Made by a program: the position numbers and the translations under genes. Source: Bacteroidia bacterium (GTDB taxonomy: Bacteria > Bacteroidota > Bacteroidia > B-17B0 > Aurantibacillaceae). Taken from it: 64,000 bases of DNA. The stretch's first letter is position 1. Each line of letters starts with the position of its first letter. The notes beneath the pieces are model-generated. The model worked only from the letters and a program-made list of their open reading frames with translations. It did no database searches and was not told where the DNA came from. Shown piece by piece: positions 1 to 64,000 of this stretch. The stretch is from positions 62,001 to 126,000 of the forward strand of contig JALHRL010000002.1 of the NCBI GenBank assembly GCA_022841465.1, in the 5' to 3' direction.

Positions 1-1918
1 CATTATCAATTCCAATACCCATAATATTACGACTTTCCGGTGTTAAGTTTTCTTGCTTAACTACCTCTACTGCTAATTTTGAAGCAATGTCTTCAACACT
101 TGTTGCACCGGCCGCTTTTGTTTTAAATTCATTTAAAATATATTCCGCTTTCTTTTTTTCAGTTGCGCCAATCACAACTTCATCGCGTACATCTTCTAAA
201 GGCAAAAACCCTTTTTCTTTAATAGAAGAAACCTTTACTACTAAATGTTTATCGTTATAGGTAAATAAATTAACCTCTCCCTTTTTAGCTGTAAAAACCC
301 AACGTACTAAATCGCGCGCACTTTGCATTCCCGGAATGGTATAATCGTTTTCTTTTAAATTATCCGCAATACGCTTTGATAATTTTTTTGCTTCCACCGC
401 TTTATCAAAAGCATCTGCACTACTGTTTTCTCCGGCAAATTGTTTTGCCTCGTTAAAAATATTTTTATTAGTTTCTTCGCTTGGTGCAATAGGTTTAAAT
501 ATTTGTGCTAAGCGATAACTCTTATGCGATGTGCTGCTTACATCTAACACTTCAATAATATGAATACCAAATTGTGTTTCAACCGGAGTAATATTTCCTT
601 TAACACCCATTAAACCCGCATTTTTAAACGGTTCTACAAATCCTATATCTTCGGTAAACCATCCGTAATCGCCACCTTTTTCAATACTACCCAAATCATC
701 ACTCATAGTTTTAACCAAAGTATCAAAGGTTACTTTTTTGTCTTTAATTAAAGCAATTAAACTATCTGCTGTTTTTTTAGCTGCTTCCATAGAACGTTTT
801 GGTTGATTGGTTTTCATATCCATGGTACCAATTAAAATGTGACGCACTTTTGCGCTATCTGCCAAGGTGTTTACCTTTTGTAATTTGTAAACTTTAAAAT
901 AAGCTCCTTCGTTATAAGGACCATAAACGGTTCCAACTGCATCTGTGTAAACAGTAGAATCTTTTATTATCATGTTTTTCTTTGTAAAATCCTGTATGGT
1001 AATAGAGCCGTTTTCACTTTCCATCATAATATAAGCACTGTCTTCTGCGGTTGTTTTATTTTTAAATCCTTCGGCAACACGTTGAGCATCTTTTTCAATA
1101 GCTGCTATATCTGATTCGCTAGGCACAATATTAAATGCAACGTATTCTATTTTTCTATTTGTTTCGTCGTTTACGTATTTGTGTTTGTTTTCATTGTAAT
1201 ATTTTTTAATATCCTCTTCTGATACTTTTACCAAACTATCGCTAACCTCATCGTAACGCTTCATTGCAATACTAACGTTAAGTTTTGTGTTTTGCATGGC
1301 ATACATTTGTTTCGCCTCAGCATTGGTAACGTAAATAGCTTTTCTCACCAGCATTGCATACTTTTCGGCTAAACGTGTATTTGTTACATCTTCTTCCATT
1401 TGTTTTACAAACAATTCCATTTCACCGGATGCACCTGAAACAAACTGACGGAATTTGTTTTTATCTAAAGACCCATCCGGTGCAGCTAATTGTTCGTAAA
1501 CTTTACCCGAGTTTGGATCTGTTAATCGTTGCACCACAGTTTGTGCGGGATTAATAATCATGTTCTCGTATAACTCATCTTCGCTAACAGAAAGACCTAA
1601 TTTTGCATATTGAGGTTTAATAACATTATCGGAAATGTACGCTTGAAAAATATAATCAACTACTTGTCTGCGTGTTTCATCGTCAATATCATTCGATTGT
1701 TTTTTCTGACGAATCATGTTTAACTGTCCTTCTACTTTTGCATAAAATTCATTTCTGTCAATTTTTTTGCCCGCTACAACACCAACGGTATTTACATCGC
1801 CTGTAAATATGGTGCTACCCGAACCTAATAAACTTTCTAAAATAAAAATTACAAGAGCTAAACCAACTATGCCTACTAATAAGGCTGTACGCTTTCTAAT
1901 GCTTTCTAAAATATTCAT
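1..1918 (-). CDS. ppiD: PpiD/SurA-like peptidyl-prolyl isomerase, C-terminus beyond window
   Basis: Periplasmic foldase of the PpiD type, expected to be anchored in the inner membrane and to assist folding of outer-membrane and secreted proteins. Reading from the ATG at 1918 gives an open frame of 639 codons running off the left edge of the window, so the C-terminus is missing here. Residues about 11-33 form one hydrophobic segment (TALLVGIVGLALVIFILESL) after a short basic N-terminus, the N-in topology of PpiD. A SurA-N-like helical region follows. Residues about 355-455 look like a parvulin (PPIC rotamase) domain, with KVRHIL at its start, a GSIEKGGDYGWF stretch and a QFGIHIIEV end. Bacteroidota homologues are usually near 700 residues, so perhaps 60 are lost. 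A TAnnTTTG element lies just upstream. The family call is firm; PpiD rather than SurA rests on the membrane anchor. Confidence 0.88.
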   Translation of the reverse strand, partial: MNILESIRKRTALLVGIVGLALVIFILESLLGSGSTIFTGDVNTVGVVAGKKIDRNEFYAKVEGQLNMIRQKKQSNDIDDETRRQVVDYIFQAYISDNVIKPQYAKLGLSVSEDELYENMIINPAQTVVQRLTDPNSGKVYEQLAAPDGSLDKNKFRQFVSGASGEMELFVKQMEEDVTNTRLAEKYAMLVRKAIYVTNAEAKQMYAMQNTKLNVSIAMKRYDEVSDSLVKVSEEDIKKYYNENKHKYVNDETNRKIEYVAFNIVPSESDIAAIEKDAQRVAEGFKNKTTAEDSAYIMMESENGSITIQDFTKKNMIIKDSTVYTDAVGTVYGPYNEGAYFKVYKLQKVNTLADSAKVRHILIGTMDMKTNQPKRSMEAAKKTADSLIALIKDKKVTFDTLVKTMSDDLGSIEKGGDYGWFTEDIGFVEPFKNAGLMGVKGNITPVETQFGIHIIEVLDVSSTSHKSYRLAQIFKPIAPSEETNKNIFNEAKQFAGENSSADAFDKAVEAKKLSKRIADNLKENDYTIPGMQSARDLVRWVFTAKKGEVNLFTYNDKHLVVKVSSIKEKGFLPLEDVRDEVVIGATEKKKAEYILNEFKTKAAGATSVEDIASKLAVEVVKQENLTPESRNIMGIGIDN

Positions 1919-1941
1919 TTTCCTTTAAATTTTAAGAGAGG

Positions 1942-1949
1942 CAAAGATA
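1942..1949 (-). promoter_or_regulatory. Putative -7 promoter element for ppiD
   Basis: On the minus strand this reads TATCTTTG, an exact match to the Bacteroidota -7 consensus TAnnTTTG, 23 bases upstream of the ppiD ATG. I see no clear -33 TTG at the expected 17-21 base spacing, so this is a partial match. Confidence 0.4.
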
Positions 1950-2053
1950 AAATAATATCGCTTAATTAGAAAGAAATTAATTAAAATTGATTGAAGTTAA
2001 AGTATTGTTTTTCAGATAGATAAAAGGCTTGAAGAAAAACCAAGCAATAGAAC

Positions 2054-2881
2054 TTAATTATACTTTTTTCCGCCAACGCCGTAACAATGTTCTTTAGCAT
2101 CGGGTAATTTAAAATTTAAAGTTAAGCCGTAAAAGAAATACCAATCTTTTGTACGAGGATTTCCGCGCATGGTGCCAATTAAATCGCCACCATCGCGACT
2201 TCTATAAGAATAAAGCATTCCGTTGCCTGAAGGAGGATTAACAATAGGATCGGGATATAGGCCGCTTACATCATCAATATAATCGGTAAAGGTTTTACGT
2301 GGACCCCATTCTACCCCAATTCCAACAAAATCATTTACATTGTATTTAAACCCTAAACCAAAAGGAACACTTATTTGATATAAAGAATATGCTTTGCTTT
2401 GACCCTCTGTTCGCAAGGGCTGCAGCGATTGCCAACCAAATCCAATATCGCCTTCCGGTTTAAAATGAAAACCGGCCAAGCCGCCAAAAATATACATGGT
2501 GAAGTAATGATTTTTGTGTCCTAAACGGTATTCAACAAAATGAAATTCGGCAATTGCATTTATTTCATAAATTCTGGTTCTAAAATTGCTGTTGCGTAAT
2601 AACTGATCGGGACTATTGCTTTTTGAATCGCTACCGTAAAGGCCCCCGTAATTAAACCCACCTCTAAAGGCGTATCGGTAATTGCTAGAGTATCTGAAAT
2701 ATGCGCCCACAGAGGGTTTAGAGTCTTTAAAATGAAAGACCGGATTTATATCGCCGATGTAATAAGATGCGCCAAGTAAGAAACCAATTTCTCTTTGTTT
2801 ATAATGCCGCTTTTTTGTTTGCGCAACAAAAAGCAAAGAGCAGAGTAAAAAGTAGACTGTATATACGGTGGTTTTTTTCAA
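2054..2881 (-). CDS. PorG-like (DUF6089) outer-membrane beta-barrel protein
   Basis: Small outer-membrane barrel of the DUF6089 family, to which Porphyromonas PorG of the type IX secretion system belongs. No ATG is available at the N-terminus. I chose the TTG at 2881 because it gives a clean signal peptide (MKKTTVYTVYFLLCSLLFVAQ); a further in-frame TTG at 2920 would add 13 residues ahead of it. After the signal come alternating aromatic-rich strands such as EIGFLLGASYYIGDINP, FGGLAGFHFKPEG and PFGLGFKYNVNDFVGIGVEW, the last being typical of these 8-strand barrels. The protein is about 275 residues. It lies 66 bases downstream of nadK on the same strand. A nadK-DUF6089 pair is common in Bacteroidota, but the usual next genes uppS-bamA are here about 19 kb away. 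The barrel is clear; an actual T9SS role is inferred. Confidence 0.75.
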   Translation of the reverse strand: MKKTTVYTVYFLLCSLLFVAQTKKRHYKQREIGFLLGASYYIGDINPVFHFKDSKPSVGAYFRYSSNYRYAFRGGFNYGGLYGSDSKSNSPDQLLRNSNFRTRIYEINAIAEFHFVEYRLGHKNHYFTMYIFGGLAGFHFKPEGDIGFGWQSLQPLRTEGQSKAYSLYQISVPFGLGFKYNVNDFVGIGVEWGPRKTFTDYIDDVSGLYPDPIVNPPSGNGMLYSYRSRDGGDLIGTMRGNPRTKDWYFFYGLTLNFKLPDAKEHCYGVGGKKYN

Positions 2882-2947
2882 TACAAAGTTTAACGTGAAA
2901 AAAATAAATTTATTGCCCAATAAAGCACTAATTTATACGTTTTTAGC

Positions 2948-3826
2948 TTACTGCCGTTTATCTATTCCCCACAACAGTTTATTGCGTAGAGTGGTGAAAA
3001 AGTGTTGGCCTTCTAAATTAATAAGATTGTATTTAAAATCGGCCAATTTAATTTTAATTTCGGTATCGGCATTAATGGTTGATGAAACAGAATCTAAAGA
3101 AATATTATACGTATCGCTTCTGCCACTTACTTTAAAACTTATTTCTCTGGTATTTGGAATTACAATTGGCCTTACGTTTAAATTATGCGGCGCTATTGGG
3201 GTAATAATAAAATTATCAGAATCAGGCATAATAATTGGTCCGCCACAACTTAAAGAGTAAGCCGTAGAACCGGTAGGAGTAGAAATAATTAATCCATCTG
3301 CGAAATACGAATTCAAAAAAACTTCATCTACATACACATCTATATTAATCATTGCACCACCCTCTTTTTTATGAATGGTAAATTCATTTAATGCGTAATT
3401 CACTTCTCCAAAACAATTATTGCATCCGTTTAACTGAATAAGTTCACGTTTATCGAGAGTAAATTTTTCTCTTAAAAATAATTTTACTGCCTTTTTTAAG
3501 TCAACTTTATTTACACTTGCCAAAAAGCCCAAACGTCCTGTGTTTACACCCAAAACAGGGATTCCAGATTTTCTAACAAAAGCTAATGTTTCAAGCATGG
3601 TTCCATCGCCACCTAATGAAATTAAATAATCTGCTTTTGAAATGAGTTCTTCTGAATTTGAAAAAGTATCGAGTGGAATGTTAAAGCCACTGTTTTCTTT
3701 TAAAAAATTATAGTATTTATCATAAATAATTAACTCCGATTTTTCAGCTTTTAAAAGCGTATAAATCTTTTCTATATAATCGGGTAAATTATCTTTTGTT
3801 GAACGAGCGTAAACAGCTACTTTCAT
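2948..3826 (-). CDS. nadK: NAD kinase
   Basis: Phosphorylates NAD to NADP using ATP (cytosolic, NADP supply). The 292-residue product has the family hallmarks in order: the GGDGT motif at residues 72-76, NTGRLGFLAS at about 99-108, an NE pair in ALNEFTIH near 147, and the substrate-binding DGLIISTPTGSTAYSLSCGG block around 177-196. Length matches usual bacterial NadK. It starts with ATG, six bases after the stop of the upstream TPR gene, and is followed by the PorG-like gene, so the three probably share a transcript. No unusual features. Confidence 0.96.
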   Translation of the reverse strand: MKVAVYARSTKDNLPDYIEKIYTLLKAEKSELIIYDKYYNFLKENSGFNIPLDTFSNSEELISKADYLISLGGDGTMLETLAFVRKSGIPVLGVNTGRLGFLASVNKVDLKKAVKLFLREKFTLDKRELIQLNGCNNCFGEVNYALNEFTIHKKEGGAMINIDVYVDEVFLNSYFADGLIISTPTGSTAYSLSCGGPIIMPDSDNFIITPIAPHNLNVRPIVIPNTREISFKVSGRSDTYNISLDSVSSTINADTEIKIKLADFKYNLINLEGQHFFTTLRNKLLWGIDKRQ

Positions 3827-3832
3827 AATTCG

Positions 3833-5650
3833 TTATTGTTTTAATATATCCCCTCTTAGTTCTCTAAATCTTTTTCTTGATTCAACTACATAAATACTTC
3901 CGGGAAAGTTAGTAATCAAATTTTCATACCCTTCTTTTGCCTTTTCTAAATTACTTAATTTAAATTGATAAAGTTCTGCTAATTTAAATTGTGCATCATC
4001 TGCATACAAATCAGTAGGATAAAACTCCAATATGTTTTTATACGATTTCTCTGCCTCGGCATAATTACCAGTTTTCTCATAAATAAATGCTTTTTTAAAA
4101 TAAATATCATCTCCTAAAGTATTGTTACTGAAAATAGAATTTATACTATCCATTCGGTTAACGGCATCTGAATAGCGATGTTGAAGTATCATTAAATCGG
4201 CACTGGAAAACATTTTTAAAGGTAAATCATTGGTATCAATCCCAATTGCATCAGAAATTACGAGCGATAATTCCAATGCATCATTTGCAATCAACTTTGT
4301 GGTTGCTCCTTTTAAAACATCGCACTGCGCTTTTGACCACTTAAAATCGCCGGCATAAAAACTAAGTTTTGCGTTTTTAAATTTTGCTTCATGCCCAATA
4401 GTTTCAAACTTAAAATCTTTTTCTACTTGTGAATAAAGCAAAGAGGCTTCCCAAATTTCACCGATAAGTAAATAAATGTCTCCCTGTAAAAGTTTATATT
4501 CGGCTTTTTCTGCTGGCTTAAGTCCGGGATTATTAATTACATTTTCTAATAATTCAATGGCTTCTGTTTGCTTGTTTAAATAATACGCTTGTAAGGTAGC
4601 CAGGTTTTTAGCAATAAAGGTTTGCATATAAGTGCCGCTGTGTTTTGCAGAAGCTTCTAATAACTTTTTTTCTACTGCTTGCAATTCAACAAGACTAGCA
4701 TTTGGTTTATCTATAACCATTTCATACTCTACACTTAATATTTCTATGCTTGCCGTTGCCGAATAAGGGGAGTCTGATTTATCAACCAAATACTGGTAGC
4801 ATCTAACGGCAGGTTCCCAGGCGCGGTTAGAAACGCACATTTTTGCCAATTCATAAATTCTTCGTCCATCTTCTTTATTTCTTTTATCTAAAGCACGCGA
4901 TTGAACAAAGGCTGCGTCAAACTCTTTTTGTTGTTTTAAAATAAAAATTAAAAACTCGGCAAATACTGTTTTGTCGGGTTGCGCCTGAATTCTTTTTTGA
5001 AGTTCTTGTTTTAATATTGGATTTTTTAATCCGGAATTTTCATCATCATAACCCAGTGAGTTTTGTAAATTGTTTTGGGCCATATACAATTCTGTTTCTC
5101 TAAATTCTATTGCATCTAAATACTCGTTTACCATTGCTTGAATATTTCCTTGCATTTTATAAATTTCTGCACGCTCGTAATAATAAGGATAATCGGGGGT
5201 GGCTTTACGACCTTTGTTATAGGCATCTATTGCTCTGTTATACTCTTTTACTTCTACAAAAGCTTGTACTATTGCCGTTAAAAAAGGCGGGTAAGGGTTC
5301 ATTTCTTTCAGTGCCTTATCATAACTTTCTGTTTCCTTTTTTTTATCACCGGTAGCATTGTAAATTTTACCTAGTTGTACGTAATACGTGACATCATTTT
5401 TATTATTCTTAATTTGTTTTTTAGTTATTTTTTCGGCTTTATCAAACTCTTTTACTTTTAAAAGGCAATTAAAGTAATGCGAATACCATATGCCCGGATT
5501 TTTATCAAATAAATCTTCTAAATACAGATTGGCTTTTTCGTATTCTTTTTGTTCGATGTACTGAAGGGCTAAGGCTTCTTTTGTGTTAATTTGCGCCTGT
5601 AAAAAACCGGAAGTAAAAAATAAAATAAGTATGAAATAATTCTTCAGCAT
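3833..5650 (-). CDS. Secreted TPR-repeat protein
   Basis: Protein of about 605 residues built almost entirely of tetratricopeptide repeats, with an N-terminal signal peptide (MLKNYFILILFFTSGFLQAQ). I start it at the ATG at 5650, which begins exactly at the signal peptide; a GTG 51 bases upstream would add an improbable 17-residue leader. TPR-like helical pairs recur from about residue 25 to the end, for example EYEKANLYLEDLFDKNPG, KEYNRAIDAYNKGRKATPDY and NYAEAEKSYKNILEFYPTD. Such proteins act as periplasmic or surface scaffolds; no enzymatic domain is visible. It lies between the RsbW-like gene (14 bases) and nadK (6 bases), suggesting cotranscription. The specific function is unknown. Confidence 0.8.
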   Translation of the reverse strand: MLKNYFILILFFTSGFLQAQINTKEALALQYIEQKEYEKANLYLEDLFDKNPGIWYSHYFNCLLKVKEFDKAEKITKKQIKNNKNDVTYYVQLGKIYNATGDKKKETESYDKALKEMNPYPPFLTAIVQAFVEVKEYNRAIDAYNKGRKATPDYPYYYERAEIYKMQGNIQAMVNEYLDAIEFRETELYMAQNNLQNSLGYDDENSGLKNPILKQELQKRIQAQPDKTVFAEFLIFILKQQKEFDAAFVQSRALDKRNKEDGRRIYELAKMCVSNRAWEPAVRCYQYLVDKSDSPYSATASIEILSVEYEMVIDKPNASLVELQAVEKKLLEASAKHSGTYMQTFIAKNLATLQAYYLNKQTEAIELLENVINNPGLKPAEKAEYKLLQGDIYLLIGEIWEASLLYSQVEKDFKFETIGHEAKFKNAKLSFYAGDFKWSKAQCDVLKGATTKLIANDALELSLVISDAIGIDTNDLPLKMFSSADLMILQHRYSDAVNRMDSINSIFSNNTLGDDIYFKKAFIYEKTGNYAEAEKSYKNILEFYPTDLYADDAQFKLAELYQFKLSNLEKAKEGYENLITNFPGSIYVVESRKRFRELRGDILKQ

Positions 5651-5714
5651 GAAGTGGCTGATTGTTTTGTTGAAAGTAAATGTAAGAGGATTAGTTAACA
5701 CTTAAAACAAAAAG

Positions 5715-6125
5715 CTAGTTAAAATTAAACTTTAATAAAACTTGTTTACCGTTTTTATCAAATTCAATTTTATCAGAAAGATTTTTCATTAAAAAAATAC
5801 CTCTTCCGTTAATTTTATCAATGTTTTCGGGTGCTGTAGGATCGGGTAAATTTTTATAATCAAAACCTAAGCCTTCATCAGAAATGGAAAATGTTACGCT
5901 ATCTGAATCTACATTGTATTCAATGGTTACGTTTTTTTCGGGGTTGTTATGATTGCCGTGCTGTATAGCATTGTTTACAGCCTCAGTAACTGCAATTAAA
6001 ATATTTCCGTATCTATCTTCGTTCACTTTAAATTGTTCGCACACATCGTCAATTATTCGCTCAACCAATGTTATATTCTGAGTATTTGAACTTATTTTTA
6101 AACGCTCGCCCTTTGTCAAAATCAT
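5715..6125 (-). CDS. RsbW-like ATP-binding protein (HATPase_c_2)
   Basis: Stand-alone GHKL-fold ATPase of 136 residues, like anti-sigma-factor serine kinases (RsbW/SpoIIAB). Visible motifs are the N-box TEAVNNAIQHGN (E48, N52), the G1 box DEGLGFD (83-89) and the G2 box GRGIFLM (107-113). The fold is therefore intact and ATP binding is expected. In Firmicutes such kinases phosphorylate an STAS anti-anti-sigma factor, but no STAS protein or alternative sigma factor is encoded nearby. The ATG overlaps the end of the DUF4175 gene by four bases, so the two are translationally coupled. The same pairing is familiar in other Bacteroidota. The cellular target is unknown. Confidence 0.85.
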   Translation of the reverse strand: MILTKGERLKISSNTQNITLVERIIDDVCEQFKVNEDRYGNILIAVTEAVNNAIQHGNHNNPEKNVTIEYNVDSDSVTFSISDEGLGFDYKNLPDPTAPENIDKINGRGIFLMKNLSDKIEFDKNGKQVLLKFNFN

Positions 6126-9100
6126 TTTTTATTTACATTGTTAAAATATTCATTCACCTTTTGTTTGTAAAACGGTGTAAGGCTTGGCGGAACGGTGTTT
6201 ATTAATTCCAATTCCTTTTCCTTAAGTCTTTTATACTCTAAAAACTGCTCAGGGTTACTTAAATTTTGAGATTTTGCTTCATTACTTTTTCTTTTTTCAT
6301 CTTGCTCCCTTTCGCGCTCTGCTTTTTCACTTTCCAATAACTTTGTTAAAATATCGTTTTGGCGTTTCATCATTTCAGGCGAAATATGTTTATTAACTAG
6401 TTCTTTTTCAGTTTGTTCCATCATATCCGCAATATCACCTCCGGGGTTAGAGCCTTTGTTTTTAAGTTTTTCCATTAACATTTGGATTTGTCTTCTAATT
6501 GCTTCTTGTTGGGCTGCCATTTTAGCAAACTGCTCGCTTGTGCCGGGCATTCCCAGGCTTTTTTGACCCGCACCGCTAGAACCACTTTCGCCGGGTTTTT
6601 GCCCAGGCTTTTTACCGGGCTTTTCTCCGGGTTTTTGGCCGGGTTTTTGGCCTTTTTCCAAATCTTGCTTTAATTGTTCTAACTGTTTATTTAATTGTTC
6701 TTGTAGTTTTTTTAAGTTGGGAATACTTGGTTTATCGGACGGTTTATTTCCTTCTCCGCTGCCGGGTTTTTTACATTTTCCTTTTTTTCCTTGAGAACTG
6801 TTTTTCATTTTATTCTGCATATTCTCTAACGATTCGTTTAACAATAAAGCTAAATTGTTAACCGATGTCATGCTACTTTGCATGCGCATCGTTCCTTCAG
6901 AGGTATTTCTATCGGAAAGTGCTTTAATGGTTTTTTCTATATTGTTGTTTATAGCACTAATTTCTCTGTTTATTAAACTGCTTACACTAGGCTCTCTTTT
7001 ACTAAGTGCTAGCAAACTGTCTTCAATAATTTTAGCATCGTCTTTTAACTTTTTTTGCTCCTGAGGAATTTTTACATATTGTGGATTATCAATTTTTGTT
7101 GTGCTTAATTTTTTAATTAGCTCTTCTTGTTTAAACGAAACATGTAATAAATTTTCTAAAATTTGGCGAGCGGCTTTCATGCTTAGTTTTTCCTGTTCTT
7201 GTTCTTCTTGTTCCATAGAATCGGCCATGTCTTCCATCATCTCTTCCATTTTTTTTGCGGCATTTTCCTGCGCATTAGCGGCATCTTTCTTGTCGTTTTT
7301 ATTTAAGCTTTCTGAACTTTTTTGCATTTCTTTACTTGCCTCATCTTGTTTAGATTCCGTATTTGGTAATGCATTTGGTTCTTCCAGCTCACTGTTTTTC
7401 TTTTCAAGATCTTTTAATTCTTCTTTTAATTTATCAAATTCTTTGCTTATTTCTTTTTGTTTTTCATCTAATTTTTTACTGTCTGTTGTTTTGTTTTCTT
7501 TACTTAATGTTTCTTGTTTTAATTCAAGTTGTTTGTTTTTTAATTCGTCTAGCTTGTCAACAATGTTTTGCATTTTTTGTTGCACTTCCAATTCTTTAAA
7601 CAATTCTAAATTTCGGTCAAGTTCTTTCTCAATATCTTTATTGTTTAATTTCATTTCTTCCAGTTTCTGTTGCACTTGGTTTTTATCCAGCTTCTCCATG
7701 GCCTTTTGCAGTTCATCAAAAAGTTTTTTCATTTCGGGAGTCATTAATTGATCAAAAAGTTTTTCGAGCTCTTGTTGCTTTTCTAAAATGGTTTCATCCA
7801 TTGGAGTAAACTCATTTTGCATGGCATTGTTTTGTTGGTTATCTTTTTTAATTTCATCAATTTTATTTTTTAATGCCTGCTGTTTTTTAAGCATCTCTTC
7901 CAACTTCTTTTTCTCATCATAGCTCATTTGCGATTTCTCGTTGAGTTTTTTAGAAATTTCATTGATGTCTTTTTGTAGCTCTTTGGTTTTCTTAATACTT
8001 TCTTCCAGGTCCTTTTTAATTTCAGAATTGTTTTTAGAAACATTCTCGTTTATTTCATCTACACTTGGAGCTTTGTAAACAGAAACGCTCGTTCTGGAAG
8101 CTTTACTTCCGTTTACACCATCGTTGTCGTATACTTCAAAATAGTATTCAATTTTATCGCCCGGCTGTAAACTGAAGGTAGATGCATTTAAAAAGTAATA
8201 ATAGTTTTGAGAAATTTGCTTGGTGTTAATTGGAAGTTGAAATGAAGCGCCTGTTTCGTAGGGCTTACCCATGGTATCGGTGCCATATTTTTTAAATACA
8301 AAATTTAATTTATTAAAACCATAATCGTCTTTAATACTTCCGCTTAAATAAATATTTCTGTCGTCTAAGGAGTCAACCGATTGATTTAAATCGATAAGCG
8401 GATACTGATCGGGTAATACGTTAATGGTATAGGCAACCGAATCAACAGCCTGCTTCACCAAATCATTGGTTGCTTTAAGTGAATAAAGGTTGCTGCTTAA
8501 AAATTTTCTGGTAAATGAAAAACTGTTTTCAGAATCTTTAGTTGGAGAAATAATAGTATCGGTAAAACGTAAACTTAACTCATCGGTATTTTTGGTATTA
8601 AATTGCCAAATAACTTTTGTACCCTGCGGCAATTGCAAATCGCCCGAATTGGTTAGTACTTCATTGGGTTTATTTAAATACGCAGGGTAAATTAGCTGTG
8701 TTGTAAATTTTGCCACCTGCGGCTTAGGTAAAACTTTTAATTCAAACTCTTCTGAATTAAACCCGGCGGCAGAAAAAACAAAGGCGGTACTTTGTTGAAC
8801 GTTTTTAAAGGTGTAGGTAAAGTTTAATTTATCTTCTTTATCCAGTTTGTATTCTATACCGTTAATTTTTACATAAACCTGATCTGGTATTTCGTTACCT
8901 GTAACTTTTAACTTTAAATTAAAATCTTGTGATTGCAAGGCAAGCAAATCATCATTTAAAACATCAAACTGAAAAGGCATTTCTTTGGCATAATAAGTTT
9001 GGTAGTTAACCAGGCGTTCTGTTCCTTTTGTAATTACTGAAGGCCAGAAAATATAAATGGAAGTGAAAATTAAAACTACTGGTAAAACATAAGGCAAATA

Positions 9101-9565
9101 TTTTTTATTTTCATTAAAATCAATGGCAGAAGTAAAGGGAACCGGTTTTAACTCGCCAATTTTTTGATTGATGCTGGCCAACAACAAATCACTCGAGCCC
9201 ACCATGGCTTGTTGATTTTGTAATTGAAGTACGTTTAATAATTTATCTTGTACATTAGAAAAATGCGTGCCTATAATTTCAGCGGCTTGGTTGTAAGAAA
9301 GCGTCTCTCCTATTTTATTTAATTTTAATAGCGGAATGGCAATGTATTTGGCCAAAACAAAAATGGTTAACGATAAAAACCCGAAAAAGAAAATGGCCCG
9401 GGTGGTTTTACCCAGTTCGCCAAAATAAGTAAGGGAAGAAACAACAAGCAAAGCTCCTAATAAAATAGCAACTGCATACAAAGCACCTTTTATAAGTTGA
9501 TTTTTATAGTACTTGCGGATGAATTCATCCAGTTTTTGTATAAGTATGTTATCGGGAGTAGCCAA
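6122..9565 (-). CDS. DUF4175 family membrane protein with long coiled coil
   Basis: Protein of 1147 residues. Hydrophobic segments near residues 23-45, 55-78 and about 155-172 anchor an N-terminal membrane module. A beta-rich extracytoplasmic region (about 180-500) follows, then a very long Lys/Glu/Gln-rich coiled coil (about 505-880), a low-complexity KPG-repeat tract (about 970-990) and another helical segment to the end. The start is TTG at 9565: an in-frame TAA lies a few codons upstream and no earlier ATG exists. The C-terminus overlaps the RsbW-like gene by four bases. The family is widespread in Bacteroidota but uncharacterised; the architecture suggests a large envelope scaffold. No catalytic motif is recognisable. 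Family call from overall organisation and the conserved neighbour, not from a profile search. Confidence 0.8.
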   Translation of the reverse strand: MATPDNILIQKLDEFIRKYYKNQLIKGALYAVAILLGALLVVSSLTYFGELGKTTRAIFFFGFLSLTIFVLAKYIAIPLLKLNKIGETLSYNQAAEIIGTHFSNVQDKLLNVLQLQNQQAMVGSSDLLLASINQKIGELKPVPFTSAIDFNENKKYLPYVLPVVLIFTSIYIFWPSVITKGTERLVNYQTYYAKEMPFQFDVLNDDLLALQSQDFNLKLKVTGNEIPDQVYVKINGIEYKLDKEDKLNFTYTFKNVQQSTAFVFSAAGFNSEEFELKVLPKPQVAKFTTQLIYPAYLNKPNEVLTNSGDLQLPQGTKVIWQFNTKNTDELSLRFTDTIISPTKDSENSFSFTRKFLSSNLYSLKATNDLVKQAVDSVAYTINVLPDQYPLIDLNQSVDSLDDRNIYLSGSIKDDYGFNKLNFVFKKYGTDTMGKPYETGASFQLPINTKQISQNYYYFLNASTFSLQPGDKIEYYFEVYDNDGVNGSKASRTSVSVYKAPSVDEINENVSKNNSEIKKDLEESIKKTKELQKDINEISKKLNEKSQMSYDEKKKLEEMLKKQQALKNKIDEIKKDNQQNNAMQNEFTPMDETILEKQQELEKLFDQLMTPEMKKLFDELQKAMEKLDKNQVQQKLEEMKLNNKDIEKELDRNLELFKELEVQQKMQNIVDKLDELKNKQLELKQETLSKENKTTDSKKLDEKQKEISKEFDKLKEELKDLEKKNSELEEPNALPNTESKQDEASKEMQKSSESLNKNDKKDAANAQENAAKKMEEMMEDMADSMEQEEQEQEKLSMKAARQILENLLHVSFKQEELIKKLSTTKIDNPQYVKIPQEQKKLKDDAKIIEDSLLALSKREPSVSSLINREISAINNNIEKTIKALSDRNTSEGTMRMQSSMTSVNNLALLLNESLENMQNKMKNSSQGKKGKCKKPGSGEGNKPSDKPSIPNLKKLQEQLNKQLEQLKQDLEKGQKPGQKPGEKPGKKPGQKPGESGSSGAGQKSLGMPGTSEQFAKMAAQQEAIRRQIQMLMEKLKNKGSNPGGDIADMMEQTEKELVNKHISPEMMKRQNDILTKLLESEKAEREREQDEKRKSNEAKSQNLSNPEQFLEYKRLKEKELELINTVPPSLTPFYKQKVNEYFNNVNKK
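6591..6650. repeat. 12-bp tandem repeat, five units, inside DUF4175 gene
   Basis: Five consecutive 12-base units of the form CCGGGTTTTTGG (plus strand), the last two identical. On the minus strand they encode a run of GxKP steps (x = Q, Q, E, K, Q) in the low-complexity tract of the DUF4175 protein. The unit is a multiple of three, so copy-number change would keep the frame. Confidence 0.85.
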
Positions 9566-9589
9566 CTTTAATTTACAATGCTGAAATTA

Positions 9590-9617
9590 CAAAATTAAGA
9601 TGATTTTTTCAAGGCAA
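9590..9617 (-). promoter_or_regulatory. Putative promoter of the DUF4175 operon
   Basis: Minus-strand TAATTTTG (9590-9597) matches TAnnTTTG, with a TTG at 9615-9617 seventeen bases upstream. It lies about 25 bases before the TTG start codon. Plausible but AT-rich context makes chance matches common. Confidence 0.4.
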
Positions 9618-9847
9618 TTCCATAAGGCCTTGCCTAATAATATAAGGCAATTTATTGGTAAAAAATACGGAAATAATGTTAAGAAATGGGGTTTCTTTTA
9701 AACCTTAAAAATAAAAGACTTTAATTGAATGATAAGTTTATAGCTTGTTTTAAAGGAATCCGTGAGAATTTCAATAATATTGGCTGTTAGTGTCTAATTA
9801 AGATTCAAAAACTAAGTGTAAAAGTACAAATGATTTCACTAATATTT

Positions 9848-10636
9848 CTAATACACAAAAACGCTATCCCTATTAGAAACAAACACCTTGCCTTTAGAAT
9901 ACCAGGCTTGTTTTAATTTGTTAACAGAAATTGTTTTACAGGTTTCATTAAACAGTTTAAAATTATAACTGCAAAAAGTGCTATCGGTGGCGTAATATAT
10001 AATATTTTCATCTACCTGCAATTGTTTTATGTCTTTAAGTGGTATTAATTTGCTAAAAGTGCCAAAAATATCAAACATGTAAATGCCGGTTTCGGGGCAG
10101 TTTAAAAAAACATTGTTATTGTACTCTACCAAGAAATTTGGTTTTAATTCTGTTTGCAAAGCCTGCTTTAAATTTCCGGTATTTGCCACTTTTTTAAGTT
10201 GTTTATCAAAACGCAGCAACTCGTTATTTGCCTTATTAAAAATCCAGAAACCATTGTTTGCAGAACTGCAAGCAAATTCTGTTTGCTCTAGACCCAAATC
10301 TTCTAATGATACCGCATCGCTTTTTTGTGTAAGTTGATTGTCGAGAAAAACCAATTGCTGAAAATCTTTATAAAAAAGCATTATACGCAAGGCGTTAGTG
10401 GCATCTACATAATGAATGTTACCCAATTTTAAATTACTAAAACGGGTAAAGAATTTTCCGTTACTTAAATGCTTTATAATTTCGTGTTCCTTAATCGTAT
10501 ATACGTTTTCTAAATTATCAATTACAAAATAATCGTGCTTGGCTTCCAGCAATAGCTTTGGCGAGCTATCTTGCTTTGAAAATGCAAAAACGAAAAAAAC
10601 AAAAGGAATAAAATATTTAACTGGCAGTTTTTTCAA
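9848..10636 (-). CDS. Secreted protein of unknown function, propeller-like
   Basis: Protein of 262 residues with an N-terminal signal peptide (MKKLPVKYFIPFVFFVFAFS). The body has repeated short beta segments of the type YFVIDNLENVYTI, GNIHYVDATNALRIMLFY, NGFWIFNKANNELLRFD and NVFLNCPETGIYMFDIFG, suggestive of blades of a beta-propeller (NHL or six-bladed style), though no named domain is certain. The start is TTG at 10636; there is no ATG before the signal peptide. The gene overlaps the end of the GH3-like gene by 20 bases, so the two should be expressed together. A similar small secreted protein beside GH3-like genes occurs in other Bacteroidota as far as I recall. Function unknown. Confidence 0.7.
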   Translation of the reverse strand: MKKLPVKYFIPFVFFVFAFSKQDSSPKLLLEAKHDYFVIDNLENVYTIKEHEIIKHLSNGKFFTRFSNLKLGNIHYVDATNALRIMLFYKDFQQLVFLDNQLTQKSDAVSLEDLGLEQTEFACSSANNGFWIFNKANNELLRFDKQLKKVANTGNLKQALQTELKPNFLVEYNNNVFLNCPETGIYMFDIFGTFSKLIPLKDIKQLQVDENIIYYATDSTFCSYNFKLFNETCKTISVNKLKQAWYSKGKVFVSNRDSVFVY

Positions 10637-12137
10637 GCTTATTTATTTTTTTAATTTCTTCTATTACAGTTCTGCTGTTACTTAAGCGAGGTACTTTAAA
10701 CTGGCCACCTAATTTGTTATTGCTTTTTAACCAATTGTAAAATGTATTCTCCGGCACATTTTTAACAAGGGGGTAATGTAAAACAAAGTTATTATACCTT
10801 TTGGCTTCGTAATCGCTATTTTGCTTTTTTAACGACTCATCTAACTGGGCCACAAAAAATTCAAAATTATTGGGTTGTTTCTCAAATTCAATTAGCCACT
10901 CGTGCGCGCCTGCTTTATCGCTCATAAACACAGGTGCTACGGTATATTCCTTCACCAGGGCATGTGTTTTTTCGCAGGCAAATGCAATGGCGTTATCTGT
11001 ATTGTGCACCATTAACTCTTCTCCAAAAGTGTTTATGTGTTGTTTTGTTCTTCCGGTAATTTTAAAACGATAGGGGTTTGTGGATGTAAATTGTATTACA
11101 TCGCCTAAACTATAACGCCACAAACCGGCATTTGTTGTAATAATAATTTCATAATCAATCCCCACTTTTACATCTTCCAAACAAATAACATCTTTATCTT
11201 CTTTTTTTCCAAGCTCTCTGAATTCATAAAAAATGCCGTAATCAAGCATTAGTAATATTTCTTCGGAATTTGGCTGATCTTGAATTCCAAAAAAACCTTC
11301 TGAAGCATTGTACAATTGAAGGTAAGAAACTTTATCGCTGCCAAATATTTGTTTAAACTGTTCTTTATACGGAGAAAAACTTACGCCCCCATGAAAGTAA
11401 ACTTCTAAATTAGGCCAAACTTCTTTTATTGTTTTTGCATTCTTTTTTTCTAAAATTCTTTTCATTAGTACCATCATCCAACTGGGTACACCTGCAATGC
11501 TGGTAACATTTTCATCCATCATGGTTTCAGCAATTCTTTCCAATTTACTTTCCCACTCATCCATTAAAGCAATGGAAACATCAGGCGCTCTAAAAAACTC
11601 TGCCCACATGGGCAAATTTTGAATAATTATTGCACTTACATCTCCATGAAAAGAATGATGTCCTTGAAAAACATCTTCTTTGTAACTGCCACCCAATGCC
11701 AAATTTTTTCCGGTAAATAATTGGGTTTCTTCGTTATTTACGCAATGCAAAGTTACCATATCCCGTCCACCTCTATAATGACAATCTTCAAGGTGTTCAG
11801 TACTTACAGGTAAATATTTACTTTTATCGGTTGTACCGCTGCTTTTTGCAAACCATTTTATTTCTGTTGGCCATAATAAATTTTGTTCTCCTTTTCTATT
11901 TCTTTCAATTAATGGTTTTAATGTTTCGTAATCGTTAACTGGAATTTGTTTTTTAAAATCGCTGTAACTTTTAACCGAAGAAAAATAATTTGCTTTTCCA
12001 TATTCCGTTTCAGCTGCTTCCTTTGTAAGCTTATGCATCCATTCCATTTGCACTTCCACAGGGTACTTCATAAAAAGTTCAATTTGATGCATGCGCTTTT
12101 TCATCAACCAACTTGCTATGGAATTTATTATGGGCAT
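10617..12137 (-). CDS. GH3 auxin-responsive promoter family protein
   Basis: Member of the GH3 branch of the ANL (adenylate-forming) superfamily, 506 residues. Plant GH3 enzymes join amino acids to hormone carboxylates via an acyl-adenylate; bacterial substrates are unknown. The P-loop-like motif FAKSSGTTDKSKYLPVS is visible near residues 96-112, matching the SSGTT-S-K signature. Later motifs LQLYNASEGFFGIQ, LWRYSLGDVIQF and FKITGRTKQHINTFGEEL correspond to the adenylate-binding and hinge motifs, so the enzyme looks complete. It starts with ATG one base after the stop of the PolX gene and overlaps the downstream secreted-protein gene. Family identification is strong; the reaction is unassigned. 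Confidence 0.88.
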   Translation of the reverse strand: MPIINSIASWLMKKRMHQIELFMKYPVEVQMEWMHKLTKEAAETEYGKANYFSSVKSYSDFKKQIPVNDYETLKPLIERNRKGEQNLLWPTEIKWFAKSSGTTDKSKYLPVSTEHLEDCHYRGGRDMVTLHCVNNEETQLFTGKNLALGGSYKEDVFQGHHSFHGDVSAIIIQNLPMWAEFFRAPDVSIALMDEWESKLERIAETMMDENVTSIAGVPSWMMVLMKRILEKKNAKTIKEVWPNLEVYFHGGVSFSPYKEQFKQIFGSDKVSYLQLYNASEGFFGIQDQPNSEEILLMLDYGIFYEFRELGKKEDKDVICLEDVKVGIDYEIIITTNAGLWRYSLGDVIQFTSTNPYRFKITGRTKQHINTFGEELMVHNTDNAIAFACEKTHALVKEYTVAPVFMSDKAGAHEWLIEFEKQPNNFEFFVAQLDESLKKQNSDYEAKRYNNFVLHYPLVKNVPENTFYNWLKSNNKLGGQFKVPRLSNSRTVIEEIKKINKLEKTAS

Positions 12138-12138
12138 T

Positions 12139-13740
12139 TTACTTTTTAAATTCTTTTAATAAATCGTTTAATCCTAATGCGTTTAAACACATTTCCTTGG
12201 TTAGCATTCCTTTGCGAGCAACACAAACACCGTAATACATATCGTTTAACCCTTCTACATGATGCGCATCAGGGTTAATAGAAACCTTTACATTTTTTTC
12301 TGTGCAATAATAAATCCATCGCCAATCAATATCTAAACGATAGGGGTGTGCGTTTAATTCGATACTTACTTTGTTGGCAGCACAGGCATCTATAATTTTT
12401 TTATGGTTAATGGGGTAGCCTGGTCGCGCCAATAGCAAGCGACCTGTTGGATGCCCTAAAATAGAAGTGTATTTGTTTTCTATGGCTTTAATTAAACGTG
12501 CGGTAGCTTTTTCTTCTGTCATTTTTAAATTAGAATGTACAGAAGCTACTATAAAATCAAATGTGCTAAGTATTTCTTCAGGGTAATCTAAAGAACCGTC
12601 GTTTAATATATCACTTTCTATTCCTTTTAATACTTTAAAATTTTTATACTGCGCGTTTAATTTATCAATCTCTTCTTGCTGCTCTATTACTCTTTCTGCC
12701 TTTAATCCGTTGGCATAAAAAGCAGATTGAGAGTGGTCGCAAATTCCTAAATACTCGAAACCATTTTTCTGGCAATAATCCGCCATTTCCTTTAGCGTAT
12801 TTAAACCATCGCTATAGGTGGTATGGTTATGTAGAATTCCTTTTAAATCTTTGACTTCTATTAAATCAGGCAATTCATTACTTTTTGCTAACTCAATTTC
12901 ATTTAATCCTTCACGCAACTCCGGTTCAATAAATTGTAATTGTAGTTCTGCGTATATTTCTTGCTCGCTATTGTATTGCCTTTTTGTGAGTAAATGAAAT
13001 TGTGTCTTTGCTAAATGCTCTGCTGTAGCTGTTTGCTTAAAGTATTCGTAATAAAAATAATTCGTTTCGCAATGGTTTATTTGCATTGGCAAACCAATGC
13101 TTGATTCAATATTTTTTAAATCAAGATTTAAATTTTTATCAGAAAGAATGTCAATTTTATCAAGTACCTCGCACTTTCTTCTGAACTCACCAACCACTTC
13201 AATTTTTGTTGTCGGATTTTTTTCTCTTAAAAATTCCAACACATTCAATAGTTGTTTTTCAACTGAAGCATAATGTTTTTTAGTTTCGTTAGCCAACATA
13301 AACTCTATGTTAGCAATTACACTTTGCTGTGTTTTTTCACCAAAACCCTTTAAAGAAGCTAAACGATTTTCGTTACAGGCATAAAGCAATTCACGCGGAC
13401 TCTCAACACCCAAATCGTGCCAAATAGCGCTTACCTTTTTAGGACCCAGGCCTTTTATAGAAAGCATTTGAATTACGCCCTCGGGAGTTTTTTCTAAAAG
13501 AATATCCAATTCTTTGGCAGAATTTTTTTCAATTAACTCCTGAACAAATGAAGCAATACTTTTTCCTATTCCTTCTATATTATTGATTTCTTCTTTTGAT
13601 TTGCCTTGAAAATCGAAACGCAACTTATTTAATTTAAATGCAGCGTTTGAAATGGCTTTAACTTTAAAAGGATTTTCATTGTGTAATTCTAACAACTTGC
13701 CGTAAAGCTCAATTGAATCAATTATTCCATCATTTGTCAT
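12139..13740 (-). CDS. PolX-like protein: degenerate polymerase X core plus PHP domain
   Basis: 533 residues. Helix-hairpin-helix motifs (IEGIGKSIASFV about 55-66, IKGLGPKKVSAIW about 95-107, LKGFGEKTQQSV about 130-141) lead into a family X polymerase palm and then a C-terminal PHP domain (about 298-533), normally a metal-dependent 3'-5' exonuclease. PHP metal ligands look intact: HNHTTYSDG (304-312), ICDHSQS (333-339), IESD, SVHSN, LGHPTGR and NPDAHH. In the palm, the first aspartate of the usual DxD pair is replaced: the segment reads EVLDKIDIL, with K195 where Asp is expected, and the third carboxylate region (NYFYYEYF, about 227-234) has no Asp. Polymerase activity is therefore doubtful while exonuclease or phosphoesterase activity is plausible. 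The gene overlaps ispD by 11 bases. Confidence 0.88.
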   Translation of the reverse strand: MTNDGIIDSIELYGKLLELHNENPFKVKAISNAAFKLNKLRFDFQGKSKEEINNIEGIGKSIASFVQELIEKNSAKELDILLEKTPEGVIQMLSIKGLGPKKVSAIWHDLGVESPRELLYACNENRLASLKGFGEKTQQSVIANIEFMLANETKKHYASVEKQLLNVLEFLREKNPTTKIEVVGEFRRKCEVLDKIDILSDKNLNLDLKNIESSIGLPMQINHCETNYFYYEYFKQTATAEHLAKTQFHLLTKRQYNSEQEIYAELQLQFIEPELREGLNEIELAKSNELPDLIEVKDLKGILHNHTTYSDGLNTLKEMADYCQKNGFEYLGICDHSQSAFYANGLKAERVIEQQEEIDKLNAQYKNFKVLKGIESDILNDGSLDYPEEILSTFDFIVASVHSNLKMTEEKATARLIKAIENKYTSILGHPTGRLLLARPGYPINHKKIIDACAANKVSIELNAHPYRLDIDWRWIYYCTEKNVKVSINPDAHHVEGLNDMYYGVCVARKGMLTKEMCLNALGLNDLLKEFKK

Positions 13741-14410
13741 GCTTTACAAACGCTTTAGCAATTATTAAATCAGAAGGATTAGTGATTTTAATATTTTCCG
13801 TATTTCCTTCCACTATGTTTATTTTATGTCCTGCTGATTCAAACACGCTAGCATCATCCGTAAATTTAGGAGAGTACTTTTTAGCAAAGGCCTTTTTAAT
13901 TTGATCTACTACAAAGCATTGTGGTGTTTGAATAATTTTGTAATTATTTCTGTTTACTGCTTTGTTTTTATCTTTATCAATTACTCTTATACTTTCTGCC
14001 AAATCAACAGCGGGTGTTGCATTTCCTTTTATACGTGCCGTGTTCATACAGTTATCTATTACCTTTTTAGAAACAAAGGGTCGTGCTGCATCGTGTATGG
14101 CTACTACCTCTTTACTGTTTGGTAAAATTTGCAATGCGTTTTTTACTGATTGAAAGCGAGTATCTCCACCTACAACAATAAATATATTTTTATTCTTAAA
14201 ATACTTTTTAGTTAAGCTCAACAAATGTTTAATGTAATTTTTGTGTACTGCAATTATAATTTTAATTTCAGGGTTTACAGAAAGGAATTGTTTTATTGCC
14301 AATACAATTATGGGCACTCCGTTTATTTTTAGAAACTGCTTAGGAGTTTCCGACTTCATTCTGCTACCGGTTCCTCCTGCTACAACTATTAAATAATCTG
14401 AATGTTTCAT
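13730..14410 (-). CDS. ispD: 2-C-methyl-D-erythritol 4-phosphate cytidylyltransferase
   Basis: Third step of the MEP isoprenoid pathway: transfers CMP from CTP to methylerythritol 4-phosphate. The 226-residue protein opens with the nucleotide-binding loop VVAGGTGSRMKSETPKQFL (residues 9-27), and has HDAARPFV near 103-110, TPAVDLAESI near 132-141, TPQCF near 162 and TDDASVFE near 180, all standard IspD signatures. ATG start at 14410. Its 3' end overlaps the PolX start by 11 bases, so it heads the ispD-PolX-GH3-secreted protein chain. Its isoprenoid product feeds undecaprenyl synthesis, for which uppS lies 12 kb away. Confidence 0.94.
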   Translation of the reverse strand: MKHSDYLIVVAGGTGSRMKSETPKQFLKINGVPIIVLAIKQFLSVNPEIKIIIAVHKNYIKHLLSLTKKYFKNKNIFIVVGGDTRFQSVKNALQILPNSKEVVAIHDAARPFVSKKVIDNCMNTARIKGNATPAVDLAESIRVIDKDKNKAVNRNNYKIIQTPQCFVVDQIKKAFAKKYSPKFTDDASVFESAGHKINIVEGNTENIKITNPSDLIIAKAFVKHDK

Positions 14411-14478
14411 CTATTTTATAAAGATACTTAATTATGTTTTGCGTTTAAATTAAACTGTAATAAAAGTAAAATAGCGGC

Positions 14479-14505
14479 AAAAAAAAACCGGGAACAAGTT
14501 CCCGG
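14479..14505 (-). terminator. Rho-independent terminator after the substrate-binding lipoprotein gene
   Basis: An 8-bp perfect stem CCGGGAAC/GTTCCCGG (14488-14495 with 14498-14505) with a 2-base gap, followed on the minus strand by a run of nine T. It lies about 20 bases past the stop of the lipoprotein gene. Confidence 0.9.
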
Positions 14506-14524
14506 CTCAATTAATAAATTTAAA

Positions 14525-16282
14525 TTATTTCAATTTTTCTTTCGGAATTATATAGGCTTTTGTTAAGTCAATAAAATTAATTGCGTTTTCCGGTAAGTTA
14601 CGCACGCCTTTTTGTTCTAACTTAAAATTCTCATCGTAAAAAATTGGCATAAACGGAGCATCTTCTAACATAACATTTTCAGCCTGACTTAACAAGGCAA
14701 AACGTTTTGCCACATCCGGTTCAACTTGACTTGCAGCGAATAAAGAATCAAATCTTTCATTTTTATAACGGAAGATGTTGATGTACGATTTATCTTGAGG
14801 ATTTGCCGGTAAATGTTTTCCGTAGAATAAAGTTAAAAATGTTTCAGGATCAGGATAATCAGCTATCCAACCATAACGGAAGAAATCTGTTTTACCTGAC
14901 TGAGCATTTTCAATATGTTCTGCTAATGGAACAGTATTAATGTTCACTTTTACATTCAAATTTTCTTTTAGCATACTTTGTATTACCTCAGCAACTAAAA
15001 TGTTTCTATCTCCTCCTCCGCTGTTTATTTCTAAGGTAACTTCCGGGAAACCTTTTCCATCAGGATATCCTGCGGCTTTTAATAATTCTTTTGCCTTTGC
15101 CGGATCAAACTTATATCCTTTTAAAGATTTATAATCGTATCCTTCTTTTTCAAAAGCTTCGGTGTAAGGAACCATTCCGTATTCTGCAGCGGTACCTTCA
15201 CCTTGAATGGTAAATACGGCTATTTTATTTCTGTCAATTGCATAATTAAATGCTTGACGAACTTCTTTTTTAGCCCAAACAGGGTTTGCTTGTAAATTAA
15301 ATCCTAAGAAATTTGTATTTAAAGCAGGGGAAGTAATAATTTGGAAATCGTTCTTCTTTGCTTTTGCATCAGAAAGATCACCCATAATTTCAGAGAACAT
15401 TTCTACAGGAATTCGATAAATCATATCTAAATCGCCTGCTTTGAATTTTAAAATTTCAGATTTTTTCTCTCTAATAAAGCTCCATTTAACGCCATCTAGG
15501 TAAGGTAATTTATTTCCATGTTCATCAACGCCCCAATAGTTAACGTTCTTCTTCATGATGATAACTTCGCCTTCCTTTAAAGTTTCAACAAAAAACGGAC
15601 CGGTACCTATCGCTTTCGTACGCATATCTGCACCGTATTTGTCAACTGCTTCTTTTGGGTAAATAAAACAGCCCGGCATTGCAAGAATATTTAAGAAACC
15701 TGAACTTGGAGAAGCCATTTTTAAAACAATGGTACTATCGTTGGCAACAACTACACCACTCACGCTTTTTACCGAACCTCCTTTAGAGGATTCAAAAGCT
15801 TCATTTGCACCCAATACTCTATCTTTAAAAGTTACATCAAATTGGTTGTTTGCAGGATCTTGAGAACACAATTTATCAAAACAATATTTAACGTCAGCTG
15901 CAGTCATTGTTCTGCCTTTTCCGTCAGCAAAACAAGCATCATCATGAAATTTAACATCGGGACGTAAATGAAAAGTAATTTCTTTCATATCTGCACTAAA
16001 CTCCCATCTGGAAGCTAAAGCAGGCACAATGGTTAAATCATTCGGGTCGTACTTTACCAAGCCTTCATATACTTGATAGGCAATGTGATAACTTCCAATG
16101 TCGTTAATTGACATTGGCACCAGGCTTTTTAAATTTTCAACCTCGTTTAAGCGCATTATTCCGCCTATGTAAACTCCACCACTGCCTTCGGTTTTAGTGC
16201 CTTTTTCGCCTTTCTTGTCGTCGCCGCAAGAACTAAAAATTAAAGACAAGGAAGCAACAGATAACAAAAAAATTCTATTCAT
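14525..16282 (-). CDS. Oligopeptide-type ABC transporter substrate-binding lipoprotein
   Basis: Extracytoplasmic solute-binding protein of family 5 (DppA/OppA type), 585 residues. The N-terminus is a lipoprotein signal with Cys at the end of LSLIFSSC, followed by Gly-Asp-Asp. Family features include YQVYEGLVKYDPNDLTIVPA near residue 70, LASRWEFSADMKEITFHLR, FDKLCSQDP and AIGTGPFFVE near 240, and VRQAFNYAIDRNKIA near 345. Substrate could be peptides or another small ligand; binding-site specificity cannot be read from sequence. No permease or ATPase genes lie next to it, so it works with transporters encoded elsewhere. It is a single-gene unit closed by a strong terminator. A TAnnTTTG element lies about 50 bases upstream. 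Confidence 0.9.
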   Translation of the reverse strand: MNRIFLLSVASLSLIFSSCGDDKKGEKGTKTEGSGGVYIGGIMRLNEVENLKSLVPMSINDIGSYHIAYQVYEGLVKYDPNDLTIVPALASRWEFSADMKEITFHLRPDVKFHDDACFADGKGRTMTAADVKYCFDKLCSQDPANNQFDVTFKDRVLGANEAFESSKGGSVKSVSGVVVANDSTIVLKMASPSSGFLNILAMPGCFIYPKEAVDKYGADMRTKAIGTGPFFVETLKEGEVIIMKKNVNYWGVDEHGNKLPYLDGVKWSFIREKKSEILKFKAGDLDMIYRIPVEMFSEIMGDLSDAKAKKNDFQIITSPALNTNFLGFNLQANPVWAKKEVRQAFNYAIDRNKIAVFTIQGEGTAAEYGMVPYTEAFEKEGYDYKSLKGYKFDPAKAKELLKAAGYPDGKGFPEVTLEINSGGGDRNILVAEVIQSMLKENLNVKVNINTVPLAEHIENAQSGKTDFFRYGWIADYPDPETFLTLFYGKHLPANPQDKSYINIFRYKNERFDSLFAASQVEPDVAKRFALLSQAENVMLEDAPFMPIFYDENFKLEQKGVRNLPENAINFIDLTKAYIIPKEKLK

Positions 16283-16332
16283 ATCAATAACAAATAACTT
16301 CTTAGGTTAAATTTAATATAAAAATAACGCAA

Positions 16333-16340
16333 CAAAGTTA
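16333..16340 (-). promoter_or_regulatory. Putative -7 promoter element for the substrate-binding lipoprotein
   Basis: Minus-strand TAACTTTG, an exact TAnnTTTG match about 50 bases before the ATG. No -33 TTG at the ideal spacing is evident. Confidence 0.35.
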
Positions 16341-16428
16341 TATTTTTAGGGCAACAATCCTAACATTTTAGGAAAAAAATAAGGTTTTCGTTAAAACTTA
16401 ACAAATCTCCTACATAAAGCGTTTCAAA

Positions 16429-17190
16429 TCACTTCAATTCTACTACCACCGGGCAATGATCGCTATGCATGGCTTCCGGCAAAATAGAGGCCTTTAAAAG
16501 TTGTGACTCAAGACTAGCACTAACCAAATGATAATCAATGCGCCAACCTAAGTTTTTACCTCTTGAACCGGCTCTATAGCTCCACCAACTGTATTGGTGG
16601 GGGTTTTGATTAAAAAACCTAAAACTGTCTATAAAGCCCGAATTAATAAATTTTTCCATCCATTGGCGCTCTTCCGGTAAAAATCCGCTGGTTTTTGCGT
16701 TAGAAACCGGGTTGTGTATATCAATAGCTTTATGGCAAATATTAAAATCTCCACTTAAAATTAGGTTAGTTTGCTTTTTTTTCAAATCATGTGCATAATC
16801 GTAAAAAAAATCAAGCCATTCCATCTTAAAAGCTTGGCGTTCTTCTCCACTGCTGCCGCTTGGGTGGTAAACACTCATCACAGAGCAATTTTTAAAATCG
16901 GCACGTATAATTCTTCCTTCATCGTCGTACTTCTTTTCGCCACAGCCATAAGAAACATTTATTGGTTCTTCTTTCGAAAAAATTGCAACGCCGCTATATC
17001 CTTTTTTTTGTGCCGGATACCAATAATGATGGTAGCCCATTTCCTCTAATTCAAAAACGCCAACTTGTTCAGGCGATGCTTTTATTTCTTGTAAGCACAA
17101 AACATCCGGATTAGCGCTTTTCATCCAATCTATAAATCCTTTAGAAATGGCTGCTCTAATGCCATTTACATTATACGATATTACCTTCAT
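16429..17190 (-). CDS. xth: Exodeoxyribonuclease III
   Basis: AP endonuclease/3'-5' exonuclease of base-excision repair, 253 residues, cytosolic. Hallmarks of the exonuclease-endonuclease-phosphatase fold are all present: SYNVNGIRAA (5-14), LCLQEIKA (E at about 38), the catalytic SGDFNICH (D near 145), WRIDYHLVS (D near 222) and the terminal HSDHCPVVVEL with catalytic His. Length and order match ExoIII. It is preceded by a 92-base divergent gap shared with the large outer-membrane protein gene and ends 146 bases before the lipoprotein gene. Confidence 0.95.
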   Translation of the reverse strand: MKVISYNVNGIRAAISKGFIDWMKSANPDVLCLQEIKASPEQVGVFELEEMGYHHYWYPAQKKGYSGVAIFSKEEPINVSYGCGEKKYDDEGRIIRADFKNCSVMSVYHPSGSSGEERQAFKMEWLDFFYDYAHDLKKKQTNLILSGDFNICHKAIDIHNPVSNAKTSGFLPEERQWMEKFINSGFIDSFRFFNQNPHQYSWWSYRAGSRGKNLGWRIDYHLVSASLESQLLKASILPEAMHSDHCPVVVELK

Positions 17191-17282
17191 TTATTTTATT
17201 TTGAGGGAATTAAAATATTAATTCTGCTACACTCATTTAAACAAAACCTTGCACAATTTACTAACTTTAAAAACGTTTAATT

Positions 17283-20200
17283 ATGGTGCTTAAAAAACGG
17301 GGTGTTTGGATATTTGTTTGCATGATGTTTTCTTGTGCTATTGCGTTTGGGCAGTTTTTAGGTCCTAATCGAATTAAAACAATTAAACCGCTAAACGACA
17401 CTATTTATCTTGACTCACTAAGCATAGTAGAGGGCAGTGTAAATTTTCCTTCATTAAGTTCAGATTCAAGTGCACTTCCAAAAATAGATTACACTATTGG
17501 CGCAATAATATTTCAAGGAAAAAAACCGGATAGTATATTGGTTGAATACAAAGTTTTTCCAATAAATTTTAAAGAAACTTATTTTCATAAGGATATAAAA
17601 AATTTATATTCCGATTTTTCGAGAGCCGACAAGCCCTTTACTATTAAATTTGATAAAGATAAATCCTCGGTTAATTCATTATTAAAAAATGATGGATTAA
17701 ATAAAAACGGCAATATAAGCAGGGGCTTAACATTTGGCAATAATCAAGATGCGGTGCTAAGTTCAAATTTAAACTTACAAGTTTCCGGAAAGCTTACACC
17801 TGAAATAGATATTTTAATGGCCGCTACAGATAACAATATTCCTTTTCAAGCTGATGGTACCACAGCGCAACTTCAAGAATTTGATAAAGTATTTATTCAG
17901 TTAAACAACGATAAAACAAAACTAATTGTTGGAGATTATCAATTATCTAAACCTTCCAACTCTTACTTTATGAATTTTTACAAGAGGGCACAAGGTTTAA
18001 GTTTTGAAAATGTATTTATTGATAGCGCCTTAAAAAATCCGCTAAAATTTAATACGCGAATTGCCGGAGCTATATCGCGCGGTAAATTTTCGAGGCAAGT
18101 GTTTTTTGGAATTGAAAATAACCAAGGTCCGTATAGATTAAGAGGAGCAGATAATGAGCCGTTTATAATTATTTTAAGTGGTACAGAAAAAATTTACATA
18201 GATGGAAAACTATTATTACGAGGTCAGGAAAATGATTACATAATAGATTACAATACCGGTGAAATTAGCTTTACGGCAAGGCAAATTATTACAAAAGATA
18301 AAAGAATAATTGCCGAATTTCAATATGCAGAAAGAAATTACGCCCGTTCGTTATTTAATTTTGGTGAAGAAATTGAAGGGAAAAAAGCGAAAGTATATTT
18401 TAATTTCTTTAGCGAACAGGATAACAAAAACCGGTCGCTACAACAATCTTTAAGTCAAGATCAAAAAAACATTTTAATAGAAGTTGGTGACTCACTGCAA
18501 AATGCATTTTTTAGCGGAGAACAATTAGCCGATTTTAACACAGCTGATGTTTTTTATAGAAAGTTAGATACTATAGTAAATAGCATCTTATACACATCGG
18601 TATACGTGTATAGCACAAATCCTGACAGTGCTAAATACCAAGTGCGCTTTAGTAATGTTGGTGCAGGAAATGGAAATTATGTACAAATTGCATCTGCTGC
18701 AAATGGAAAAGTATATCAGTGGCGCGAACCGGTAGGAGGTATTCCGCAAGGGAATTACCAACCGGTTATTTTGTTGGTTACCCCTAAACAAAGTCAGTTA
18801 CTAACCTCCGGTGTTGTTTATTCTATAACGCCATTAAATACGGTGCAATTTGAGGGAGCTTATTCTAAAAACGATATAAATACATTTAGTAGTGCAGGAA
18901 AAGGAAATGATGAAGGTGCCGGGTTTAAGCTGATTGGAAAAAACGAAACATTTTTAAAAAATGATTCATTAAAAACAAAAGACACTAAAATTATTTACAA
19001 TTTTAATTATGAGTACGTACAAAAAACATTTAAACAAATAGAACGTTTTAGAACCATAGAGTTTGAAAGAGATTGGAACCGACAACAGAATGTGTTTTCT
19101 TTAAACGACCAACACATTGGTTCGGCTGAATTGGGTTTTATAAAAAGTACTTTTTTTAAAACAGTATATCAATTAAATGTATTTAGCGAGGGAGAAAATT
19201 TTTCTGGAATACGGCACAATTTACTTAATAGTGTTTCAAAAAAAGGTTTTAATGCGCAATACAATGGTTCGTTTTTAAAAAGCAACGATCAATTAATTAA
19301 TTCAGAGTTTTACAGGCACAAATCTCTTGTTTCACAAAAAGTAAAAAAAATAAAATTTACTTATATTGACGATTTTGAAAACAACAAATTTAAAATAGAT
19401 AGCACCTCCAAATACTCGCCACGCACTTATCAGTTTTGGGAGTGGGAAGGCAGTATAAGCAACTCCGATTCGAGTAAAAATTTTTATAAATTGTTTTATA
19501 AAGAAAGACGAGATAAACAAGTTTACGCGAATGATATTAAAGACAGTACTTTTGCAACCAGCATTGGTTTTCAGGCAAATTTAACCAGCATTAAAAACAA
19601 TCCATTAACTGTATTTATTACTTATAGGGAACTAAAATTAATAAATGCCCAACAAGGTTTTTTAAAACCGGATAACACCTTCTTAAATAGACTAGAGTAC
19701 AATCCTCGATTTTTTAAAGGACTAATTACACTTGGCATATTTTACGAAACCGGCTATGGTTTAGAAAACAGAAAAGAATTTTTTTATATTGAAGTAGCAC
19801 CGGGGCAAGGACAGTTTACCTGGATAGATTATAACGAAGATGGGATTAAACAATTAAATGAGTTTGAAATTGCTCAATTTTCTGATCAGGCAAAATACAT
19901 TCGCGTGTATAGCCCAACCAACGAATATGTAAAAGTATTACAAAACCAGTTGAGTGGAAACTTAACCATTAGACCTAGTAATTTAATACGAAATCCAAAA
20001 AATAGCACACAGCGTTTAACTAATAGATTTGCCTTACAAACTGCTTTTAGGATAGATAATAAAACAGGTGATAACGGTGATGCTATTTATTTTAATCCAT
20101 TATTAAATATTAATGATAGTTTAATGATTGCTGGTACAAGAAACCTTAGGCAAAGTGTATTTTACAATCAATCATCTGCTGTTTTTGGAGGAGATTATAC

Positions 20201-20783
20201 TTATACCAACAATTCGTCAAAACAATTATTAAATGGAGGCATTGAAACAAAACTGCTGGAATCGCACGAATTAAAATGGCGCGTTAACTTTTTGAAATGG
20301 TTTACTTTTAATTCTGATGTTTTAACAGGACGTAAAACAAACTACTCTTTATTATTTGCAAATAGAAACTATGAAATTGACATGCTGGAGGCAGAAAGTA
20401 AACTAAGCTATCAACCCGGAACTATTTTTAGAATTAGTGCTTCTTACAAATATTCTGAAAAGAAAAATATATACGAATTGGGCAACGAGAAAGCATTCAT
20501 TAATACGTTTGGCACAGAAATAAAATACAATCAAACAGATAAGGGAAGCATATTAGCTCGTGCCGATTTTCATTTAATCTATTACAACGGCAGTAATACA
20601 AGCGCTGTTGCCTATGAAATGCTAAATGGCTTAAACAGGGGAGAAAACTATACCTGGGAATTAAGTTACCAGCGCAATGTAAATGCTAACGTACAAATAA
20701 GTATAAACTATAACGGAAGAAAAACCGGCACTTCATCTAACATTGTTCATATTGGCGGCGGAACAGTAAGGGCTTATTTTTAA
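17283..20783 (+). CDS. Large predicted outer-membrane protein with SprA-like segments, function unknown
   Basis: 1166 residues with an N-terminal signal peptide (VWIFVCMMFSCAIAFGQ, cut about residue 23). Three segments stand out: GNISRGLTFGNNQDAVLSSN (about 142-161) followed by LNLQVSGKLTPEIDI; LSGTEKIYIDGKLL (about 299-312) with ENDYIIDYNTGEISFTARQI; and the acidic loop WIDYNEDGIKQLNEFEIAQF (about 852-871), which resembles a calcium-binding loop. These resemble SprA-type cell-surface proteins of Bacteroidota, but the protein is less than half the length of SprA. The C-terminal 300 residues are rich in alternating polar/aromatic strands and end with VRAYF, a terminal aromatic typical of outer-membrane barrels. 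The gene stands alone on the plus strand, divergent from xth, and ends at a bidirectional terminator. I cannot assign a function. Confidence 0.7.
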   Translation: MVLKKRGVWIFVCMMFSCAIAFGQFLGPNRIKTIKPLNDTIYLDSLSIVEGSVNFPSLSSDSSALPKIDYTIGAIIFQGKKPDSILVEYKVFPINFKETYFHKDIKNLYSDFSRADKPFTIKFDKDKSSVNSLLKNDGLNKNGNISRGLTFGNNQDAVLSSNLNLQVSGKLTPEIDILMAATDNNIPFQADGTTAQLQEFDKVFIQLNNDKTKLIVGDYQLSKPSNSYFMNFYKRAQGLSFENVFIDSALKNPLKFNTRIAGAISRGKFSRQVFFGIENNQGPYRLRGADNEPFIIILSGTEKIYIDGKLLLRGQENDYIIDYNTGEISFTARQIITKDKRIIAEFQYAERNYARSLFNFGEEIEGKKAKVYFNFFSEQDNKNRSLQQSLSQDQKNILIEVGDSLQNAFFSGEQLADFNTADVFYRKLDTIVNSILYTSVYVYSTNPDSAKYQVRFSNVGAGNGNYVQIASAANGKVYQWREPVGGIPQGNYQPVILLVTPKQSQLLTSGVVYSITPLNTVQFEGAYSKNDINTFSSAGKGNDEGAGFKLIGKNETFLKNDSLKTKDTKIIYNFNYEYVQKTFKQIERFRTIEFERDWNRQQNVFSLNDQHIGSAELGFIKSTFFKTVYQLNVFSEGENFSGIRHNLLNSVSKKGFNAQYNGSFLKSNDQLINSEFYRHKSLVSQKVKKIKFTYIDDFENNKFKIDSTSKYSPRTYQFWEWEGSISNSDSSKNFYKLFYKERRDKQVYANDIKDSTFATSIGFQANLTSIKNNPLTVFITYRELKLINAQQGFLKPDNTFLNRLEYNPRFFKGLITLGIFYETGYGLENRKEFFYIEVAPGQGQFTWIDYNEDGIKQLNEFEIAQFSDQAKYIRVYSPTNEYVKVLQNQLSGNLTIRPSNLIRNPKNSTQRLTNRFALQTAFRIDNKTGDNGDAIYFNPLLNINDSLMIAGTRNLRQSVFYNQSSAVFGGDYTYTNNSSKQLLNGGIETKLLESHELKWRVNFLKWFTFNSDVLTGRKTNYSLLFANRNYEIDMLEAESKLSYQPGTIFRISASYKYSEKKNIYELGNEKAFINTFGTEIKYNQTDKGSILARADFHLIYYNGSNTSAVAYEMLNGLNRGENYTWELSYQRNVNANVQISINYNGRKTGTSSNIVHIGGGTVRAYF

Positions 20784-20785
20784 AT

Positions 20786-20822
20786 AAAAAAAGCTGATAA
20801 ATTTTACACTTATCAGCTTTTT
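20786..20822. terminator. Bidirectional rho-independent terminator between convergent genes
   Basis: A 10-bp perfect stem AAGCTGATAA/TTATCAGCTT (20791-20800 with 20810-20819) with a 9-base loop, flanked by A runs on the left and T runs on the right. It serves both the large outer-membrane protein gene and the converging PorE-like gene. Confidence 0.9.
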
Positions 20823-20837
20823 GTTAATCCTACTAAA

Positions 20838-22454
20838 TTATTTTTTAAGCAAAAATCCTTTTTCTAAAACTACTGTTTCTTTAGCACCTAATTTTAATTC
20901 AAAGCTTTCATTTATTTCCTGAAACCCTTTTTTAATTACTTTTATTTTATAGTTAACACCACCTTTAAGCGTTAAAAAATATTCGCCATTTTCATTTGTT
21001 GATGTTGACGCAATTTGTGAACCCGCATCATCGGTGATCACAATTTCAGTTTCCGGTAAACCATATCCTTCGTAACCATCTCTAACGGTTCCTTTTAAAA
21101 TACTTAAACCATCGTTTGTTTTACTTTTGTTATCCTTTTCTAAAATTGCGTAATCTTTCAAATCTATCACATAAATATCATTTTCGCCTAAACCGCCAGC
21201 GCGTTCACTTGAAAAATATGCCAGTTTTCCATTGGCGCTTATGGTTAACTGCCCTTCTTTAGAAGAGCTATTAATTGGGTAGCCTAAATTAACAGGTTCA
21301 CTCCACTTTTTATTTTCATATACTGTTTTAAAAATATCGTAACTACCCATGCTATTTGGTCCGTTACTGCAAAAGAATAAAGTTTTGCCATCCGGTGCTA
21401 AAAACATTCCACCTTCATCATAAGCAGAGTTAACCGGAGCTCCTAAGTTTACCGGCTTGCCCCACTCTTTCTTATTTATTTTTTCTATCATCCAAATATC
21501 GCTTCCTCCTAAACCCCCTGGGCGTTCGCTGGTAAAAAACAATCTTTTTCCATCGGGAGAAATACAAGCTCCACCTTCCCAATAACTTGAAGCTAATGGT
21601 TTGCCGAAAGGCTCAGGAGTTCTCCATTTGCCATTGTTTACTTTACTAACAAACACATCTCCACCACGTGAAGCTTTATCATTAATATCATTTTTATATA
21701 AAAAAATTTGTTTACCATCGGGAGAAATGCTGGTACAGGCATCATGCGCTTTTGTGTTTACAGAACCCGGTACCGGCTTAGCATTGGTAAATGAAGCGCT
21801 GGCAGTATCATAGGTTGCAATATATACATCTTCAAAATATTTTCCATCGCCTTCTACATCTACTTCAGAGTTTGTGGTTTCGGGTCTTCTAGTTGTAAAA
21901 ACCAAAGTTGTACCATCTGCGGTAATACAAGGGTTTTTATCATCATAAATACTGTTTATTCCTGAACCCAAGTTTTTTATTTCTACATTAATTGGAGTTG
22001 AAATTAATTTTTTGGCAATGTTACATTGATTAATAAAAACGGTGGCATCTTGACTGTCTACATCATCGGCTTTAGCGTTTGCGGTACATAAATTAAATTC
22101 TTTAATGGCTTCATCAAAATTATCTTCCTTTTGGTAAATTTTTCCTAAGATAAAATGAGTGGCTCCTTTATTTGGATTTAATTCAATTGATTTATTTAAC
22201 TCTTCTTTTGCTTTATCTATTTTCCCCAACATAAAACTACAGTAGCCCATATAGTAAAAAACATTTGGATCGTTAGGTGAGGTTTTAGAAATTTCTTTAA
22301 AAGAATTGTAGGCTGCAACAAATTGGCCTGCATAAACTTTTTGTTTTGCTAATTCTATTTTTGCTTTATCTGCCGTATTGGTAAACATGTTTCCTTTTTG
22401 CGCTAATGAAATAGTGCTGATAAGGATAAATAAAATGAATAAAATTCTGCTCAT
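20838..22454 (-). CDS. PorE-like protein: TPR, five-bladed PD40 propeller, carboxypeptidase-regulatory-like domain
   Basis: About 538 residues from the ATG at 22454, which begins a signal peptide (MSRILFILFILISTISLAQ); a TTG 33 bases upstream would only lengthen the leader. Domain order: TPRs (about 25-135, e.g. NVFYYMGYCSFMLGKIDKAK), five PD40/WD40-like repeats (about 170-415, each with a core such as SPDGKRLFFTSERPGGLGGS or SANGKLAYFSSERAGGLGEN), then a carboxypeptidase-regulatory-like beta sandwich (about 440-530; LKGTVRDGYEGYGLPETEIV). This is the order of PorE of the type IX secretion system, but the C-terminal OmpA peptidoglycan-binding domain of PorE is absent: the protein ends right after the sandwich. 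It converges with the large outer-membrane protein gene. Role in T9SS or another surface complex is inferred. Confidence 0.75.
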   Translation of the reverse strand: MSRILFILFILISTISLAQKGNMFTNTADKAKIELAKQKVYAGQFVAAYNSFKEISKTSPNDPNVFYYMGYCSFMLGKIDKAKEELNKSIELNPNKGATHFILGKIYQKEDNFDEAIKEFNLCTANAKADDVDSQDATVFINQCNIAKKLISTPINVEIKNLGSGINSIYDDKNPCITADGTTLVFTTRRPETTNSEVDVEGDGKYFEDVYIATYDTASASFTNAKPVPGSVNTKAHDACTSISPDGKQIFLYKNDINDKASRGGDVFVSKVNNGKWRTPEPFGKPLASSYWEGGACISPDGKRLFFTSERPGGLGGSDIWMIEKINKKEWGKPVNLGAPVNSAYDEGGMFLAPDGKTLFFCSNGPNSMGSYDIFKTVYENKKWSEPVNLGYPINSSSKEGQLTISANGKLAYFSSERAGGLGENDIYVIDLKDYAILEKDNKSKTNDGLSILKGTVRDGYEGYGLPETEIVITDDAGSQIASTSTNENGEYFLTLKGGVNYKIKVIKKGFQEINESFELKLGAKETVVLEKGFLLKK

Positions 22455-22596
22455 AAAAATTTCTTGCTTATTACAACCAATGTACAAAAATTTTGCGTGT
22501 TTAAAATTAATTTTTTTAATAAAATATCGAAAATAATTAATAGCAACACTTTAGTGAGAACAAGGCTTTTGTGGTTTATGAAAATTATATATTAAA

Positions 22597-22620
22597 AAAG
22601 CCTCCTTTTTAGGAGGCTTT
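22597..22620 (-). terminator. Rho-independent terminator after skp operon
   Basis: A 10-bp perfect stem AAAGCCTCCT/AGGAGGCTTT with a TTTT loop on the plus strand. On the minus strand the hairpin is followed by a T run. It ends the uppS-bamA-skp-skp operon four bases past the last stop codon. Confidence 0.9.
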
Positions 22621-22623
22621 AAA

Positions 22624-23220
22624 TTACTTTGTACCCTTACTTGGTGTTGGTGACTTTTGAGGCGTTGGTGATTTTTGAGGGCTATTATTTGCTCCCGGAA
22701 TTACAGCAGCAGGCATTGTATCAAGTTTCTTTTTAACAGCAGCTAAAATATCATCTGCCGGTTCGGTATACAATACATTTCCCATACTTGTATCTAATAC
22801 ATATTTGTATCCGCTTTCTTTTGCAACTGCTTCAATACCTTTTTTTGCTTTATCCATTATAGGTTGAGTTAGTTGCCCGTATTTCATTTGATAATCTTGT
22901 TGTGCTTGGCCTCTAAAATCTTCTATACGACGTTGCATTTGAGTAAGCTCTTCTTCTTTGGTTTTTCTAACCAAATCACTCATTCCTTCAGCGGCACTCA
23001 TATAGTCAGTATATTTTTTCTGAAACTCGTCGCTCATTTTAGCAACTTCGCTTTCTAACGATTTTAAATAATTTTGCGCCACTTCTTTCGCCACTTTTGT
23101 TTCCGGCATAAGGCTTACAAGCGAATCTAAACTAATGTGCGCAATTTTTTGCGCATTCATACTTCCAATAAAAAATAGTGCGAAAACTATTATTATTCCT
23201 TTTTTAATTGAGCTTTTCAT
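22624..23220 (-). CDS. OmpH/Skp family periplasmic chaperone (second copy)
   Basis: 198 residues with a signal peptide (IIIVFALFFIGSMNAQ), then the Skp pattern: a short strand KIAHISLDSLVSLMPETK, a long charged coiled coil (about 45-115) and a conserved end YKYVLDTSMGNVLYTEPADD. Skp binds unfolded outer-membrane proteins in the periplasm and hands them to the Bam machinery. The C-terminal 25 residues are a Pro/Lys/Ser tail with a repeated QKSPTP unit that is not part of the Skp fold. It follows another Skp gene by 20 bases, last in the bamA operon and closed by a terminator. Confidence 0.88.
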   Translation of the reverse strand: MKSSIKKGIIIVFALFFIGSMNAQKIAHISLDSLVSLMPETKVAKEVAQNYLKSLESEVAKMSDEFQKKYTDYMSAAEGMSDLVRKTKEEELTQMQRRIEDFRGQAQQDYQMKYGQLTQPIMDKAKKGIEAVAKESGYKYVLDTSMGNVLYTEPADDILAAVKKKLDTMPAAVIPGANNSPQKSPTPQKSPTPSKGTK

Positions 23221-23240
23221 TGTATTTATTTTTATTTTAT

Positions 23241-23762
23241 TTATTTTTTGTACCCTAATAAATTTAAAACATCGTCGCTAAGATCGTATTTAGCATTTGC
23301 ATAAAGGATTGAAACCTGTCCGGCTTTATCTAATACAAATCCCAATCCTCTTTTTTCTGCTGTTGTTTTAATGGCATTATACACTTTATCTTGAATTGGC
23401 TTTACTAATTCTATTCGTTTCTTAAACAATTCGCCATCCACTCCAAATCGTTGTTTTTGTAAATCTTTTGCTTCTTTTTCTTTATTTAAAATTTCGTTTT
23501 CCCTTTTCTTTTTCATGTCATCGGTTAATAATACGGCATCTGATTGATATGCTTTATAGAGTTTGTCAATTTCGGTATACTTTGCTTCAATTTCTTTTTG
23601 CCATTGCACGCTCATTTTATCTAATTCCGATTGAGCTGCTTTGTATTCGGGAATTTGGCTTAATATGTAATCTGTATCAACATAGCCAAACTTTGCAGCG
23701 GTTTGCGCATTAATGTTTATTGCCGAAACAATTAAAACAATTATTAAAACTAATTTTTTCAT
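23241..23762 (-). CDS. OmpH/Skp family periplasmic chaperone (first copy)
   Basis: 173 residues: signal peptide (LVLIIVLIVSAININAQ), a KFGYVDTDYILSQIPEYK strand typical of OmpH, a coiled-coil hairpin about residues 40-120, and a GLGFVLDKAGQVSILYANAK end. The same family as the next gene but clearly diverged from it. It sits 61 bases downstream of bamA. In Bacteroidota two OmpH genes behind bamA is the usual arrangement. ATG start. Confidence 0.9.
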   Translation of the reverse strand: MKKLVLIIVLIVSAININAQTAAKFGYVDTDYILSQIPEYKAAQSELDKMSVQWQKEIEAKYTEIDKLYKAYQSDAVLLTDDMKKKRENEILNKEKEAKDLQKQRFGVDGELFKKRIELVKPIQDKVYNAIKTTAEKRGLGFVLDKAGQVSILYANAKYDLSDDVLNLLGYKK

Positions 23763-23823
23763 TCTTATTATTTTACTTTCATAAAACGTGCCAATTTACA
23801 CATTTATTTGAAATTAACGTTTT

Positions 23824-26415
23824 TTAAAGCTCTCCTAACATCCCACCTATTGTAAAATGGAATTGTCCTTTACCGTTACCAGCGCCCCTTTGCCCAATAT
23901 CATCAAAGCCCCAACCATAATCTAATCCTAATAAACCAAACATTGGTAAAAATACTCTTAAGCCAATACCGGCGCTGCGTTTCACCTGAAAAGGATTAAA
24001 TGTTTTAAAACTTTCATAAGAATTCCCTGCTTCTGCAAAACCCAAAACAAAAATGGTTGCCTGAGGGTTTAATGTAATGGGGTAACGTAGTTCCATGGTG
24101 TAACGCGAAACAATGGGGTCGCCGGTTTGAGCAGAAAGAGAATTATCGGGGTAACCGCGTAATGCAATAATTTCGCGAGCCACAAAATTTTGAAAACCGC
24201 TTAAGCCACTGCCTCCCATATAAAACCTTTCAAAAGGAGAAAAGCCAACATTTTTATTGTAGTAAGCTAAGAAACCGTATCCTATTTTGGTGCGCAACAC
24301 TAAATTACGTGCCTCTTTTCCTTCGGCTGCTTTTTTATTGGTAAGCTGGGTAAACCATTCTGCAGTAATTTTATATTTCTGATATTCTATAAACTTAAAC
24401 TTTTCAGACAATGATAAATCGGCATAATTTTTACCATTAAATAAGGAATAAGGTGGAGTTAACTGACCGAAAAACGTAAAGTTAGAACCTGTTTTTGGGT
24501 AAATGGGCTGATCAATAGAATTGCGTTGAAAGGTGAAGTTTGTATTAATATCGTGAGCAAAACCATTTCTAAAAACAAATGCATTATAATTTATCAATTC
24601 ATAGTAATTGTAGTTTAAAGAATTAAACATGCTAAAATAATTATCAGGCCAAATTAATCTGCGTCCGAAATTTACTGAAGTGCCGTAAATACTCATGCTT
24701 GCATGATTAGGGTTTGCGGCTTTTAAGGCCTTGTTTACATATTTTGCTTCGCCATTTGCAAATACAGAATTAAAGGCAGAAACGGTAAGTGAATTGGGTT
24801 TTTTACCGCCGAGCCAAGGTTCGGTAAAGGAAAAATTAAAAGAGCGATAAAATTTTCCGTTGGTTTGCCCGCGGATAGACAATCGCTGACCATCCCCACT
24901 TGGTAAAGGACGCCACGATTCTTTTTTAAAGAAGTTATGTAGTGAGAAATTATTAAAAACAACTCCTAATGTTCCAATTATACCTACGCCGCCAACGCCT
25001 GTTGTCATAGGGCCTCCCATAAAATTATTTCTCCTTCCACCGTAACCGCCGCTTAATTCTATTTGATCGCTTGGTTTTTCTTCAACGGTATATTCTATAT
25101 CAACGGTTCCGTCGGCAGGGTTTGGCGTAGGAACCACATTCATTTTTTCGGGATTAAAAAATGTAAGCTGTGCTAATTCGCGTTGTGTTCTGATGATATC
25201 TGAACGGCGAAACAATTGACCCGGTTTTGTTCTTATTTCTCTGTAAATAACATGATCGTTTGTTTTGTCGTTTCCTTTAACCGTTACTTTATTAATGGTT
25301 GCCTGTTTTCCTTCATAAATAATAACATCGTAGTTAATGGTATCATTACTAACATTGCTTTCTTGAGGTGAAAGATTAAAAAACAAATAACCATCGTCCA
25401 TATAAAGCGAAGAAATATCGTACCCATTAGGGTTCATGTATAATTTTTGGTCTAGTTTTGATTGATTATATACATCGCCCGGTTTTATATTTAGTATGGT
25501 ATCTAGCTGAGAGCTTCTATACTTTGTGTTTCCATACCAATTAAATTTTCCAAAATAATATTTATTTCCTTCATCAATTTTAATATCAATATTTACTCTG
25601 TTTGGGCCCACAAAGTAAACAGTATCTTTTGCAACACGAGCATCTCTGTATCCTTTTATGTTATACTTTTCGGCAATAGAAGGCAATTCGCTTTTTAAAT
25701 TTTCTTCTAAATACTTTCCGGAGTTAAATACATTGTACCAACGATAGCGTTTGCTTTCTTTTAATTTTCTTCTTAATTGCCAATCTTTAAAAACGGTGTT
25801 TCCTTCAATGTTTACATCTTGTATGCGCACCTTTTTACCTTTGTTAACGTTAATGGTTAAAATAACATGAGGTGTTTTTGTTGTTAAATCTTTATCTAAA
25901 ATTACATCCACTTTTGCAAAGTAAAATCCCTTGTTCATATAGTGATCTTGTACCGTATTTTTAATAGAACCAATTAGGTAATCAGTAATTACGCGTTCTT
26001 TCATTAATCTAATTCTTCCTCTAATATCATCTGCATCGCTTTTTCTCACATCTCCCTTAAAAGCAAACTTAGATAGTCGTGGGCGTTCCACAACTTTAAT
26101 TACTAAAAAAACATCGTTTCCAATTACTTTTTCTTTATAAATTTCAATGTTTTCAAAAAGACTTTGTTTCCATAAAGCTTTTATGGCATCTGTAATTTTA
26201 TCGCCGGGTATGGCAATAGTTTCTCCTACGGTAAGGTTGGCTATAAGGGCAATTACATTTTTATCGGAATTATCTGCGCCCTCAATTCTTACGCCACCTA
26301 TTTTGTATTTTTTTGAAATTTTTGCGCTTTCAAGTAACAAGCTATCTTGGTTTTGACCAAAAGAAAAGAATGCAAACAACGAGAATAGAAATATGCTTAA
26401 GTGTTGTTTACTCAT
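23824..26415 (-). CDS. bamA: Outer-membrane protein assembly factor BamA
   Basis: Central barrel of the Bam complex that inserts beta-barrel proteins into the outer membrane; 863 residues. Signal peptide (LSIFLFSLFAFFSFGQ), then tandem POTRA domains (about 37-470; e.g. KIGGVRIEGADNSDKNVIAL, GKKVRIQDVNIEGNTVFKDW, QATINKVTVKGNDKTNDHVI), then the 16-strand barrel. The barrel has the conserved FYMGGSGLSGF and REIIALRGYPDNSLS stretches; the latter holds the RGY/F loop that plugs the barrel. It ends GQFHFTIGGMLGEL. Its ATG overlaps the uppS stop by one base (TAATG), so translation is coupled. Two skp genes follow. Confidence 0.96.
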   Translation of the reverse strand: MSKQHLSIFLFSLFAFFSFGQNQDSLLLESAKISKKYKIGGVRIEGADNSDKNVIALIANLTVGETIAIPGDKITDAIKALWKQSLFENIEIYKEKVIGNDVFLVIKVVERPRLSKFAFKGDVRKSDADDIRGRIRLMKERVITDYLIGSIKNTVQDHYMNKGFYFAKVDVILDKDLTTKTPHVILTINVNKGKKVRIQDVNIEGNTVFKDWQLRRKLKESKRYRWYNVFNSGKYLEENLKSELPSIAEKYNIKGYRDARVAKDTVYFVGPNRVNIDIKIDEGNKYYFGKFNWYGNTKYRSSQLDTILNIKPGDVYNQSKLDQKLYMNPNGYDISSLYMDDGYLFFNLSPQESNVSNDTINYDVIIYEGKQATINKVTVKGNDKTNDHVIYREIRTKPGQLFRRSDIIRTQRELAQLTFFNPEKMNVVPTPNPADGTVDIEYTVEEKPSDQIELSGGYGGRRNNFMGGPMTTGVGGVGIIGTLGVVFNNFSLHNFFKKESWRPLPSGDGQRLSIRGQTNGKFYRSFNFSFTEPWLGGKKPNSLTVSAFNSVFANGEAKYVNKALKAANPNHASMSIYGTSVNFGRRLIWPDNYFSMFNSLNYNYYELINYNAFVFRNGFAHDINTNFTFQRNSIDQPIYPKTGSNFTFFGQLTPPYSLFNGKNYADLSLSEKFKFIEYQKYKITAEWFTQLTNKKAAEGKEARNLVLRTKIGYGFLAYYNKNVGFSPFERFYMGGSGLSGFQNFVAREIIALRGYPDNSLSAQTGDPIVSRYTMELRYPITLNPQATIFVLGFAEAGNSYESFKTFNPFQVKRSAGIGLRVFLPMFGLLGLDYGWGFDDIGQRGAGNGKGQFHFTIGGMLGEL

Positions 26416-27161
26416 TAATTAGTTGTTAATTGTTCGCTAGTTAAACCAAAGCGGCGTTCTCTGTTTTGATAAGCTAAAATAGCCTTATAAAATTCTTGCT
26501 TTCTAAAATCGGGCCATAAAACTTCTGTAAAATAAAATTCGGCATATGCTAATTGCCACAATAAAAAATTACTTATACGATGCTCGCCGCTAGTTCTTAT
26601 CATTAGCTCCGGATCTGGATAATTAATGGTGCTTAAGTTATTTTCTATCATTTTAGAACTAATATCGTCAGGGTTTAATTTCCCCGACTTCACTTCTTCT
26701 GCTATTTTTTTTACAGCATTGGTAATTTCCCATTTACTGGAATAGCTAAGCGCAAGAATTAAAGTAACACGAGAATTTGCGGAAGTAATATCAATTGATT
26801 CTTGTAGTTCTTTTTGGCAAGACAAGGGCAAGCTTTTGATATCGCCAATGGCTTGTAAGCGCACACCTTTTTGATTTAAGTTTGGAGTTTCCATACTAAT
26901 GGTTGCCACCAATAATTCCATTAAAGCATCTACCTCTTCTTTAGGGCGGTTCCAGTTTTCGGTACTAAAAGCATAAAGTGTTAAGTACTTAACCCCAATT
27001 TCTCCACATGCCTCCACAATTTCGCGAACGGAATTTACACCTTCGTGATGACCAAACACTCTGTTTTCACCTTGTTGCTTGGCCCAACGACCATTTCCAT
27101 CCATTATAATGGCAACATGTTTAGGGATATTATTCTTATCAATTTGGCTTAAAAGCTCCAT
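26415..27161 (-). CDS. uppS: Undecaprenyl pyrophosphate synthase (cis-prenyltransferase)
   Basis: Makes the C55 lipid carrier used for peptidoglycan and surface glycans. 248 residues with all family blocks: HVAIIMDGNGRWAKQQG (catalytic Asp at about 20), FGHHEGVNSVREIVEACGE, LTLYAFSTENWNRPKEEV, LMIRTSGEHRISNFLLWQLA and a YFTEVLWPDF end. ATG start. It heads the uppS-bamA-skp-skp operon with a well-formed promoter upstream. Its product would also serve the glycan locus that begins just beyond. Confidence 0.96.
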   Translation of the reverse strand: MELLSQIDKNNIPKHVAIIMDGNGRWAKQQGENRVFGHHEGVNSVREIVEACGEIGVKYLTLYAFSTENWNRPKEEVDALMELLVATISMETPNLNQKGVRLQAIGDIKSLPLSCQKELQESIDITSANSRVTLILALSYSSKWEITNAVKKIAEEVKSGKLNPDDISSKMIENNLSTINYPDPELMIRTSGEHRISNFLLWQLAYAEFYFTEVLWPDFRKQEFYKAILAYQNRERRFGLTSEQLTTN

Positions 27162-27174
27162 GTGTAAAGGTTTG

Positions 27175-27204
27175 CAAAGATAACAAAAACGGCGGTTTAG
27201 GCAA
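27175..27204 (-). promoter_or_regulatory. Promoter of the uppS-bamA-skp operon
   Basis: Minus-strand TTG (27202-27204), 19 bases, then TATCTTTG (27175-27182), matching the Bacteroidota -33/-7 promoter with correct spacing. The -7 element ends 13 bases before the ATG, so the leader would be very short. Confidence 0.65.
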
Positions 27205-27251
27205 TTTTAGTATTATAATTAGAGATTTTTAACACCTTATATTTTAATGGT

Positions 27252-28469
27252 TTAGGAGTGAGTTAACTTGTTGTATAATTCAGTATAACAATTGATGGCA
27301 ATAGCATTATCAAAATGTTTGAGGGCAATGTTTCTATAATTAATATTTTGACCTTTAAGCTTAATATAATTGCTGTAGGCTAATTGGTATTCTTCTGAAT
27401 TAAAATGATTAATTAGAACACCTCCGTTTTCATTTTTAATAAAATCATCATTATCGCCAATGCCTGCATTCGTAATTATTGCGAGGTTCATTGACCAACA
27501 TTCTGCCATTTTGGTTGGTGATGAAGCAATTTTTGAAAATGAAGGTTTAATAAAAAAAATGGCGGCTCTTGCAAGACTAAGATAGTTGGGTACCTCGCTG
27601 TAAGATGCACTTTTTATAATTACAATTGATTTAACAAATGGAGGATAAGTGCTTAAAATTTCAGATGCAGCTTCCACATCTTTGGTTAACAAAAGCAATT
27701 TTATTTTATTATTCAGTTTGTTCCATTCAATTATACAATCAATCATTTCTTTTGTATAATACCAGGTGCCTATTGAGCCGCTATAAATAACTATTTCATC
27801 TTCCCCTTTAATTTCGACTGTTTTAAAATTAGAATTAACATTGGCTTTGCTAAACAAGTTGGTATTGGTACAGCATGGTATTACTGTTGTTTTTGGCATA
27901 ACCAAATTATAACCAAATGCTTTAGCTAAATAATGTTGGCCCTTATTGGTTAAAGAAACAATGGCATCAGCTTCATGAATAAAACTTTTTTCTTTTCTTT
28001 TAAAGTATTTGTAAAAAAAATTATGAATGATGTTATTCTTCTGCCAAATTTCACCATCTATTCTTTCATCGGCCCAAAAGCCGCGCATATCAAATAAAAA
28101 GGGGATTTTATACTTTCTTTTGAAATCTAATCCTATTAAAGCAGCTAAATAACTTCGGCAATGGATTAATGTGATTTTGTTTTGCTTAACAATACTTTTT
28201 GCAATGGCTTTAACATGCTGAATGTATTTATAACGTGATAATGAACTGCCCTCTTCATTATAAATTATATACTTCCATGCTATATTATTTTTCGAAAGCA
28301 GTAATTCAATGTTTTCTTTTTCTTGTGTTAACCTAAGTTGTTTCTCGCAAGAAATAATTGTAATATGAAAACCGTTTTTTGCTATGCCGGTTAAATAGGG
28401 TAATATTTGCGACTGGCCTAAAGGGTCGCTTAAGCCATCGAAAGTAATATAGAGCGTGTTTTTGTTCAA
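27252..28469 (-). CDS. GT4-type glycosyltransferase
   Basis: 405 residues, two-domain GT-B fold. The N-terminus LYITFDGLSDPLGQSQILPY is a signature of one Bacteroidota GT4 group, and FDMRGFWADERIDG near residue 130 is also characteristic. In the C-terminal half, EIVIYSGSIGTWYYTKEMI starts the donor-binding domain and KMAECWSMNLAIITNAGIGD carries the Glu-x7-Glu-like region. The expected role is addition of one sugar to a lipid-linked surface glycan. Donor and linkage unknown. Start is TTG at 28469, which gives the conserved N-terminus exactly; there is no suitable ATG. It lies at the far end of the glycan locus, divergent from the neighbouring membrane protein gene. Confidence 0.85.
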   Translation of the reverse strand: MNKNTLYITFDGLSDPLGQSQILPYLTGIAKNGFHITIISCEKQLRLTQEKENIELLLSKNNIAWKYIIYNEEGSSLSRYKYIQHVKAIAKSIVKQNKITLIHCRSYLAALIGLDFKRKYKIPFLFDMRGFWADERIDGEIWQKNNIIHNFFYKYFKRKEKSFIHEADAIVSLTNKGQHYLAKAFGYNLVMPKTTVIPCCTNTNLFSKANVNSNFKTVEIKGEDEIVIYSGSIGTWYYTKEMIDCIIEWNKLNNKIKLLLLTKDVEAASEILSTYPPFVKSIVIIKSASYSEVPNYLSLARAAIFFIKPSFSKIASSPTKMAECWSMNLAIITNAGIGDNDDFIKNENGGVLINHFNSEEYQLAYSNYIKLKGQNINYRNIALKHFDNAIAINCYTELYNKLTHS

Positions 28470-28502
28470 AGAAATTTATTGCTTAGTTTTATAGATGTAA
28501 TT

Positions 28503-29813
28503 ATGGGCATTTTTGATGTTATTTTAACTCCCTTTTATTTATTAATTGTATTCTATTTTGCCTATAAATATAAGGCAAAACGAGAACAAGAAGATATAAC
28601 TTACAAATATTTTATAAGTGGTTTAGCTGTAAAAATTGTTGGGGCAATTGCACTTGGTTTAGTATACCATTTCTACTATGGAGGAGGCGACACAATAAAT
28701 TACTACAATACTGCCTGCGCATTTATTAATTTATTGTTTGAAAGACCTCCTGATTTCTGGCATGTTTATTTTGGCTCGCCCAGTAAATCTGAATATTACT
28801 TAATGAACAGTAATGGCGAATTTTGTTATTGGATTATAGATCCATACGCTTTTTATGTTTCAAAAATATTTTTTCCTTTTGTATTAGTTGGAGCTAAAAC
28901 ATACATGACTTCAGCCATTTTAATAGCTTCTATTTGTTACTACCCTGTTTGGAAAATGTATCAAATTTTTACACAAGAATTTCCTCATCTGCATAAACAA
29001 TTAGCCATTTCTATTTTGTTTATCCCTTCTGTAGTTTTTTGGGGCAGCGGAATTATGAAAGACAGTATAACTTTTTCTGCTACCTGCCTATATGTTTATG
29101 GGTTTTATTGGTTTGTTGTTAAAAAAAATTACAAAATTAAGTATGCAGCCGCTATCTTTATTTCATCTTATCTATTAATTGCTATTAAGCCTTATATACT
29201 TTTTGCTTTATTGCCAGGTTCAATTGTGTGGTTTGTTGCCTTAAAAGTAACGAATATAAAAAATGGCTTTGTTAGAATTATGATTGCACCTACCATTATT
29301 ACCTTTGGAGCCTTTATTACCTATTATATCATGAATAGCCTAGGTGAATCATTGGGTAAATATTCCATAGAAAAAGTTTTTGAAACCGCGCAAGGTGCTC
29401 AACAAGATTTAAAAAGAGCAGCTTATCAAGGAAATTCATTTGATATTGGAAATTATGAAGCTAGCCCTTTGGGGTTATTGTCAGTTTCACACAAGGCAAT
29501 TTTCGCGGCAATTTTTAGACCAACTGTTTTAGACGTAAGAAACATTGTAATGTTTATTTCAGCGCTTGAAAACACTTTTATGTTGCTTTTTTGTATTTAC
29601 CTTTTAATTAAATTGAAGGTTTATAAGTTTTTTCTTCTTATAAGGTCGCATCCTTTAGTAACATTTTCTTTTATCTTTTCCATCTTCTTTGCTTTATCAG
29701 TTGGGGTTTCCATTTCTAATTTCGGCACTTTGGTTCGGTTAAAAATTCCTTGTATACCGTTTTTTGTAGCCAGCCTAGTAATTATTAATGATAAATTGAA
29801 GAAGGTGGTTTAA
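28503..29813 (+). CDS. Polytopic membrane protein in glycan locus, function unknown
   Basis: About 436 residues with some ten hydrophobic segments. I start at the ATG at 28503; a TTG 24 bases upstream is possible. Motifs that stand out are YGGGDTINYYNTA (about residue 58-70), a loop WIIDPYAFYVSKIFFP, and SVVFWGSGIMKDSITFSATC (about 178-197). Similar proteins with a GGGDT loop and a WGSG-KD motif occur in polysaccharide loci of Bacteroidota. This would fit a Wzy-like polymerase or GT-C glycosyltransferase, but I cannot place it in a named family. It is the only plus-strand gene of the locus; its stop abuts the asnB stop with no gap. Confidence 0.7.
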   Translation: MGIFDVILTPFYLLIVFYFAYKYKAKREQEDITYKYFISGLAVKIVGAIALGLVYHFYYGGGDTINYYNTACAFINLLFERPPDFWHVYFGSPSKSEYYLMNSNGEFCYWIIDPYAFYVSKIFFPFVLVGAKTYMTSAILIASICYYPVWKMYQIFTQEFPHLHKQLAISILFIPSVVFWGSGIMKDSITFSATCLYVYGFYWFVVKKNYKIKYAAAIFISSYLLIAIKPYILFALLPGSIVWFVALKVTNIKNGFVRIMIAPTIITFGAFITYYIMNSLGESLGKYSIEKVFETAQGAQQDLKRAAYQGNSFDIGNYEASPLGLLSVSHKAIFAAIFRPTVLDVRNIVMFISALENTFMLLFCIYLLIKLKVYKFFLLIRSHPLVTFSFIFSIFFALSVGVSISNFGTLVRLKIPCIPFFVASLVIINDKLKKVV

Positions 29814-31724
29814 TTATTTACTTTCCATCCACGTATAATACCACATTTGAAACATTAGCAAATACCATATTTTTACTGCGTACTCTCTTTTGCCTAAATA
29901 AAACTGTTTTACCAAAATATTAATTTCACTTGCGTTAAATATTTTTTGACTATTAATTCTTTTCTCATCTAAAAAATACATTACCTTTTCCTTTAAGCTG
30001 TCTGCTAACCAGTTTTCAATTGGAATTGCAAAACCTTTTTTAGGTCTATCCATTAATTCTTTTGGAATATACCGATGTGTAATTTCCTTAAGTATGTGTT
30101 TTTTAATGCCGTTATTGTATTTAAAGTTATCGGGGAGTTGAGCCGCCCACTCGATTAACCGATAATCTAAAAAAGGTTCTCTTGCCTCGAGGGAAGCGAA
30201 CATAGATGCTCTATCAACCTTTTGCAGTATATCATCCGGCAAATACGTTTGATAATCGATCGCCATCATGTATCTTAAGGGAGTATAAAATTCCTCTTTT
30301 AAATTTTCACTTAAGTATAGTGTTTCCGGGAAAATAAATTTCTTAACAAATAAATTATTTAATTCATCATCACTAAACTGCTTGCTTAAACTTAACATCA
30401 TGTTTTTAGATGAAGGGTCTTTTAATAAACTTTTTAATTTTTCATATCTGTTATGAAAATTATACTTTTTATTTAGCAAAGGTATTTTATCGGAAGAAAT
30501 TTTTGACATTATACTTGATGTGGCAATTCTTAATTGTTTTGGAATACGATTTAAAAATCTCCCATGCTTCATTAAATAATCATACCTGTTATATCCTGCA
30601 AAAACCTCGTCGCCACCATCAGCACTTAAAGCAACGGTAACATATTGTTTCGCTAATTTGCTCACAAGCGCCGTTGGAATCGCACTACTATCGGCAAAAG
30701 GTTCATCATATATATAAGGTAAATCATCAATTAATTCTATTGCCTCCTTTTGAGTACAAGTAAATTCAACATGTTCGGTTCCTAAATAATTGGAAATCAT
30801 TTTTGCGTCGTTCGCTTCATTTAATCCAATATCAGGCACGCCTATGGTAAATGTTTTTAATCTTTCATTTCGTTCTTTTTGTAAAATTGCCGTTAAACAA
30901 GCGCTATCATACCCTCCACTTAAAAAAACACCAACAGGAACATCTGCAATCATTCTATAATTAAAAGCCGAATACATTAGCTTTTCTGTTTTATTTTTAG
31001 CCTCCTCAAATGAAATATCAATTGGGCTTTTATTGTAACAATCATAAACACTCCAATACTGTATAATTTCAAAAGAATTATTAATTAAATTTAACTCTAG
31101 CAAATGGCCAGCTTTTAATTTGAAACAATTATTAAAAATGCAATGTTCAGATGGTACATTTCCAAATTGTATAAAAGCTGCAAGAGCATTGTAGTTTATC
31201 TCCTTTACAAACTGAGGATGTTTATGAAAAGCTTTTAGCTCTGATGTAAATAAAAACAAGTTATCTTTCCAATAATAATAAAAAGGCTTTACCCCGGTTC
31301 TATCTCTTACACAAAACAATTTATTTTTGGCCCTGTCATAAACTACAAAGGCAAACATTCCAATAAATTTTTCAATGCATTTAATCCCCCAGTGCTTAAA
31401 CGCGTGTAGAACAACCTCGGTATCAGAGTTGCCAATAAATTGATGTCCATTAACTTCGAGTTCCGCTCTTATCTCCTTGTAATTATATACTTCACCATTC
31501 AATACAATGATAAAATTATCGAAAAGCATAGGTTGTTTTCCGTTGGCCGATAAATCAATGATGGATAATCTGCGCTGACCCAATCCAACAATATAATTCT
31601 CTTCTGTAAACAACTCGTAACCACTTCCATCAGGGCCTCTGTGAATTAGCGTATCAGTCATATCCATTAATTGTTTAATAGTTGACTGTTTACTAAAATC
31701 TATAAATCCACTAATTCCGCACAT
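29814..31724 (-). CDS. asnB: Asparagine synthase (glutamine-hydrolysing)-like amidotransferase
   Basis: 636 residues. The N-terminal class II glutaminase domain begins MCGISGFIDF, with Cys2 the nucleophile once Met is removed; RRLSIIDLSANGKQP and LNGEVYNYKEIR are typical. The synthetase domain has the PP-loop VFLSGGYDSACLTAI (about residues 258-272) and DGGDEVFAGYNRYD near 355. Both active sites appear complete. Within glycan loci such enzymes often amidate sugar acids or other carboxylates instead of making free asparagine; that is likely here but not provable. ATG start. Upstream is the transglutaminase-like gene at 42 bases, probably cotranscribed. Confidence 0.9.
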   Translation of the reverse strand: MCGISGFIDFSKQSTIKQLMDMTDTLIHRGPDGSGYELFTEENYIVGLGQRRLSIIDLSANGKQPMLFDNFIIVLNGEVYNYKEIRAELEVNGHQFIGNSDTEVVLHAFKHWGIKCIEKFIGMFAFVVYDRAKNKLFCVRDRTGVKPFYYYWKDNLFLFTSELKAFHKHPQFVKEINYNALAAFIQFGNVPSEHCIFNNCFKLKAGHLLELNLINNSFEIIQYWSVYDCYNKSPIDISFEEAKNKTEKLMYSAFNYRMIADVPVGVFLSGGYDSACLTAILQKERNERLKTFTIGVPDIGLNEANDAKMISNYLGTEHVEFTCTQKEAIELIDDLPYIYDEPFADSSAIPTALVSKLAKQYVTVALSADGGDEVFAGYNRYDYLMKHGRFLNRIPKQLRIATSSIMSKISSDKIPLLNKKYNFHNRYEKLKSLLKDPSSKNMMLSLSKQFSDDELNNLFVKKFIFPETLYLSENLKEEFYTPLRYMMAIDYQTYLPDDILQKVDRASMFASLEAREPFLDYRLIEWAAQLPDNFKYNNGIKKHILKEITHRYIPKELMDRPKKGFAIPIENWLADSLKEKVMYFLDEKRINSQKIFNASEINILVKQFYLGKREYAVKIWYLLMFQMWYYTWMESK

Positions 31725-31766
31725 TTTTATATTCTGGGAAATTCAAGTGAGTACTTAATACTTACT

Positions 31767-32573
31767 TTATGAGTATTTTTTACTGGCGTACACAAACAAA
31801 ATAAAAAACAAAATTGGCAATACATATGTTAATCCCTTTGTTACATTATGAAATAATTTCATTTTTTGCGCAGGCATTTCGCTTACCTCACCATACTCCA
31901 CTTTTTCAAGCACTTTATAAAATAGCTGCTCGGGCATAACACTTTCGTAAACTTTAAACAAGGTGTCTTTATTCTGTAAATAATAATCCATACTTTCATG
32001 ACTCTTTGCAATTCTCTCCCAATTTGGTTCTTTGGTTACATCAAATAAATGCCAGCCACCATTGTAATATACTTCACATAAATAATGGCCGGGTCCTTGC
32101 TCGTAACCTAATCCTACAGTTCTAAATTTAATTCCCTTTTCTTTTAAAATACTCATAAAAACTATTGTTTGCTGACTGCAAAGACCTTCATTATGTTTTA
32201 ACAAGTGCTTAGTGTCTACTATAGCTGAAAAATGTGACCAGCCTATTTTACCAAGTAAAACCGCAATCCAATTTTCATTTAAACTATATCTAGATAAACC
32301 GTAATGAAAACGTTCTTTAATAACTTCACTAACGGTGTTTATATAGGCAATTGTGTCAAAATCAAGATTTGCATTTTTATTACTATACAAACTATCGATA
32401 TAACTAACAATTTGATCTGTGGTTTTTAAATAAGATAACTCGGAATTATACTGTTCTTGCGCAGTAGGCGAGTTGACAATTGCTTTATTATTAAATGGTA
32501 TTAATAAAACAACAGAAAAAATAAACAAAATCAAATATATAATTCTACTATATTTACTTAACCAATTAAACAT
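31767..32573 (-). CDS. Membrane-anchored transglutaminase-like protein
   Basis: 268 residues with an N-terminal membrane segment (about 10-27, IIYLILFIFSVVLLIPF) and a C-terminal one (about 247-264, GLTYVLPILFFILFVYA). Between them is a papain-like transglutaminase core: Cys in HNEGLCSQQTIVFMSIL (about 135), His in GPGHYLCEVYYNGGWHLFDV and Asp in FDVTKE (about 170-182), the Cys-His-Asp order of the superfamily. The catalytic part would sit outside the cytoplasm. It could cross-link or cleave amides, or bind a modified glycan or peptide. It sits between asnB and a glycosyltransferase in the same direction, which suggests it belongs to the glycan pathway. Confidence 0.78.
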   Translation of the reverse strand: MFNWLSKYSRIIYLILFIFSVVLLIPFNNKAIVNSPTAQEQYNSELSYLKTTDQIVSYIDSLYSNKNANLDFDTIAYINTVSEVIKERFHYGLSRYSLNENWIAVLLGKIGWSHFSAIVDTKHLLKHNEGLCSQQTIVFMSILKEKGIKFRTVGLGYEQGPGHYLCEVYYNGGWHLFDVTKEPNWERIAKSHESMDYYLQNKDTLFKVYESVMPEQLFYKVLEKVEYGEVSEMPAQKMKLFHNVTKGLTYVLPILFFILFVYASKKYS

Positions 32574-32630
32574 GCCATAAACTGTTGTGTCACAACAAAA
32601 ATATTATTCCGGTAAAGATATTATTTTTTA

Positions 32631-33734
32631 TCACTTACAGTCAAGTAAGTTATAATATTGATGTATAATATTCTCAATTGAAAACTTTTTATAAACATCG
32701 TCATGAAGGCTATTACCTAAATATTTAAATTGGCTTTTATTAGCACAAAATGCTGAAATTATGGTTTTTAATTCATTTGAATAATTGTACTTTGGAACAA
32801 CGAAGCCATTTTTATTGTGTAAAATATATTCATTAAAGTCGCCCACATCATCACAAACAATTACCGGTTTTTTGCAAAGTCCTGCCTCTTTGGTAACGCT
32901 ACAACTTGTTTCAGATTCAGATATATGAATTACTAAATCTGAGGCGCTTATGTAGTCTAAAATGTTTTGTTTTCGTCCGAGTAAAAAAATGTTGTTTTTT
33001 TGATTGTAATGTTCTATTAAATCTTCTATTTTGCTTCGGTTCGGGCCATCTCCTAAAACTAACAACTTCAAGTTTTCGTTTTCTTTACTCCATATTACAA
33101 ATTCTTTTATCAACTCCTCTATGCGCTTTCCTTCTATTAATCTTCCTACTGTGATTAGCAATATTGAGTTTTTAAATCTTTCTCTCAGTTCATTTTCTAC
33201 CAAATTATTTATGGGTGGATAATCGTTAAAATTATAAGCATAAGGTATTTTATAAATTTTGCTCCTTTGAACCCCTTCTATATTTACCATTTGATTAATT
33301 GTTTTATCACTAGGAACAATTAATTCTTTACCCAAATAATTTATAATTGAATCCATTATTTTAGCATTTCTGTTTGTTCCCAGTGCAACAATATCTGTAT
33401 GATGTCTGCACAAAATAAATCTGGCTTTGCAAAACAATTGAGCAATTACTGAAACTAAATTACAAGGATGATTGTGAGAAATTATAACATCAATTTTATT
33501 TTGTTTTATAAAGCGTAATAAAAAACGAAGTTGTTTGTAAAGATTTATGATAGTGTTTTTAGTATTACTTTCAAATCCATAAGATTGTAATCCGTACTTT
33601 TCCACATCATTATGCATCTCTCCTTTTTCTGATTGAGTTAGCAATAATACATGGTGCTTTTTATTAAGCTCTATTGCCACACTGGAAATGTATACAGCAA
33701 ATTGACTGGTTGGATTATATACTAAAATCTTCAT
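32631..33734 (-). CDS. GT4-type glycosyltransferase
   Basis: About 367 residues, GT-B fold. I start at the ATG at 33734 (MKILVYNPTS); the TTG directly before it is less likely. The acceptor half contains VIISHNHPCNLVSVIAQLF and FILCRHHTDIVALG. The donor half opens ILLITVGRLIEGKRIEELI (about 193-211), and has LLGRKQNILDYISASDLVIH and ETSCSVTKEAGLCKKPVIVC, where the usual E-x7-E pattern is present as KEAGLCKKP. Its substrate is unknown. It follows the next glycosyltransferase by 11 bases. Confidence 0.86.
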   Translation of the reverse strand: MKILVYNPTSQFAVYISSVAIELNKKHHVLLLTQSEKGEMHNDVEKYGLQSYGFESNTKNTIINLYKQLRFLLRFIKQNKIDVIISHNHPCNLVSVIAQLFCKARFILCRHHTDIVALGTNRNAKIMDSIINYLGKELIVPSDKTINQMVNIEGVQRSKIYKIPYAYNFNDYPPINNLVENELRERFKNSILLITVGRLIEGKRIEELIKEFVIWSKENENLKLLVLGDGPNRSKIEDLIEHYNQKNNIFLLGRKQNILDYISASDLVIHISESETSCSVTKEAGLCKKPVIVCDDVGDFNEYILHNKNGFVVPKYNYSNELKTIISAFCANKSQFKYLGNSLHDDVYKKFSIENIIHQYYNLLDCK

Positions 33735-33745
33735 CAATTTATTGC

Positions 33746-34822
33746 CTAACGCGCTTCGTTTACGATTTCTAAAAATGCACTTTTAAATGCATTAACGGCA
33801 TTTGTTTCCGAATAGTAAGATGATGCTTTTTTACACTTAATTGAATAATCTTCAAGTTTGTTTTTGTTTTCATGAAAATGCTCAATTATTTTACCGGCAA
33901 TACTTTCCTTTGATAAGGGCACTATATAACTTGGATCAACAAGTTCAACCACTTCTTTACTTCCCGTGTCAACAGAAACAATTGGCATTATACCGGCTGC
34001 CATGGCTTCTGTAACCGATATACCCCAAGATTCGCCCCTTGCTGTATGTAAATATAAACTTGCATTTACTAAATACGCATCAATCTCATTTGTATATCCA
34101 ACTTTAGTAATTGCAGCTTTACTTATTGGGGCATACATCATTACTGTTTCGTTAAAATGTTTATCATCCCAATCTCCTATGATAAATAATTTTAATTCTT
34201 CATTACTGTCAAAAGCAATTTCAAAACTTTGAAGCATTAAATCTACGCCTTTATAATAGGCTCTCCAATCAGCTCCAACATTGCCAATAAAAACAATATT
34301 ATTATTATTAAAGCTAGGCGTAATCTTTAAAAGTTTATCAAGGCGTTGATCGTTAATGCCATTAAATATTTTCTTAACTATTGCATTTTTACCCGAGTAT
34401 TTTTTTGCCAATTCAAACTCCATGCAACCTGGTGATATAATTCCGTCATATGATTTAATTAATCTCACTAAGGCATTCTTTGTTCTACTGTTATAAAAAT
34501 CTTTATCAATAAAATATAAAGTTTCGTTATCTAATAAAGCAATGGTAATTTGCTTTTTTCCAATTAAATTCATCCATTTTAATAAGCCTGATAAAAAGTG
34601 GGGCCCTTCTGTTATAATTACATCTATTTTTCTTCTTTTTGGTAAAAACAGCGCGTTAATTAACCAACTAAAATAACGTTTAATTACACTACTTTTCTTA
34701 TCATGCCAACGTAAAATCCTATCTACTAAAATAAATTTTGCGTTTACACTTTCGCCAAAACTTTTATGAAGTGGATGCGGAGAGGGTCTGCCGTGAATAA
34801 ATATTATTTCCTTTTTGCTCAA
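33746..34822 (-). CDS. GT4-type glycosyltransferase
   Basis: 358 residues. IFIHGRPSPHPLHKSFGESV forms the N-terminal loop; VFIGNVGADWRAYYKGVDLM (about 171-190) starts the donor domain; ARGESWGISVTEAMAAGIMP (about 261-280) carries the E-x7-E-type motif, followed by SVDTGSKEVVELVDPS. The start is TTG at 34822, with no ATG alternative before the conserved N-terminus. Four bases separate it from the preceding FkbM gene, so it is part of the same operon. Confidence 0.86.
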   Translation of the reverse strand: MSKKEIIFIHGRPSPHPLHKSFGESVNAKFILVDRILRWHDKKSSVIKRYFSWLINALFLPKRRKIDVIITEGPHFLSGLLKWMNLIGKKQITIALLDNETLYFIDKDFYNSRTKNALVRLIKSYDGIISPGCMEFELAKKYSGKNAIVKKIFNGINDQRLDKLLKITPSFNNNNIVFIGNVGADWRAYYKGVDLMLQSFEIAFDSNEELKLFIIGDWDDKHFNETVMMYAPISKAAITKVGYTNEIDAYLVNASLYLHTARGESWGISVTEAMAAGIMPIVSVDTGSKEVVELVDPSYIVPLSKESIAGKIIEHFHENKNKLEDYSIKCKKASSYYSETNAVNAFKSAFLEIVNEAR

Positions 34823-34826
34823 TATT

Positions 34827-35678
34827 TTAAATAAATTGGTCTGCTATTTTCTTATTTTCATTATGTATTGCTAAAAAATTAAACTCTTCAACAAAATCTC
34901 CTGTCATAACCATAGATAATTTAAAATTACTATTTATAGTATAAAATAAATATCCCAAATTATGTAAGTGCAAAGTTACCTTATCATTTTCAGGTGAAAA
35001 ATATTTTTTGTGAGAGCCCCATACTTCTATAAAAATATGTGGTTTTGATTCCAATAAAACATTTATTGCTCCCTCTAACACCTCTAACTCCGCCCCTTCT
35101 ACATCAAGCTTTATAAAATTAATTTTTATATTTTTTCTATTAGCGTAGTCATCTAAAGTAGTTGATTTAACTGTAATACTTTTAGAATAAACATTATCTT
35201 GGGAAGGATATAGAGTATTTGTGCCAAAATTTAAGTCTGATAAATGGAGGGTTTTATCATCCATTGTGTTGCTTACAATTAATTGTTCTAAAACACAATG
35301 ATTGCTTACGCCGTTTGCCTGAATATTTTTTTTCAATAACTGAAACTCTCTGACAGAAGGTTCAAATGAATAAACTTTACTTTTATTGTTCCTTAAAAAT
35401 AACAAGGTATAGTATCCGATATTAGCGCCAATGTCAGCAATAACAAAATTTTCGGGAATAAACTTAGCTAAAAAACTCATCTCCTTCTCATCGTAAGACC
35501 CAATATAAATTGCTTTTCCAATATAATCATTTCTAAACTCAAGTAAGCCATATAAAGTTTTAGTTGAATAAGAAGATTTTGGGAACAAGGAAAAATAAAA
35601 TGAAATCCATTTCGACCTTATAGATTTCATTTTCATCTCCTTCGGCTTTTTTATCCAATCAATTATTCTATTTATCAT
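34827..35678 (-). CDS. FkbM family methyltransferase (first of three)
   Basis: SAM-dependent O-methyltransferase fold, 283 residues. The SAM loop VIADIGANIGYYTLLFLRN lies at about 80-98 and VYSFEPSVREFQLLKKN at about 105-120. NFIKLDVEGAELEVLEGAI (about 185-203) is the FkbM signature. These enzymes methylate hydroxyl groups, commonly of sugars in surface glycans or glycolipids. Start ATG at 35678 overlaps the stop of the upstream glycosyltransferase by 11 bases. Substrate unknown. Confidence 0.88.
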   Translation of the reverse strand: MINRIIDWIKKPKEMKMKSIRSKWISFYFSLFPKSSYSTKTLYGLLEFRNDYIGKAIYIGSYDEKEMSFLAKFIPENFVIADIGANIGYYTLLFLRNNKSKVYSFEPSVREFQLLKKNIQANGVSNHCVLEQLIVSNTMDDKTLHLSDLNFGTNTLYPSQDNVYSKSITVKSTTLDDYANRKNIKINFIKLDVEGAELEVLEGAINVLLESKPHIFIEVWGSHKKYFSPENDKVTLHLHNLGYLFYTINSNFKLSMVMTGDFVEEFNFLAIHNENKKIADQFI

Positions 35679-36870
35679 TTATGAAACTATTATTGTTCTT
35701 TAAAACTTCATTTAACAAAACAACTATTTGTTTTTGATACTGCTTCATCGAAAAATCATCTAAATTACATTCTGTGTTTTGCTGGTAATAATTTGGATTT
35801 AACGCAGCTGAAATAACCTTCTCCATTTCAGTTAAAATAAAGGGATTAAATGTTTGAACTCTTTTGCATTTTAAAGCAATATCTAGCGCGCCTGTATTTT
35901 CTGAAGCAATTACAAACAAGCCATTTGAAAGGGCTTCCAATATTACTAAACCAAATGACTCTTGAACCGAAGGCAAAATTAAAACATCGTGTTCTTTGTA
36001 TACATTTTTTAAACTTTCAGCAGATAAGGTGCCTAAAAACTCCACGAACTCTATTTTACTGTCAAATAAGTCACTTAACTCTTCCTTTAAATCTCCAACA
36101 ATGGTAAGCTTAAAATTTTTATTTGTATTGTGAAGTTTTTTTAAAACTTCTAATAATCTAGGAATTCCTTTTAATATGTCAACTCTGCCAACAAACAAAA
36201 ACCTAATTTTTTTGTCTGTTTCCCATTTTTGTATAAAACCAACTCCTTCCTTATATGCGTACAAATTTACCTTTGCAAGTTTACCTTCATTAATATGGTT
36301 TTTTATAAAAGTTGATGCTGCAAAATTTGATAGCAAAACAATTCTATCAGCCAACTCATACTCTTTATACATTTGCTTAACTAACTTTGGATGTATTTCA
36401 TAATACCTGTATTTGTTAGGGGCAAACTTTTTATATTCCTCCTCCAAAATTGATTTCCATTCATTAACATGAATCATCGGATTTTCCAAAATTACAGGCA
36501 ATTTATTGTTCTTAAATTTTAAAATCGTTTTCAAGCTAACCTGACTCCATGCCCAAAGCAATGTGCTTGACTTAGAGTAATTTCTGGAAACCCAAAAATC
36601 AAAAATTAAATTAGAAAGATAAATGTGATAATTCGTATTCTTTAAAACTCTAATTCTTGTACAAATTGCCCATACTAGTTGTACGACTTTTGTAAAGAAT
36701 AAATTTTTACTTTCATTAATTAAAACACCGTTTTCATTATATCTTTTTATAATGAAAATAGGATAATTATAAAAAACCTCGAAACTTTTTCCTGCTTTTT
36801 CCAAGGCCTCAACAAGTTTTTGTTGATGGTTACCGGGACCGAGTATAAGCGTTATTGACTCTTTATTCAC
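35668..36870 (-). CDS. GT4-type glycosyltransferase
   Basis: 400 residues. The donor domain begins IRFLFVGRVDILKGIPRLLE (about 228-247), and includes LILPSVQESFGLVILEALSN (about 323-342), the classical GT4 E-x7-E motif, followed by GLFVIASENTGALDIA. The acceptor half has a LADRIVLLSNFAASTFIKNH block. Start is GTG at 36870. It overlaps the following FkbM gene by 11 bases and lies eight bases after the previous FkbM gene. Confidence 0.87.
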   Translation of the reverse strand: MNKESITLILGPGNHQQKLVEALEKAGKSFEVFYNYPIFIIKRYNENGVLINESKNLFFTKVVQLVWAICTRIRVLKNTNYHIYLSNLIFDFWVSRNYSKSSTLLWAWSQVSLKTILKFKNNKLPVILENPMIHVNEWKSILEEEYKKFAPNKYRYYEIHPKLVKQMYKEYELADRIVLLSNFAASTFIKNHINEGKLAKVNLYAYKEGVGFIQKWETDKKIRFLFVGRVDILKGIPRLLEVLKKLHNTNKNFKLTIVGDLKEELSDLFDSKIEFVEFLGTLSAESLKNVYKEHDVLILPSVQESFGLVILEALSNGLFVIASENTGALDIALKCKRVQTFNPFILTEMEKVISAALNPNYYQQNTECNLDDFSMKQYQKQIVVLLNEVLKNNNSFINDK

Positions 36871-36878
36871 AGGAATTT

Positions 36879-37760
36879 TTAATCTTTAGCTTTGATTCTT
36901 TTTTTTACTAATTCAATATCTTTAGTGGCTATAAAATTATTGTAAGGATAATGTAGTCTTCTTTTCTCCTCATGAATTTCTCCACCCGAATAACTAAACC
37001 ATTTATAACCCCAGTGAACCAACAAATCATAAATTTCATGAACATAATATCCTGCAGCAAATGTATTCTCCTCAGTAAATTCAACTAACAGAACTGTATT
37101 GGGTGATTTTTTAATAATGCTTTCTCCACCCTTTAACACAAATAATTCCCAACCCTCTACATCCAGTTTAATTAAATTAATTTCCTTTATCCCGTTTTCT
37201 TCAACAAATAAATCTAAAGTAGTAACTTCAACATTTTCTGTTGATTTGTAATACTCATCACTAATTTTTGCGAAAGAATTCCAGGCATCATGTCCGTTGT
37301 CAGAAATATTTAAGTTAAGAATTCCCTTTTTATCAGAAAGTCCTTTGTTAATTGTTGTAATGTTTTTTATCCCGTTCAACTCAACATTCTCGGTTAAACG
37401 TTTATAAATTCCTTTAGTAGGTTCAAATGCGTAAATTTTTCCTTTATTTCCAACTGGTTCAGAAGCATATAAACTAAATAAACCCATGTTGGAGCCGATA
37501 TCAAAAAAAACATCGTCCTTTGTTAAATACTTACATATAAATTCAATTTCAGTTTGCTCAAATCCCTGATAAATGCACTTTGACAAAATGGAATCTTTAT
37601 AAAGTCGGATTTTTACCATTTCAGATAAATTATGATCCATAGTATTTGTATTCTTAAATATTTTAAGCCAATTACTCCAGTCCTTTTCCTTCTTTCTTTT
37701 TTTAAAATATAAATCAAGATTACGGCCTGTATCAAATAAAAAAGTCCAAAATTTTTGCAT
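36879..37760 (-). CDS. FkbM family methyltransferase (second of three)
   Basis: 293 residues. SAM-binding VFFDIGSNMGLFSLYASEP (about 84-102), IYAFEPTKGIYKRLTEN (about 110-126) and NLIKLDVEGWELFVLKGGES (about 194-213) identify the family. The N-terminal 60 residues are Lys/Trp-rich, and the C-terminal half differs from that of the other two copies. Its ATG overlaps the stop of the GT2 gene by one base (TAATG). Probably methylates a sugar hydroxyl in the glycan made here. Confidence 0.88.
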   Translation of the reverse strand: MQKFWTFLFDTGRNLDLYFKKRKKEKDWSNWLKIFKNTNTMDHNLSEMVKIRLYKDSILSKCIYQGFEQTEIEFICKYLTKDDVFFDIGSNMGLFSLYASEPVGNKGKIYAFEPTKGIYKRLTENVELNGIKNITTINKGLSDKKGILNLNISDNGHDAWNSFAKISDEYYKSTENVEVTTLDLFVEENGIKEINLIKLDVEGWELFVLKGGESIIKKSPNTVLLVEFTEENTFAAGYYVHEIYDLLVHWGYKWFSYSGGEIHEEKRRLHYPYNNFIATKDIELVKKRIKAKD

Positions 37761-38701
37761 TACTTATTAAGGTTTAAGGTAAACTTTGCCAAAACTTTAA
37801 AATAATAGAAATAGTTTCTTGCTTTAAAAATAACATTTATCGGGAAATACACAATGCTCTTTGCAATTTCTAGCAACGAGCCGCGTATATTACCATTATT
37901 AACCAGCCCAATTGCTTTGTTAATTTTTGATTCGCTGCTAAACCAAATAAAAAAAGAAATATTATAAAAGAATGCTTCTGCTTTCTTTCTTAAGTATGTT
38001 TTCTGCAAACTTTTTAGCTCCTCCTTTAATTTAATTTCTAAGGTAGAACTTTTTGACTCAGAATGAATTCTGAATGAGGAATATATGTTATTAGTTTTAT
38101 AAATTTTAATCCCCATATTAATTGCGCGCAACCAATACTCTAAATCCATAGCGAAATGGAAATTAGCATTTAGCAGTCTCATTTTTTCAAATGCGGCTCT
38201 ATTCCAAAAGGTAGAAGGCTGTGGCAAGGTATTGCGCCAACATTTAAGTAAATCAAGCTCAGAATAATTGCTAACATATAAGTTATCGATTTCTGATTTA
38301 GGTTGCCAAATAACAACGCCATTTAGATCAATGGTTCTGTAATTTCCTGATACAATTGCAGGCTCATTAATAGTTTTAAATTTTTGGGCAATGTTTTCTA
38401 AAGCGCCCTTCATTAACACATCATCGGAATTTAGCCAGCAAATAATTTCACCTGTGCACTTACTTAAACCCTTGTTAATTGCATCCGCTTGTCCATTATC
38501 TTTTTTACTCTCCCAATAAGCTAATTCATTGCTGTGTTTTTTTATTATCTTTACTGAATCATCTGAACTTCCACCATCCATTATTATATATTCCAAATTA
38601 GGATAATTTTGATTTGTAACCGATAATATTGTTTGTTCAAGATATTTGCCTTGATTATAACTTGGCGTAATAATTGATATTTTAGGCAAACTTAAATTCA
38701 T
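37760..38701 (-). CDS. GT2 family glycosyltransferase
   Basis: 313 residues, GT-A fold. The N-terminus has ISIITPSYNQGKYLEQTILS (residues 8-27) and YIIMDGGSSDDSVKIIKKH; the metal-binding DxD equivalent is CWLNSDDVLMKG near residue 90. PQPSTFWNRAAFEKMRL and AMDLEYWLRAINMG are typical of this WcaA-like subgroup. A moderately hydrophobic C-terminal segment (about 275-300) may contact the membrane. It overlaps the preceding FkbM stop by four bases (ATGA), so the genes are tightly coupled. Confidence 0.9.
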   Translation of the reverse strand: MNLSLPKISIITPSYNQGKYLEQTILSVTNQNYPNLEYIIMDGGSSDDSVKIIKKHSNELAYWESKKDNGQADAINKGLSKCTGEIICWLNSDDVLMKGALENIAQKFKTINEPAIVSGNYRTIDLNGVVIWQPKSEIDNLYVSNYSELDLLKCWRNTLPQPSTFWNRAAFEKMRLLNANFHFAMDLEYWLRAINMGIKIYKTNNIYSSFRIHSESKSSTLEIKLKEELKSLQKTYLRKKAEAFFYNISFFIWFSSESKINKAIGLVNNGNIRGSLLEIAKSIVYFPINVIFKARNYFYYFKVLAKFTLNLNK

Positions 38702-39480
38702 TGAAATAATTTCTTGCTTTTTATTTCTTGTTCTACTTTTTCATGTATAAAAATTGCATCAGCCCATAATAATTGCCCATTATTGTTACTATGCAAATTA
38801 TATACATTAAATAATCTATACTTATAATGAGCCAGATAATCAACTATGTTGTGAAATAATGGTTGGTTTTTATAAATCTCAACAAATTCAACTTCTATAT
38901 AAATTAAATTTATACTTTGTTTCTCCAGCATTTTTTTTGCTCCCATAAGGGCTGCTAATTCCCCGCCTTGAATATCTAATTTTAAAATATCGATTTTATT
39001 TAACTTTTGGCTTTCTGCAAATTCATCTATGCAAATAACATCTACCAACTCATTTCCTTCAGTTGAAATTAATTTATCTATTTCTGAATCAATTTTACCT
39101 GAACTTAATAATGAATTGGTAGCCGACGATTTATTTGTGTTCAAATTTAACTTTCCTGATTTTTCAGCAACAGCACTCTTATAAGTCTTAATATTATCAA
39201 AACCCTTAACTGTTTTTACCAATTGATTGTAGCTCAATGAATATGGTTCAAAGGAATAAATTGCAGCAGTTGGGAATAATTTTTGGTACGCTAATGCTGT
39301 TTTTCCATCAAAAGCTCCAATATCTAAAATAATACACGATTCTGAAGAATTATATTTGCTTAAAATTTCGAATTGAGTGTTATATGCGCTTCGCTTTAAA
39401 TGATAGTTAGCATTTCTAACTTCATAACCTAAAAGTGAAATGAATTTTTTAATGCTATTTTTTAAAACTTCAAAACTCAT
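38698..39480 (-). CDS. FkbM family methyltransferase (third of three)
   Basis: 260 residues. The SAM loop reads IILDIGAFDGKTALAYQK, a variant of the usual DIGxNxG; IYSFEPYSLSYNQLVK and DILKLDIQGGELAALMGAKK (about 163-182) follow. It is therefore a divergent member compared with the two FkbM genes downstream. First enzyme gene after the exporter genes, ten bases downstream of the wzt-like gene. ATG start. Confidence 0.86.
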   Translation of the reverse strand: MSFEVLKNSIKKFISLLGYEVRNANYHLKRSAYNTQFEILSKYNSSESCIILDIGAFDGKTALAYQKLFPTAAIYSFEPYSLSYNQLVKTVKGFDNIKTYKSAVAEKSGKLNLNTNKSSATNSLLSSGKIDSEIDKLISTEGNELVDVICIDEFAESQKLNKIDILKLDIQGGELAALMGAKKMLEKQSINLIYIEVEFVEIYKNQPLFHNIVDYLAHYKYRLFNVYNLHSNNNGQLLWADAIFIHEKVEQEIKSKKLFQ

Positions 39481-39490
39481 TTACTGCCTT

Positions 39491-40723
39491 TTAATTTTTT
39501 GTATTCTTCCAATTTAAAAATGGCATAATAACTCCTTCATGTAAAAATCCATAGGCTGTGTTAAACCCAACAACTCCTGTTGATGATAAATCAATATAAA
39601 ACTTGTCGTACACAATCCATCTAATATTATGAATTCCTATTGAAAAATAAATCTTATATGATTTAGGTAACAGTAATTTTGCCGGTATTGTAACAATAGA
39701 AGTATAATCCCCTTTTTTAAAATCTGCCATTTGAGGGGAAGCATCATCATGAAAGGTTCTAAACACTATTTGTTCATCGGTTGTTTTTATATCATACCCA
39801 ATTCTTAATCCATAAACGTCTTTTAAAACTGAATAGTTTAACTCCAATTCAATTTCTTCTCTAACGTCAAATGGATTGCTTAATAAATCGCTGTTTCTTT
39901 GAACAATTTTAAAATCGTTAATTTTAAAATGCTCATCACTATAATTAGTAAGTTGATTTAATAACAGTTCATTATTATTGTTGAACTCTTCCTTATTTAC
40001 ATATTTGTCAATTACATTTTCAATTTGCCCAAACGACTCAAGCTTACCGTTTTTTAATAAGGCTCCGTATTTACACAAATTTTTTACCGCGCCCATATTA
40101 TGACTTACAAACAAAACTGTTCTCCCACTTTTGCTTACCTCACCCATTTTTCCCATGCATTTCTTTTGAAACTCAGCATCGCCTACCGCTAAAACTTCGT
40201 CAATAATTAAAATTTCATTTTCAAGAAATGCGGCTACAGCAAATGCCAATCGCAATTGCATACCACTGCTATAATGTTTTAAAGGTGTGTCTAAAAACTT
40301 TTCTACTCCTGAAAAATCAACTATTGCGTCAAAGTTTTTTTGAATTTCATTTTTTTTCATTCCAAGAATGGAGCCATTCATAAAAATATTTTCTCTGCCT
40401 GTAAGTTCAGGGTGAAAACCGGTACCTACTTCTAATAAACTTGCAATTCTTCCCCTTCCAATAACCTTTCCTTTTGTTGGGGGTGTTATTTTTGAAAGGA
40501 TTTTCAATAAGGTAGATTTTCCGGCGCCATTTCTTCCAATAATTCCAACGGTATCACCAGGCATTACATTAAAACTCACATCATTTAATGCCCAAAAATC
40601 TTCGGTGGTGGTTTTGCTAGTAAACAAATTCGTTAAAGAATCACGCAGACTTAAATAAGGTTGATGTTCATGATTTATCTTGAACTTCTTACTTAATTTA
40701 CTTATTTCTAATATTGGCTTCAA
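39491..40723 (-). CDS. Polysaccharide ABC exporter ATPase with C-terminal sugar-binding domain (Wzt type)
   Basis: ATPase subunit of an ABC exporter for a completed lipid-linked glycan. 410 residues: Walker A GRNGAGKST (63-71), signature YSSGMQLRLAFAVA, Walker B ILIIDEVLAVGD and H-loop LFVSHN in the first 240, then a 165-residue beta-rich tail (IELELNYSVLKDVYGLRIGY, IYFSIGIHNIRWIVYDKF) like the Wzt carbohydrate-binding domain that recognises modified chain ends. With methyltransferases in the locus, the tail may read a methyl cap. Start is TTG at 40723, no ATG alternative. It follows the permease gene by four bases. Confidence 0.92.
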   Translation of the reverse strand: MKPILEISKLSKKFKINHEHQPYLSLRDSLTNLFTSKTTTEDFWALNDVSFNVMPGDTVGIIGRNGAGKSTLLKILSKITPPTKGKVIGRGRIASLLEVGTGFHPELTGRENIFMNGSILGMKKNEIQKNFDAIVDFSGVEKFLDTPLKHYSSGMQLRLAFAVAAFLENEILIIDEVLAVGDAEFQKKCMGKMGEVSKSGRTVLFVSHNMGAVKNLCKYGALLKNGKLESFGQIENVIDKYVNKEEFNNNNELLLNQLTNYSDEHFKINDFKIVQRNSDLLSNPFDVREEIELELNYSVLKDVYGLRIGYDIKTTDEQIVFRTFHDDASPQMADFKKGDYTSIVTIPAKLLLPKSYKIYFSIGIHNIRWIVYDKFYIDLSSTGVVGFNTAYGFLHEGVIMPFLNWKNTKN

Positions 40724-40727
40724 ATTA

Positions 40728-41555
40728 TTATACTAAGTCTGCAAAATAGTTTTCTGTTTTTCTAAAATAATAAACGCCTACAATTAACAAACACAATGAA
40801 CACACTATACTGGGTGTTATGTCAATTAATTGAATGATTGTTCCATTAAAACATGATCTAAAAAATTCTATTGGAGCATACATTGGGTTTAATCGCATTA
40901 ACCAGTTAAAAGGACCTTGTCCGGTAATATTAATTGGATAAATTATTGGTGTTGCAAAAAGTAATGCTTGAATGAAAAACGGTAGTATATATCTAAAATC
41001 TCTGTACTTAATGTTTAATGCAGAAAGAAATAGCCCCAATCCAAACGCAGCCAAAACTGTTAAAAAAATACTTACTGGTATTAAATAAATAGATTGCCAT
41101 ATTATTGTTGTCTTGTAATATAGCATTACAGGAATAAACACAATAAAAGCCATTATAAAATCAACTATAGATACAAGAATAGCAGAAATAGGAATTATCA
41201 TACGAGGAAAATAAATTTTCTTTATAATGTTTGCATTTGCAACCATGCTATTTCCAGCATTCGAGAGTCCACTTGAAAAAATATTCCATAATAAAAACCC
41301 GCTTAATGCAAAAATGGGATACGGTATACTTAATTGCGTTTGGGTAGCAATCATTTTACCAAAACCTAGTGTAAATAATATGGTCATTAATATTGGTTGA
41401 AAAATTGCCCAAAGTACACCTAAAAAGGTTTGTTTGTATTTTACTTTCACATCACGCCAAGTAAAAAAATAAAATAATTCACGATACTCCCACAGTTCTT
41501 TAACACCTAAATTAAACTTACTTTGTGGTTTTATTTCAAATTCAATTTTCTCCAT
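40728..41555 (-). CDS. Polysaccharide ABC exporter permease (Wzm/TagG type)
   Basis: 275 residues with about six membrane segments, ABC-2 family. FTWRDVKVKYKQTFLGVLWA (about 32-51) is the amphipathic interface helix motif of Wzm/TagG/KpsM proteins; LKIKYRD-type loop appears as LNIKYRDFRYILPF. NPMYAPIEFFRSCFNG near the end is also typical. It forms the channel for the glycan with the adjacent ATPase. The ATG overlaps the rimO stop by one base (TAATG), so the export genes are coupled to rimO translation. Confidence 0.93.
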   Translation of the reverse strand: MEKIEFEIKPQSKFNLGVKELWEYRELFYFFTWRDVKVKYKQTFLGVLWAIFQPILMTILFTLGFGKMIATQTQLSIPYPIFALSGFLLWNIFSSGLSNAGNSMVANANIIKKIYFPRMIIPISAILVSIVDFIMAFIVFIPVMLYYKTTIIWQSIYLIPVSIFLTVLAAFGLGLFLSALNIKYRDFRYILPFFIQALLFATPIIYPINITGQGPFNWLMRLNPMYAPIEFFRSCFNGTIIQLIDITPSIVCSLCLLIVGVYYFRKTENYFADLV

Positions 41556-42868
41556 TAACTAACCTCCCCATACAAATCAAAATCGGTGGCCTCCGTTATT
41601 TTTACGTTAGCAAATGAACCTACCGATAAATAATGCTCTGAGTTTTGTTTTACAATTACTTCGTTATCTACATCCGGGCTATCGAATTCTGTTCTGCCAA
41701 TGATAAACTCCCCTTCTACTCTATCAAACAAAACTTTGAATTCTTTACCAACTTTTTCCTGATTTAAATTATAAGAAATTTCTTGCTGCACTTGCATTAC
41801 CGCATCTGCCCTTCGTTTCTTTTCTATTTCGCTTACATCGTCTTTTAAATTAAATGCGTGTGTGTTTTCTTCATGAGAATAGGTAAATATTCCCAAGCGT
41901 TCAAATTTGGTATCTTCTACCCAACGCAACATTTCTTCATGGTCTTTCTCCGTTTCTCCGGGGTAGCCTGCAATTAAAGTTGTGCGCATGGCAATATTCG
42001 GCACACGATTTCTAATTTCCTTTACTAAGTCAATTGTTTTTTGTTTGGTGGTTCCTCTTCGCATACTCTTTAGCATGTTATCACTAATGTGCTGTAAAGG
42101 CATATCTAAGTAATTACAAACATTGCTTTTGTTTTTCATTATATCCAATACCTCCATTGGAAAACCACTTGGAAAAGCATAATGCAATCTTATCCATTCA
42201 ATTCCGTTTACATCACTTAATTTATCTACCAGATTGGCTAACTCTCTTTTCTTATAAATATCCAAACCGTAATACGTTAAGTCTTGCGCAATAAGCAATA
42301 ACTCTTTGGTGCCTTTTTTTGCTAAAGTTTCTGCTCTGCTTACCAAGTCTTCTATTGGAACAGAGATATGTGCACCACGCATTAATGGTATTGCGCAAAA
42401 GCTGCACGGCCTGTCGCAACCTTCGCTAATTTTAAAATAAGCGTAATGATTGGGCGTAGTTAACAAACGCTCTCCTACTAATTCCTTTTTATAATCTGCC
42501 TTTAATGTTTTTAATAAACGAGGAAGTTCTCGCGTTCCGAAATAAGCATCCACATCCGGAATTTCTTTTTCCAAATCTCCTTTGTATCTTTCACTTAAAC
42601 ATCCTGTAACATATACTTTCTCAACTTGACCTTCTTTTTTTGCTTCTACATAACGTAAAATAGTGTCAATGCTTTCTTGCTTGGCATTCTCTACAAATCC
42701 GCAGGTATTTATAATTACAATTTGATGATCGTCATCCTCACTCTCATGTTCCACTTCAAATTTATTTGCTTTGAGCTGACCCATCAACACTTCGCTATCC
42801 ACTAGGTTTTTACTGCAACCTAAGGTTACAACATTAATTTTATTTTTTCTTGTGGTTTTTGTTTTCAC
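41555..42868 (-). CDS. rimO: Ribosomal protein S12 methylthiotransferase
   Basis: Radical-SAM enzyme that adds a methylthio group to Asp88 of ribosomal protein S12; 437 residues. Three Cys of the N-terminal UPF0004 domain (LGCSKN, NTCGF, TGCLSERY) bind one iron-sulfur cluster; the radical-SAM CxxxCxxC is in ISEGCDRPCSFCAIPLMRG (about 147-165); a TRAM domain closes the protein. The VDSEVLMGQL and REGR-less RimO-type features separate it from MiaB. Start is GTG at 42868; an in-frame TAA lies four codons upstream. It is divergent from the K+ channel gene and directly upstream of the exporter genes. Confidence 0.94.
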   Translation of the reverse strand: MKTKTTRKNKINVVTLGCSKNLVDSEVLMGQLKANKFEVEHESEDDDHQIVIINTCGFVENAKQESIDTILRYVEAKKEGQVEKVYVTGCLSERYKGDLEKEIPDVDAYFGTRELPRLLKTLKADYKKELVGERLLTTPNHYAYFKISEGCDRPCSFCAIPLMRGAHISVPIEDLVSRAETLAKKGTKELLLIAQDLTYYGLDIYKKRELANLVDKLSDVNGIEWIRLHYAFPSGFPMEVLDIMKNKSNVCNYLDMPLQHISDNMLKSMRRGTTKQKTIDLVKEIRNRVPNIAMRTTLIAGYPGETEKDHEEMLRWVEDTKFERLGIFTYSHEENTHAFNLKDDVSEIEKKRRADAVMQVQQEISYNLNQEKVGKEFKVLFDRVEGEFIIGRTEFDSPDVDNEVIVKQNSEHYLSVGSFANVKITEATDFDLYGEVS

Positions 42869-42886
42869 CAGTTCTTCTTATATTTA

Positions 42887-42894
42887 CAAATATA
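42887..42894 (-). promoter_or_regulatory. Putative -7 element for rimO within an inverted repeat
   Basis: Minus-strand TATATTTG is an exact TAnnTTTG match 18 bases before the rimO GTG. It is half of a near-perfect palindrome at 42879-42894 (TATATTT-AC-AAATATA), in the gap shared with the K+ channel gene. Confidence 0.35.
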
Positions 42895-42926
42895 CTATTA
42901 AGTGGGCAAAGCCAGCCTATAAACAC

Positions 42927-43946
42927 ATGCAATTCTTAAGTAAAATAAAGCCCTATTTTAATTTTATTTTCCCAATTATTATCATGGTACTTTTATTACT
43001 TATTGGTGTTTTGGGTTATATCATTATAGAAGGCTATGGTTTTTTAGATGCATTTTATATGACTGTTATAACGGTAGCCACCGTTGGTTACTCAGAGGTA
43101 CACCCGTTGAGCGATGTCGGCAGAATTTTTACCAGTTTTTTAATTATAACTAGTTTTGGTACATTTGCCTATGCTATATCATCTTTTACGCGGTTTGTAA
43201 TTGATGGTGAGTTTAACAATTTGTTTAAATTACAAAAATTGAACGCCACAGTAGAAAAATTAACAGACCATATTATCATTTGCGGTTATGGCCGTAATGG
43301 CAGGCAGGCTGCCAAAGTTTTAAAAAAACACAACAAGCGATTTGTAGTTATTGAAAAAAATTCTGACATCACTCAAAATTTAAACCACAAATTTCAAGAT
43401 TTAGTGTTAAACGGAGATTCTACACAAGATGAGATATTATTAAAAGCAGGAATTCTAAAAGCAAAAGCACTTATTACTACCTTACCAGTAGACGCAGACA
43501 ACATGTTTATTGTATTAACTGCAAGAAATTTAAATCCAAATCTTACCATTATTTCTCGTGCAAGCGACGATGGATCGGATGTGAAAATAAAAATTGCCGG
43601 TGCGGATAATGTAATTATGCCTGATAAAGTTGGTGGTGCTCATATGGCTAGTTTAGTTATGAAGCCAGACGTGATGGAATTTTTGGATTATGTTACAGCA
43701 CAAGGCGGGGATAATAATAATTTAGAAGAAATAACTTTTGAAAAGATCCCGGAACATTTAAATAATCAAACGCTAAAAGATTTAGAAATTATAAATAAAT
43801 CTGGTGCAAATATTATTGGTTTTAAAACCGGAATGGGTGAATACATTATAAACCCAAGCCCCGATACACGTATAATTCCACAAGCTAAAATATTTGTTTT
43901 AGGTACGCCCGAACAAATAAGTAAATTAAAAAAGCTATTAAATTAA
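42927..43946 (+). CDS. Potassium channel with TrkA-N (RCK) domain
   Basis: About 339 residues. An N-terminal two-helix pore module with selectivity filter VATVGYSEVHP (about residues 49-59 from this start) is followed by an RCK domain: IIICGYGRNGRQAAKVLKKH (about 112-131) is the Rossmann dinucleotide loop, with VVIEKN at the second strand end, and a TrkA-C-like region closes the protein. It probably gates K+ flux by ligand binding. I start at the ATG at 42927; a GTG 75 bases upstream would overlap rimO and add a leader without meaning. Ends at a bidirectional terminator. Confidence 0.92.
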   Translation: MQFLSKIKPYFNFIFPIIIMVLLLLIGVLGYIIIEGYGFLDAFYMTVITVATVGYSEVHPLSDVGRIFTSFLIITSFGTFAYAISSFTRFVIDGEFNNLFKLQKLNATVEKLTDHIIICGYGRNGRQAAKVLKKHNKRFVVIEKNSDITQNLNHKFQDLVLNGDSTQDEILLKAGILKAKALITTLPVDADNMFIVLTARNLNPNLTIISRASDDGSDVKIKIAGADNVIMPDKVGGAHMASLVMKPDVMEFLDYVTAQGGDNNNLEEITFEKIPEHLNNQTLKDLEIINKSGANIIGFKTGMGEYIINPSPDTRIIPQAKIFVLGTPEQISKLKKLLN

Positions 43947-44015
43947 TTATAAGTTAAGGCTTTGTCATTCATAATAACAATATACCTTTGTAATATTAAA
44001 TTAGCAATGGTTCAT

Positions 44016-44048
44016 AAAAAAACCCGAGAAAAATTCTCGGGTTTTTTT
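44016..44048. terminator. Bidirectional rho-independent terminator
   Basis: A 15-bp perfect stem with a CCCGAGAA/TTCTCGGG core (44023-44030 with 44034-44041), a three-base loop, and A and T runs on its two sides. It terminates both the K+ channel gene and the converging sucA-sucB operon. Confidence 0.92.
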
Positions 44049-44063
44049 ATTATTCGTTAATTT

Positions 44064-45311
44064 CTATAGACCCAATAAAATCTCCTCCGGTAGTTTTCCT
44101 CCAAACATCATTCGGTTAGGGTTCTCCAACATTTCTTTTACTTTCACTAAAAAGCCAACACTTTCTTTTCCATCAATAATTCTATGATCGTAGCTTAAGG
44201 CAACGTACATCATTGGACGAATTACAACTTGCCCGTTTACCGCCATTGGCCTTTCTACTACATTGTGCATTCCTAAAATGGCACTTTGGGGAGGATTAAT
44301 AATTGGAGTACTCATCATGCTTCCAAAAACACCTCCGTTAGTAATGGTAAAGGTTCCGCCTTCCATATCTGGTATTCCTAATTTTCCGTCGCGTGCTTTA
44401 ATTGCTAAATCTTTAATTCCCTTTTCAATTTCTGCCAAACTCATTAATTCAGCATTTCTTAAAACGGGAACCATTAATCCTTTGGGTGCACTTACAGCAA
44501 TACCAATATCACAATACTTGTTGTAAACAATTTCTTCTCCATCAATCATTCCATTCACCGCAGGAAAATGATACAATGCTTCGCAAACCGCTTTGGTAAA
44601 AAAGCTCATAAAACCAATATTGGTTCCGTACACTTCTTTAAATTTATCTTTGTATCGCGCTCTAATATCATAAATAGCACTCATGTCAACTTCATTAAAT
44701 GTAGTTAACATAGCCGTTTCGTTTTTTACACTCACTAATCTGCGTGCAACAGCTTTACGTAAAGAGGTCATTTTACTGCGCTCTTTTTCTCTTTCTCCTT
44801 TCCAGGTATTACTTAGTACTTGTTGTACATTAGGCAATCCGTTAGATAAGGCCGCTAAAACATCTTGCTTGGTAATTCTGCCATCTTTACCGGTACCGTT
44901 TAATTGACCGGGTTTAATATTGTTTTCTGCCATTAACTTTCCGGCAGCAGGACTTGGTGTTCCGTTCGCATAAGAAGAAGTTTTTTGCTCTGTAACCACA
45001 GCTTCTTTCTTCTCCACAGGTGCTGTTTCTTTTTTCGCTTCAACTTTTACTTCTGCCTTAGGTTCAGGCTTAAATGAATTATCAATTTTTACAACAACCT
45101 GCCCTACTTTAACGGTATCGCCTTCTGCCGCCAATACTTCTATTTTTCCTGAATCTTCGGCATTTAACGTTAACGTTGCTTTATCTGAATCAATTTCAGC
45201 TAAAACCTCATCCTTTTCTACCACATCGCCGGTTTGTTTTAACCATCTTGCAATAGTTACTTCTGTAATTGATTCGCCCGGACTAGGAACTTTTAATTCT
45301 ACAATGGCCAT
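44064..45311 (-). CDS. sucB: Dihydrolipoyllysine-residue succinyltransferase (2-oxoglutarate dehydrogenase E2)
   Basis: E2 core of the 2-oxoglutarate dehydrogenase complex (TCA cycle). 415 residues: one lipoyl domain with the lipoylated Lys in [14 protein letters not shown] (about residue 43), an Ala/Lys/Glu-rich linker, the E3-binding domain [20 protein letters not shown] (about 128-147), and the catalytic acyltransferase domain ending with [18 protein letters not shown], which carries the His-x3-Asp-Gly active site. [13 protein letters not shown] is also typical. It follows sucA by 23 bases, as usual. ATG start. Confidence 0.96.
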
Positions 45312-45334
45312 AATTTAAATTTTTACTTCGGTTT

Positions 45335-48058
45335 TTATTTAACTAATACTTTATTAAAAATTGCATTTATAATTTTTTCTGACTCCATGTTGTGGCGTTT
45401 CATAAAGCCGGTTGCCGGACTTGCGCCTTCTTCTCTTCCTACGTATTTTAAGTTTAAATTTCTTAAGCTATGATCAACAAAACGCCAAGCACCCATGTTT
45501 TCATTTTCTTCCTGAACCCATATAAACTCCTTTGTATTTTTGTATTTAGAAAGCACTTCGTTTAATTGTTTGTGCGGAAAAGGATATAATTGTTCTAAAC
45601 GAATAAATGCAACATCGTTTACCCCGGCTTTTTCTCTTTGCTCAATCATTTCGTAATAAATTTTGCCGCTGCACAATGCAATTCGTTTTACATCTTTTGC
45701 ATTCACCGATGTGTCATCCATTACTTCTTCAAAAGAGCCCTTGGTGAAATCTGTTAACTTAGAAACACAACTTGGGTAACGCAATAATTTTTTAGGCGTG
45801 AAACAAATTAATGGTTTTCTGAAATCGCGTTTCAATTGTCGCCTTAATACATGAAATTGTTGTGCCGGTGTTGTAGCGTTCACTATTTGCATATTGTTTT
45901 CTGCACACATTTGTAAAAATCTTTCTAAACGCGCGCTTGAGTGCTCGGGTCCTTGTCCTTCATATCCATGAGGTAACAAAACAACCAAACCATTCATACG
46001 GCGCCATTTGTATTCAGAGGAAGAAAGATATTGATCTATTATAATTTGAGCTCCGTTAAAGAAATCTCCAAACTGTGCTTCCCATATTGTTAAAGCATTA
46101 GGTGCAGCATAAGCGTATCCGTATTCAAAACCCAACACTCCGTATTCCGATAACAAAGAATTGTATATTTCTAATTTGCCTTTTGTTCCTAAATTATTTA
46201 ACGGAGTATATTCTTCTTCGCTGTCTTCTACTTTTGTTACTGCATGGCGGTGTGAAAAAGTACCGCGTTCAACATCTTGGCCACTAAAACGAACATGATG
46301 CCCTTCGTGCATTAACGTTGCATAGGCCATTAATTCACCCATTGCCCAATCGTAATTGTTGGCGGTAATCATGTTTTCACGATCGGTAAATAGCTTCTGA
46401 ATTTTATTAAAAAACTTTTTGTCTTTTGGTAATTGTGTAGATTTTTTTGCAAGCTCTAAAAACAACTTTTCATCAACACTTGTTTTTGTTTGTTTTTCAA
46501 AATCTTCTTTGGTTGACATGCGTAAGCCTGTCCATGGGCCTTGCAAGAAAGAAGTAATTTTTGCCTTTTCTTGTTTTTTAGCCTCATCTAAATTTAATTC
46601 CAAATTATCTTTAAACTGTTTTTCGGCTGCCTTAATTTCATCTTCCGTAAATGAATTTTCCGTCAATAGTTTTTTTGTATAAACTTCTTTTGGATTAGGG
46701 TGTGAAGCAATTGCCTTGTATAGTAATGGTTGCGTAAAACGCGGCTCATCACCTTCATTGTGTCCGTATTTACGATAACACAACACATCAATAAATACAT
46801 CTTTATGGAAAGTTTGACGATACTCCATTGCTAAACGTGCAACCAAACATAAAGCTTCTACATCATCTCCATTTACGTGAAATACCGGCGATAATACAAC
46901 CTTAGCTACATCTGTGCAATAAATAGACGAGCGGGCATCCATATAATTTGTTGTAAACCCAACTTGATTATTAATAACAAAATGAACAGATCCACCGGTT
47001 TTATACCCGTCTAATTGACTCATTTGTAAAACTTCGTACACAATGCCTTGGCCTGCAATTGCGCCATCTCCATGCACCAATATAGAACAAGCGCGTTTGT
47101 TATCTCCGTTATGTCTGCTATCAATTTTTGCACGTGTAATACCTTCCACTACAGGGGCAACGGTTTCTAAGTGCGATGGGTTAGGCGTTAATGATATATG
47201 AACCGTTTTTCCTGAATCGCTAATAACATCAGAGCTAAAGCCCATGTGGTATTTAACGTCGCCGTTAAACATGTTATCTTCACTTGGTCTGCCTTCAAAC
47301 TCAGCAAAAATATCTTTGGTAGGCTTGTTCATGATATTCGCCAATACGTTTAATCTGCCACGATGTGCCATACCAATAACAAAATCTTCAATACCTAACT
47401 TAACACCATACTCCATTAAAGTATTTAATGCAGGTAAAAAAGACTCTCCTCCTTCTAACGAAAAACGTTTTTGACCAACAAATTTTGTAGCTAAGAAATT
47501 TTCAAAAGTAACTGCTTCAATTAATTTATTTAAAATAACCTGCTTTTCAGTTTTACTAAACGTAGGAATGTTTTTTGATTTTTCAATTCTCTCTTGCAAC
47601 CACTGTGTTTCAACAGGGTTACGTAAAAAAGCATACTCTACACCAATACTGTTGCAATAAGTGGTTTCAAGATGCGCAATAATATCTTTTAATTTGGCGG
47701 GGCCAATTCCAATTTGATTTCCTGCCTGAAATACCGTTTCTAAATCTTTATCTGATAATTCAAAATTTACAATTTCAAGCGTTGGTTGGTAAGTACGGCG
47801 TTGGCGAACCGGATTTGTTTTCGTAAACAAATGTCCGCGTGAGCGGTACGCATTTATTAGGTTAATTACTTTAAATTCTTTAGTAACGTTTTCAGGTATT
47901 GCGCCTCCGGTGCTTGAATAATCTGTTTTTGCAAATTCAAATCCTTTAAAAAAATCCTGCCAGGTTTTATCAACCGATTCAGGATTATTTTGGTATTGCG
48001 CAAAAAGTTGTTCAATTGCGTTTACATCACTTGTTCCTAAGTATGAAAATTTATCCAT
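45335..48058 (-). CDS. sucA: 2-oxoglutarate dehydrogenase E1 component
   Basis: Thiamine-diphosphate-dependent decarboxylase that loads succinyl on the E2 lipoyl arm. 907 residues. N-terminus YLGTSDVNAIEQLFAQYQNN is the usual E1o helix for E2 binding; IGMAHRGRLNVLANIMNKP (about 223-241), ILVHGDGAIAGQGIVYEVLQ (about 314-333) and CYRKYGHNEGDEPRFTQP are the cofactor-site blocks; VRFSGQDVERGTFSHRHAV and PHGYEGQGPEHSSARLERFL lie in the second half. Complete and typical. ATG start. Upstream are two overlapping TAnnTTTG-like elements on the minus strand. Confidence 0.97.
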   Translation of the reverse strand: MDKFSYLGTSDVNAIEQLFAQYQNNPESVDKTWQDFFKGFEFAKTDYSSTGGAIPENVTKEFKVINLINAYRSRGHLFTKTNPVRQRRTYQPTLEIVNFELSDKDLETVFQAGNQIGIGPAKLKDIIAHLETTYCNSIGVEYAFLRNPVETQWLQERIEKSKNIPTFSKTEKQVILNKLIEAVTFENFLATKFVGQKRFSLEGGESFLPALNTLMEYGVKLGIEDFVIGMAHRGRLNVLANIMNKPTKDIFAEFEGRPSEDNMFNGDVKYHMGFSSDVISDSGKTVHISLTPNPSHLETVAPVVEGITRAKIDSRHNGDNKRACSILVHGDGAIAGQGIVYEVLQMSQLDGYKTGGSVHFVINNQVGFTTNYMDARSSIYCTDVAKVVLSPVFHVNGDDVEALCLVARLAMEYRQTFHKDVFIDVLCYRKYGHNEGDEPRFTQPLLYKAIASHPNPKEVYTKKLLTENSFTEDEIKAAEKQFKDNLELNLDEAKKQEKAKITSFLQGPWTGLRMSTKEDFEKQTKTSVDEKLFLELAKKSTQLPKDKKFFNKIQKLFTDRENMITANNYDWAMGELMAYATLMHEGHHVRFSGQDVERGTFSHRHAVTKVEDSEEEYTPLNNLGTKGKLEIYNSLLSEYGVLGFEYGYAYAAPNALTIWEAQFGDFFNGAQIIIDQYLSSSEYKWRRMNGLVVLLPHGYEGQGPEHSSARLERFLQMCAENNMQIVNATTPAQQFHVLRRQLKRDFRKPLICFTPKKLLRYPSCVSKLTDFTKGSFEEVMDDTSVNAKDVKRIALCSGKIYYEMIEQREKAGVNDVAFIRLEQLYPFPHKQLNEVLSKYKNTKEFIWVQEENENMGAWRFVDHSLRNLNLKYVGREEGASPATGFMKRHNMESEKIINAIFNKVLVK

Positions 48059-48079
48059 TTTACAGTTTTAAACGACCAA

Positions 48080-48096
48080 CAAATTTAACAAAATTA
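48080..48096 (-). promoter_or_regulatory. Putative promoter region of sucA-sucB
   Basis: Two minus-strand TAnnTTTG matches, TAAATTTG (48080-48087) and TAATTTTG (48089-48096), lie 22-38 bases before the sucA ATG. No -33 element is evident for either. Confidence 0.3.
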
Positions 48097-48120
48097 ACGG
48101 TATATCATCCTTTTTTGCCT

Positions 48121-48128
48121 TACATTTG
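48121..48128 (+). promoter_or_regulatory. Putative -7 element for the SPOR-domain gene
   Basis: TACATTTG, an exact TAnnTTTG match that ends five bases before the ATG at 48134, so transcription might begin at or near the start codon. No good -33 element. Confidence 0.3.
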
Positions 48129-48133
48129 TGTTA

Positions 48134-48523
48134 ATGTTTAATAGGTATTTTAAAATAAGTGTTTTAGGTCTTTTTATGTTGGTTTTTGGCTTTGCCGGCG
48201 CTCAAAATAACGAAAGTGAAACCCAACAAAAGGTAAATCAATTAATTGAAAAAAAAGCTGAATATCATAGGCTTACAAACGGCGAAATTGATGGCTACCG
48301 AATTAAAATACATTTTGGCGTTGAAAGTGAAAATGCAAAAACCGTAAGGACTAAATTTTCGTCTAAATTTCCGGATATTAATACTTACCAAGAATATCAG
48401 CAACCCAACTTTGTAGTTTTAGTGGGCGATTATAAAACAAAAATAGAAGCAGTTGAAGCCTTAAAAAAAGTACAACCAGAATTTAACAATGCGTTTATTG
48501 TTAAGGGGAAAATTAAGCCTTAA
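48134..48523 (+). CDS. Small secreted SPOR-domain protein
   Basis: About 129 residues with an N-terminal signal peptide (VLGLFMLVFGFAGAQ, ending about residue 24). The rest matches a SPOR fold: YRIKIHFGVESENAKTVRTK, then FSSKFPDINTYQEYQQPNFV and VGDYKTKIEAVEALKKVQPE near the end. SPOR domains bind denuded peptidoglycan glycan strands, often at division sites. Start ATG at 48134 fits the signal peptide; a GTG two codons earlier is less likely. A small AhpD-like gene follows after 27 bases. Confidence 0.8.
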   Translation: MFNRYFKISVLGLFMLVFGFAGAQNNESETQQKVNQLIEKKAEYHRLTNGEIDGYRIKIHFGVESENAKTVRTKFSSKFPDINTYQEYQQPNFVVLVGDYKTKIEAVEALKKVQPEFNNAFIVKGKIKP

Positions 48524-48550
48524 TACAAGCAAATCTTTTAATTTAAAAAA

Positions 48551-48895
48551 ATGAGTAACCAGGTAAAAGAATTTAATGCTTACCGAAGCAAAATGAACGA
48601 TGTTATTTTAAGCAAAGATAACCTTGTTATAAAACGCTTATTTAATTTAGATACGCAAACATACAGTGATGGCGCCCTGAATGTAAAAACCAAAGAAATG
48701 CTTGGTTTGGTTGCCAGCATGGTTTTACGATGCGATGATTGTATAAAATACCATTTAGAAAAATGCCATCAACAAGGCTGCACTACAGAAGAAATTTACG
48801 AAATTTTTGCGGTGGCCAATATTGTTGGAGGAACCATTGTAATACCTCACACGCGCCGTGGTGCTGAGTTTTGGGAAGAGTTATTGAAATCTTAA
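48551..48895 (+). CDS. AhpD-like carboxymuconolactone decarboxylase family protein
   Basis: 114 residues, all-helical CMD fold. The redox CxxC-H motif is RCDDCIKYHLEKC (about 60-72), followed by the EEIYEIFAVANIVGGTIVIP segment. In AhpD this site reduces a peroxiredoxin; whether this member is a peroxidase or a decarboxylase cannot be told. No peroxiredoxin gene is next to it. Its stop overlaps by four bases the stop of the converging DCC-family gene. Confidence 0.88.
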   Translation: MSNQVKEFNAYRSKMNDVILSKDNLVIKRLFNLDTQTYSDGALNVKTKEMLGLVASMVLRCDDCIKYHLEKCHQQGCTTEEIYEIFAVANIVGGTIVIPHTRRGAEFWEELLKS

Positions 48896-49314
48896 ATTTC
48901 TAAAAACCTGCTTCTGTATTTACTTTCTATCATTTCACAGGCATTTGTTTTGCCGTGAATTTTAAACCTTCGTTTTGCAATATAATCGTAAACTAAATTT
49001 CGTAAGAACGGGGGAATTATAACAAACACCACCATTAAAGGCCACAGGCCTTTCATATAAGTAGTAATTCTTAACGCAGCGCAAGATTTAATAAATATTT
49101 GATGGTTTCTAATTAACACCATACTATCTACAGTTTTAGGAACCTCAAAATATTCTAATAACATTTTGCCGGTGTTGCTTTGTAAACTGGCAAATGATAA
49201 CATTGGTTTTTTTTCGTTCTTTAATAAAAAATTAACTGATTTGTTGCACAACACACAATCTCCATCAATTAATAAAATAGGCTGTTTGGTAAGAAGTTCA
49301 TTAACCTTGCTCAT
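48892..49314 (-). CDS. DCC family thiol-disulfide oxidoreductase-like protein (DUF393)
   Basis: 140 residues. The N-terminus LLIDGDCVLCNKSVNFLLK has the Asp-Cys-x-x-Cys signature of the DCC (DUF393) family, with FASLQSNTGKMLLEYF and VDSMVLIRNHQIFIKS following. One hydrophobic stretch (about 88-105, LWPLMVVFVIIPPFLRN) might associate with the membrane. A thioredoxin-like fold is inferred from the family; substrates unknown. Convergent with the AhpD-like gene and 18 bases downstream of the T9SS type A gene. Confidence 0.87.
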   Translation of the reverse strand: MSKVNELLTKQPILLIDGDCVLCNKSVNFLLKNEKKPMLSFASLQSNTGKMLLEYFEVPKTVDSMVLIRNHQIFIKSCAALRITTYMKGLWPLMVVFVIIPPFLRNLVYDYIAKRRFKIHGKTNACEMIESKYRSRFLEI

Positions 49315-49332
49315 AAAAGTGCTTGTAACGAA

Positions 49333-51576
49333 TTAATTTTTCATTACTTTTTTAACTATACTGTAACTCTCGTTAGCTGATTTTACATGAAGATGAAACA
49401 TATAAACCCCAATAGGTAATTCTGAAATATCAAGGTTTAATTTTTGCTGATTAACTGGAATAGTTTTTACTTTTTCTCCAAGTAAATTATAAATTTCAAT
49501 TTCATTTATTAGCGTATTGCCTTCTGCCTCTAAAGTAACTTTATTGTTAGTAGGATTTGGAAAAATACGAATTAAATCTGCCTTATTAAAAATGTTTTCA
49601 TAAATACCAACGTCGGTTGCTTTTGAAGAGTAAAAAGAAACCCCACCACCTGCATTTCCTATAAATAAATCAGGCTTACCGTCTCCATTAACATCCTCGT
49701 ACCAAGGCGTGCTATAGGTGTGTTCTAAAATTCCGTTTGCTGTTGAATCAATTAAGGCGCAAGATTGTGTAGCAATTGCCGGCACATCAAATAAATAAAT
49801 TTGCCCTGTTATACAACCGCCTAACATTTTTGTTTGACTAGCTTCTTTATAAAAATAACTTGCCCCAAAACCATCTAAACCAAAGGTGAAAAAATCTCCC
49901 TTCAACGCAACATTAGGAAAGGCTCCCGAAATTAAAGTAAATGAAGGGCTGGTTGTTGTTCCGTTATTTTCATAATAATAAATTCTTCCGTTTTTTGTAG
50001 AAACTAATAAATCTAATTTACCGTCGTTATTAAAGTCAAACAATTGAGGAACGGGATTACTGGATGGGAAATTGATTGAAAAGTGATTAAATTTGAAATT
50101 TGAAAAATTACACGGGTTACCTGCTCCTCCGGTATTTTCAAACCAACTAATTACGTTTCCGTTAGTAACCACAAACAAATCTATATCACCGTCATTATCA
50201 ATATCTCCCGGTGCGGGAATGGCGCTGAAAACAGAACCGTTTAATACTGCAGATAAATTTGCGTAATCTGTACTTACCAAAGAAAAAGCCGGTTGCGCTA
50301 AAGTGCCAATATTCTCATACAAATGAAATCTTGGTTTACGCCCGGTTCCAATAAAAACACCTTCGCTTCCAATTAACAAATCTTTTTTTCCATCGGCATT
50401 ATAGTCAATTAAAATTGGTCGCGACATTTGCCCTACCTCAATCATTTCTTCTTGTAAAAAATTTTTCTTTACAAAACTAAAATTTACGGTTGGTGTAGCA
50501 CTTGTGTTTTTATATAACCAAACACTTGTTACGTTTTCTCCGCTAAATGCGTTTGGTGCAGCAACCAAATCCATTACATTATCATTATCTACATCTACAT
50601 AGTGCGTGCAAGGAAAAGGATTCATTGCTATTTGTGTGGTGTTTGATTGATTGGTGTAATTAGGATATAGTTTTGTGGTATCGCTTAAAAGTGCATCTGC
50701 TATGGTGCCGGTGTTATGGCAATATTCAATTGTTTGACACGATATATCGCCAATAATTAAATCCTTATCACCATCACTATCACTGTCTAAACACATTAAG
50801 CAAGCGCCTGCATGTCTGTTATTCGCGGTTTTTAAATACTCGCTCACGTCAAACGGGCGATTAGGGCAATCGTTTAAATTAACGGTGCAAGCGTTTTCGC
50901 TAATATTTCCCCAACACGGGTCGGCCAATTCAAACTTTAAACTGTCTGAATGTCCGTACAGTTCTTTGCTTTTGTTTTTGTGATACTCTATGTGAATTCC
51001 GGTAGGACTAAAGGTTAAAATATCTAAATCTCCATCGTTATCAATGTCTGTTATAGCGGGCAACCCAACGGGGCTGGTATAAATATTAGAAATCGCAGGG
51101 GGGCCGGTAGGATTGTAATTACTATATAACAAAGAGTAAGTCATAACAAATTGCAAGCCCGTTGTTGCATTACCAACATTTTTGTACACTTGAATTCCGC
51201 CGGTAGCTGAACAAAACAAATCTGCTTTACCATCGTAATCGTAATCGTATAAAAGTGCCCAATAATAACTTCTCGGAAATTTCTGAGTTAACTTATGGTT
51301 ATATTTATACTTTGTTTCGCCGGGTAAACCAATGTTTTCAAAACATTTAAAAGCGCCTAAAGCAGAATTATTCATCTTATCGTAAAGCACCAAATCCATC
51401 TTTCCGTCATAATTTAAATCAATATTAGAGAAAGATGCTGCATTAATACCACCTGCCCATGGCATTTTTAAGCAGTAGTTAGAAGATAATACACTAATGG
51501 TATCGGGCGCTACAGGCAGCTGTGCTGTAACCTTAGATATAATTAACAATAAAAACGAACTAATAAATAAACGCAT
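49333..51576 (-). CDS. Secreted FG-GAP/VCBS repeat protein with T9SS type A sorting domain
   Basis: About 747 residues. The ATG at 51576 begins a signal peptide (MRLFISSFLLLIISKVTAQ); a longer in-frame reading to 51636 only adds a leader. The body holds repeated Asp-rich calcium-loop motifs of the FG-GAP/VCBS type: DLNYDGKMDLVLYD, DYDYDGKADLF, DIDNDGDLDILTF, DSDSDGDKDLIIGD, DYNADGKKDLLIGS, DIDNDGDIDLFVV, DFNNDGKLDLLVS and DVNGDGKPDLFIGN. The last 75 residues are a T9SS type A C-terminal sorting domain: IFPNPTNNKVTLE, IEIYNLLGEKV, ISELPIGVYMFHL and IVKKVMKN. It should cross the outer membrane via T9SS. Ligand unknown. Confidence 0.9.
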   Translation of the reverse strand: MRLFISSFLLLIISKVTAQLPVAPDTISVLSSNYCLKMPWAGGINAASFSNIDLNYDGKMDLVLYDKMNNSALGAFKCFENIGLPGETKYKYNHKLTQKFPRSYYWALLYDYDYDGKADLFCSATGGIQVYKNVGNATTGLQFVMTYSLLYSNYNPTGPPAISNIYTSPVGLPAITDIDNDGDLDILTFSPTGIHIEYHKNKSKELYGHSDSLKFELADPCWGNISENACTVNLNDCPNRPFDVSEYLKTANNRHAGACLMCLDSDSDGDKDLIIGDISCQTIEYCHNTGTIADALLSDTTKLYPNYTNQSNTTQIAMNPFPCTHYVDVDNDNVMDLVAAPNAFSGENVTSVWLYKNTSATPTVNFSFVKKNFLQEEMIEVGQMSRPILIDYNADGKKDLLIGSEGVFIGTGRKPRFHLYENIGTLAQPAFSLVSTDYANLSAVLNGSVFSAIPAPGDIDNDGDIDLFVVTNGNVISWFENTGGAGNPCNFSNFKFNHFSINFPSSNPVPQLFDFNNDGKLDLLVSTKNGRIYYYENNGTTTSPSFTLISGAFPNVALKGDFFTFGLDGFGASYFYKEASQTKMLGGCITGQIYLFDVPAIATQSCALIDSTANGILEHTYSTPWYEDVNGDGKPDLFIGNAGGGVSFYSSKATDVGIYENIFNKADLIRIFPNPTNNKVTLEAEGNTLINEIEIYNLLGEKVKTIPVNQQKLNLDISELPIGVYMFHLHVKSANESYSIVKKVMKN

Positions 51577-51630
51577 ATTCACAAATTTAATGAAAAAAGG
51601 CTTCTTTTTCGTATTTTTACTTACCAAATA

Positions 51631-53871
51631 ATGCATATTAAGCTTAGATATTTTTTTACCGGTATAATAACACTTTTAAGTTTTTATAGTTTATTAGCAA
51701 CACATATTGTTGGCGGAGAAATGTATTACGATAAAATAGGCACCGATTCGTATAGAGTAACCCTTAAAGTTTATAGAGATTGTTTTAATGGGCAAGCACC
51801 TTTTGACGGACAAGCGAATGGAGCTCCTGCCTATTTGCATGTGTTTGATAATTTTGGAACACTCATTCAACAAATTGATTTAGGTCCGCCTGTTGTAACC
51901 CCTGTGCCACCAAGCATTAATAACCCTTGTATACAAACTCCCAATTCAGTTTGTGTTGAAGAGGGAAAATATACATACGTATTAACATTACCGCCAAAAA
52001 CGGGAGGATATCATTTGGTTTATCAACGTTGTTGCCGAAACAATACCATTTTAAATTTAACCAATCCGGGAGGAACCGGTTCAACTTACAAAACATTTAT
52101 CCCCGGCCCGGAACTTGCAGTAAATAATAGTTCGCCGCGCTATGATAATTTTCCTCCTATTTTTATTTGTAATGGAATTTCAGTAAAGTTTGATCACAAA
52201 GCAACAGATCCGGATGGCGATGTTTTAGTTTATTCGCTTTGCGACCCATACAATGGTTTAGATGGTTGCTGCCCAAGCATTGGCACTTTTGGCCCAAATA
52301 CCGGTCCTTCTTGCCCTACACCTCCGCCTTCCTGCCCTACAGTAGCCTCACCACCTCCTTACCCTTTGGTTAATTTTATTACACCTTATAGCGGTTTTTA
52401 TCCTATTTCCTCTAATCCTTCTATTACTATAAATTCCTCTACCGGATTTTTAACCGGAATGCCCAATTTAAACGGACAATGGGTGGTGAATGTTTGTGTT
52501 CAGGAATTTAGAAATAATCAATTATTAAGCACACACTATCGCGATTTTCAATTTAACGTAGTAACCTGTAGTGTAACGGTTTTAAGCGCAGTGGCAGAAC
52601 AAGCCTCGAAATGCATGGGTGATTCTATAACCTTCAACAATCAAAGCATTGGTGCCACCACTTATCATTGGGATTTTGGTGTGGCCGAAATTTTTAGTGA
52701 TACTTCTAACATCAAAAATCCCACTTTTATTTACCCTGACACCGGTGTTTATAATGTTACTTTAATTGCAAATCCCGGTAAGCCTTGTGCAGATACAATT
52801 AGCAAACCATTTTATATTTATCCTAGAATTGATGTAAATTTTTTACCTCCGCAAATTGGGTGTGTAAAAAACAACAACTACAACTTTTCTGTTAATGGAA
52901 CTTATATAAATAATGCAACCTTTAATTGGAATTTTGGTAGCGCAGCAACACCAAGTACATCCGTAATAAAAACGCCATCTAATATTGTATTTAATTCGCC
53001 CGGAAAATATTTTATTAAATTAATTGCAAAACAATATACATGCATAGATTCATTTATTGATACAGTAAGAATTCTTGACAGACCCAAAGCAATTATCTCT
53101 AATTTTCCAACTAGTTTATGTGATCCGGCAAGTGTTGCTTTTAGTAATGGCAGTATAACCGAATATGGCGCAGGATATGTTTGGGAAACAAGCGACGGTA
53201 AAACATATAACTCATTTGAAGCATCGCATGTTTTTTCGCCGCCGGGAGTTTACAGCGTTTCGTTAACTTTAATAAGAAATTTACCATGCCCGGATACCAG
53301 TAAAACCTCCATTAATTCCATAACCGTTAATCCAACTCCGGTAGCAGATTTTGTTTTTAGTCCAACCATAACTACCATTTTTGATCCGGAAATATTTTTT
53401 GAAAATAACTCCAGTACAGATGCCATTACTTTTGATTATGATTTTGGTGATGGAGCTACTTCTGTTTACATGAACGAAAAACACAGCTATTACAAACACG
53501 GAACTTACCCTGTTAGATTAAAAATAAAAAACAGGTTTGATTGCGAAAATCAAATTACTAAAGATGTAAAAATACTTCCTGAATTTAGGTTTTGGGTGCC
53601 TAACACTTTTACTCCGGATGATAACGGTTTAAACGATGTATTTATGCCGATTACAGTTGGTGTACTAGATTATTCTTTTGAACTATTTGACCGCTGGGGA
53701 GAAAAGATATTTTCCACAAACGACCCTATGGTTGGCTGGGACGGAAAACGCAAAGGAAAAAAATGTAAACAAGATGTATACGTTTGGAAAATTAGTTTTA
53801 AAAACGAAGTAGACTTGCGTTATTATCATAAAACGGGGCATGTACTATTACTGAATGATGAAGGCAATTAG
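51631..53871 (+). CDS. T9SS type B sorting domain protein with PKD-like repeats (paralogue 1)
   Basis: 746 residues with signal peptide (FFTGIITLLSFYSLLATHIV). The N-terminal half (about 22-310) carries THIVGGEMYYDKIG, YRVTLKVYRDCFNGQAPFDG, QRCCRNNTIL and STHYRDFQFNV, a conserved Bacteroidota surface module. PKD-type segments follow (about 340-650; e.g. TYHWDFGVAEIF, DYDFGDGATSVYMNEKHSYY). The last 90 residues are the gliding-motility/T9SS type B domain (WVPNTFTPDDNGLNDVFMP, FDRWGEKIFSTNDP, GWDGKRKGKKCKQDVYVW). A Pro/Cys-rich insertion (about 206-245, with SCPTPPPSCPTVASPPPYPL) is missing from the second copy. Divergent from the T9SS type A gene, with 54 bases between start codons. Confidence 0.92.
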   Translation: MHIKLRYFFTGIITLLSFYSLLATHIVGGEMYYDKIGTDSYRVTLKVYRDCFNGQAPFDGQANGAPAYLHVFDNFGTLIQQIDLGPPVVTPVPPSINNPCIQTPNSVCVEEGKYTYVLTLPPKTGGYHLVYQRCCRNNTILNLTNPGGTGSTYKTFIPGPELAVNNSSPRYDNFPPIFICNGISVKFDHKATDPDGDVLVYSLCDPYNGLDGCCPSIGTFGPNTGPSCPTPPPSCPTVASPPPYPLVNFITPYSGFYPISSNPSITINSSTGFLTGMPNLNGQWVVNVCVQEFRNNQLLSTHYRDFQFNVVTCSVTVLSAVAEQASKCMGDSITFNNQSIGATTYHWDFGVAEIFSDTSNIKNPTFIYPDTGVYNVTLIANPGKPCADTISKPFYIYPRIDVNFLPPQIGCVKNNNYNFSVNGTYINNATFNWNFGSAATPSTSVIKTPSNIVFNSPGKYFIKLIAKQYTCIDSFIDTVRILDRPKAIISNFPTSLCDPASVAFSNGSITEYGAGYVWETSDGKTYNSFEASHVFSPPGVYSVSLTLIRNLPCPDTSKTSINSITVNPTPVADFVFSPTITTIFDPEIFFENNSSTDAITFDYDFGDGATSVYMNEKHSYYKHGTYPVRLKIKNRFDCENQITKDVKILPEFRFWVPNTFTPDDNGLNDVFMPITVGVLDYSFELFDRWGEKIFSTNDPMVGWDGKRKGKKCKQDVYVWKISFKNEVDLRYYHKTGHVLLLNDEGN

Positions 53872-53941
53872 TTAAATAATAAGCCTCCGTTATTTTCCTT
53901 AAAAAAATAAACATATAATTTCTTAACTTCACTTCACAAAA

Positions 53942-56086
53942 ATGGTAAAAAACAAATACCATATAAGTTTAGTGCTTGCCTTTTTTATTAGCATTTCAAA
54001 TTCATTTGCCACCCATATTGTAGGTGGCGAACTTTACTATAGGTATTTGGGTAATTCTAAATACCGAATAACTTTAAAATTATACCGCGATTGCATTAAT
54101 GGCCAAGTGCCCTTTGCCGGCCAAGGCGAAGGCTCTTCGTTACTGGATGTTTTTGATAAAAACAATGAACAATACGCTGTGTTTCCATTAGGTGAACCTG
54201 TAATTACCAAGGTGCCGGAAACAACAAATATTCCTTGCATAAAATCTCCCGGAGGTATTTGTGTAGAAGAAGGTGTTTATACTACTACCATTACTTTACC
54301 TCCAAAAACCGGAGGATATAAATTAGTTTATTCTACCTGTTGCCGTAACACCGCTATATTAAATTTAGTAAACCCCAGCTCGCAAGGCTCTACCTATTCT
54401 GCATTTATTCCGGGGCCTGAATTGGCAGCAACTAACAGCTCGCCAAGATTTAATAAGTACCCAAGCATATTTATCTGTCAAGGAAATCAAATTAATTTCG
54501 ATCATTCTGCAAGCGATCCGGATGGTGACGAATTAGTATACTCTTTATGTTCTGCCTTTAATGGTTTTCCGGATACATTGGTAACGTATAAAAGTCCGTA
54601 TAGCGGAAGTTATCCCATGTCGGCAACACAACCATTAACCGTGCATCCAACAACAGGGTTCATGACCGGAATTCCGAATTTACTTGGCAACTGGGTTGTG
54701 TGTGTATGCGTTAAAGAATATAGGAATGGAAATTTACTAAGCACACATTACCGCGATTTTCAATTTAATGTAATTTCATGTGCTTACTTTGTAAAAACAG
54801 ACATTGCAAATCAAATAAAAAAATGCAATGAAAATACGATCAACTTTACCAACTTAAGCTTCAGTAATTTTGGATTAAATTATTTATGGGACTTTGGTGT
54901 AACAACTTCCACTAACGATACCTCTACTCAAAAAAACCCAACCTTTACTTACCCCGATACGGGCGCTTATGTAGTAACATTAATTACAAACCCCGGATTA
55001 CCCTGTGCTGATACGGCAAAAAAAACATTTTATGCTTACCCTAAGTTTGATGTAAATTATATACGGCCCGCAAGTCCTAAATGTTTAAAAAACAATAATG
55101 TTACGTATAGTATAAACGGAACTTACGCAAACCACGCTCAATTTAATTTTAATTTTGGGGATAGTGCAACACCAAGTATCTCTAACCAAACACTCACTCA
55201 GGTTTCGTTTTTAACCCCTGGCACACATTTTATAAAAATATACGGCAAACAAAATGTATGTATTGATTCTATAATGGATAGTTTGCGAATTATTGATAGA
55301 CCTAAAGCTAAAATAGGATTTACAACAGATAAACTTTGTCAGCCAACAACAGTTACTTTTAGCAATCAAACAGAAAGTGAATACTTATCGGCTAATATTT
55401 GGAATTTAAGTACCGGAAATACATACACCTCTTACGATGCTATACACACCTTTGAGGATAGCGGAACTTTTAATATGCAATTAACCATTTTACGTTATGG
55501 TATTTGTCCCGATACATCTATTGCCAGTATTCATCCGATAAAAATTTACCCTTCGCCTAAAGCAAATTTTAACTTAACACCAAGTGTAACAAGTATTTTT
55601 GACCCGGAAATTTTTGTAGAAAACACTTCTACTACTCCGTTTTTAGATTTTGTTTATTTTTTTGGAGATGGGTACACCTCTAATTACATCAACGAAAAAC
55701 ACAGTTATGTTGCACCGGGAAGTTACTTGGTAACACAATTATTAATAAATGAATTTGGTTGCGAAAGTTACTTAACAAAAGAGGTGATTATTCAGCCTGA
55801 ATTCAGGTGTTGGGTTCCTAATTCATTTACGCCCGACGATAATGGCTTAAACGATACTTTTCATCCTGTAGTAATTGGAATAAAAGATTACGTTTTTGAA
55901 ATTTACAGTTTAAACGGCCAAAAAATATTTGAAACCAAAAATCCTGCTATAGGTTGGGATGGAAAAGTAAAAGGTAAAATTAGCAAACAAGATACCTATG
56001 TTTGGCTACTAAAATTTACCAATGAATTAAGCGGAAAAGCCGAAACTAAAACCGGACATGTAACATTAATTGGAAGTCAAGAATAA
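53942..56086 (+). CDS. T9SS type B sorting domain protein with PKD-like repeats (paralogue 2)
   Basis: 714 residues, tandem paralogue of the previous gene with the same order: signal peptide (ISLVLAFFISISNSFA), THIVGGELYYRYLGNSKYRI, LYRDCINGQVPFAGQ, STCCRNTAIL, STHYRDFQFNV, PKD-like repeats and a type B sorting domain (WVPNSFTPDDNGLNDTFHP, GWDGKVKGKISKQDTYVW). Both share a KSPYSGSYP/TPYSGFYP-like block before the first PKD repeat. It would be secreted and attached to the surface by T9SS. Its stop is one base from the stop of the converging aminopeptidase gene. Adhesion or gliding roles are guesses. Confidence 0.92.
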   Translation: MVKNKYHISLVLAFFISISNSFATHIVGGELYYRYLGNSKYRITLKLYRDCINGQVPFAGQGEGSSLLDVFDKNNEQYAVFPLGEPVITKVPETTNIPCIKSPGGICVEEGVYTTTITLPPKTGGYKLVYSTCCRNTAILNLVNPSSQGSTYSAFIPGPELAATNSSPRFNKYPSIFICQGNQINFDHSASDPDGDELVYSLCSAFNGFPDTLVTYKSPYSGSYPMSATQPLTVHPTTGFMTGIPNLLGNWVVCVCVKEYRNGNLLSTHYRDFQFNVISCAYFVKTDIANQIKKCNENTINFTNLSFSNFGLNYLWDFGVTTSTNDTSTQKNPTFTYPDTGAYVVTLITNPGLPCADTAKKTFYAYPKFDVNYIRPASPKCLKNNNVTYSINGTYANHAQFNFNFGDSATPSISNQTLTQVSFLTPGTHFIKIYGKQNVCIDSIMDSLRIIDRPKAKIGFTTDKLCQPTTVTFSNQTESEYLSANIWNLSTGNTYTSYDAIHTFEDSGTFNMQLTILRYGICPDTSIASIHPIKIYPSPKANFNLTPSVTSIFDPEIFVENTSTTPFLDFVYFFGDGYTSNYINEKHSYVAPGSYLVTQLLINEFGCESYLTKEVIIQPEFRCWVPNSFTPDDNGLNDTFHPVVIGIKDYVFEIYSLNGQKIFETKNPAIGWDGKVKGKISKQDTYVWLLKFTNELSGKAETKTGHVTLIGSQE

Positions 56087-56087
56087 A

Positions 56088-58763
56088 CTACGCTTTTATT
56101 CCCTGCAATAATTTATTAATAATTTCTTTTGTTTCAGTTATCGTTTTTAAATCCTTTTCCATTGAAACAACATCTTTACTCTCTTTTTTTGCAGTTTCAA
56201 TTTTTGATTTCATTTCGCTTTCTTTTTTACTCCAAATACTTACCATGTCTTTTAATCCTTTCATGGCGCCCATTTTTGTAAATTTCCCTCCTTCTTGTGC
56301 AATCCCTTCAAAATCTTGCGCAGCAGTAATAGCAGGGATAGATGAGTTTAATTTTTTTGCAAACTTAATATAATTGCTTAGGTAAGATATTAATTCAAAG
56401 CCACCAAAGTATTTTAAATTTTTGTTGTAGAAAGATAAATCACTTTCACTGCCATGATTTGCATATAAAGCTGCTAATGGATACAAAATATCTTTACTTG
56501 GTTCATCTTTAAATATTTTCGCTTTTTCAAGAGCAAGTTTTGGGTCTTTTTTTACAAAATAATCTAAAGCTTCGCCACCTATTGCTAAAGATGGTTCAGC
56601 TAATGCCTTGTCGTTTATGTCATCTAATCCGCTGTGGTTAGGATAATTTTTATTTATAAATTCTAATGCCCTTGCTCTTACGGTAGTTTTAGAATCGTTT
56701 TTGTAAATAGCAAGCATTAAGGTTTTCAAATCCGCTTCTTTTTCTTTAGCCAAAGCGTTTAATTTACCTATTGCATATTGTCTAATTCTATAATATTTAT
56801 CGTTCTCGGCAGCCCATTTAATTATGGCGTAAGCTTTATCTTCGGTAATACTTTTGTTTATTTCCTCTAAAGCTTCTGTCCTGTCTTGATACAACGGAGC
56901 GTTTTTATATTGGAAAATATACTCGTCTAAAGTTTTTTTGTAATCAATTACTGCTAAAAGCTGTCTTTCAGCATCAAAATTTACCAACTCCGGTTTTGAT
57001 TCTGTCTTAAACTTAAAAGTTTGTTTTACATCCTTTATAGTAATAAAATGTCTTTCTGCCTTTCCATTAACATATACATCAACAAACAATGGTAATTCAT
57101 AAAGAGGTGCAATTTTAAAATCTTGTTTTTGTTCAACTGTAAGTTCTACTACTTTATCAGTTGCATTGTAATTTTGTTGGATTTCTAATTCCGGATGTCC
57201 TTTTTCAAAAAACCATTGATTAAAAAACCAATTCATATCACGCCCGGTAACTTCTTCAAAAGCTAAACGTAAATCATGAATTTCAGCTGCCTGGAATTTT
57301 TTGTTTTCTAAGTACTTCTTTAGTGATGCAAAAAAAGCATCATCACCCACTGCTTTTCTAAGCATGTGTAAAATTTGTCCGCCTTTATTATAACTAAACC
57401 CGTCAAACATATCTTCGCGGTGTTTATAATCAAAGCGTATTAAGTTCACTTGCTTTTCCGAAGCCATGTAACCGCTTCTGCTTCCCAAATGATGCTGGTC
57501 TGCTGCATCTCTTCCAAACTTATATTCTTGCCAAAGGTATTCACCATATGTTGCAAAACTTTCGTTTAAGGGCAAATTACTCCAGCTTTCGCAAGTAACT
57601 AAATCGCCAAACCACTGATGAAATAATTCGTGAGCTATAATATCTTCGCCTTTGTTACCGTCTAAAATTTCGCGGGTGGTAGAATAAACTGCAAAATCTC
57701 CATGCAAAGTTGCGCTTGTGTTTTCCATAGCACCACTTACATAATCTCTTACCACAATTTGTGCATACTTTGGCCATGCATAATCAACCCCTAATTTTTT
57801 CGAATAAAAATCAATCATTTCGCGCGTGTTTCCAAAAATTGTATTGGCGTGTACTTCGTATTCGGGTTCTACATAATAACTTATTTCTTTTCCTTTCCAA
57901 GGCTCAGCAACTACTTTCTTAAATTGCCCAATGCCCATCATAAATAAATACGGAGCATGTGGTAAATCCATTTTCCAATAATCTGTTTTAGTTCCGTTTC
58001 CATTGTTTTTAGATTCTACTAACACTCCGTTTGAAAGTGTGGCAAATTTTTCCATTACGGTAATGTATACCTCTTGTGTTGTTTTTTGATTGGGGCTATC
58101 AATAGTTGGGAACCAAGCAGAGCTGGATTGTGTTTCTCCTTGTGTCCATATTTGCTGCATTTTATGTTGGTTCTTATTGTCAGGATTAATAAAATACAAC
58201 CCTTTATCTCCGCTAATTGCATTGCTACCGCCTTGTTCTAATTCATCTGGTTTTGCGGTGTATTCAATTTCTAAAATGTAAGCTTCGTTGGCTGTAAATT
58301 CTCTTCCTAAAGTAATTTTTATAGAATCGTTTTCGTATATAAAAGTAGAATTAACAGGAATGGTTTTTTCTATCGCAAATTCTTCCTTTTTACCTTTAAC
58401 TGTTTTTGTTTCGTAGGCAAAAGCCAGTTCAGAAAGTTTAACCGATTTAATATCCATACCACGTGCATTTAAATAACACATTTTTGTTGGGTAAAAATGT
58501 GGTTTTAATTTTATGGTAGCTTTTCCGTTTACATAACGGTTAGCCCAATCAAAACTTACTTCTAATTTTGTGTGTACCAAATCATTTATTAATGTATTAG
58601 AAGCCTGATATAATGCTTTTTTAGGCGGAGCATTCTCCTTCTTTTTTGTTGTATCGGTAGCAACTACATTTTCTTTATTTGCAGCTGTATTTTTTTTACT
58701 AGATTGGCAGGTATAAAATACCGGAGATAGTATAATTAATGCGTAAACAATTTTAAGTCTCAT
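56088..58763 (-). CDS. M1 family aminopeptidase, lipoprotein
   Basis: Zinc metallopeptidase that removes N-terminal residues of peptides; 891 residues. A lipoprotein signal ends in SPVFYTCQSS, with Cys at the lipobox. The GAMEN substrate motif is YVSGAMENTSATLHG (about 337-351) and the zinc site HELFHQWFGDLV with the distal Glu in NLPLNESFATYGEYLW (about 375-410), so the active site is complete. A C-terminal helical HEAT-like region (about 600-891) follows, as in many M1 enzymes. It is a periplasmic or outer-membrane lipoprotein. Single-gene unit. Confidence 0.94.
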   Translation of the reverse strand: MRLKIVYALIILSPVFYTCQSSKKNTAANKENVVATDTTKKKENAPPKKALYQASNTLINDLVHTKLEVSFDWANRYVNGKATIKLKPHFYPTKMCYLNARGMDIKSVKLSELAFAYETKTVKGKKEEFAIEKTIPVNSTFIYENDSIKITLGREFTANEAYILEIEYTAKPDELEQGGSNAISGDKGLYFINPDNKNQHKMQQIWTQGETQSSSAWFPTIDSPNQKTTQEVYITVMEKFATLSNGVLVESKNNGNGTKTDYWKMDLPHAPYLFMMGIGQFKKVVAEPWKGKEISYYVEPEYEVHANTIFGNTREMIDFYSKKLGVDYAWPKYAQIVVRDYVSGAMENTSATLHGDFAVYSTTREILDGNKGEDIIAHELFHQWFGDLVTCESWSNLPLNESFATYGEYLWQEYKFGRDAADQHHLGSRSGYMASEKQVNLIRFDYKHREDMFDGFSYNKGGQILHMLRKAVGDDAFFASLKKYLENKKFQAAEIHDLRLAFEEVTGRDMNWFFNQWFFEKGHPELEIQQNYNATDKVVELTVEQKQDFKIAPLYELPLFVDVYVNGKAERHFITIKDVKQTFKFKTESKPELVNFDAERQLLAVIDYKKTLDEYIFQYKNAPLYQDRTEALEEINKSITEDKAYAIIKWAAENDKYYRIRQYAIGKLNALAKEKEADLKTLMLAIYKNDSKTTVRARALEFINKNYPNHSGLDDINDKALAEPSLAIGGEALDYFVKKDPKLALEKAKIFKDEPSKDILYPLAALYANHGSESDLSFYNKNLKYFGGFELISYLSNYIKFAKKLNSSIPAITAAQDFEGIAQEGGKFTKMGAMKGLKDMVSIWSKKESEMKSKIETAKKESKDVVSMEKDLKTITETKEIINKLLQGIKA

Positions 58764-58886
58764 TCTTTATAATTTTAAGCACAAAAATGATATTAATTTA
58801 CTGGAAACCAAAATTATAATGCATAAAATATGCTACTGGTTTAAATTAGTGATAAACAGCGTTAAAAAAGGATGTATTATCTGTAT

Positions 58887-59729
58887 TTAAATGGGTTTTC
58901 TATTTTTAACAACATAGCGCGACACAAAAATACTTACTTCGTAAAGTAAATACATGGGTACGGCAACAACCATTTGTGAAGTAACATCGGGGCTGGGGGT
59001 TATAACTGCAGCGGCAATAAGTATAACTACAACGGCATGCTTACGATATTTACTCATAAACTCGGGCGTTAATAAAGTCATTTTTGTAAGGAAATAAACC
59101 AATACCGGCATTTCAAAAATAATTCCCGATACCAAAGTCATGGTAGATATTAATGAAACATAATCGTCAAAGGTGTTATTGGTTTGCACAATACCGCTAT
59201 CAGAAACTTGGTAATTGATGAGAAAATTATAACTCATAGGAAAGAGTAAAAAATACCCAAAAAAAACGCCTATTAAAAAAAGTACAGAAGCAATTAAAAT
59301 AAAAAGTTTAACCGGGCCTAATTCTTTATCCTTCAAGGCAGGTCTTATAAATTTCCATAACTCCCACAATACGTAAGGAAAACCTAGAATTAAACCCACC
59401 ATTAAGGCAATCCACATATGATTAAAGAATTGTTCGGAAGCACTAAGTGTTTGCAAGTGTGCTGTTTTAACCGTTATACACATTACATCGCCACCTCCTA
59501 ATTTGTAGCCTAAAGAACAAAGTGCGCGGTAAGAAATAAAATCTTGCTGAAGTGGACCAAAAATAATTTTATCGAATACAATGTTATTAAATACAAATGC
59601 GCTAATGGCAAACAAAGCAATTACCAAAGCACTACGCACTAAATGCCAACGAAGGGCTTCTAGGTGTTGCAAAAACGACATTTCTGTAGCTCCACCTTCA
59701 CTATCCGTATTTTTATCAAAAATTCCCAT
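58887..59729 (-). CDS. tatC: Sec-independent protein translocase TatC
   Basis: 280 residues, six-transmembrane receptor of the twin-arginine system. MSFLQHLEALRWHLVRSALV (residues 18-37) holds the conserved cytoplasmic E-LR signature; the FIRPALKDKE loop (about 160), FGYFLLFPMSYNFL, and ISTMTLVSGIIFEMPVLVYF follow, then PSPDVTSQMVVAVPMYLLYE. The periplasmic loop between the first two segments is longer than in Escherichia coli and contains two Cys (about 84, 93). No tatA gene is visible in the window. A promoter lies just upstream. Confidence 0.95.
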   Translation of the reverse strand: MGIFDKNTDSEGGATEMSFLQHLEALRWHLVRSALVIALFAISAFVFNNIVFDKIIFGPLQQDFISYRALCSLGYKLGGGDVMCITVKTAHLQTLSASEQFFNHMWIALMVGLILGFPYVLWELWKFIRPALKDKELGPVKLFILIASVLFLIGVFFGYFLLFPMSYNFLINYQVSDSGIVQTNNTFDDYVSLISTMTLVSGIIFEMPVLVYFLTKMTLLTPEFMSKYRKHAVVVILIAAAVITPSPDVTSQMVVAVPMYLLYEVSIFVSRYVVKNRKPI

Positions 59730-59740
59730 GTAAAGAGGTA

Positions 59741-59770
59741 CAAAGGTAAGATTTAAAGGCGTTTATCAAA
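59741..59770 (-). promoter_or_regulatory. Promoter of tatC
   Basis: Minus-strand TTTG (59767-59770), 18 bases, then TACCTTTG (59741-59748), which agrees with both elements of the Bacteroidota promoter. The -7 element lies 11 bases before the tatC ATG. Confidence 0.65.
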
Positions 59771-59782
59771 AACTGAATTATG

Positions 59783-59814
59783 TTGGCTTAAAGTGTCATA
59801 AAAACATACCTTTG
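59783..59814 (+). promoter_or_regulatory. Promoter of the alpha/beta hydrolase gene
   Basis: TTG (59783-59785), 21 bases, then TACCTTTG (59807-59814). The -7 element ends six bases before the ATG at 59821, so the transcript might be leaderless. It lies back to back with the tatC promoter. Confidence 0.6.
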
Positions 59815-59820
59815 CATGGT

Positions 59821-60465
59821 ATGAAAACCATATATGCCATACCCGGCCTAGGAACAACAAAAGAGCTTTTCTCAAAACTACAACTGAATAATTGCCGCTT
59901 AGAAGTTTTAAATTGGCCGGCACCTAAAGAAAAAATGAGTTTAAAGGAATATGCTAAGGAATTTATTGGGCAAATTAAAACCGATGGGGAAATTTATTTA
60001 ATGGGCGTTTCGCTAGGTGGTATGTTATGTTCTGAATTGTCTCACCTTACAAATTCAAAAAAAACAATTTTAATTTCATCGTGTAAAACAAAAAAAGAAT
60101 TGCCTTTTTTAATACGACTTTTAAAAATTATTCCACTTCACAAAGTATTTTCTGAAAAACTTCTTCGAAAAATTGCCACCCATTCTAATTGGTTTTTAGG
60201 TTTTGAAAAAGATTACGAAGATGAGTTTGTTGCTATGCTAAACAGTATGCCTGAAAATTATGTAAAGAGAACCATTGAGATGGTTGTGGATTGGAAAAAT
60301 GAGTTGGCTCCTAAAAACGCTATCCACATTCATGGCACGGCAGATAGATTGCTAACTTATAAAAATGTACAGGCAGATTATCCAATTAAAAACGGATCTC
60401 ATGCCATGATTATTTATCAAGCGGATGAAATTAGTAAAATTGTGAATGAAATTGTACGTGATTAA
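59821..60465 (+). CDS. Alpha/beta hydrolase
   Basis: About 214 residues. The nucleophile elbow is MGVSLGGMLCSEL (Ser near residue 65); an Asp/His pair is offered by HIHGTADRLLTY and NGSHAMIIYQ near the C-terminus. N-terminal IYAIPGLGTTKELFSKL has the oxyanion-hole Gly region. Substrate unknown. I start at ATG 59821 because the TTG three codons before lies inside the promoter -7 element. The gene ends one base from the stop of the converging TPM gene. Confidence 0.87.
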   Translation: MKTIYAIPGLGTTKELFSKLQLNNCRLEVLNWPAPKEKMSLKEYAKEFIGQIKTDGEIYLMGVSLGGMLCSELSHLTNSKKTILISSCKTKKELPFLIRLLKIIPLHKVFSEKLLRKIATHSNWFLGFEKDYEDEFVAMLNSMPENYVKRTIEMVVDWKNELAPKNAIHIHGTADRLLTYKNVQADYPIKNGSHAMIIYQADEISKIVNEIVRD

Positions 60466-60466
60466 T

Positions 60467-61207
60467 TTACCACTTACCTCCTGAGCCGCCGCCGCCAAAA
60501 CTTCCGCCACCAAAACCGCCAAAACCACCACCCGATGAACGACTTCCGCCAAAGCTGCTACCGCGGTATGCTCCACCGCCATAATAAGTTCCACCGGAAT
60601 AGGAACCGCCCCCTTTTTTAAAGGAAATTAAAATAATAATAACAATAATAATAACAACAACTATGGCCGTATTGTTTTTTGCTTTTCTAGCAACTTCAAA
60701 ATTATATTCACCTTTTGATATTTTTTCAAGTACATCAACGGCTGCTATTAATGCTCCATAATTATCTCCCTCTTTTAAATGAGGAACCATTTCCTTTTCT
60801 CTTACGGCCTTAGTTGCTAAATCGGGGATAGCGCCTTCTAGCCCATATCCAACTGCAATAAATAAATCGCGCTCGCCCTCGCCGCCGGTTGGTTTAATTA
60901 ATATTACAATTCCGTTATTAAATTCTTTGCTTCCTACACCCCACTTAGTACCTAATTGAAAAGAAAAATCAGAGGCAGGTAAACCATTTAAATCGTCAAC
61001 AATTACAATACAAATTTGATTGGATGTTTGATGATAAAACTCCTCTAAACGATTCTCCAGTTCTTTTGCCTGAAATTCATCAATAAAGTTTTTAGAAGCG
61101 GTTAAATCATTATAAAGCTTTGGAGGATTGGGCTTATCGGGTATTTGAGAAAATGATTTAAACGAAAATACAAATAGCAATAAAAATATGAGTTGTTTTA
61201 TTTTCAA
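60467..61207 (-). CDS. TPM domain protein with glycine-rich tail
   Basis: 246 residues: signal peptide (LIFLLLFVFSFKSFSQ), TPM domain about residues 33-160 (VNDFTASKNF-like start as LYNDLTASKNFIDEFQAKEL, GVGSKEFNNGIVILIKPTGG, FIAVGYGLEGAIPD), a membrane segment about 178-195 (AIVVVIIIVIIILIS), and a Gly/Ser-rich tail ending SGGKW. This matches the YgcG-like group. TPM domains occur in photosystem repair proteins and in unknown bacterial membrane proteins. Start is TTG at 61207, four bases past the second TPM gene. Part of the lemA operon. Confidence 0.86.
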   Translation of the reverse strand: MKIKQLIFLLLFVFSFKSFSQIPDKPNPPKLYNDLTASKNFIDEFQAKELENRLEEFYHQTSNQICIVIVDDLNGLPASDFSFQLGTKWGVGSKEFNNGIVILIKPTGGEGERDLFIAVGYGLEGAIPDLATKAVREKEMVPHLKEGDNYGALIAAVDVLEKISKGEYNFEVARKAKNNTAIVVVIIIVIIILISFKKGGGSYSGGTYYGGGAYRGSSFGGSRSSGGGFGGFGGGSFGGGGSGGKW

Positions 61208-61211
61208 AATA

Positions 61212-61646
61212 CTAATAAGAAATTTCGTTAGACAACTCGTTTCTATCTCCTTCTTGAATCGGAAAAAAGGCTTTTAATTGTTCTCCGCACATTAAAATGC
61301 CCTTTTCTAGCCCTTCTATAATTTCATTTTTTGCAAAATGTTCAAATGCAGTACTCTTTATTTCGCTCCAAAAATTTGTAGGCACTTTTTGGTTAATCCC
61401 GTCATCTCCCCAAATTGCAAATTCGTGATGCTTTATATTTACATAAAATAAAATACCATTTCTTTCTTTCGTTTCATGCATTTTTAATTTCACAAAAACT
61501 TCTTTTGCTCTTTCTAAAGGATCTATTGAAAGTGTTTTATCAAAATGTACACGAATCTCACCCGATGTTTTTAATTCGGCTTTTTGAATAGCGCTAATCA
61601 GTTGTTTTTCCTGATTTTTTGTAAGTGGCGATTTTCTAAAAAACAT
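61212..61646 (-). CDS. TPM domain protein, short form
   Basis: 144 residues consisting essentially of a TPM domain (about 10-125): KNQEKQLISAIQKAELKTSG, IRVHFDKTLSIDPLERAKEV, GILFYVNIKHHEFAIWGDDG. It has no obvious signal peptide or membrane anchor, unlike its neighbour. Cys occurs in ILMCGEQLKAFFP. It is placed between lemA (two bases) and the longer TPM gene (four bases), a common Bacteroidota trio. Function unknown. Confidence 0.85.
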   Translation of the reverse strand: MFFRKSPLTKNQEKQLISAIQKAELKTSGEIRVHFDKTLSIDPLERAKEVFVKLKMHETKERNGILFYVNIKHHEFAIWGDDGINQKVPTNFWSEIKSTAFEHFAKNEIIEGLEKGILMCGEQLKAFFPIQEGDRNELSNEISY

Positions 61647-61648
61647 TT

Positions 61649-62230
61649 TTAAAACTCAACTTTAGGTGCTTTTTCTGCTCCTGCTTCTGCTTCAAAATAA
61701 GCAGCGTCTTTATAACCCCACGCAAATAAGCTAGCGGGTATTTTTTTAATAGAAGCATTAAATACTTTTACGGACTCGTTATACTTCATACGTTCTACCG
61801 AAATTCTATTTTCGCAACCTTCTAACTCTACGCGTAAATCAGAAAATGCCTGATTGGCTTTTAACTCCGGGTAATTTTCTGTTATCATTAACAAACGGCC
61901 CAATGCAGAAGAAATTTCTCCTTGTGCTTGTTTAAACTTAGCCATACTGTTTTCATCCAGCTTAGTAGGGTCAACCGTAATTTGTGTTGCCTTAGCGCGC
62001 GCTGCTACAATTCCTTCTAACGTTTCTTTTTCAAAATTTGCTTGCCCTTTAACTGTAGCAACAATATTGGGAATTAAATCCAATCGTCGCTGATACTGAC
62101 TTTCTACCTGCTTCCATTGTGCTTTAACTCCTTCGTTTAAATCAACAAACTTGTTACGTTTATTGCATCCGTACATTAAAAAAAATGCCACAAATAATCC
62201 AATGGCTCCTAAAGTTATTGCTCTTTTCAT
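61649..62230 (-). CDS. lemA: LemA family protein
   Basis: 193 residues. An N-terminal anchor (AITLGAIGLFVAFFLMYGC) is followed by the LemA helical bundle: VKAQWKQVESQYQRRLDLIP (about 35-54) has the VDVQLKRRYDLIPNLV-like pattern, and VERMKYNESVKVFNASIKKI (about 145-164) is the RxxYN signature of LemA. Cys at about residue 22 may make it a lipoprotein. It leads the lemA-TPM-TPM operon. Confidence 0.92.
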   Translation of the reverse strand: MKRAITLGAIGLFVAFFLMYGCNKRNKFVDLNEGVKAQWKQVESQYQRRLDLIPNIVATVKGQANFEKETLEGIVAARAKATQITVDPTKLDENSMAKFKQAQGEISSALGRLLMITENYPELKANQAFSDLRVELEGCENRISVERMKYNESVKVFNASIKKIPASLFAWGYKDAAYFEAEAGAEKAPKVEF

Positions 62231-62330
62231 TTTTTAAATTTTTATAAAGGTAATTAAAATTGTAATAGCGAGAATTTAACAATTGTTAAGCGGTTATAAA
62301 TTGACAAGAATGGCTAAAGCGGCATTGGAA

Positions 62331-64000
62331 TTAGGCCACCTTTAAGCCAATCACGCAAACATCATCTACTTGTTCTAAATTTCCTTTCCAGGAATCAAAA
62401 TTTTCTCCCAAGGCAATGGTTTGATTTTCGAAAGTAGTGCCCGAAATGTTTAATAAAAATTCATGCAGTTTTTTATACATTAATTTTTTTCCTTTAGGCC
62501 CTCCAAATTGATCTGCATAACCATCTGTAAATAAATATAAAGTATCTGCTTTATCCAATTTTATAGAGTGTAGCGTAAAATCTTCTTTACGTTCTCCGTA
62601 ACCAACCGGCATTCTATCTCCACTTAATTCTATTAACTGATTTTCTCTAATTAATACCGGGCGATTATTTGCTGCCGAATATGTAATTTCCTTAGTGTCT
62701 TTATTTAAACAAAGTAATATTCCATCAAAGCCGTCTTTTTGCCCCTCTTTACTAATGTTGTCAATTAATTTTTGACGAACATAATTAAACACCTCGTTTG
62801 GCTTTAAAATATTTTTTTCACCAATTGCTTCATTTAAAAATGATATGCTTAACAAACTCATAAATGCGCCGGGCACGCCATGTCCGGTGCTATCGCAAAC
62901 TGCTAAATAAAATAAATTATTTTTTTGTGTAGCCCAATAAAAATCTCCTGAAACAATGTCTTTTGGTTTAAAGTAGATAAAATTATTTGAAATGTTTTCA
63001 CTAATAAATTCTTTATGTGCTAAAATAGTAGTTTGAATACGCTTTGCATACATAATACTATCTAAAATTTCTTTTCGGCTTTGTTCTACTAATTCTTTTT
63101 GTTGCTGCAAAATGATGTTCATTCTCTTTTGCTTCTTTAGATTTTTAAATGAAATATAAGAGAAAACGAAAACAAGTAATAAAATACCTGCAATAAAATA
63201 AAACATAATGCGTTGTGTTTGCAACGATTTTTTTGCAATTTCTTTATCTTGTACTAATAATTTATTCTCTTTTTCTTTAGATTCTGTATCATACTTTGTT
63301 TGCAACTCGTACAATTTATTTCGGCTATCGCCATTATATAATGAGTCTTTTAAATTATTGTACTTTTTATAATAGGCTAAGGCTTGTTCTGCATTTCCTT
63401 TCTTTTCAAACAGCTTAAATATTTGAAGACAAATTGCTTTTTGATTATCCACAGCTTTATCTTCTTCGGCAATTTGAAGCGAACGGAAATAATAATTTAA
63501 AGCAGAATTCAATTTGTCTTTACTAAAATCAATGTTTCCTAAAATTTGATTGATTAAACAAATACCATAACGATTATTAAACCGTTCCATTAGTGGTAAG
63601 GATTTGCGTGCGTAAAAACTGGCCGAATCTAAATTACCGCTTAGGTTATATGTTTCAGCCATGTTCGCATAAACATACGCCGAAAAATTATCTTTATTTG
63701 CATTTTCAAAAACGCCTCTGGAGTAATGAAGTTCGTGCACAGACTCGCTGTATTTCTCCATTTTATTATAAACGCTGCTTAGACCAACGGCTGCTGTTGC
63801 CTTAGCTAGCTTACTATTTGCTTTTTCGGCCTGTTCGCTTGAAAGTGTATAAAATTCTAAGGCTTTTTCAAATTTTTCAAGCCCTAAATAAGTATTGCCA
63901 ATTGAATTGCTAACGGTAGATGCCTTTTTGTAATCTTTTAGCTGATCATAAATTCTTGCAGAAACTAAAAACGATTCTAAAGCTATTTCATAAAATCCTC
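62331..64000 (-). CDS. TPR-transmembrane-SpoIIE/PP2C phosphatase, N-terminus beyond window
   Basis: The frame is open to the right edge, so the N-terminus is outside the window; at least 556 residues are encoded here. The visible N-terminal half is TPR-like (ASTVSNSIGNTYLGLEKFEK, FYARKSLPLMERFNNRYGIC, ALNYYFRSLQIAEEDK), then a charged coil, one membrane segment (FYFIAGILLLVFVFSYISF), another coil, and a SpoIIE-type PP2C serine phosphatase: DIVSGDFYWATQKNNLFYLA, VCDSTGHGVPGAFMSLLSIS, TLYLFTDGYADQFGGPKGKK, and VDDVCVIGLKVA at the end, with the metal-binding Asp residues present. Expected to dephosphorylate STAS-type proteins at the membrane in response to signals sensed by the TPRs. A methionine at 63761 is internal, not the start. 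Confidence 0.9.
   Translation of the reverse strand, partial: GFYEIALESFLVSARIYDQLKDYKKASTVSNSIGNTYLGLEKFEKALEFYTLSSEQAEKANSKLAKATAAVGLSSVYNKMEKYSESVHELHYSRGVFENANKDNFSAYVYANMAETYNLSGNLDSASFYARKSLPLMERFNNRYGICLINQILGNIDFSKDKLNSALNYYFRSLQIAEEDKAVDNQKAICLQIFKLFEKKGNAEQALAYYKKYNNLKDSLYNGDSRNKLYELQTKYDTESKEKENKLLVQDKEIAKKSLQTQRIMFYFIAGILLLVFVFSYISFKNLKKQKRMNIILQQQKELVEQSRKEILDSIMYAKRIQTTILAHKEFISENISNNFIYFKPKDIVSGDFYWATQKNNLFYLAVCDSTGHGVPGAFMSLLSISFLNEAIGEKNILKPNEVFNYVRQKLIDNISKEGQKDGFDGILLCLNKDTKEITYSAANNRPVLIRENQLIELSGDRMPVGYGERKEDFTLHSIKLDKADTLYLFTDGYADQFGGPKGKKLMYKKLHEFLLNISGTTFENQTIALGENFDSWKGNLEQVDDVCVIGLKVA

Follow-up and report, generated by a model that had tools for sequence, protein, structure and literature searches.

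A protein family of Bacteroidota predicted to form a giant outer-membrane barrel and probably distantly related to SprA

The outer-membrane translocon of the type IX secretion system (T9SS) is SprA/Sov, which binds PorV/Plug, SprE and SkpA and moves CTD cargo. Another kind of outer-membrane barrel, that of the ushers (FimD, PapC), has 24 strands and an inserted beta-sandwich plug. SprA/Sov is a 36-strand barrel with a lateral opening, as described in the available part of PMC10994853, and the available part of PMC5445135 describes PorF (PG0534), a P. gingivalis outer-membrane protein required for gingipains, as a 92.3 kDa protein of the TonB-receptor type. As references for SprA/Sov we used the models TIGR04189 and PF14349 and the PDB structures 6h3i, 8gl6 and 8gl8.

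The protein under study (P0001) is the product of a single intact ORF with an ATG start, located at 17283-20783 on the plus strand of the window (the whole stretch of 64,000 nucleotides that was analysed). These coordinates and the length of 1166 residues are exactly those given in a preliminary description of the locus, and the three motifs quoted there were located at residues 143-162, 298-311 and 847-866, all within stretches that are conserved in the family. The protein has a hydrophobic N-terminus and ends in Phe. The gene had been described as standing alone between terminators and divergent promoters; its isolation and the downstream hairpin hold, and the promoters were not confirmed. 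The upstream neighbour (16429-17190), of the exonuclease type (Exo_endo_phos), is divergent and separated by a gap of 92 bp, and a strong hairpin at 20788-20822 lies between the gene and a convergent gene downstream. A scan for sigma-70-type promoters over 16500-21500 returned 19 sites against 20.5 +/- 5.8 expected (i.e. not above chance), with one weak minus-strand site (17221-17193) and zero plus-strand sites in the 92-bp gap, where a Bacteroidota-type promoter pattern had no match either. The features of the gene and its product are given below in window coordinates, with their basis in brackets.

17283..20783, plus strand: complete gene for a 1166-residue, probably SprA-related outer-membrane barrel protein (ORF and full-length relatives)
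17283..17348, plus strand: N-terminal hydrophobic helix, putative signal peptide, residues 1-22 (sequence; predicted helix 3-21)
17385..17561, plus strand: predicted N-terminal periplasmic beta domain, residues 35-93, possibly a second copy of the Ig-like module (second hhalign match; side from topology)
17700..20777, plus strand: predicted beta barrel, residues 140-1165 including inserts, about 38 strands by hand count (AlphaFold2, strand list, structural alignment with SprA over 135-1166)
18108..18302, plus strand: insert 1, Ig-like beta-sandwich, residues 276-340, predicted extracellular (conservation; hhalign to SprA; fold matches)
18438..18788, plus strand: insert 2, beta-rich, residues 386-502, presumably extracellular from the topology (DSSP; conservation)
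19827..19862, plus strand: EF-hand-like loop D-x-N-x-D-G-x5-E, residues 849-860, inside the long loop 838-881 (conserved pattern)
20745..20780, plus strand: C-terminal strand, residues 1155-1166, with Phe as its last residue, an ending of outer-membrane protein type (F1166; strand 1155-1165)
20788..20822, no strand: hairpin terminator separating convergent genes (folding z = -4.85; also in the terminator scan)

AlphaFold2, run on an alignment of P0001 with 82 relatives (A1, in which 65 relatives come from the 69 other full-length members and 17 from the 20 stretches), gave a model with a mean pLDDT of 87.3 and a pTM of 0.76 that is nearly all beta after the helix at residues 3-21, bar a few short helices. 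Counting by hand in the DSSP string, without coordinates and with the broken strands 254-275, 341-365 and 815-837 taken as continuous, we obtained 38 membrane strands, the first at 140-152 and the last at 1155-1165, with 36-38 as a fair range for the count. Barrel-type beta structure combined with a C-terminal aromatic residue, as in outer-membrane beta-barrels, is thus predicted. The preliminary description had named a structure prediction showing no barrel as an outcome that would speak against it, and a barrel was predicted. The alignments of many porins span residues 136-1166 of the model, an extent compatible with closure of the seam between the first and the last strands. In outer-membrane proteins the C-terminal strand ends in the periplasm, and the longest loops of the model (276-340, 386-502 and 838-881) would therefore be extracellular.

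Conservation (mean majority frequency in A1) is highest in insert 1 (0.68, with 19 of its 65 positions at 90% or more), followed by the last strand (0.64), the EF loop (0.62), strands 1-7 (0.55), insert 2 (0.49) and strands 10-38 before the last (0.38-0.41). The EF-hand pattern is found in 77 of the 83 members, with D849 present in all 83 and E860 in 82, and F1166 is present in 81. The high conservation of insert 1, the EF loop and the first strands suggests that these are the working parts, and from its sequence pattern the EF-hand-like loop may bind calcium. A loop of the same acidic type occurs in the SprA of the same genome (DINRDNTLSETE at residue 1211).

Structural comparison places the model near SprA, although large barrels generally match one another in VIA-align. 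In Foldseek, SprA structures hold ranks 1, 2, 3 and 5 (E-values from 4.8e-11 to 3.9e-8, with low TM-scores of 0.22-0.24), and the best values for SusC and LptD are 2.6e-8 (one SusC chain standing between the SprA ranks) and 3.5e-7. In VIA-align, SprA (8gl6) aligns over 640 residues (model 135-1166 with 132-2401, rmsd 9.1), the longest alignment among the 50 rows listed (the next longest has 497 residues), at a Z of 16.3 that is tied with porins. SprA was not among the matches listed for a model of the fragment 130-390. Like SprA, P0001 would be a large single-chain barrel. Unlike SprA, it has only 1166 residues, whereas the 37 SprA ORFs compared span 2125-2741 aa and the true SprA of the same genome is a 2475-aa ORF on another contig, so the protein is indeed far shorter than SprA, as had been stated.

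The top VIA-align match of the model is an usher (Z 17.7, 366 residues, model 130-805), and like the ushers P0001 has a beta-sandwich domain inserted in its predicted barrel. Usher homology was nevertheless not supported: hhalign gave an E-value of 0.36, no better than shuffles, and a profile of family residues 130-390 (A2) found none of the seven E. coli K-12 ushers. Insert 1, in the fragment model, has a fold that matches phage tail proteins, pilins and adhesin domains. This small module is like the Ig-like domains of phage distal tail and tail-tube proteins (TIGR02217, NF052337, PF09343), with modest Z-scores of 8.0-8.3 over 70-71 residues (rmsd 2.2-2.4), and the corresponding profile matches are weak and below cut-off; those proteins, unlike P0001, are soluble phage parts and have one domain only in common with it. 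PorF is likewise an outer-membrane protein and has a T9SS link, and was the first candidate considered as a named relative, but its description as a 92.3 kDa protein of TonB-receptor type (PMC5445135, available part) led to its rejection.

Judged from its sequence, neither of the two models that define SprA classes P0001 as a SprA. PF14349 (SprA_N) has no match in it at a Pfam E-value of up to 10, the positive control being the SprA of the same genome at 535.9 bits, and the equivalog model TIGR04189 (surface_SprA, curated cut-off 200 bits) matches neither P0001 nor two of its relatives (L109 and L085), the control giving 2383 bits. With its short chain, the protein falls outside SprA/Sov by all three marks. 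The profile search suggested in the preliminary description thus turned out negative, and of the SprA resemblance proposed there a distant relationship survives, indicated by the Foldseek ranking and by one module. In an hhalign comparison of 85 family with 37 SprA sequences, residues 278-378 matched SprA 677-772 at an E-value of 2.2e-7, the N-terminal residues 37-91 matched the same SprA stretch at 0.00097, and a weak colinear match linked 138-276 with SprA 157-293 (E-value 0.08). As controls, reversed SprA gave 0.27 and the best of 40 shuffles in 20-column blocks 1.1e-4; the low values of the block shuffles probably arise because the blocks keep the motif core intact. An earlier comparison of 70 family with 17 SprA sequences gave 4.1e-5 over residues 278-429, the reversed control giving 0.57 and ten shuffles 0.085 at best.

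The A2 profile finds 36 of the 37 SprA sequences at E-values of up to 10 and 13 of them at up to 0.001. The SprA of the same genome is matched weakly (0.1 among the 37), and a search of that whole genome gave no second place at up to 10, SprA included. Across the 198 phylum genomes the profile cross-matches SprA-length ORFs in seven (six beside a SprA_N match, and the seventh, G184, judged by length). Matches of TIGR04189 below its cut-off fall at the same Ig-like module in two relatives (L117, 32.7 bits, E-value 1.1e-8; L122, 14.7 bits, 0.0032), and the full-length family HMM has no SprA match among the loci searched. The sequence link is therefore confined to one Ig-like module of ~95 residues, which is also seen in phage tail-type proteins and pilins. 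One such protein (L153 2791-3954, genome G025), probably of phage tail type, has apparently two copies of the DY...G-x-I-T-F module. A 1050-aa protein of genome G120 (L152 3548-6700), encoded beside a repeat-rich protein, matches A2 over 170 positions at 2.6e-7 and is possibly another relative of the barrel group. Since the module occurs in such proteins, the link could be that of a shared domain only; and since, in addition, the family HMM and the fragment model do not lead to SprA, common descent across the whole barrel, which we infer, rests mainly on the structural match of the model.

The protein had been called an orphan, which does not hold: the family is present in 322 of the 395 genomes sampled from the class (profile search) and in 121 of the 198 sampled from the phylum (single-sequence search). 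The N-terminal profile (A2) found 124 of the 198, of which three (G081, G119 and G151) only cross-match SprA-length ORFs, leaving again 121. A scan of named genome contigs yielded 58 family loci, nearly all labelled Bacteroidota or its subgroups (Pedobacter, Psychroflexus, Aquimarina and Flavobacteriaceae among them), one labelled Saccharibacteria and some naming no group. Copy number per genome, proposed earlier as a check, is one match in most genomes and two or three in a minority, several multi-match genomes of the phylum search representing separate stretches of one place; no second copy was found in the genome of P0001, where the gene is single-copy. The relatives in the full-length family HMM search are 1006-1271 aa long, except for one open frame of 1603 aa (L120). 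This was considered as a domain fusion and rejected, as it has no Pfam match and its extension reads as open frame upstream of a probable signal peptide; the start of the protein probably lies further in. Two shorter divergent members (L122 5259-8339, 1027 aa; L123 5271-8288, 1006 aa) match in separate blocks only. Nothing scored above cut-off in Pfam for P0001 and 13 relatives or in NCBIfam for P0001 and four relatives. Overall, most sampled Bacteroidia genomes (322/395) encode a conserved, predicted giant barrel that these databases do not name. Among 68 stretches (66 of them within the cluster holding the gene) no conserved operon was found, the commonest neighbours being ExoIII-type (in 21) and a solute-binding protein (in 20).

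We would give about even chances to the reading in which P0001, a very large outer-membrane barrel and a distant half-length relative of SprA, works as a gated channel that passes a large substrate. The family itself is probably such a relative and, going by the model, probably a channel-forming giant barrel. A putative signal peptide would direct the protein to the outer membrane, where it would form one very large barrel (~36-38 strands predicted); the two inserted domains and the calcium-type loop would be extracellular, probably capping or gating the lumen, and the small beta domain would hang into the periplasm. The substrate, with a protein or polypeptide as the most plausible kind, would cross the outer membrane through the gated channel without a full T9SS assembly. 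A protein-conducting channel is our best guess, while the secretion pore suggested in the preliminary description is an inference. It is doubtful, if conceivable, that the family is a second giant-barrel protein translocon in most of Bacteroidota, independent of T9SS, whose predicted single-chain barrel would have at least as many strands (~38) as SprA at half its length and would represent the smallest core out of which SprA expanded.

The family may alternatively be an accessory of the T9SS/gliding machinery, e.g. a partner barrel for one cargo class, which we consider unlikely. Such a role would agree with the SprA-like fold found by Foldseek and VIA-align and with an occurrence almost only together with SprA: when the presence lists were compared by eye, the family was found in 121 of 154 SprA-positive and none of 44 SprA-negative phylum genomes, and the class sample of 395 comprised 320 genomes with both, 63 with SprA only, two with the family only (56 and 70% complete, among the 12 SprA-negative ones) and ten with neither. 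This co-occurrence says little, however, as SprA is near-universal in the class (383/395), and the SprA-negative genomes, from their family labels, appear to come from few clades, which makes it weak evidence. Moreover, the absence of the gene from 63 of the 383 SprA-positive class genomes, together with the lack of a conserved operon, argues that any coupling to T9SS is weak. The family is missing from several SprA-bearing lineages, apparently including families with Prevotella and Porphyromonas-like genera, a further difference from SprA. A link to type B secretion signals or gldB was also considered and rejected, as both are found at E-values of up to 1e-5 in all 80 chosen genomes, 40 of which carry the gene while 40 lack it. 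When the curated cut-offs are applied, the type B signal is found in 78 of the 80 and gldB in 57, the latter in 33 of the 40 with the gene vs 24 of the 40 without; this would favour an accessory role, but clades may explain the difference. In addition, mention of the family was not found in literature listings or in the available parts of T9SS papers, the publications covered being PMC5445135, PMC8564354, PMC5053529, PMC4746253, PMC8754138, PMC7323717, PMC9722745, PMC12611786, PMC10994853, PMC9581022 and PMC12635249.

It is somewhat less unlikely that P0001 is an ordinary large transporter (of a nutrient, lipid or polysaccharide) or structural outer-membrane protein, whose likeness to SprA reflects large-barrel geometry and a common Ig-like module. 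In fact, SusC, LptD and TonB-dependent receptors also match in Foldseek at E-values below 1e-5, the Ig-like module is mobile, and a gene that is single-copy in its genome and in no conserved operon would suit such a role. Nevertheless, SprA comes first by Foldseek E-value and has the longest of the VIA-align alignments listed, the A2 profile finds the module in SprA sequences and in no usher, and the Pfam scans list no TonB or porin domain for P0001 (E-values of up to 10) or the 13 relatives (up to 0.1 or 0.01). That the barrel merely anchors extracellular domains, the protein being an adhesin or surface scaffold, seems very improbable. The resemblance of insert 1 to pilin and adhesin domains might suggest it, as might the fact that this insert and the EF loop rank with the best-conserved parts; however, adhesins typically vary in their surface parts, which here are strongly conserved phylum-wide, and the barrel region (140-1165 including inserts) far exceeds the needs of an anchor. 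If, in line with the gated-channel reading, the family conducts proteins, Bacteroidota would have a second large gate or route for export; otherwise, barrels of SprA size would serve other roles. Either way, the family may offer a SprA relative that separates the core of SprA from its additions.

Some neighbouring genes of the window may be mentioned in their own right. The convergent neighbour (20838-22487) combines TPR, PD40 propeller and carboxypeptidase-regulatory-like domains, a layout resembling that of the T9SS protein PorE (PG1058; domain list as given in the available part of PMC5053529), but has no OmpA match at E-values of up to 1e-5. In the region 22624-26415 a BamA-like gene with POTRA repeats comes after two OmpH/Skp-like genes, an arrangement resembling the bamA-skpA locus of F. 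johnsoniae as described in a figure legend. Further downstream, the product of 51631-53871 combines PKD domains with a CHU_C T9SS signal domain and is likely a T9SS cargo protein.
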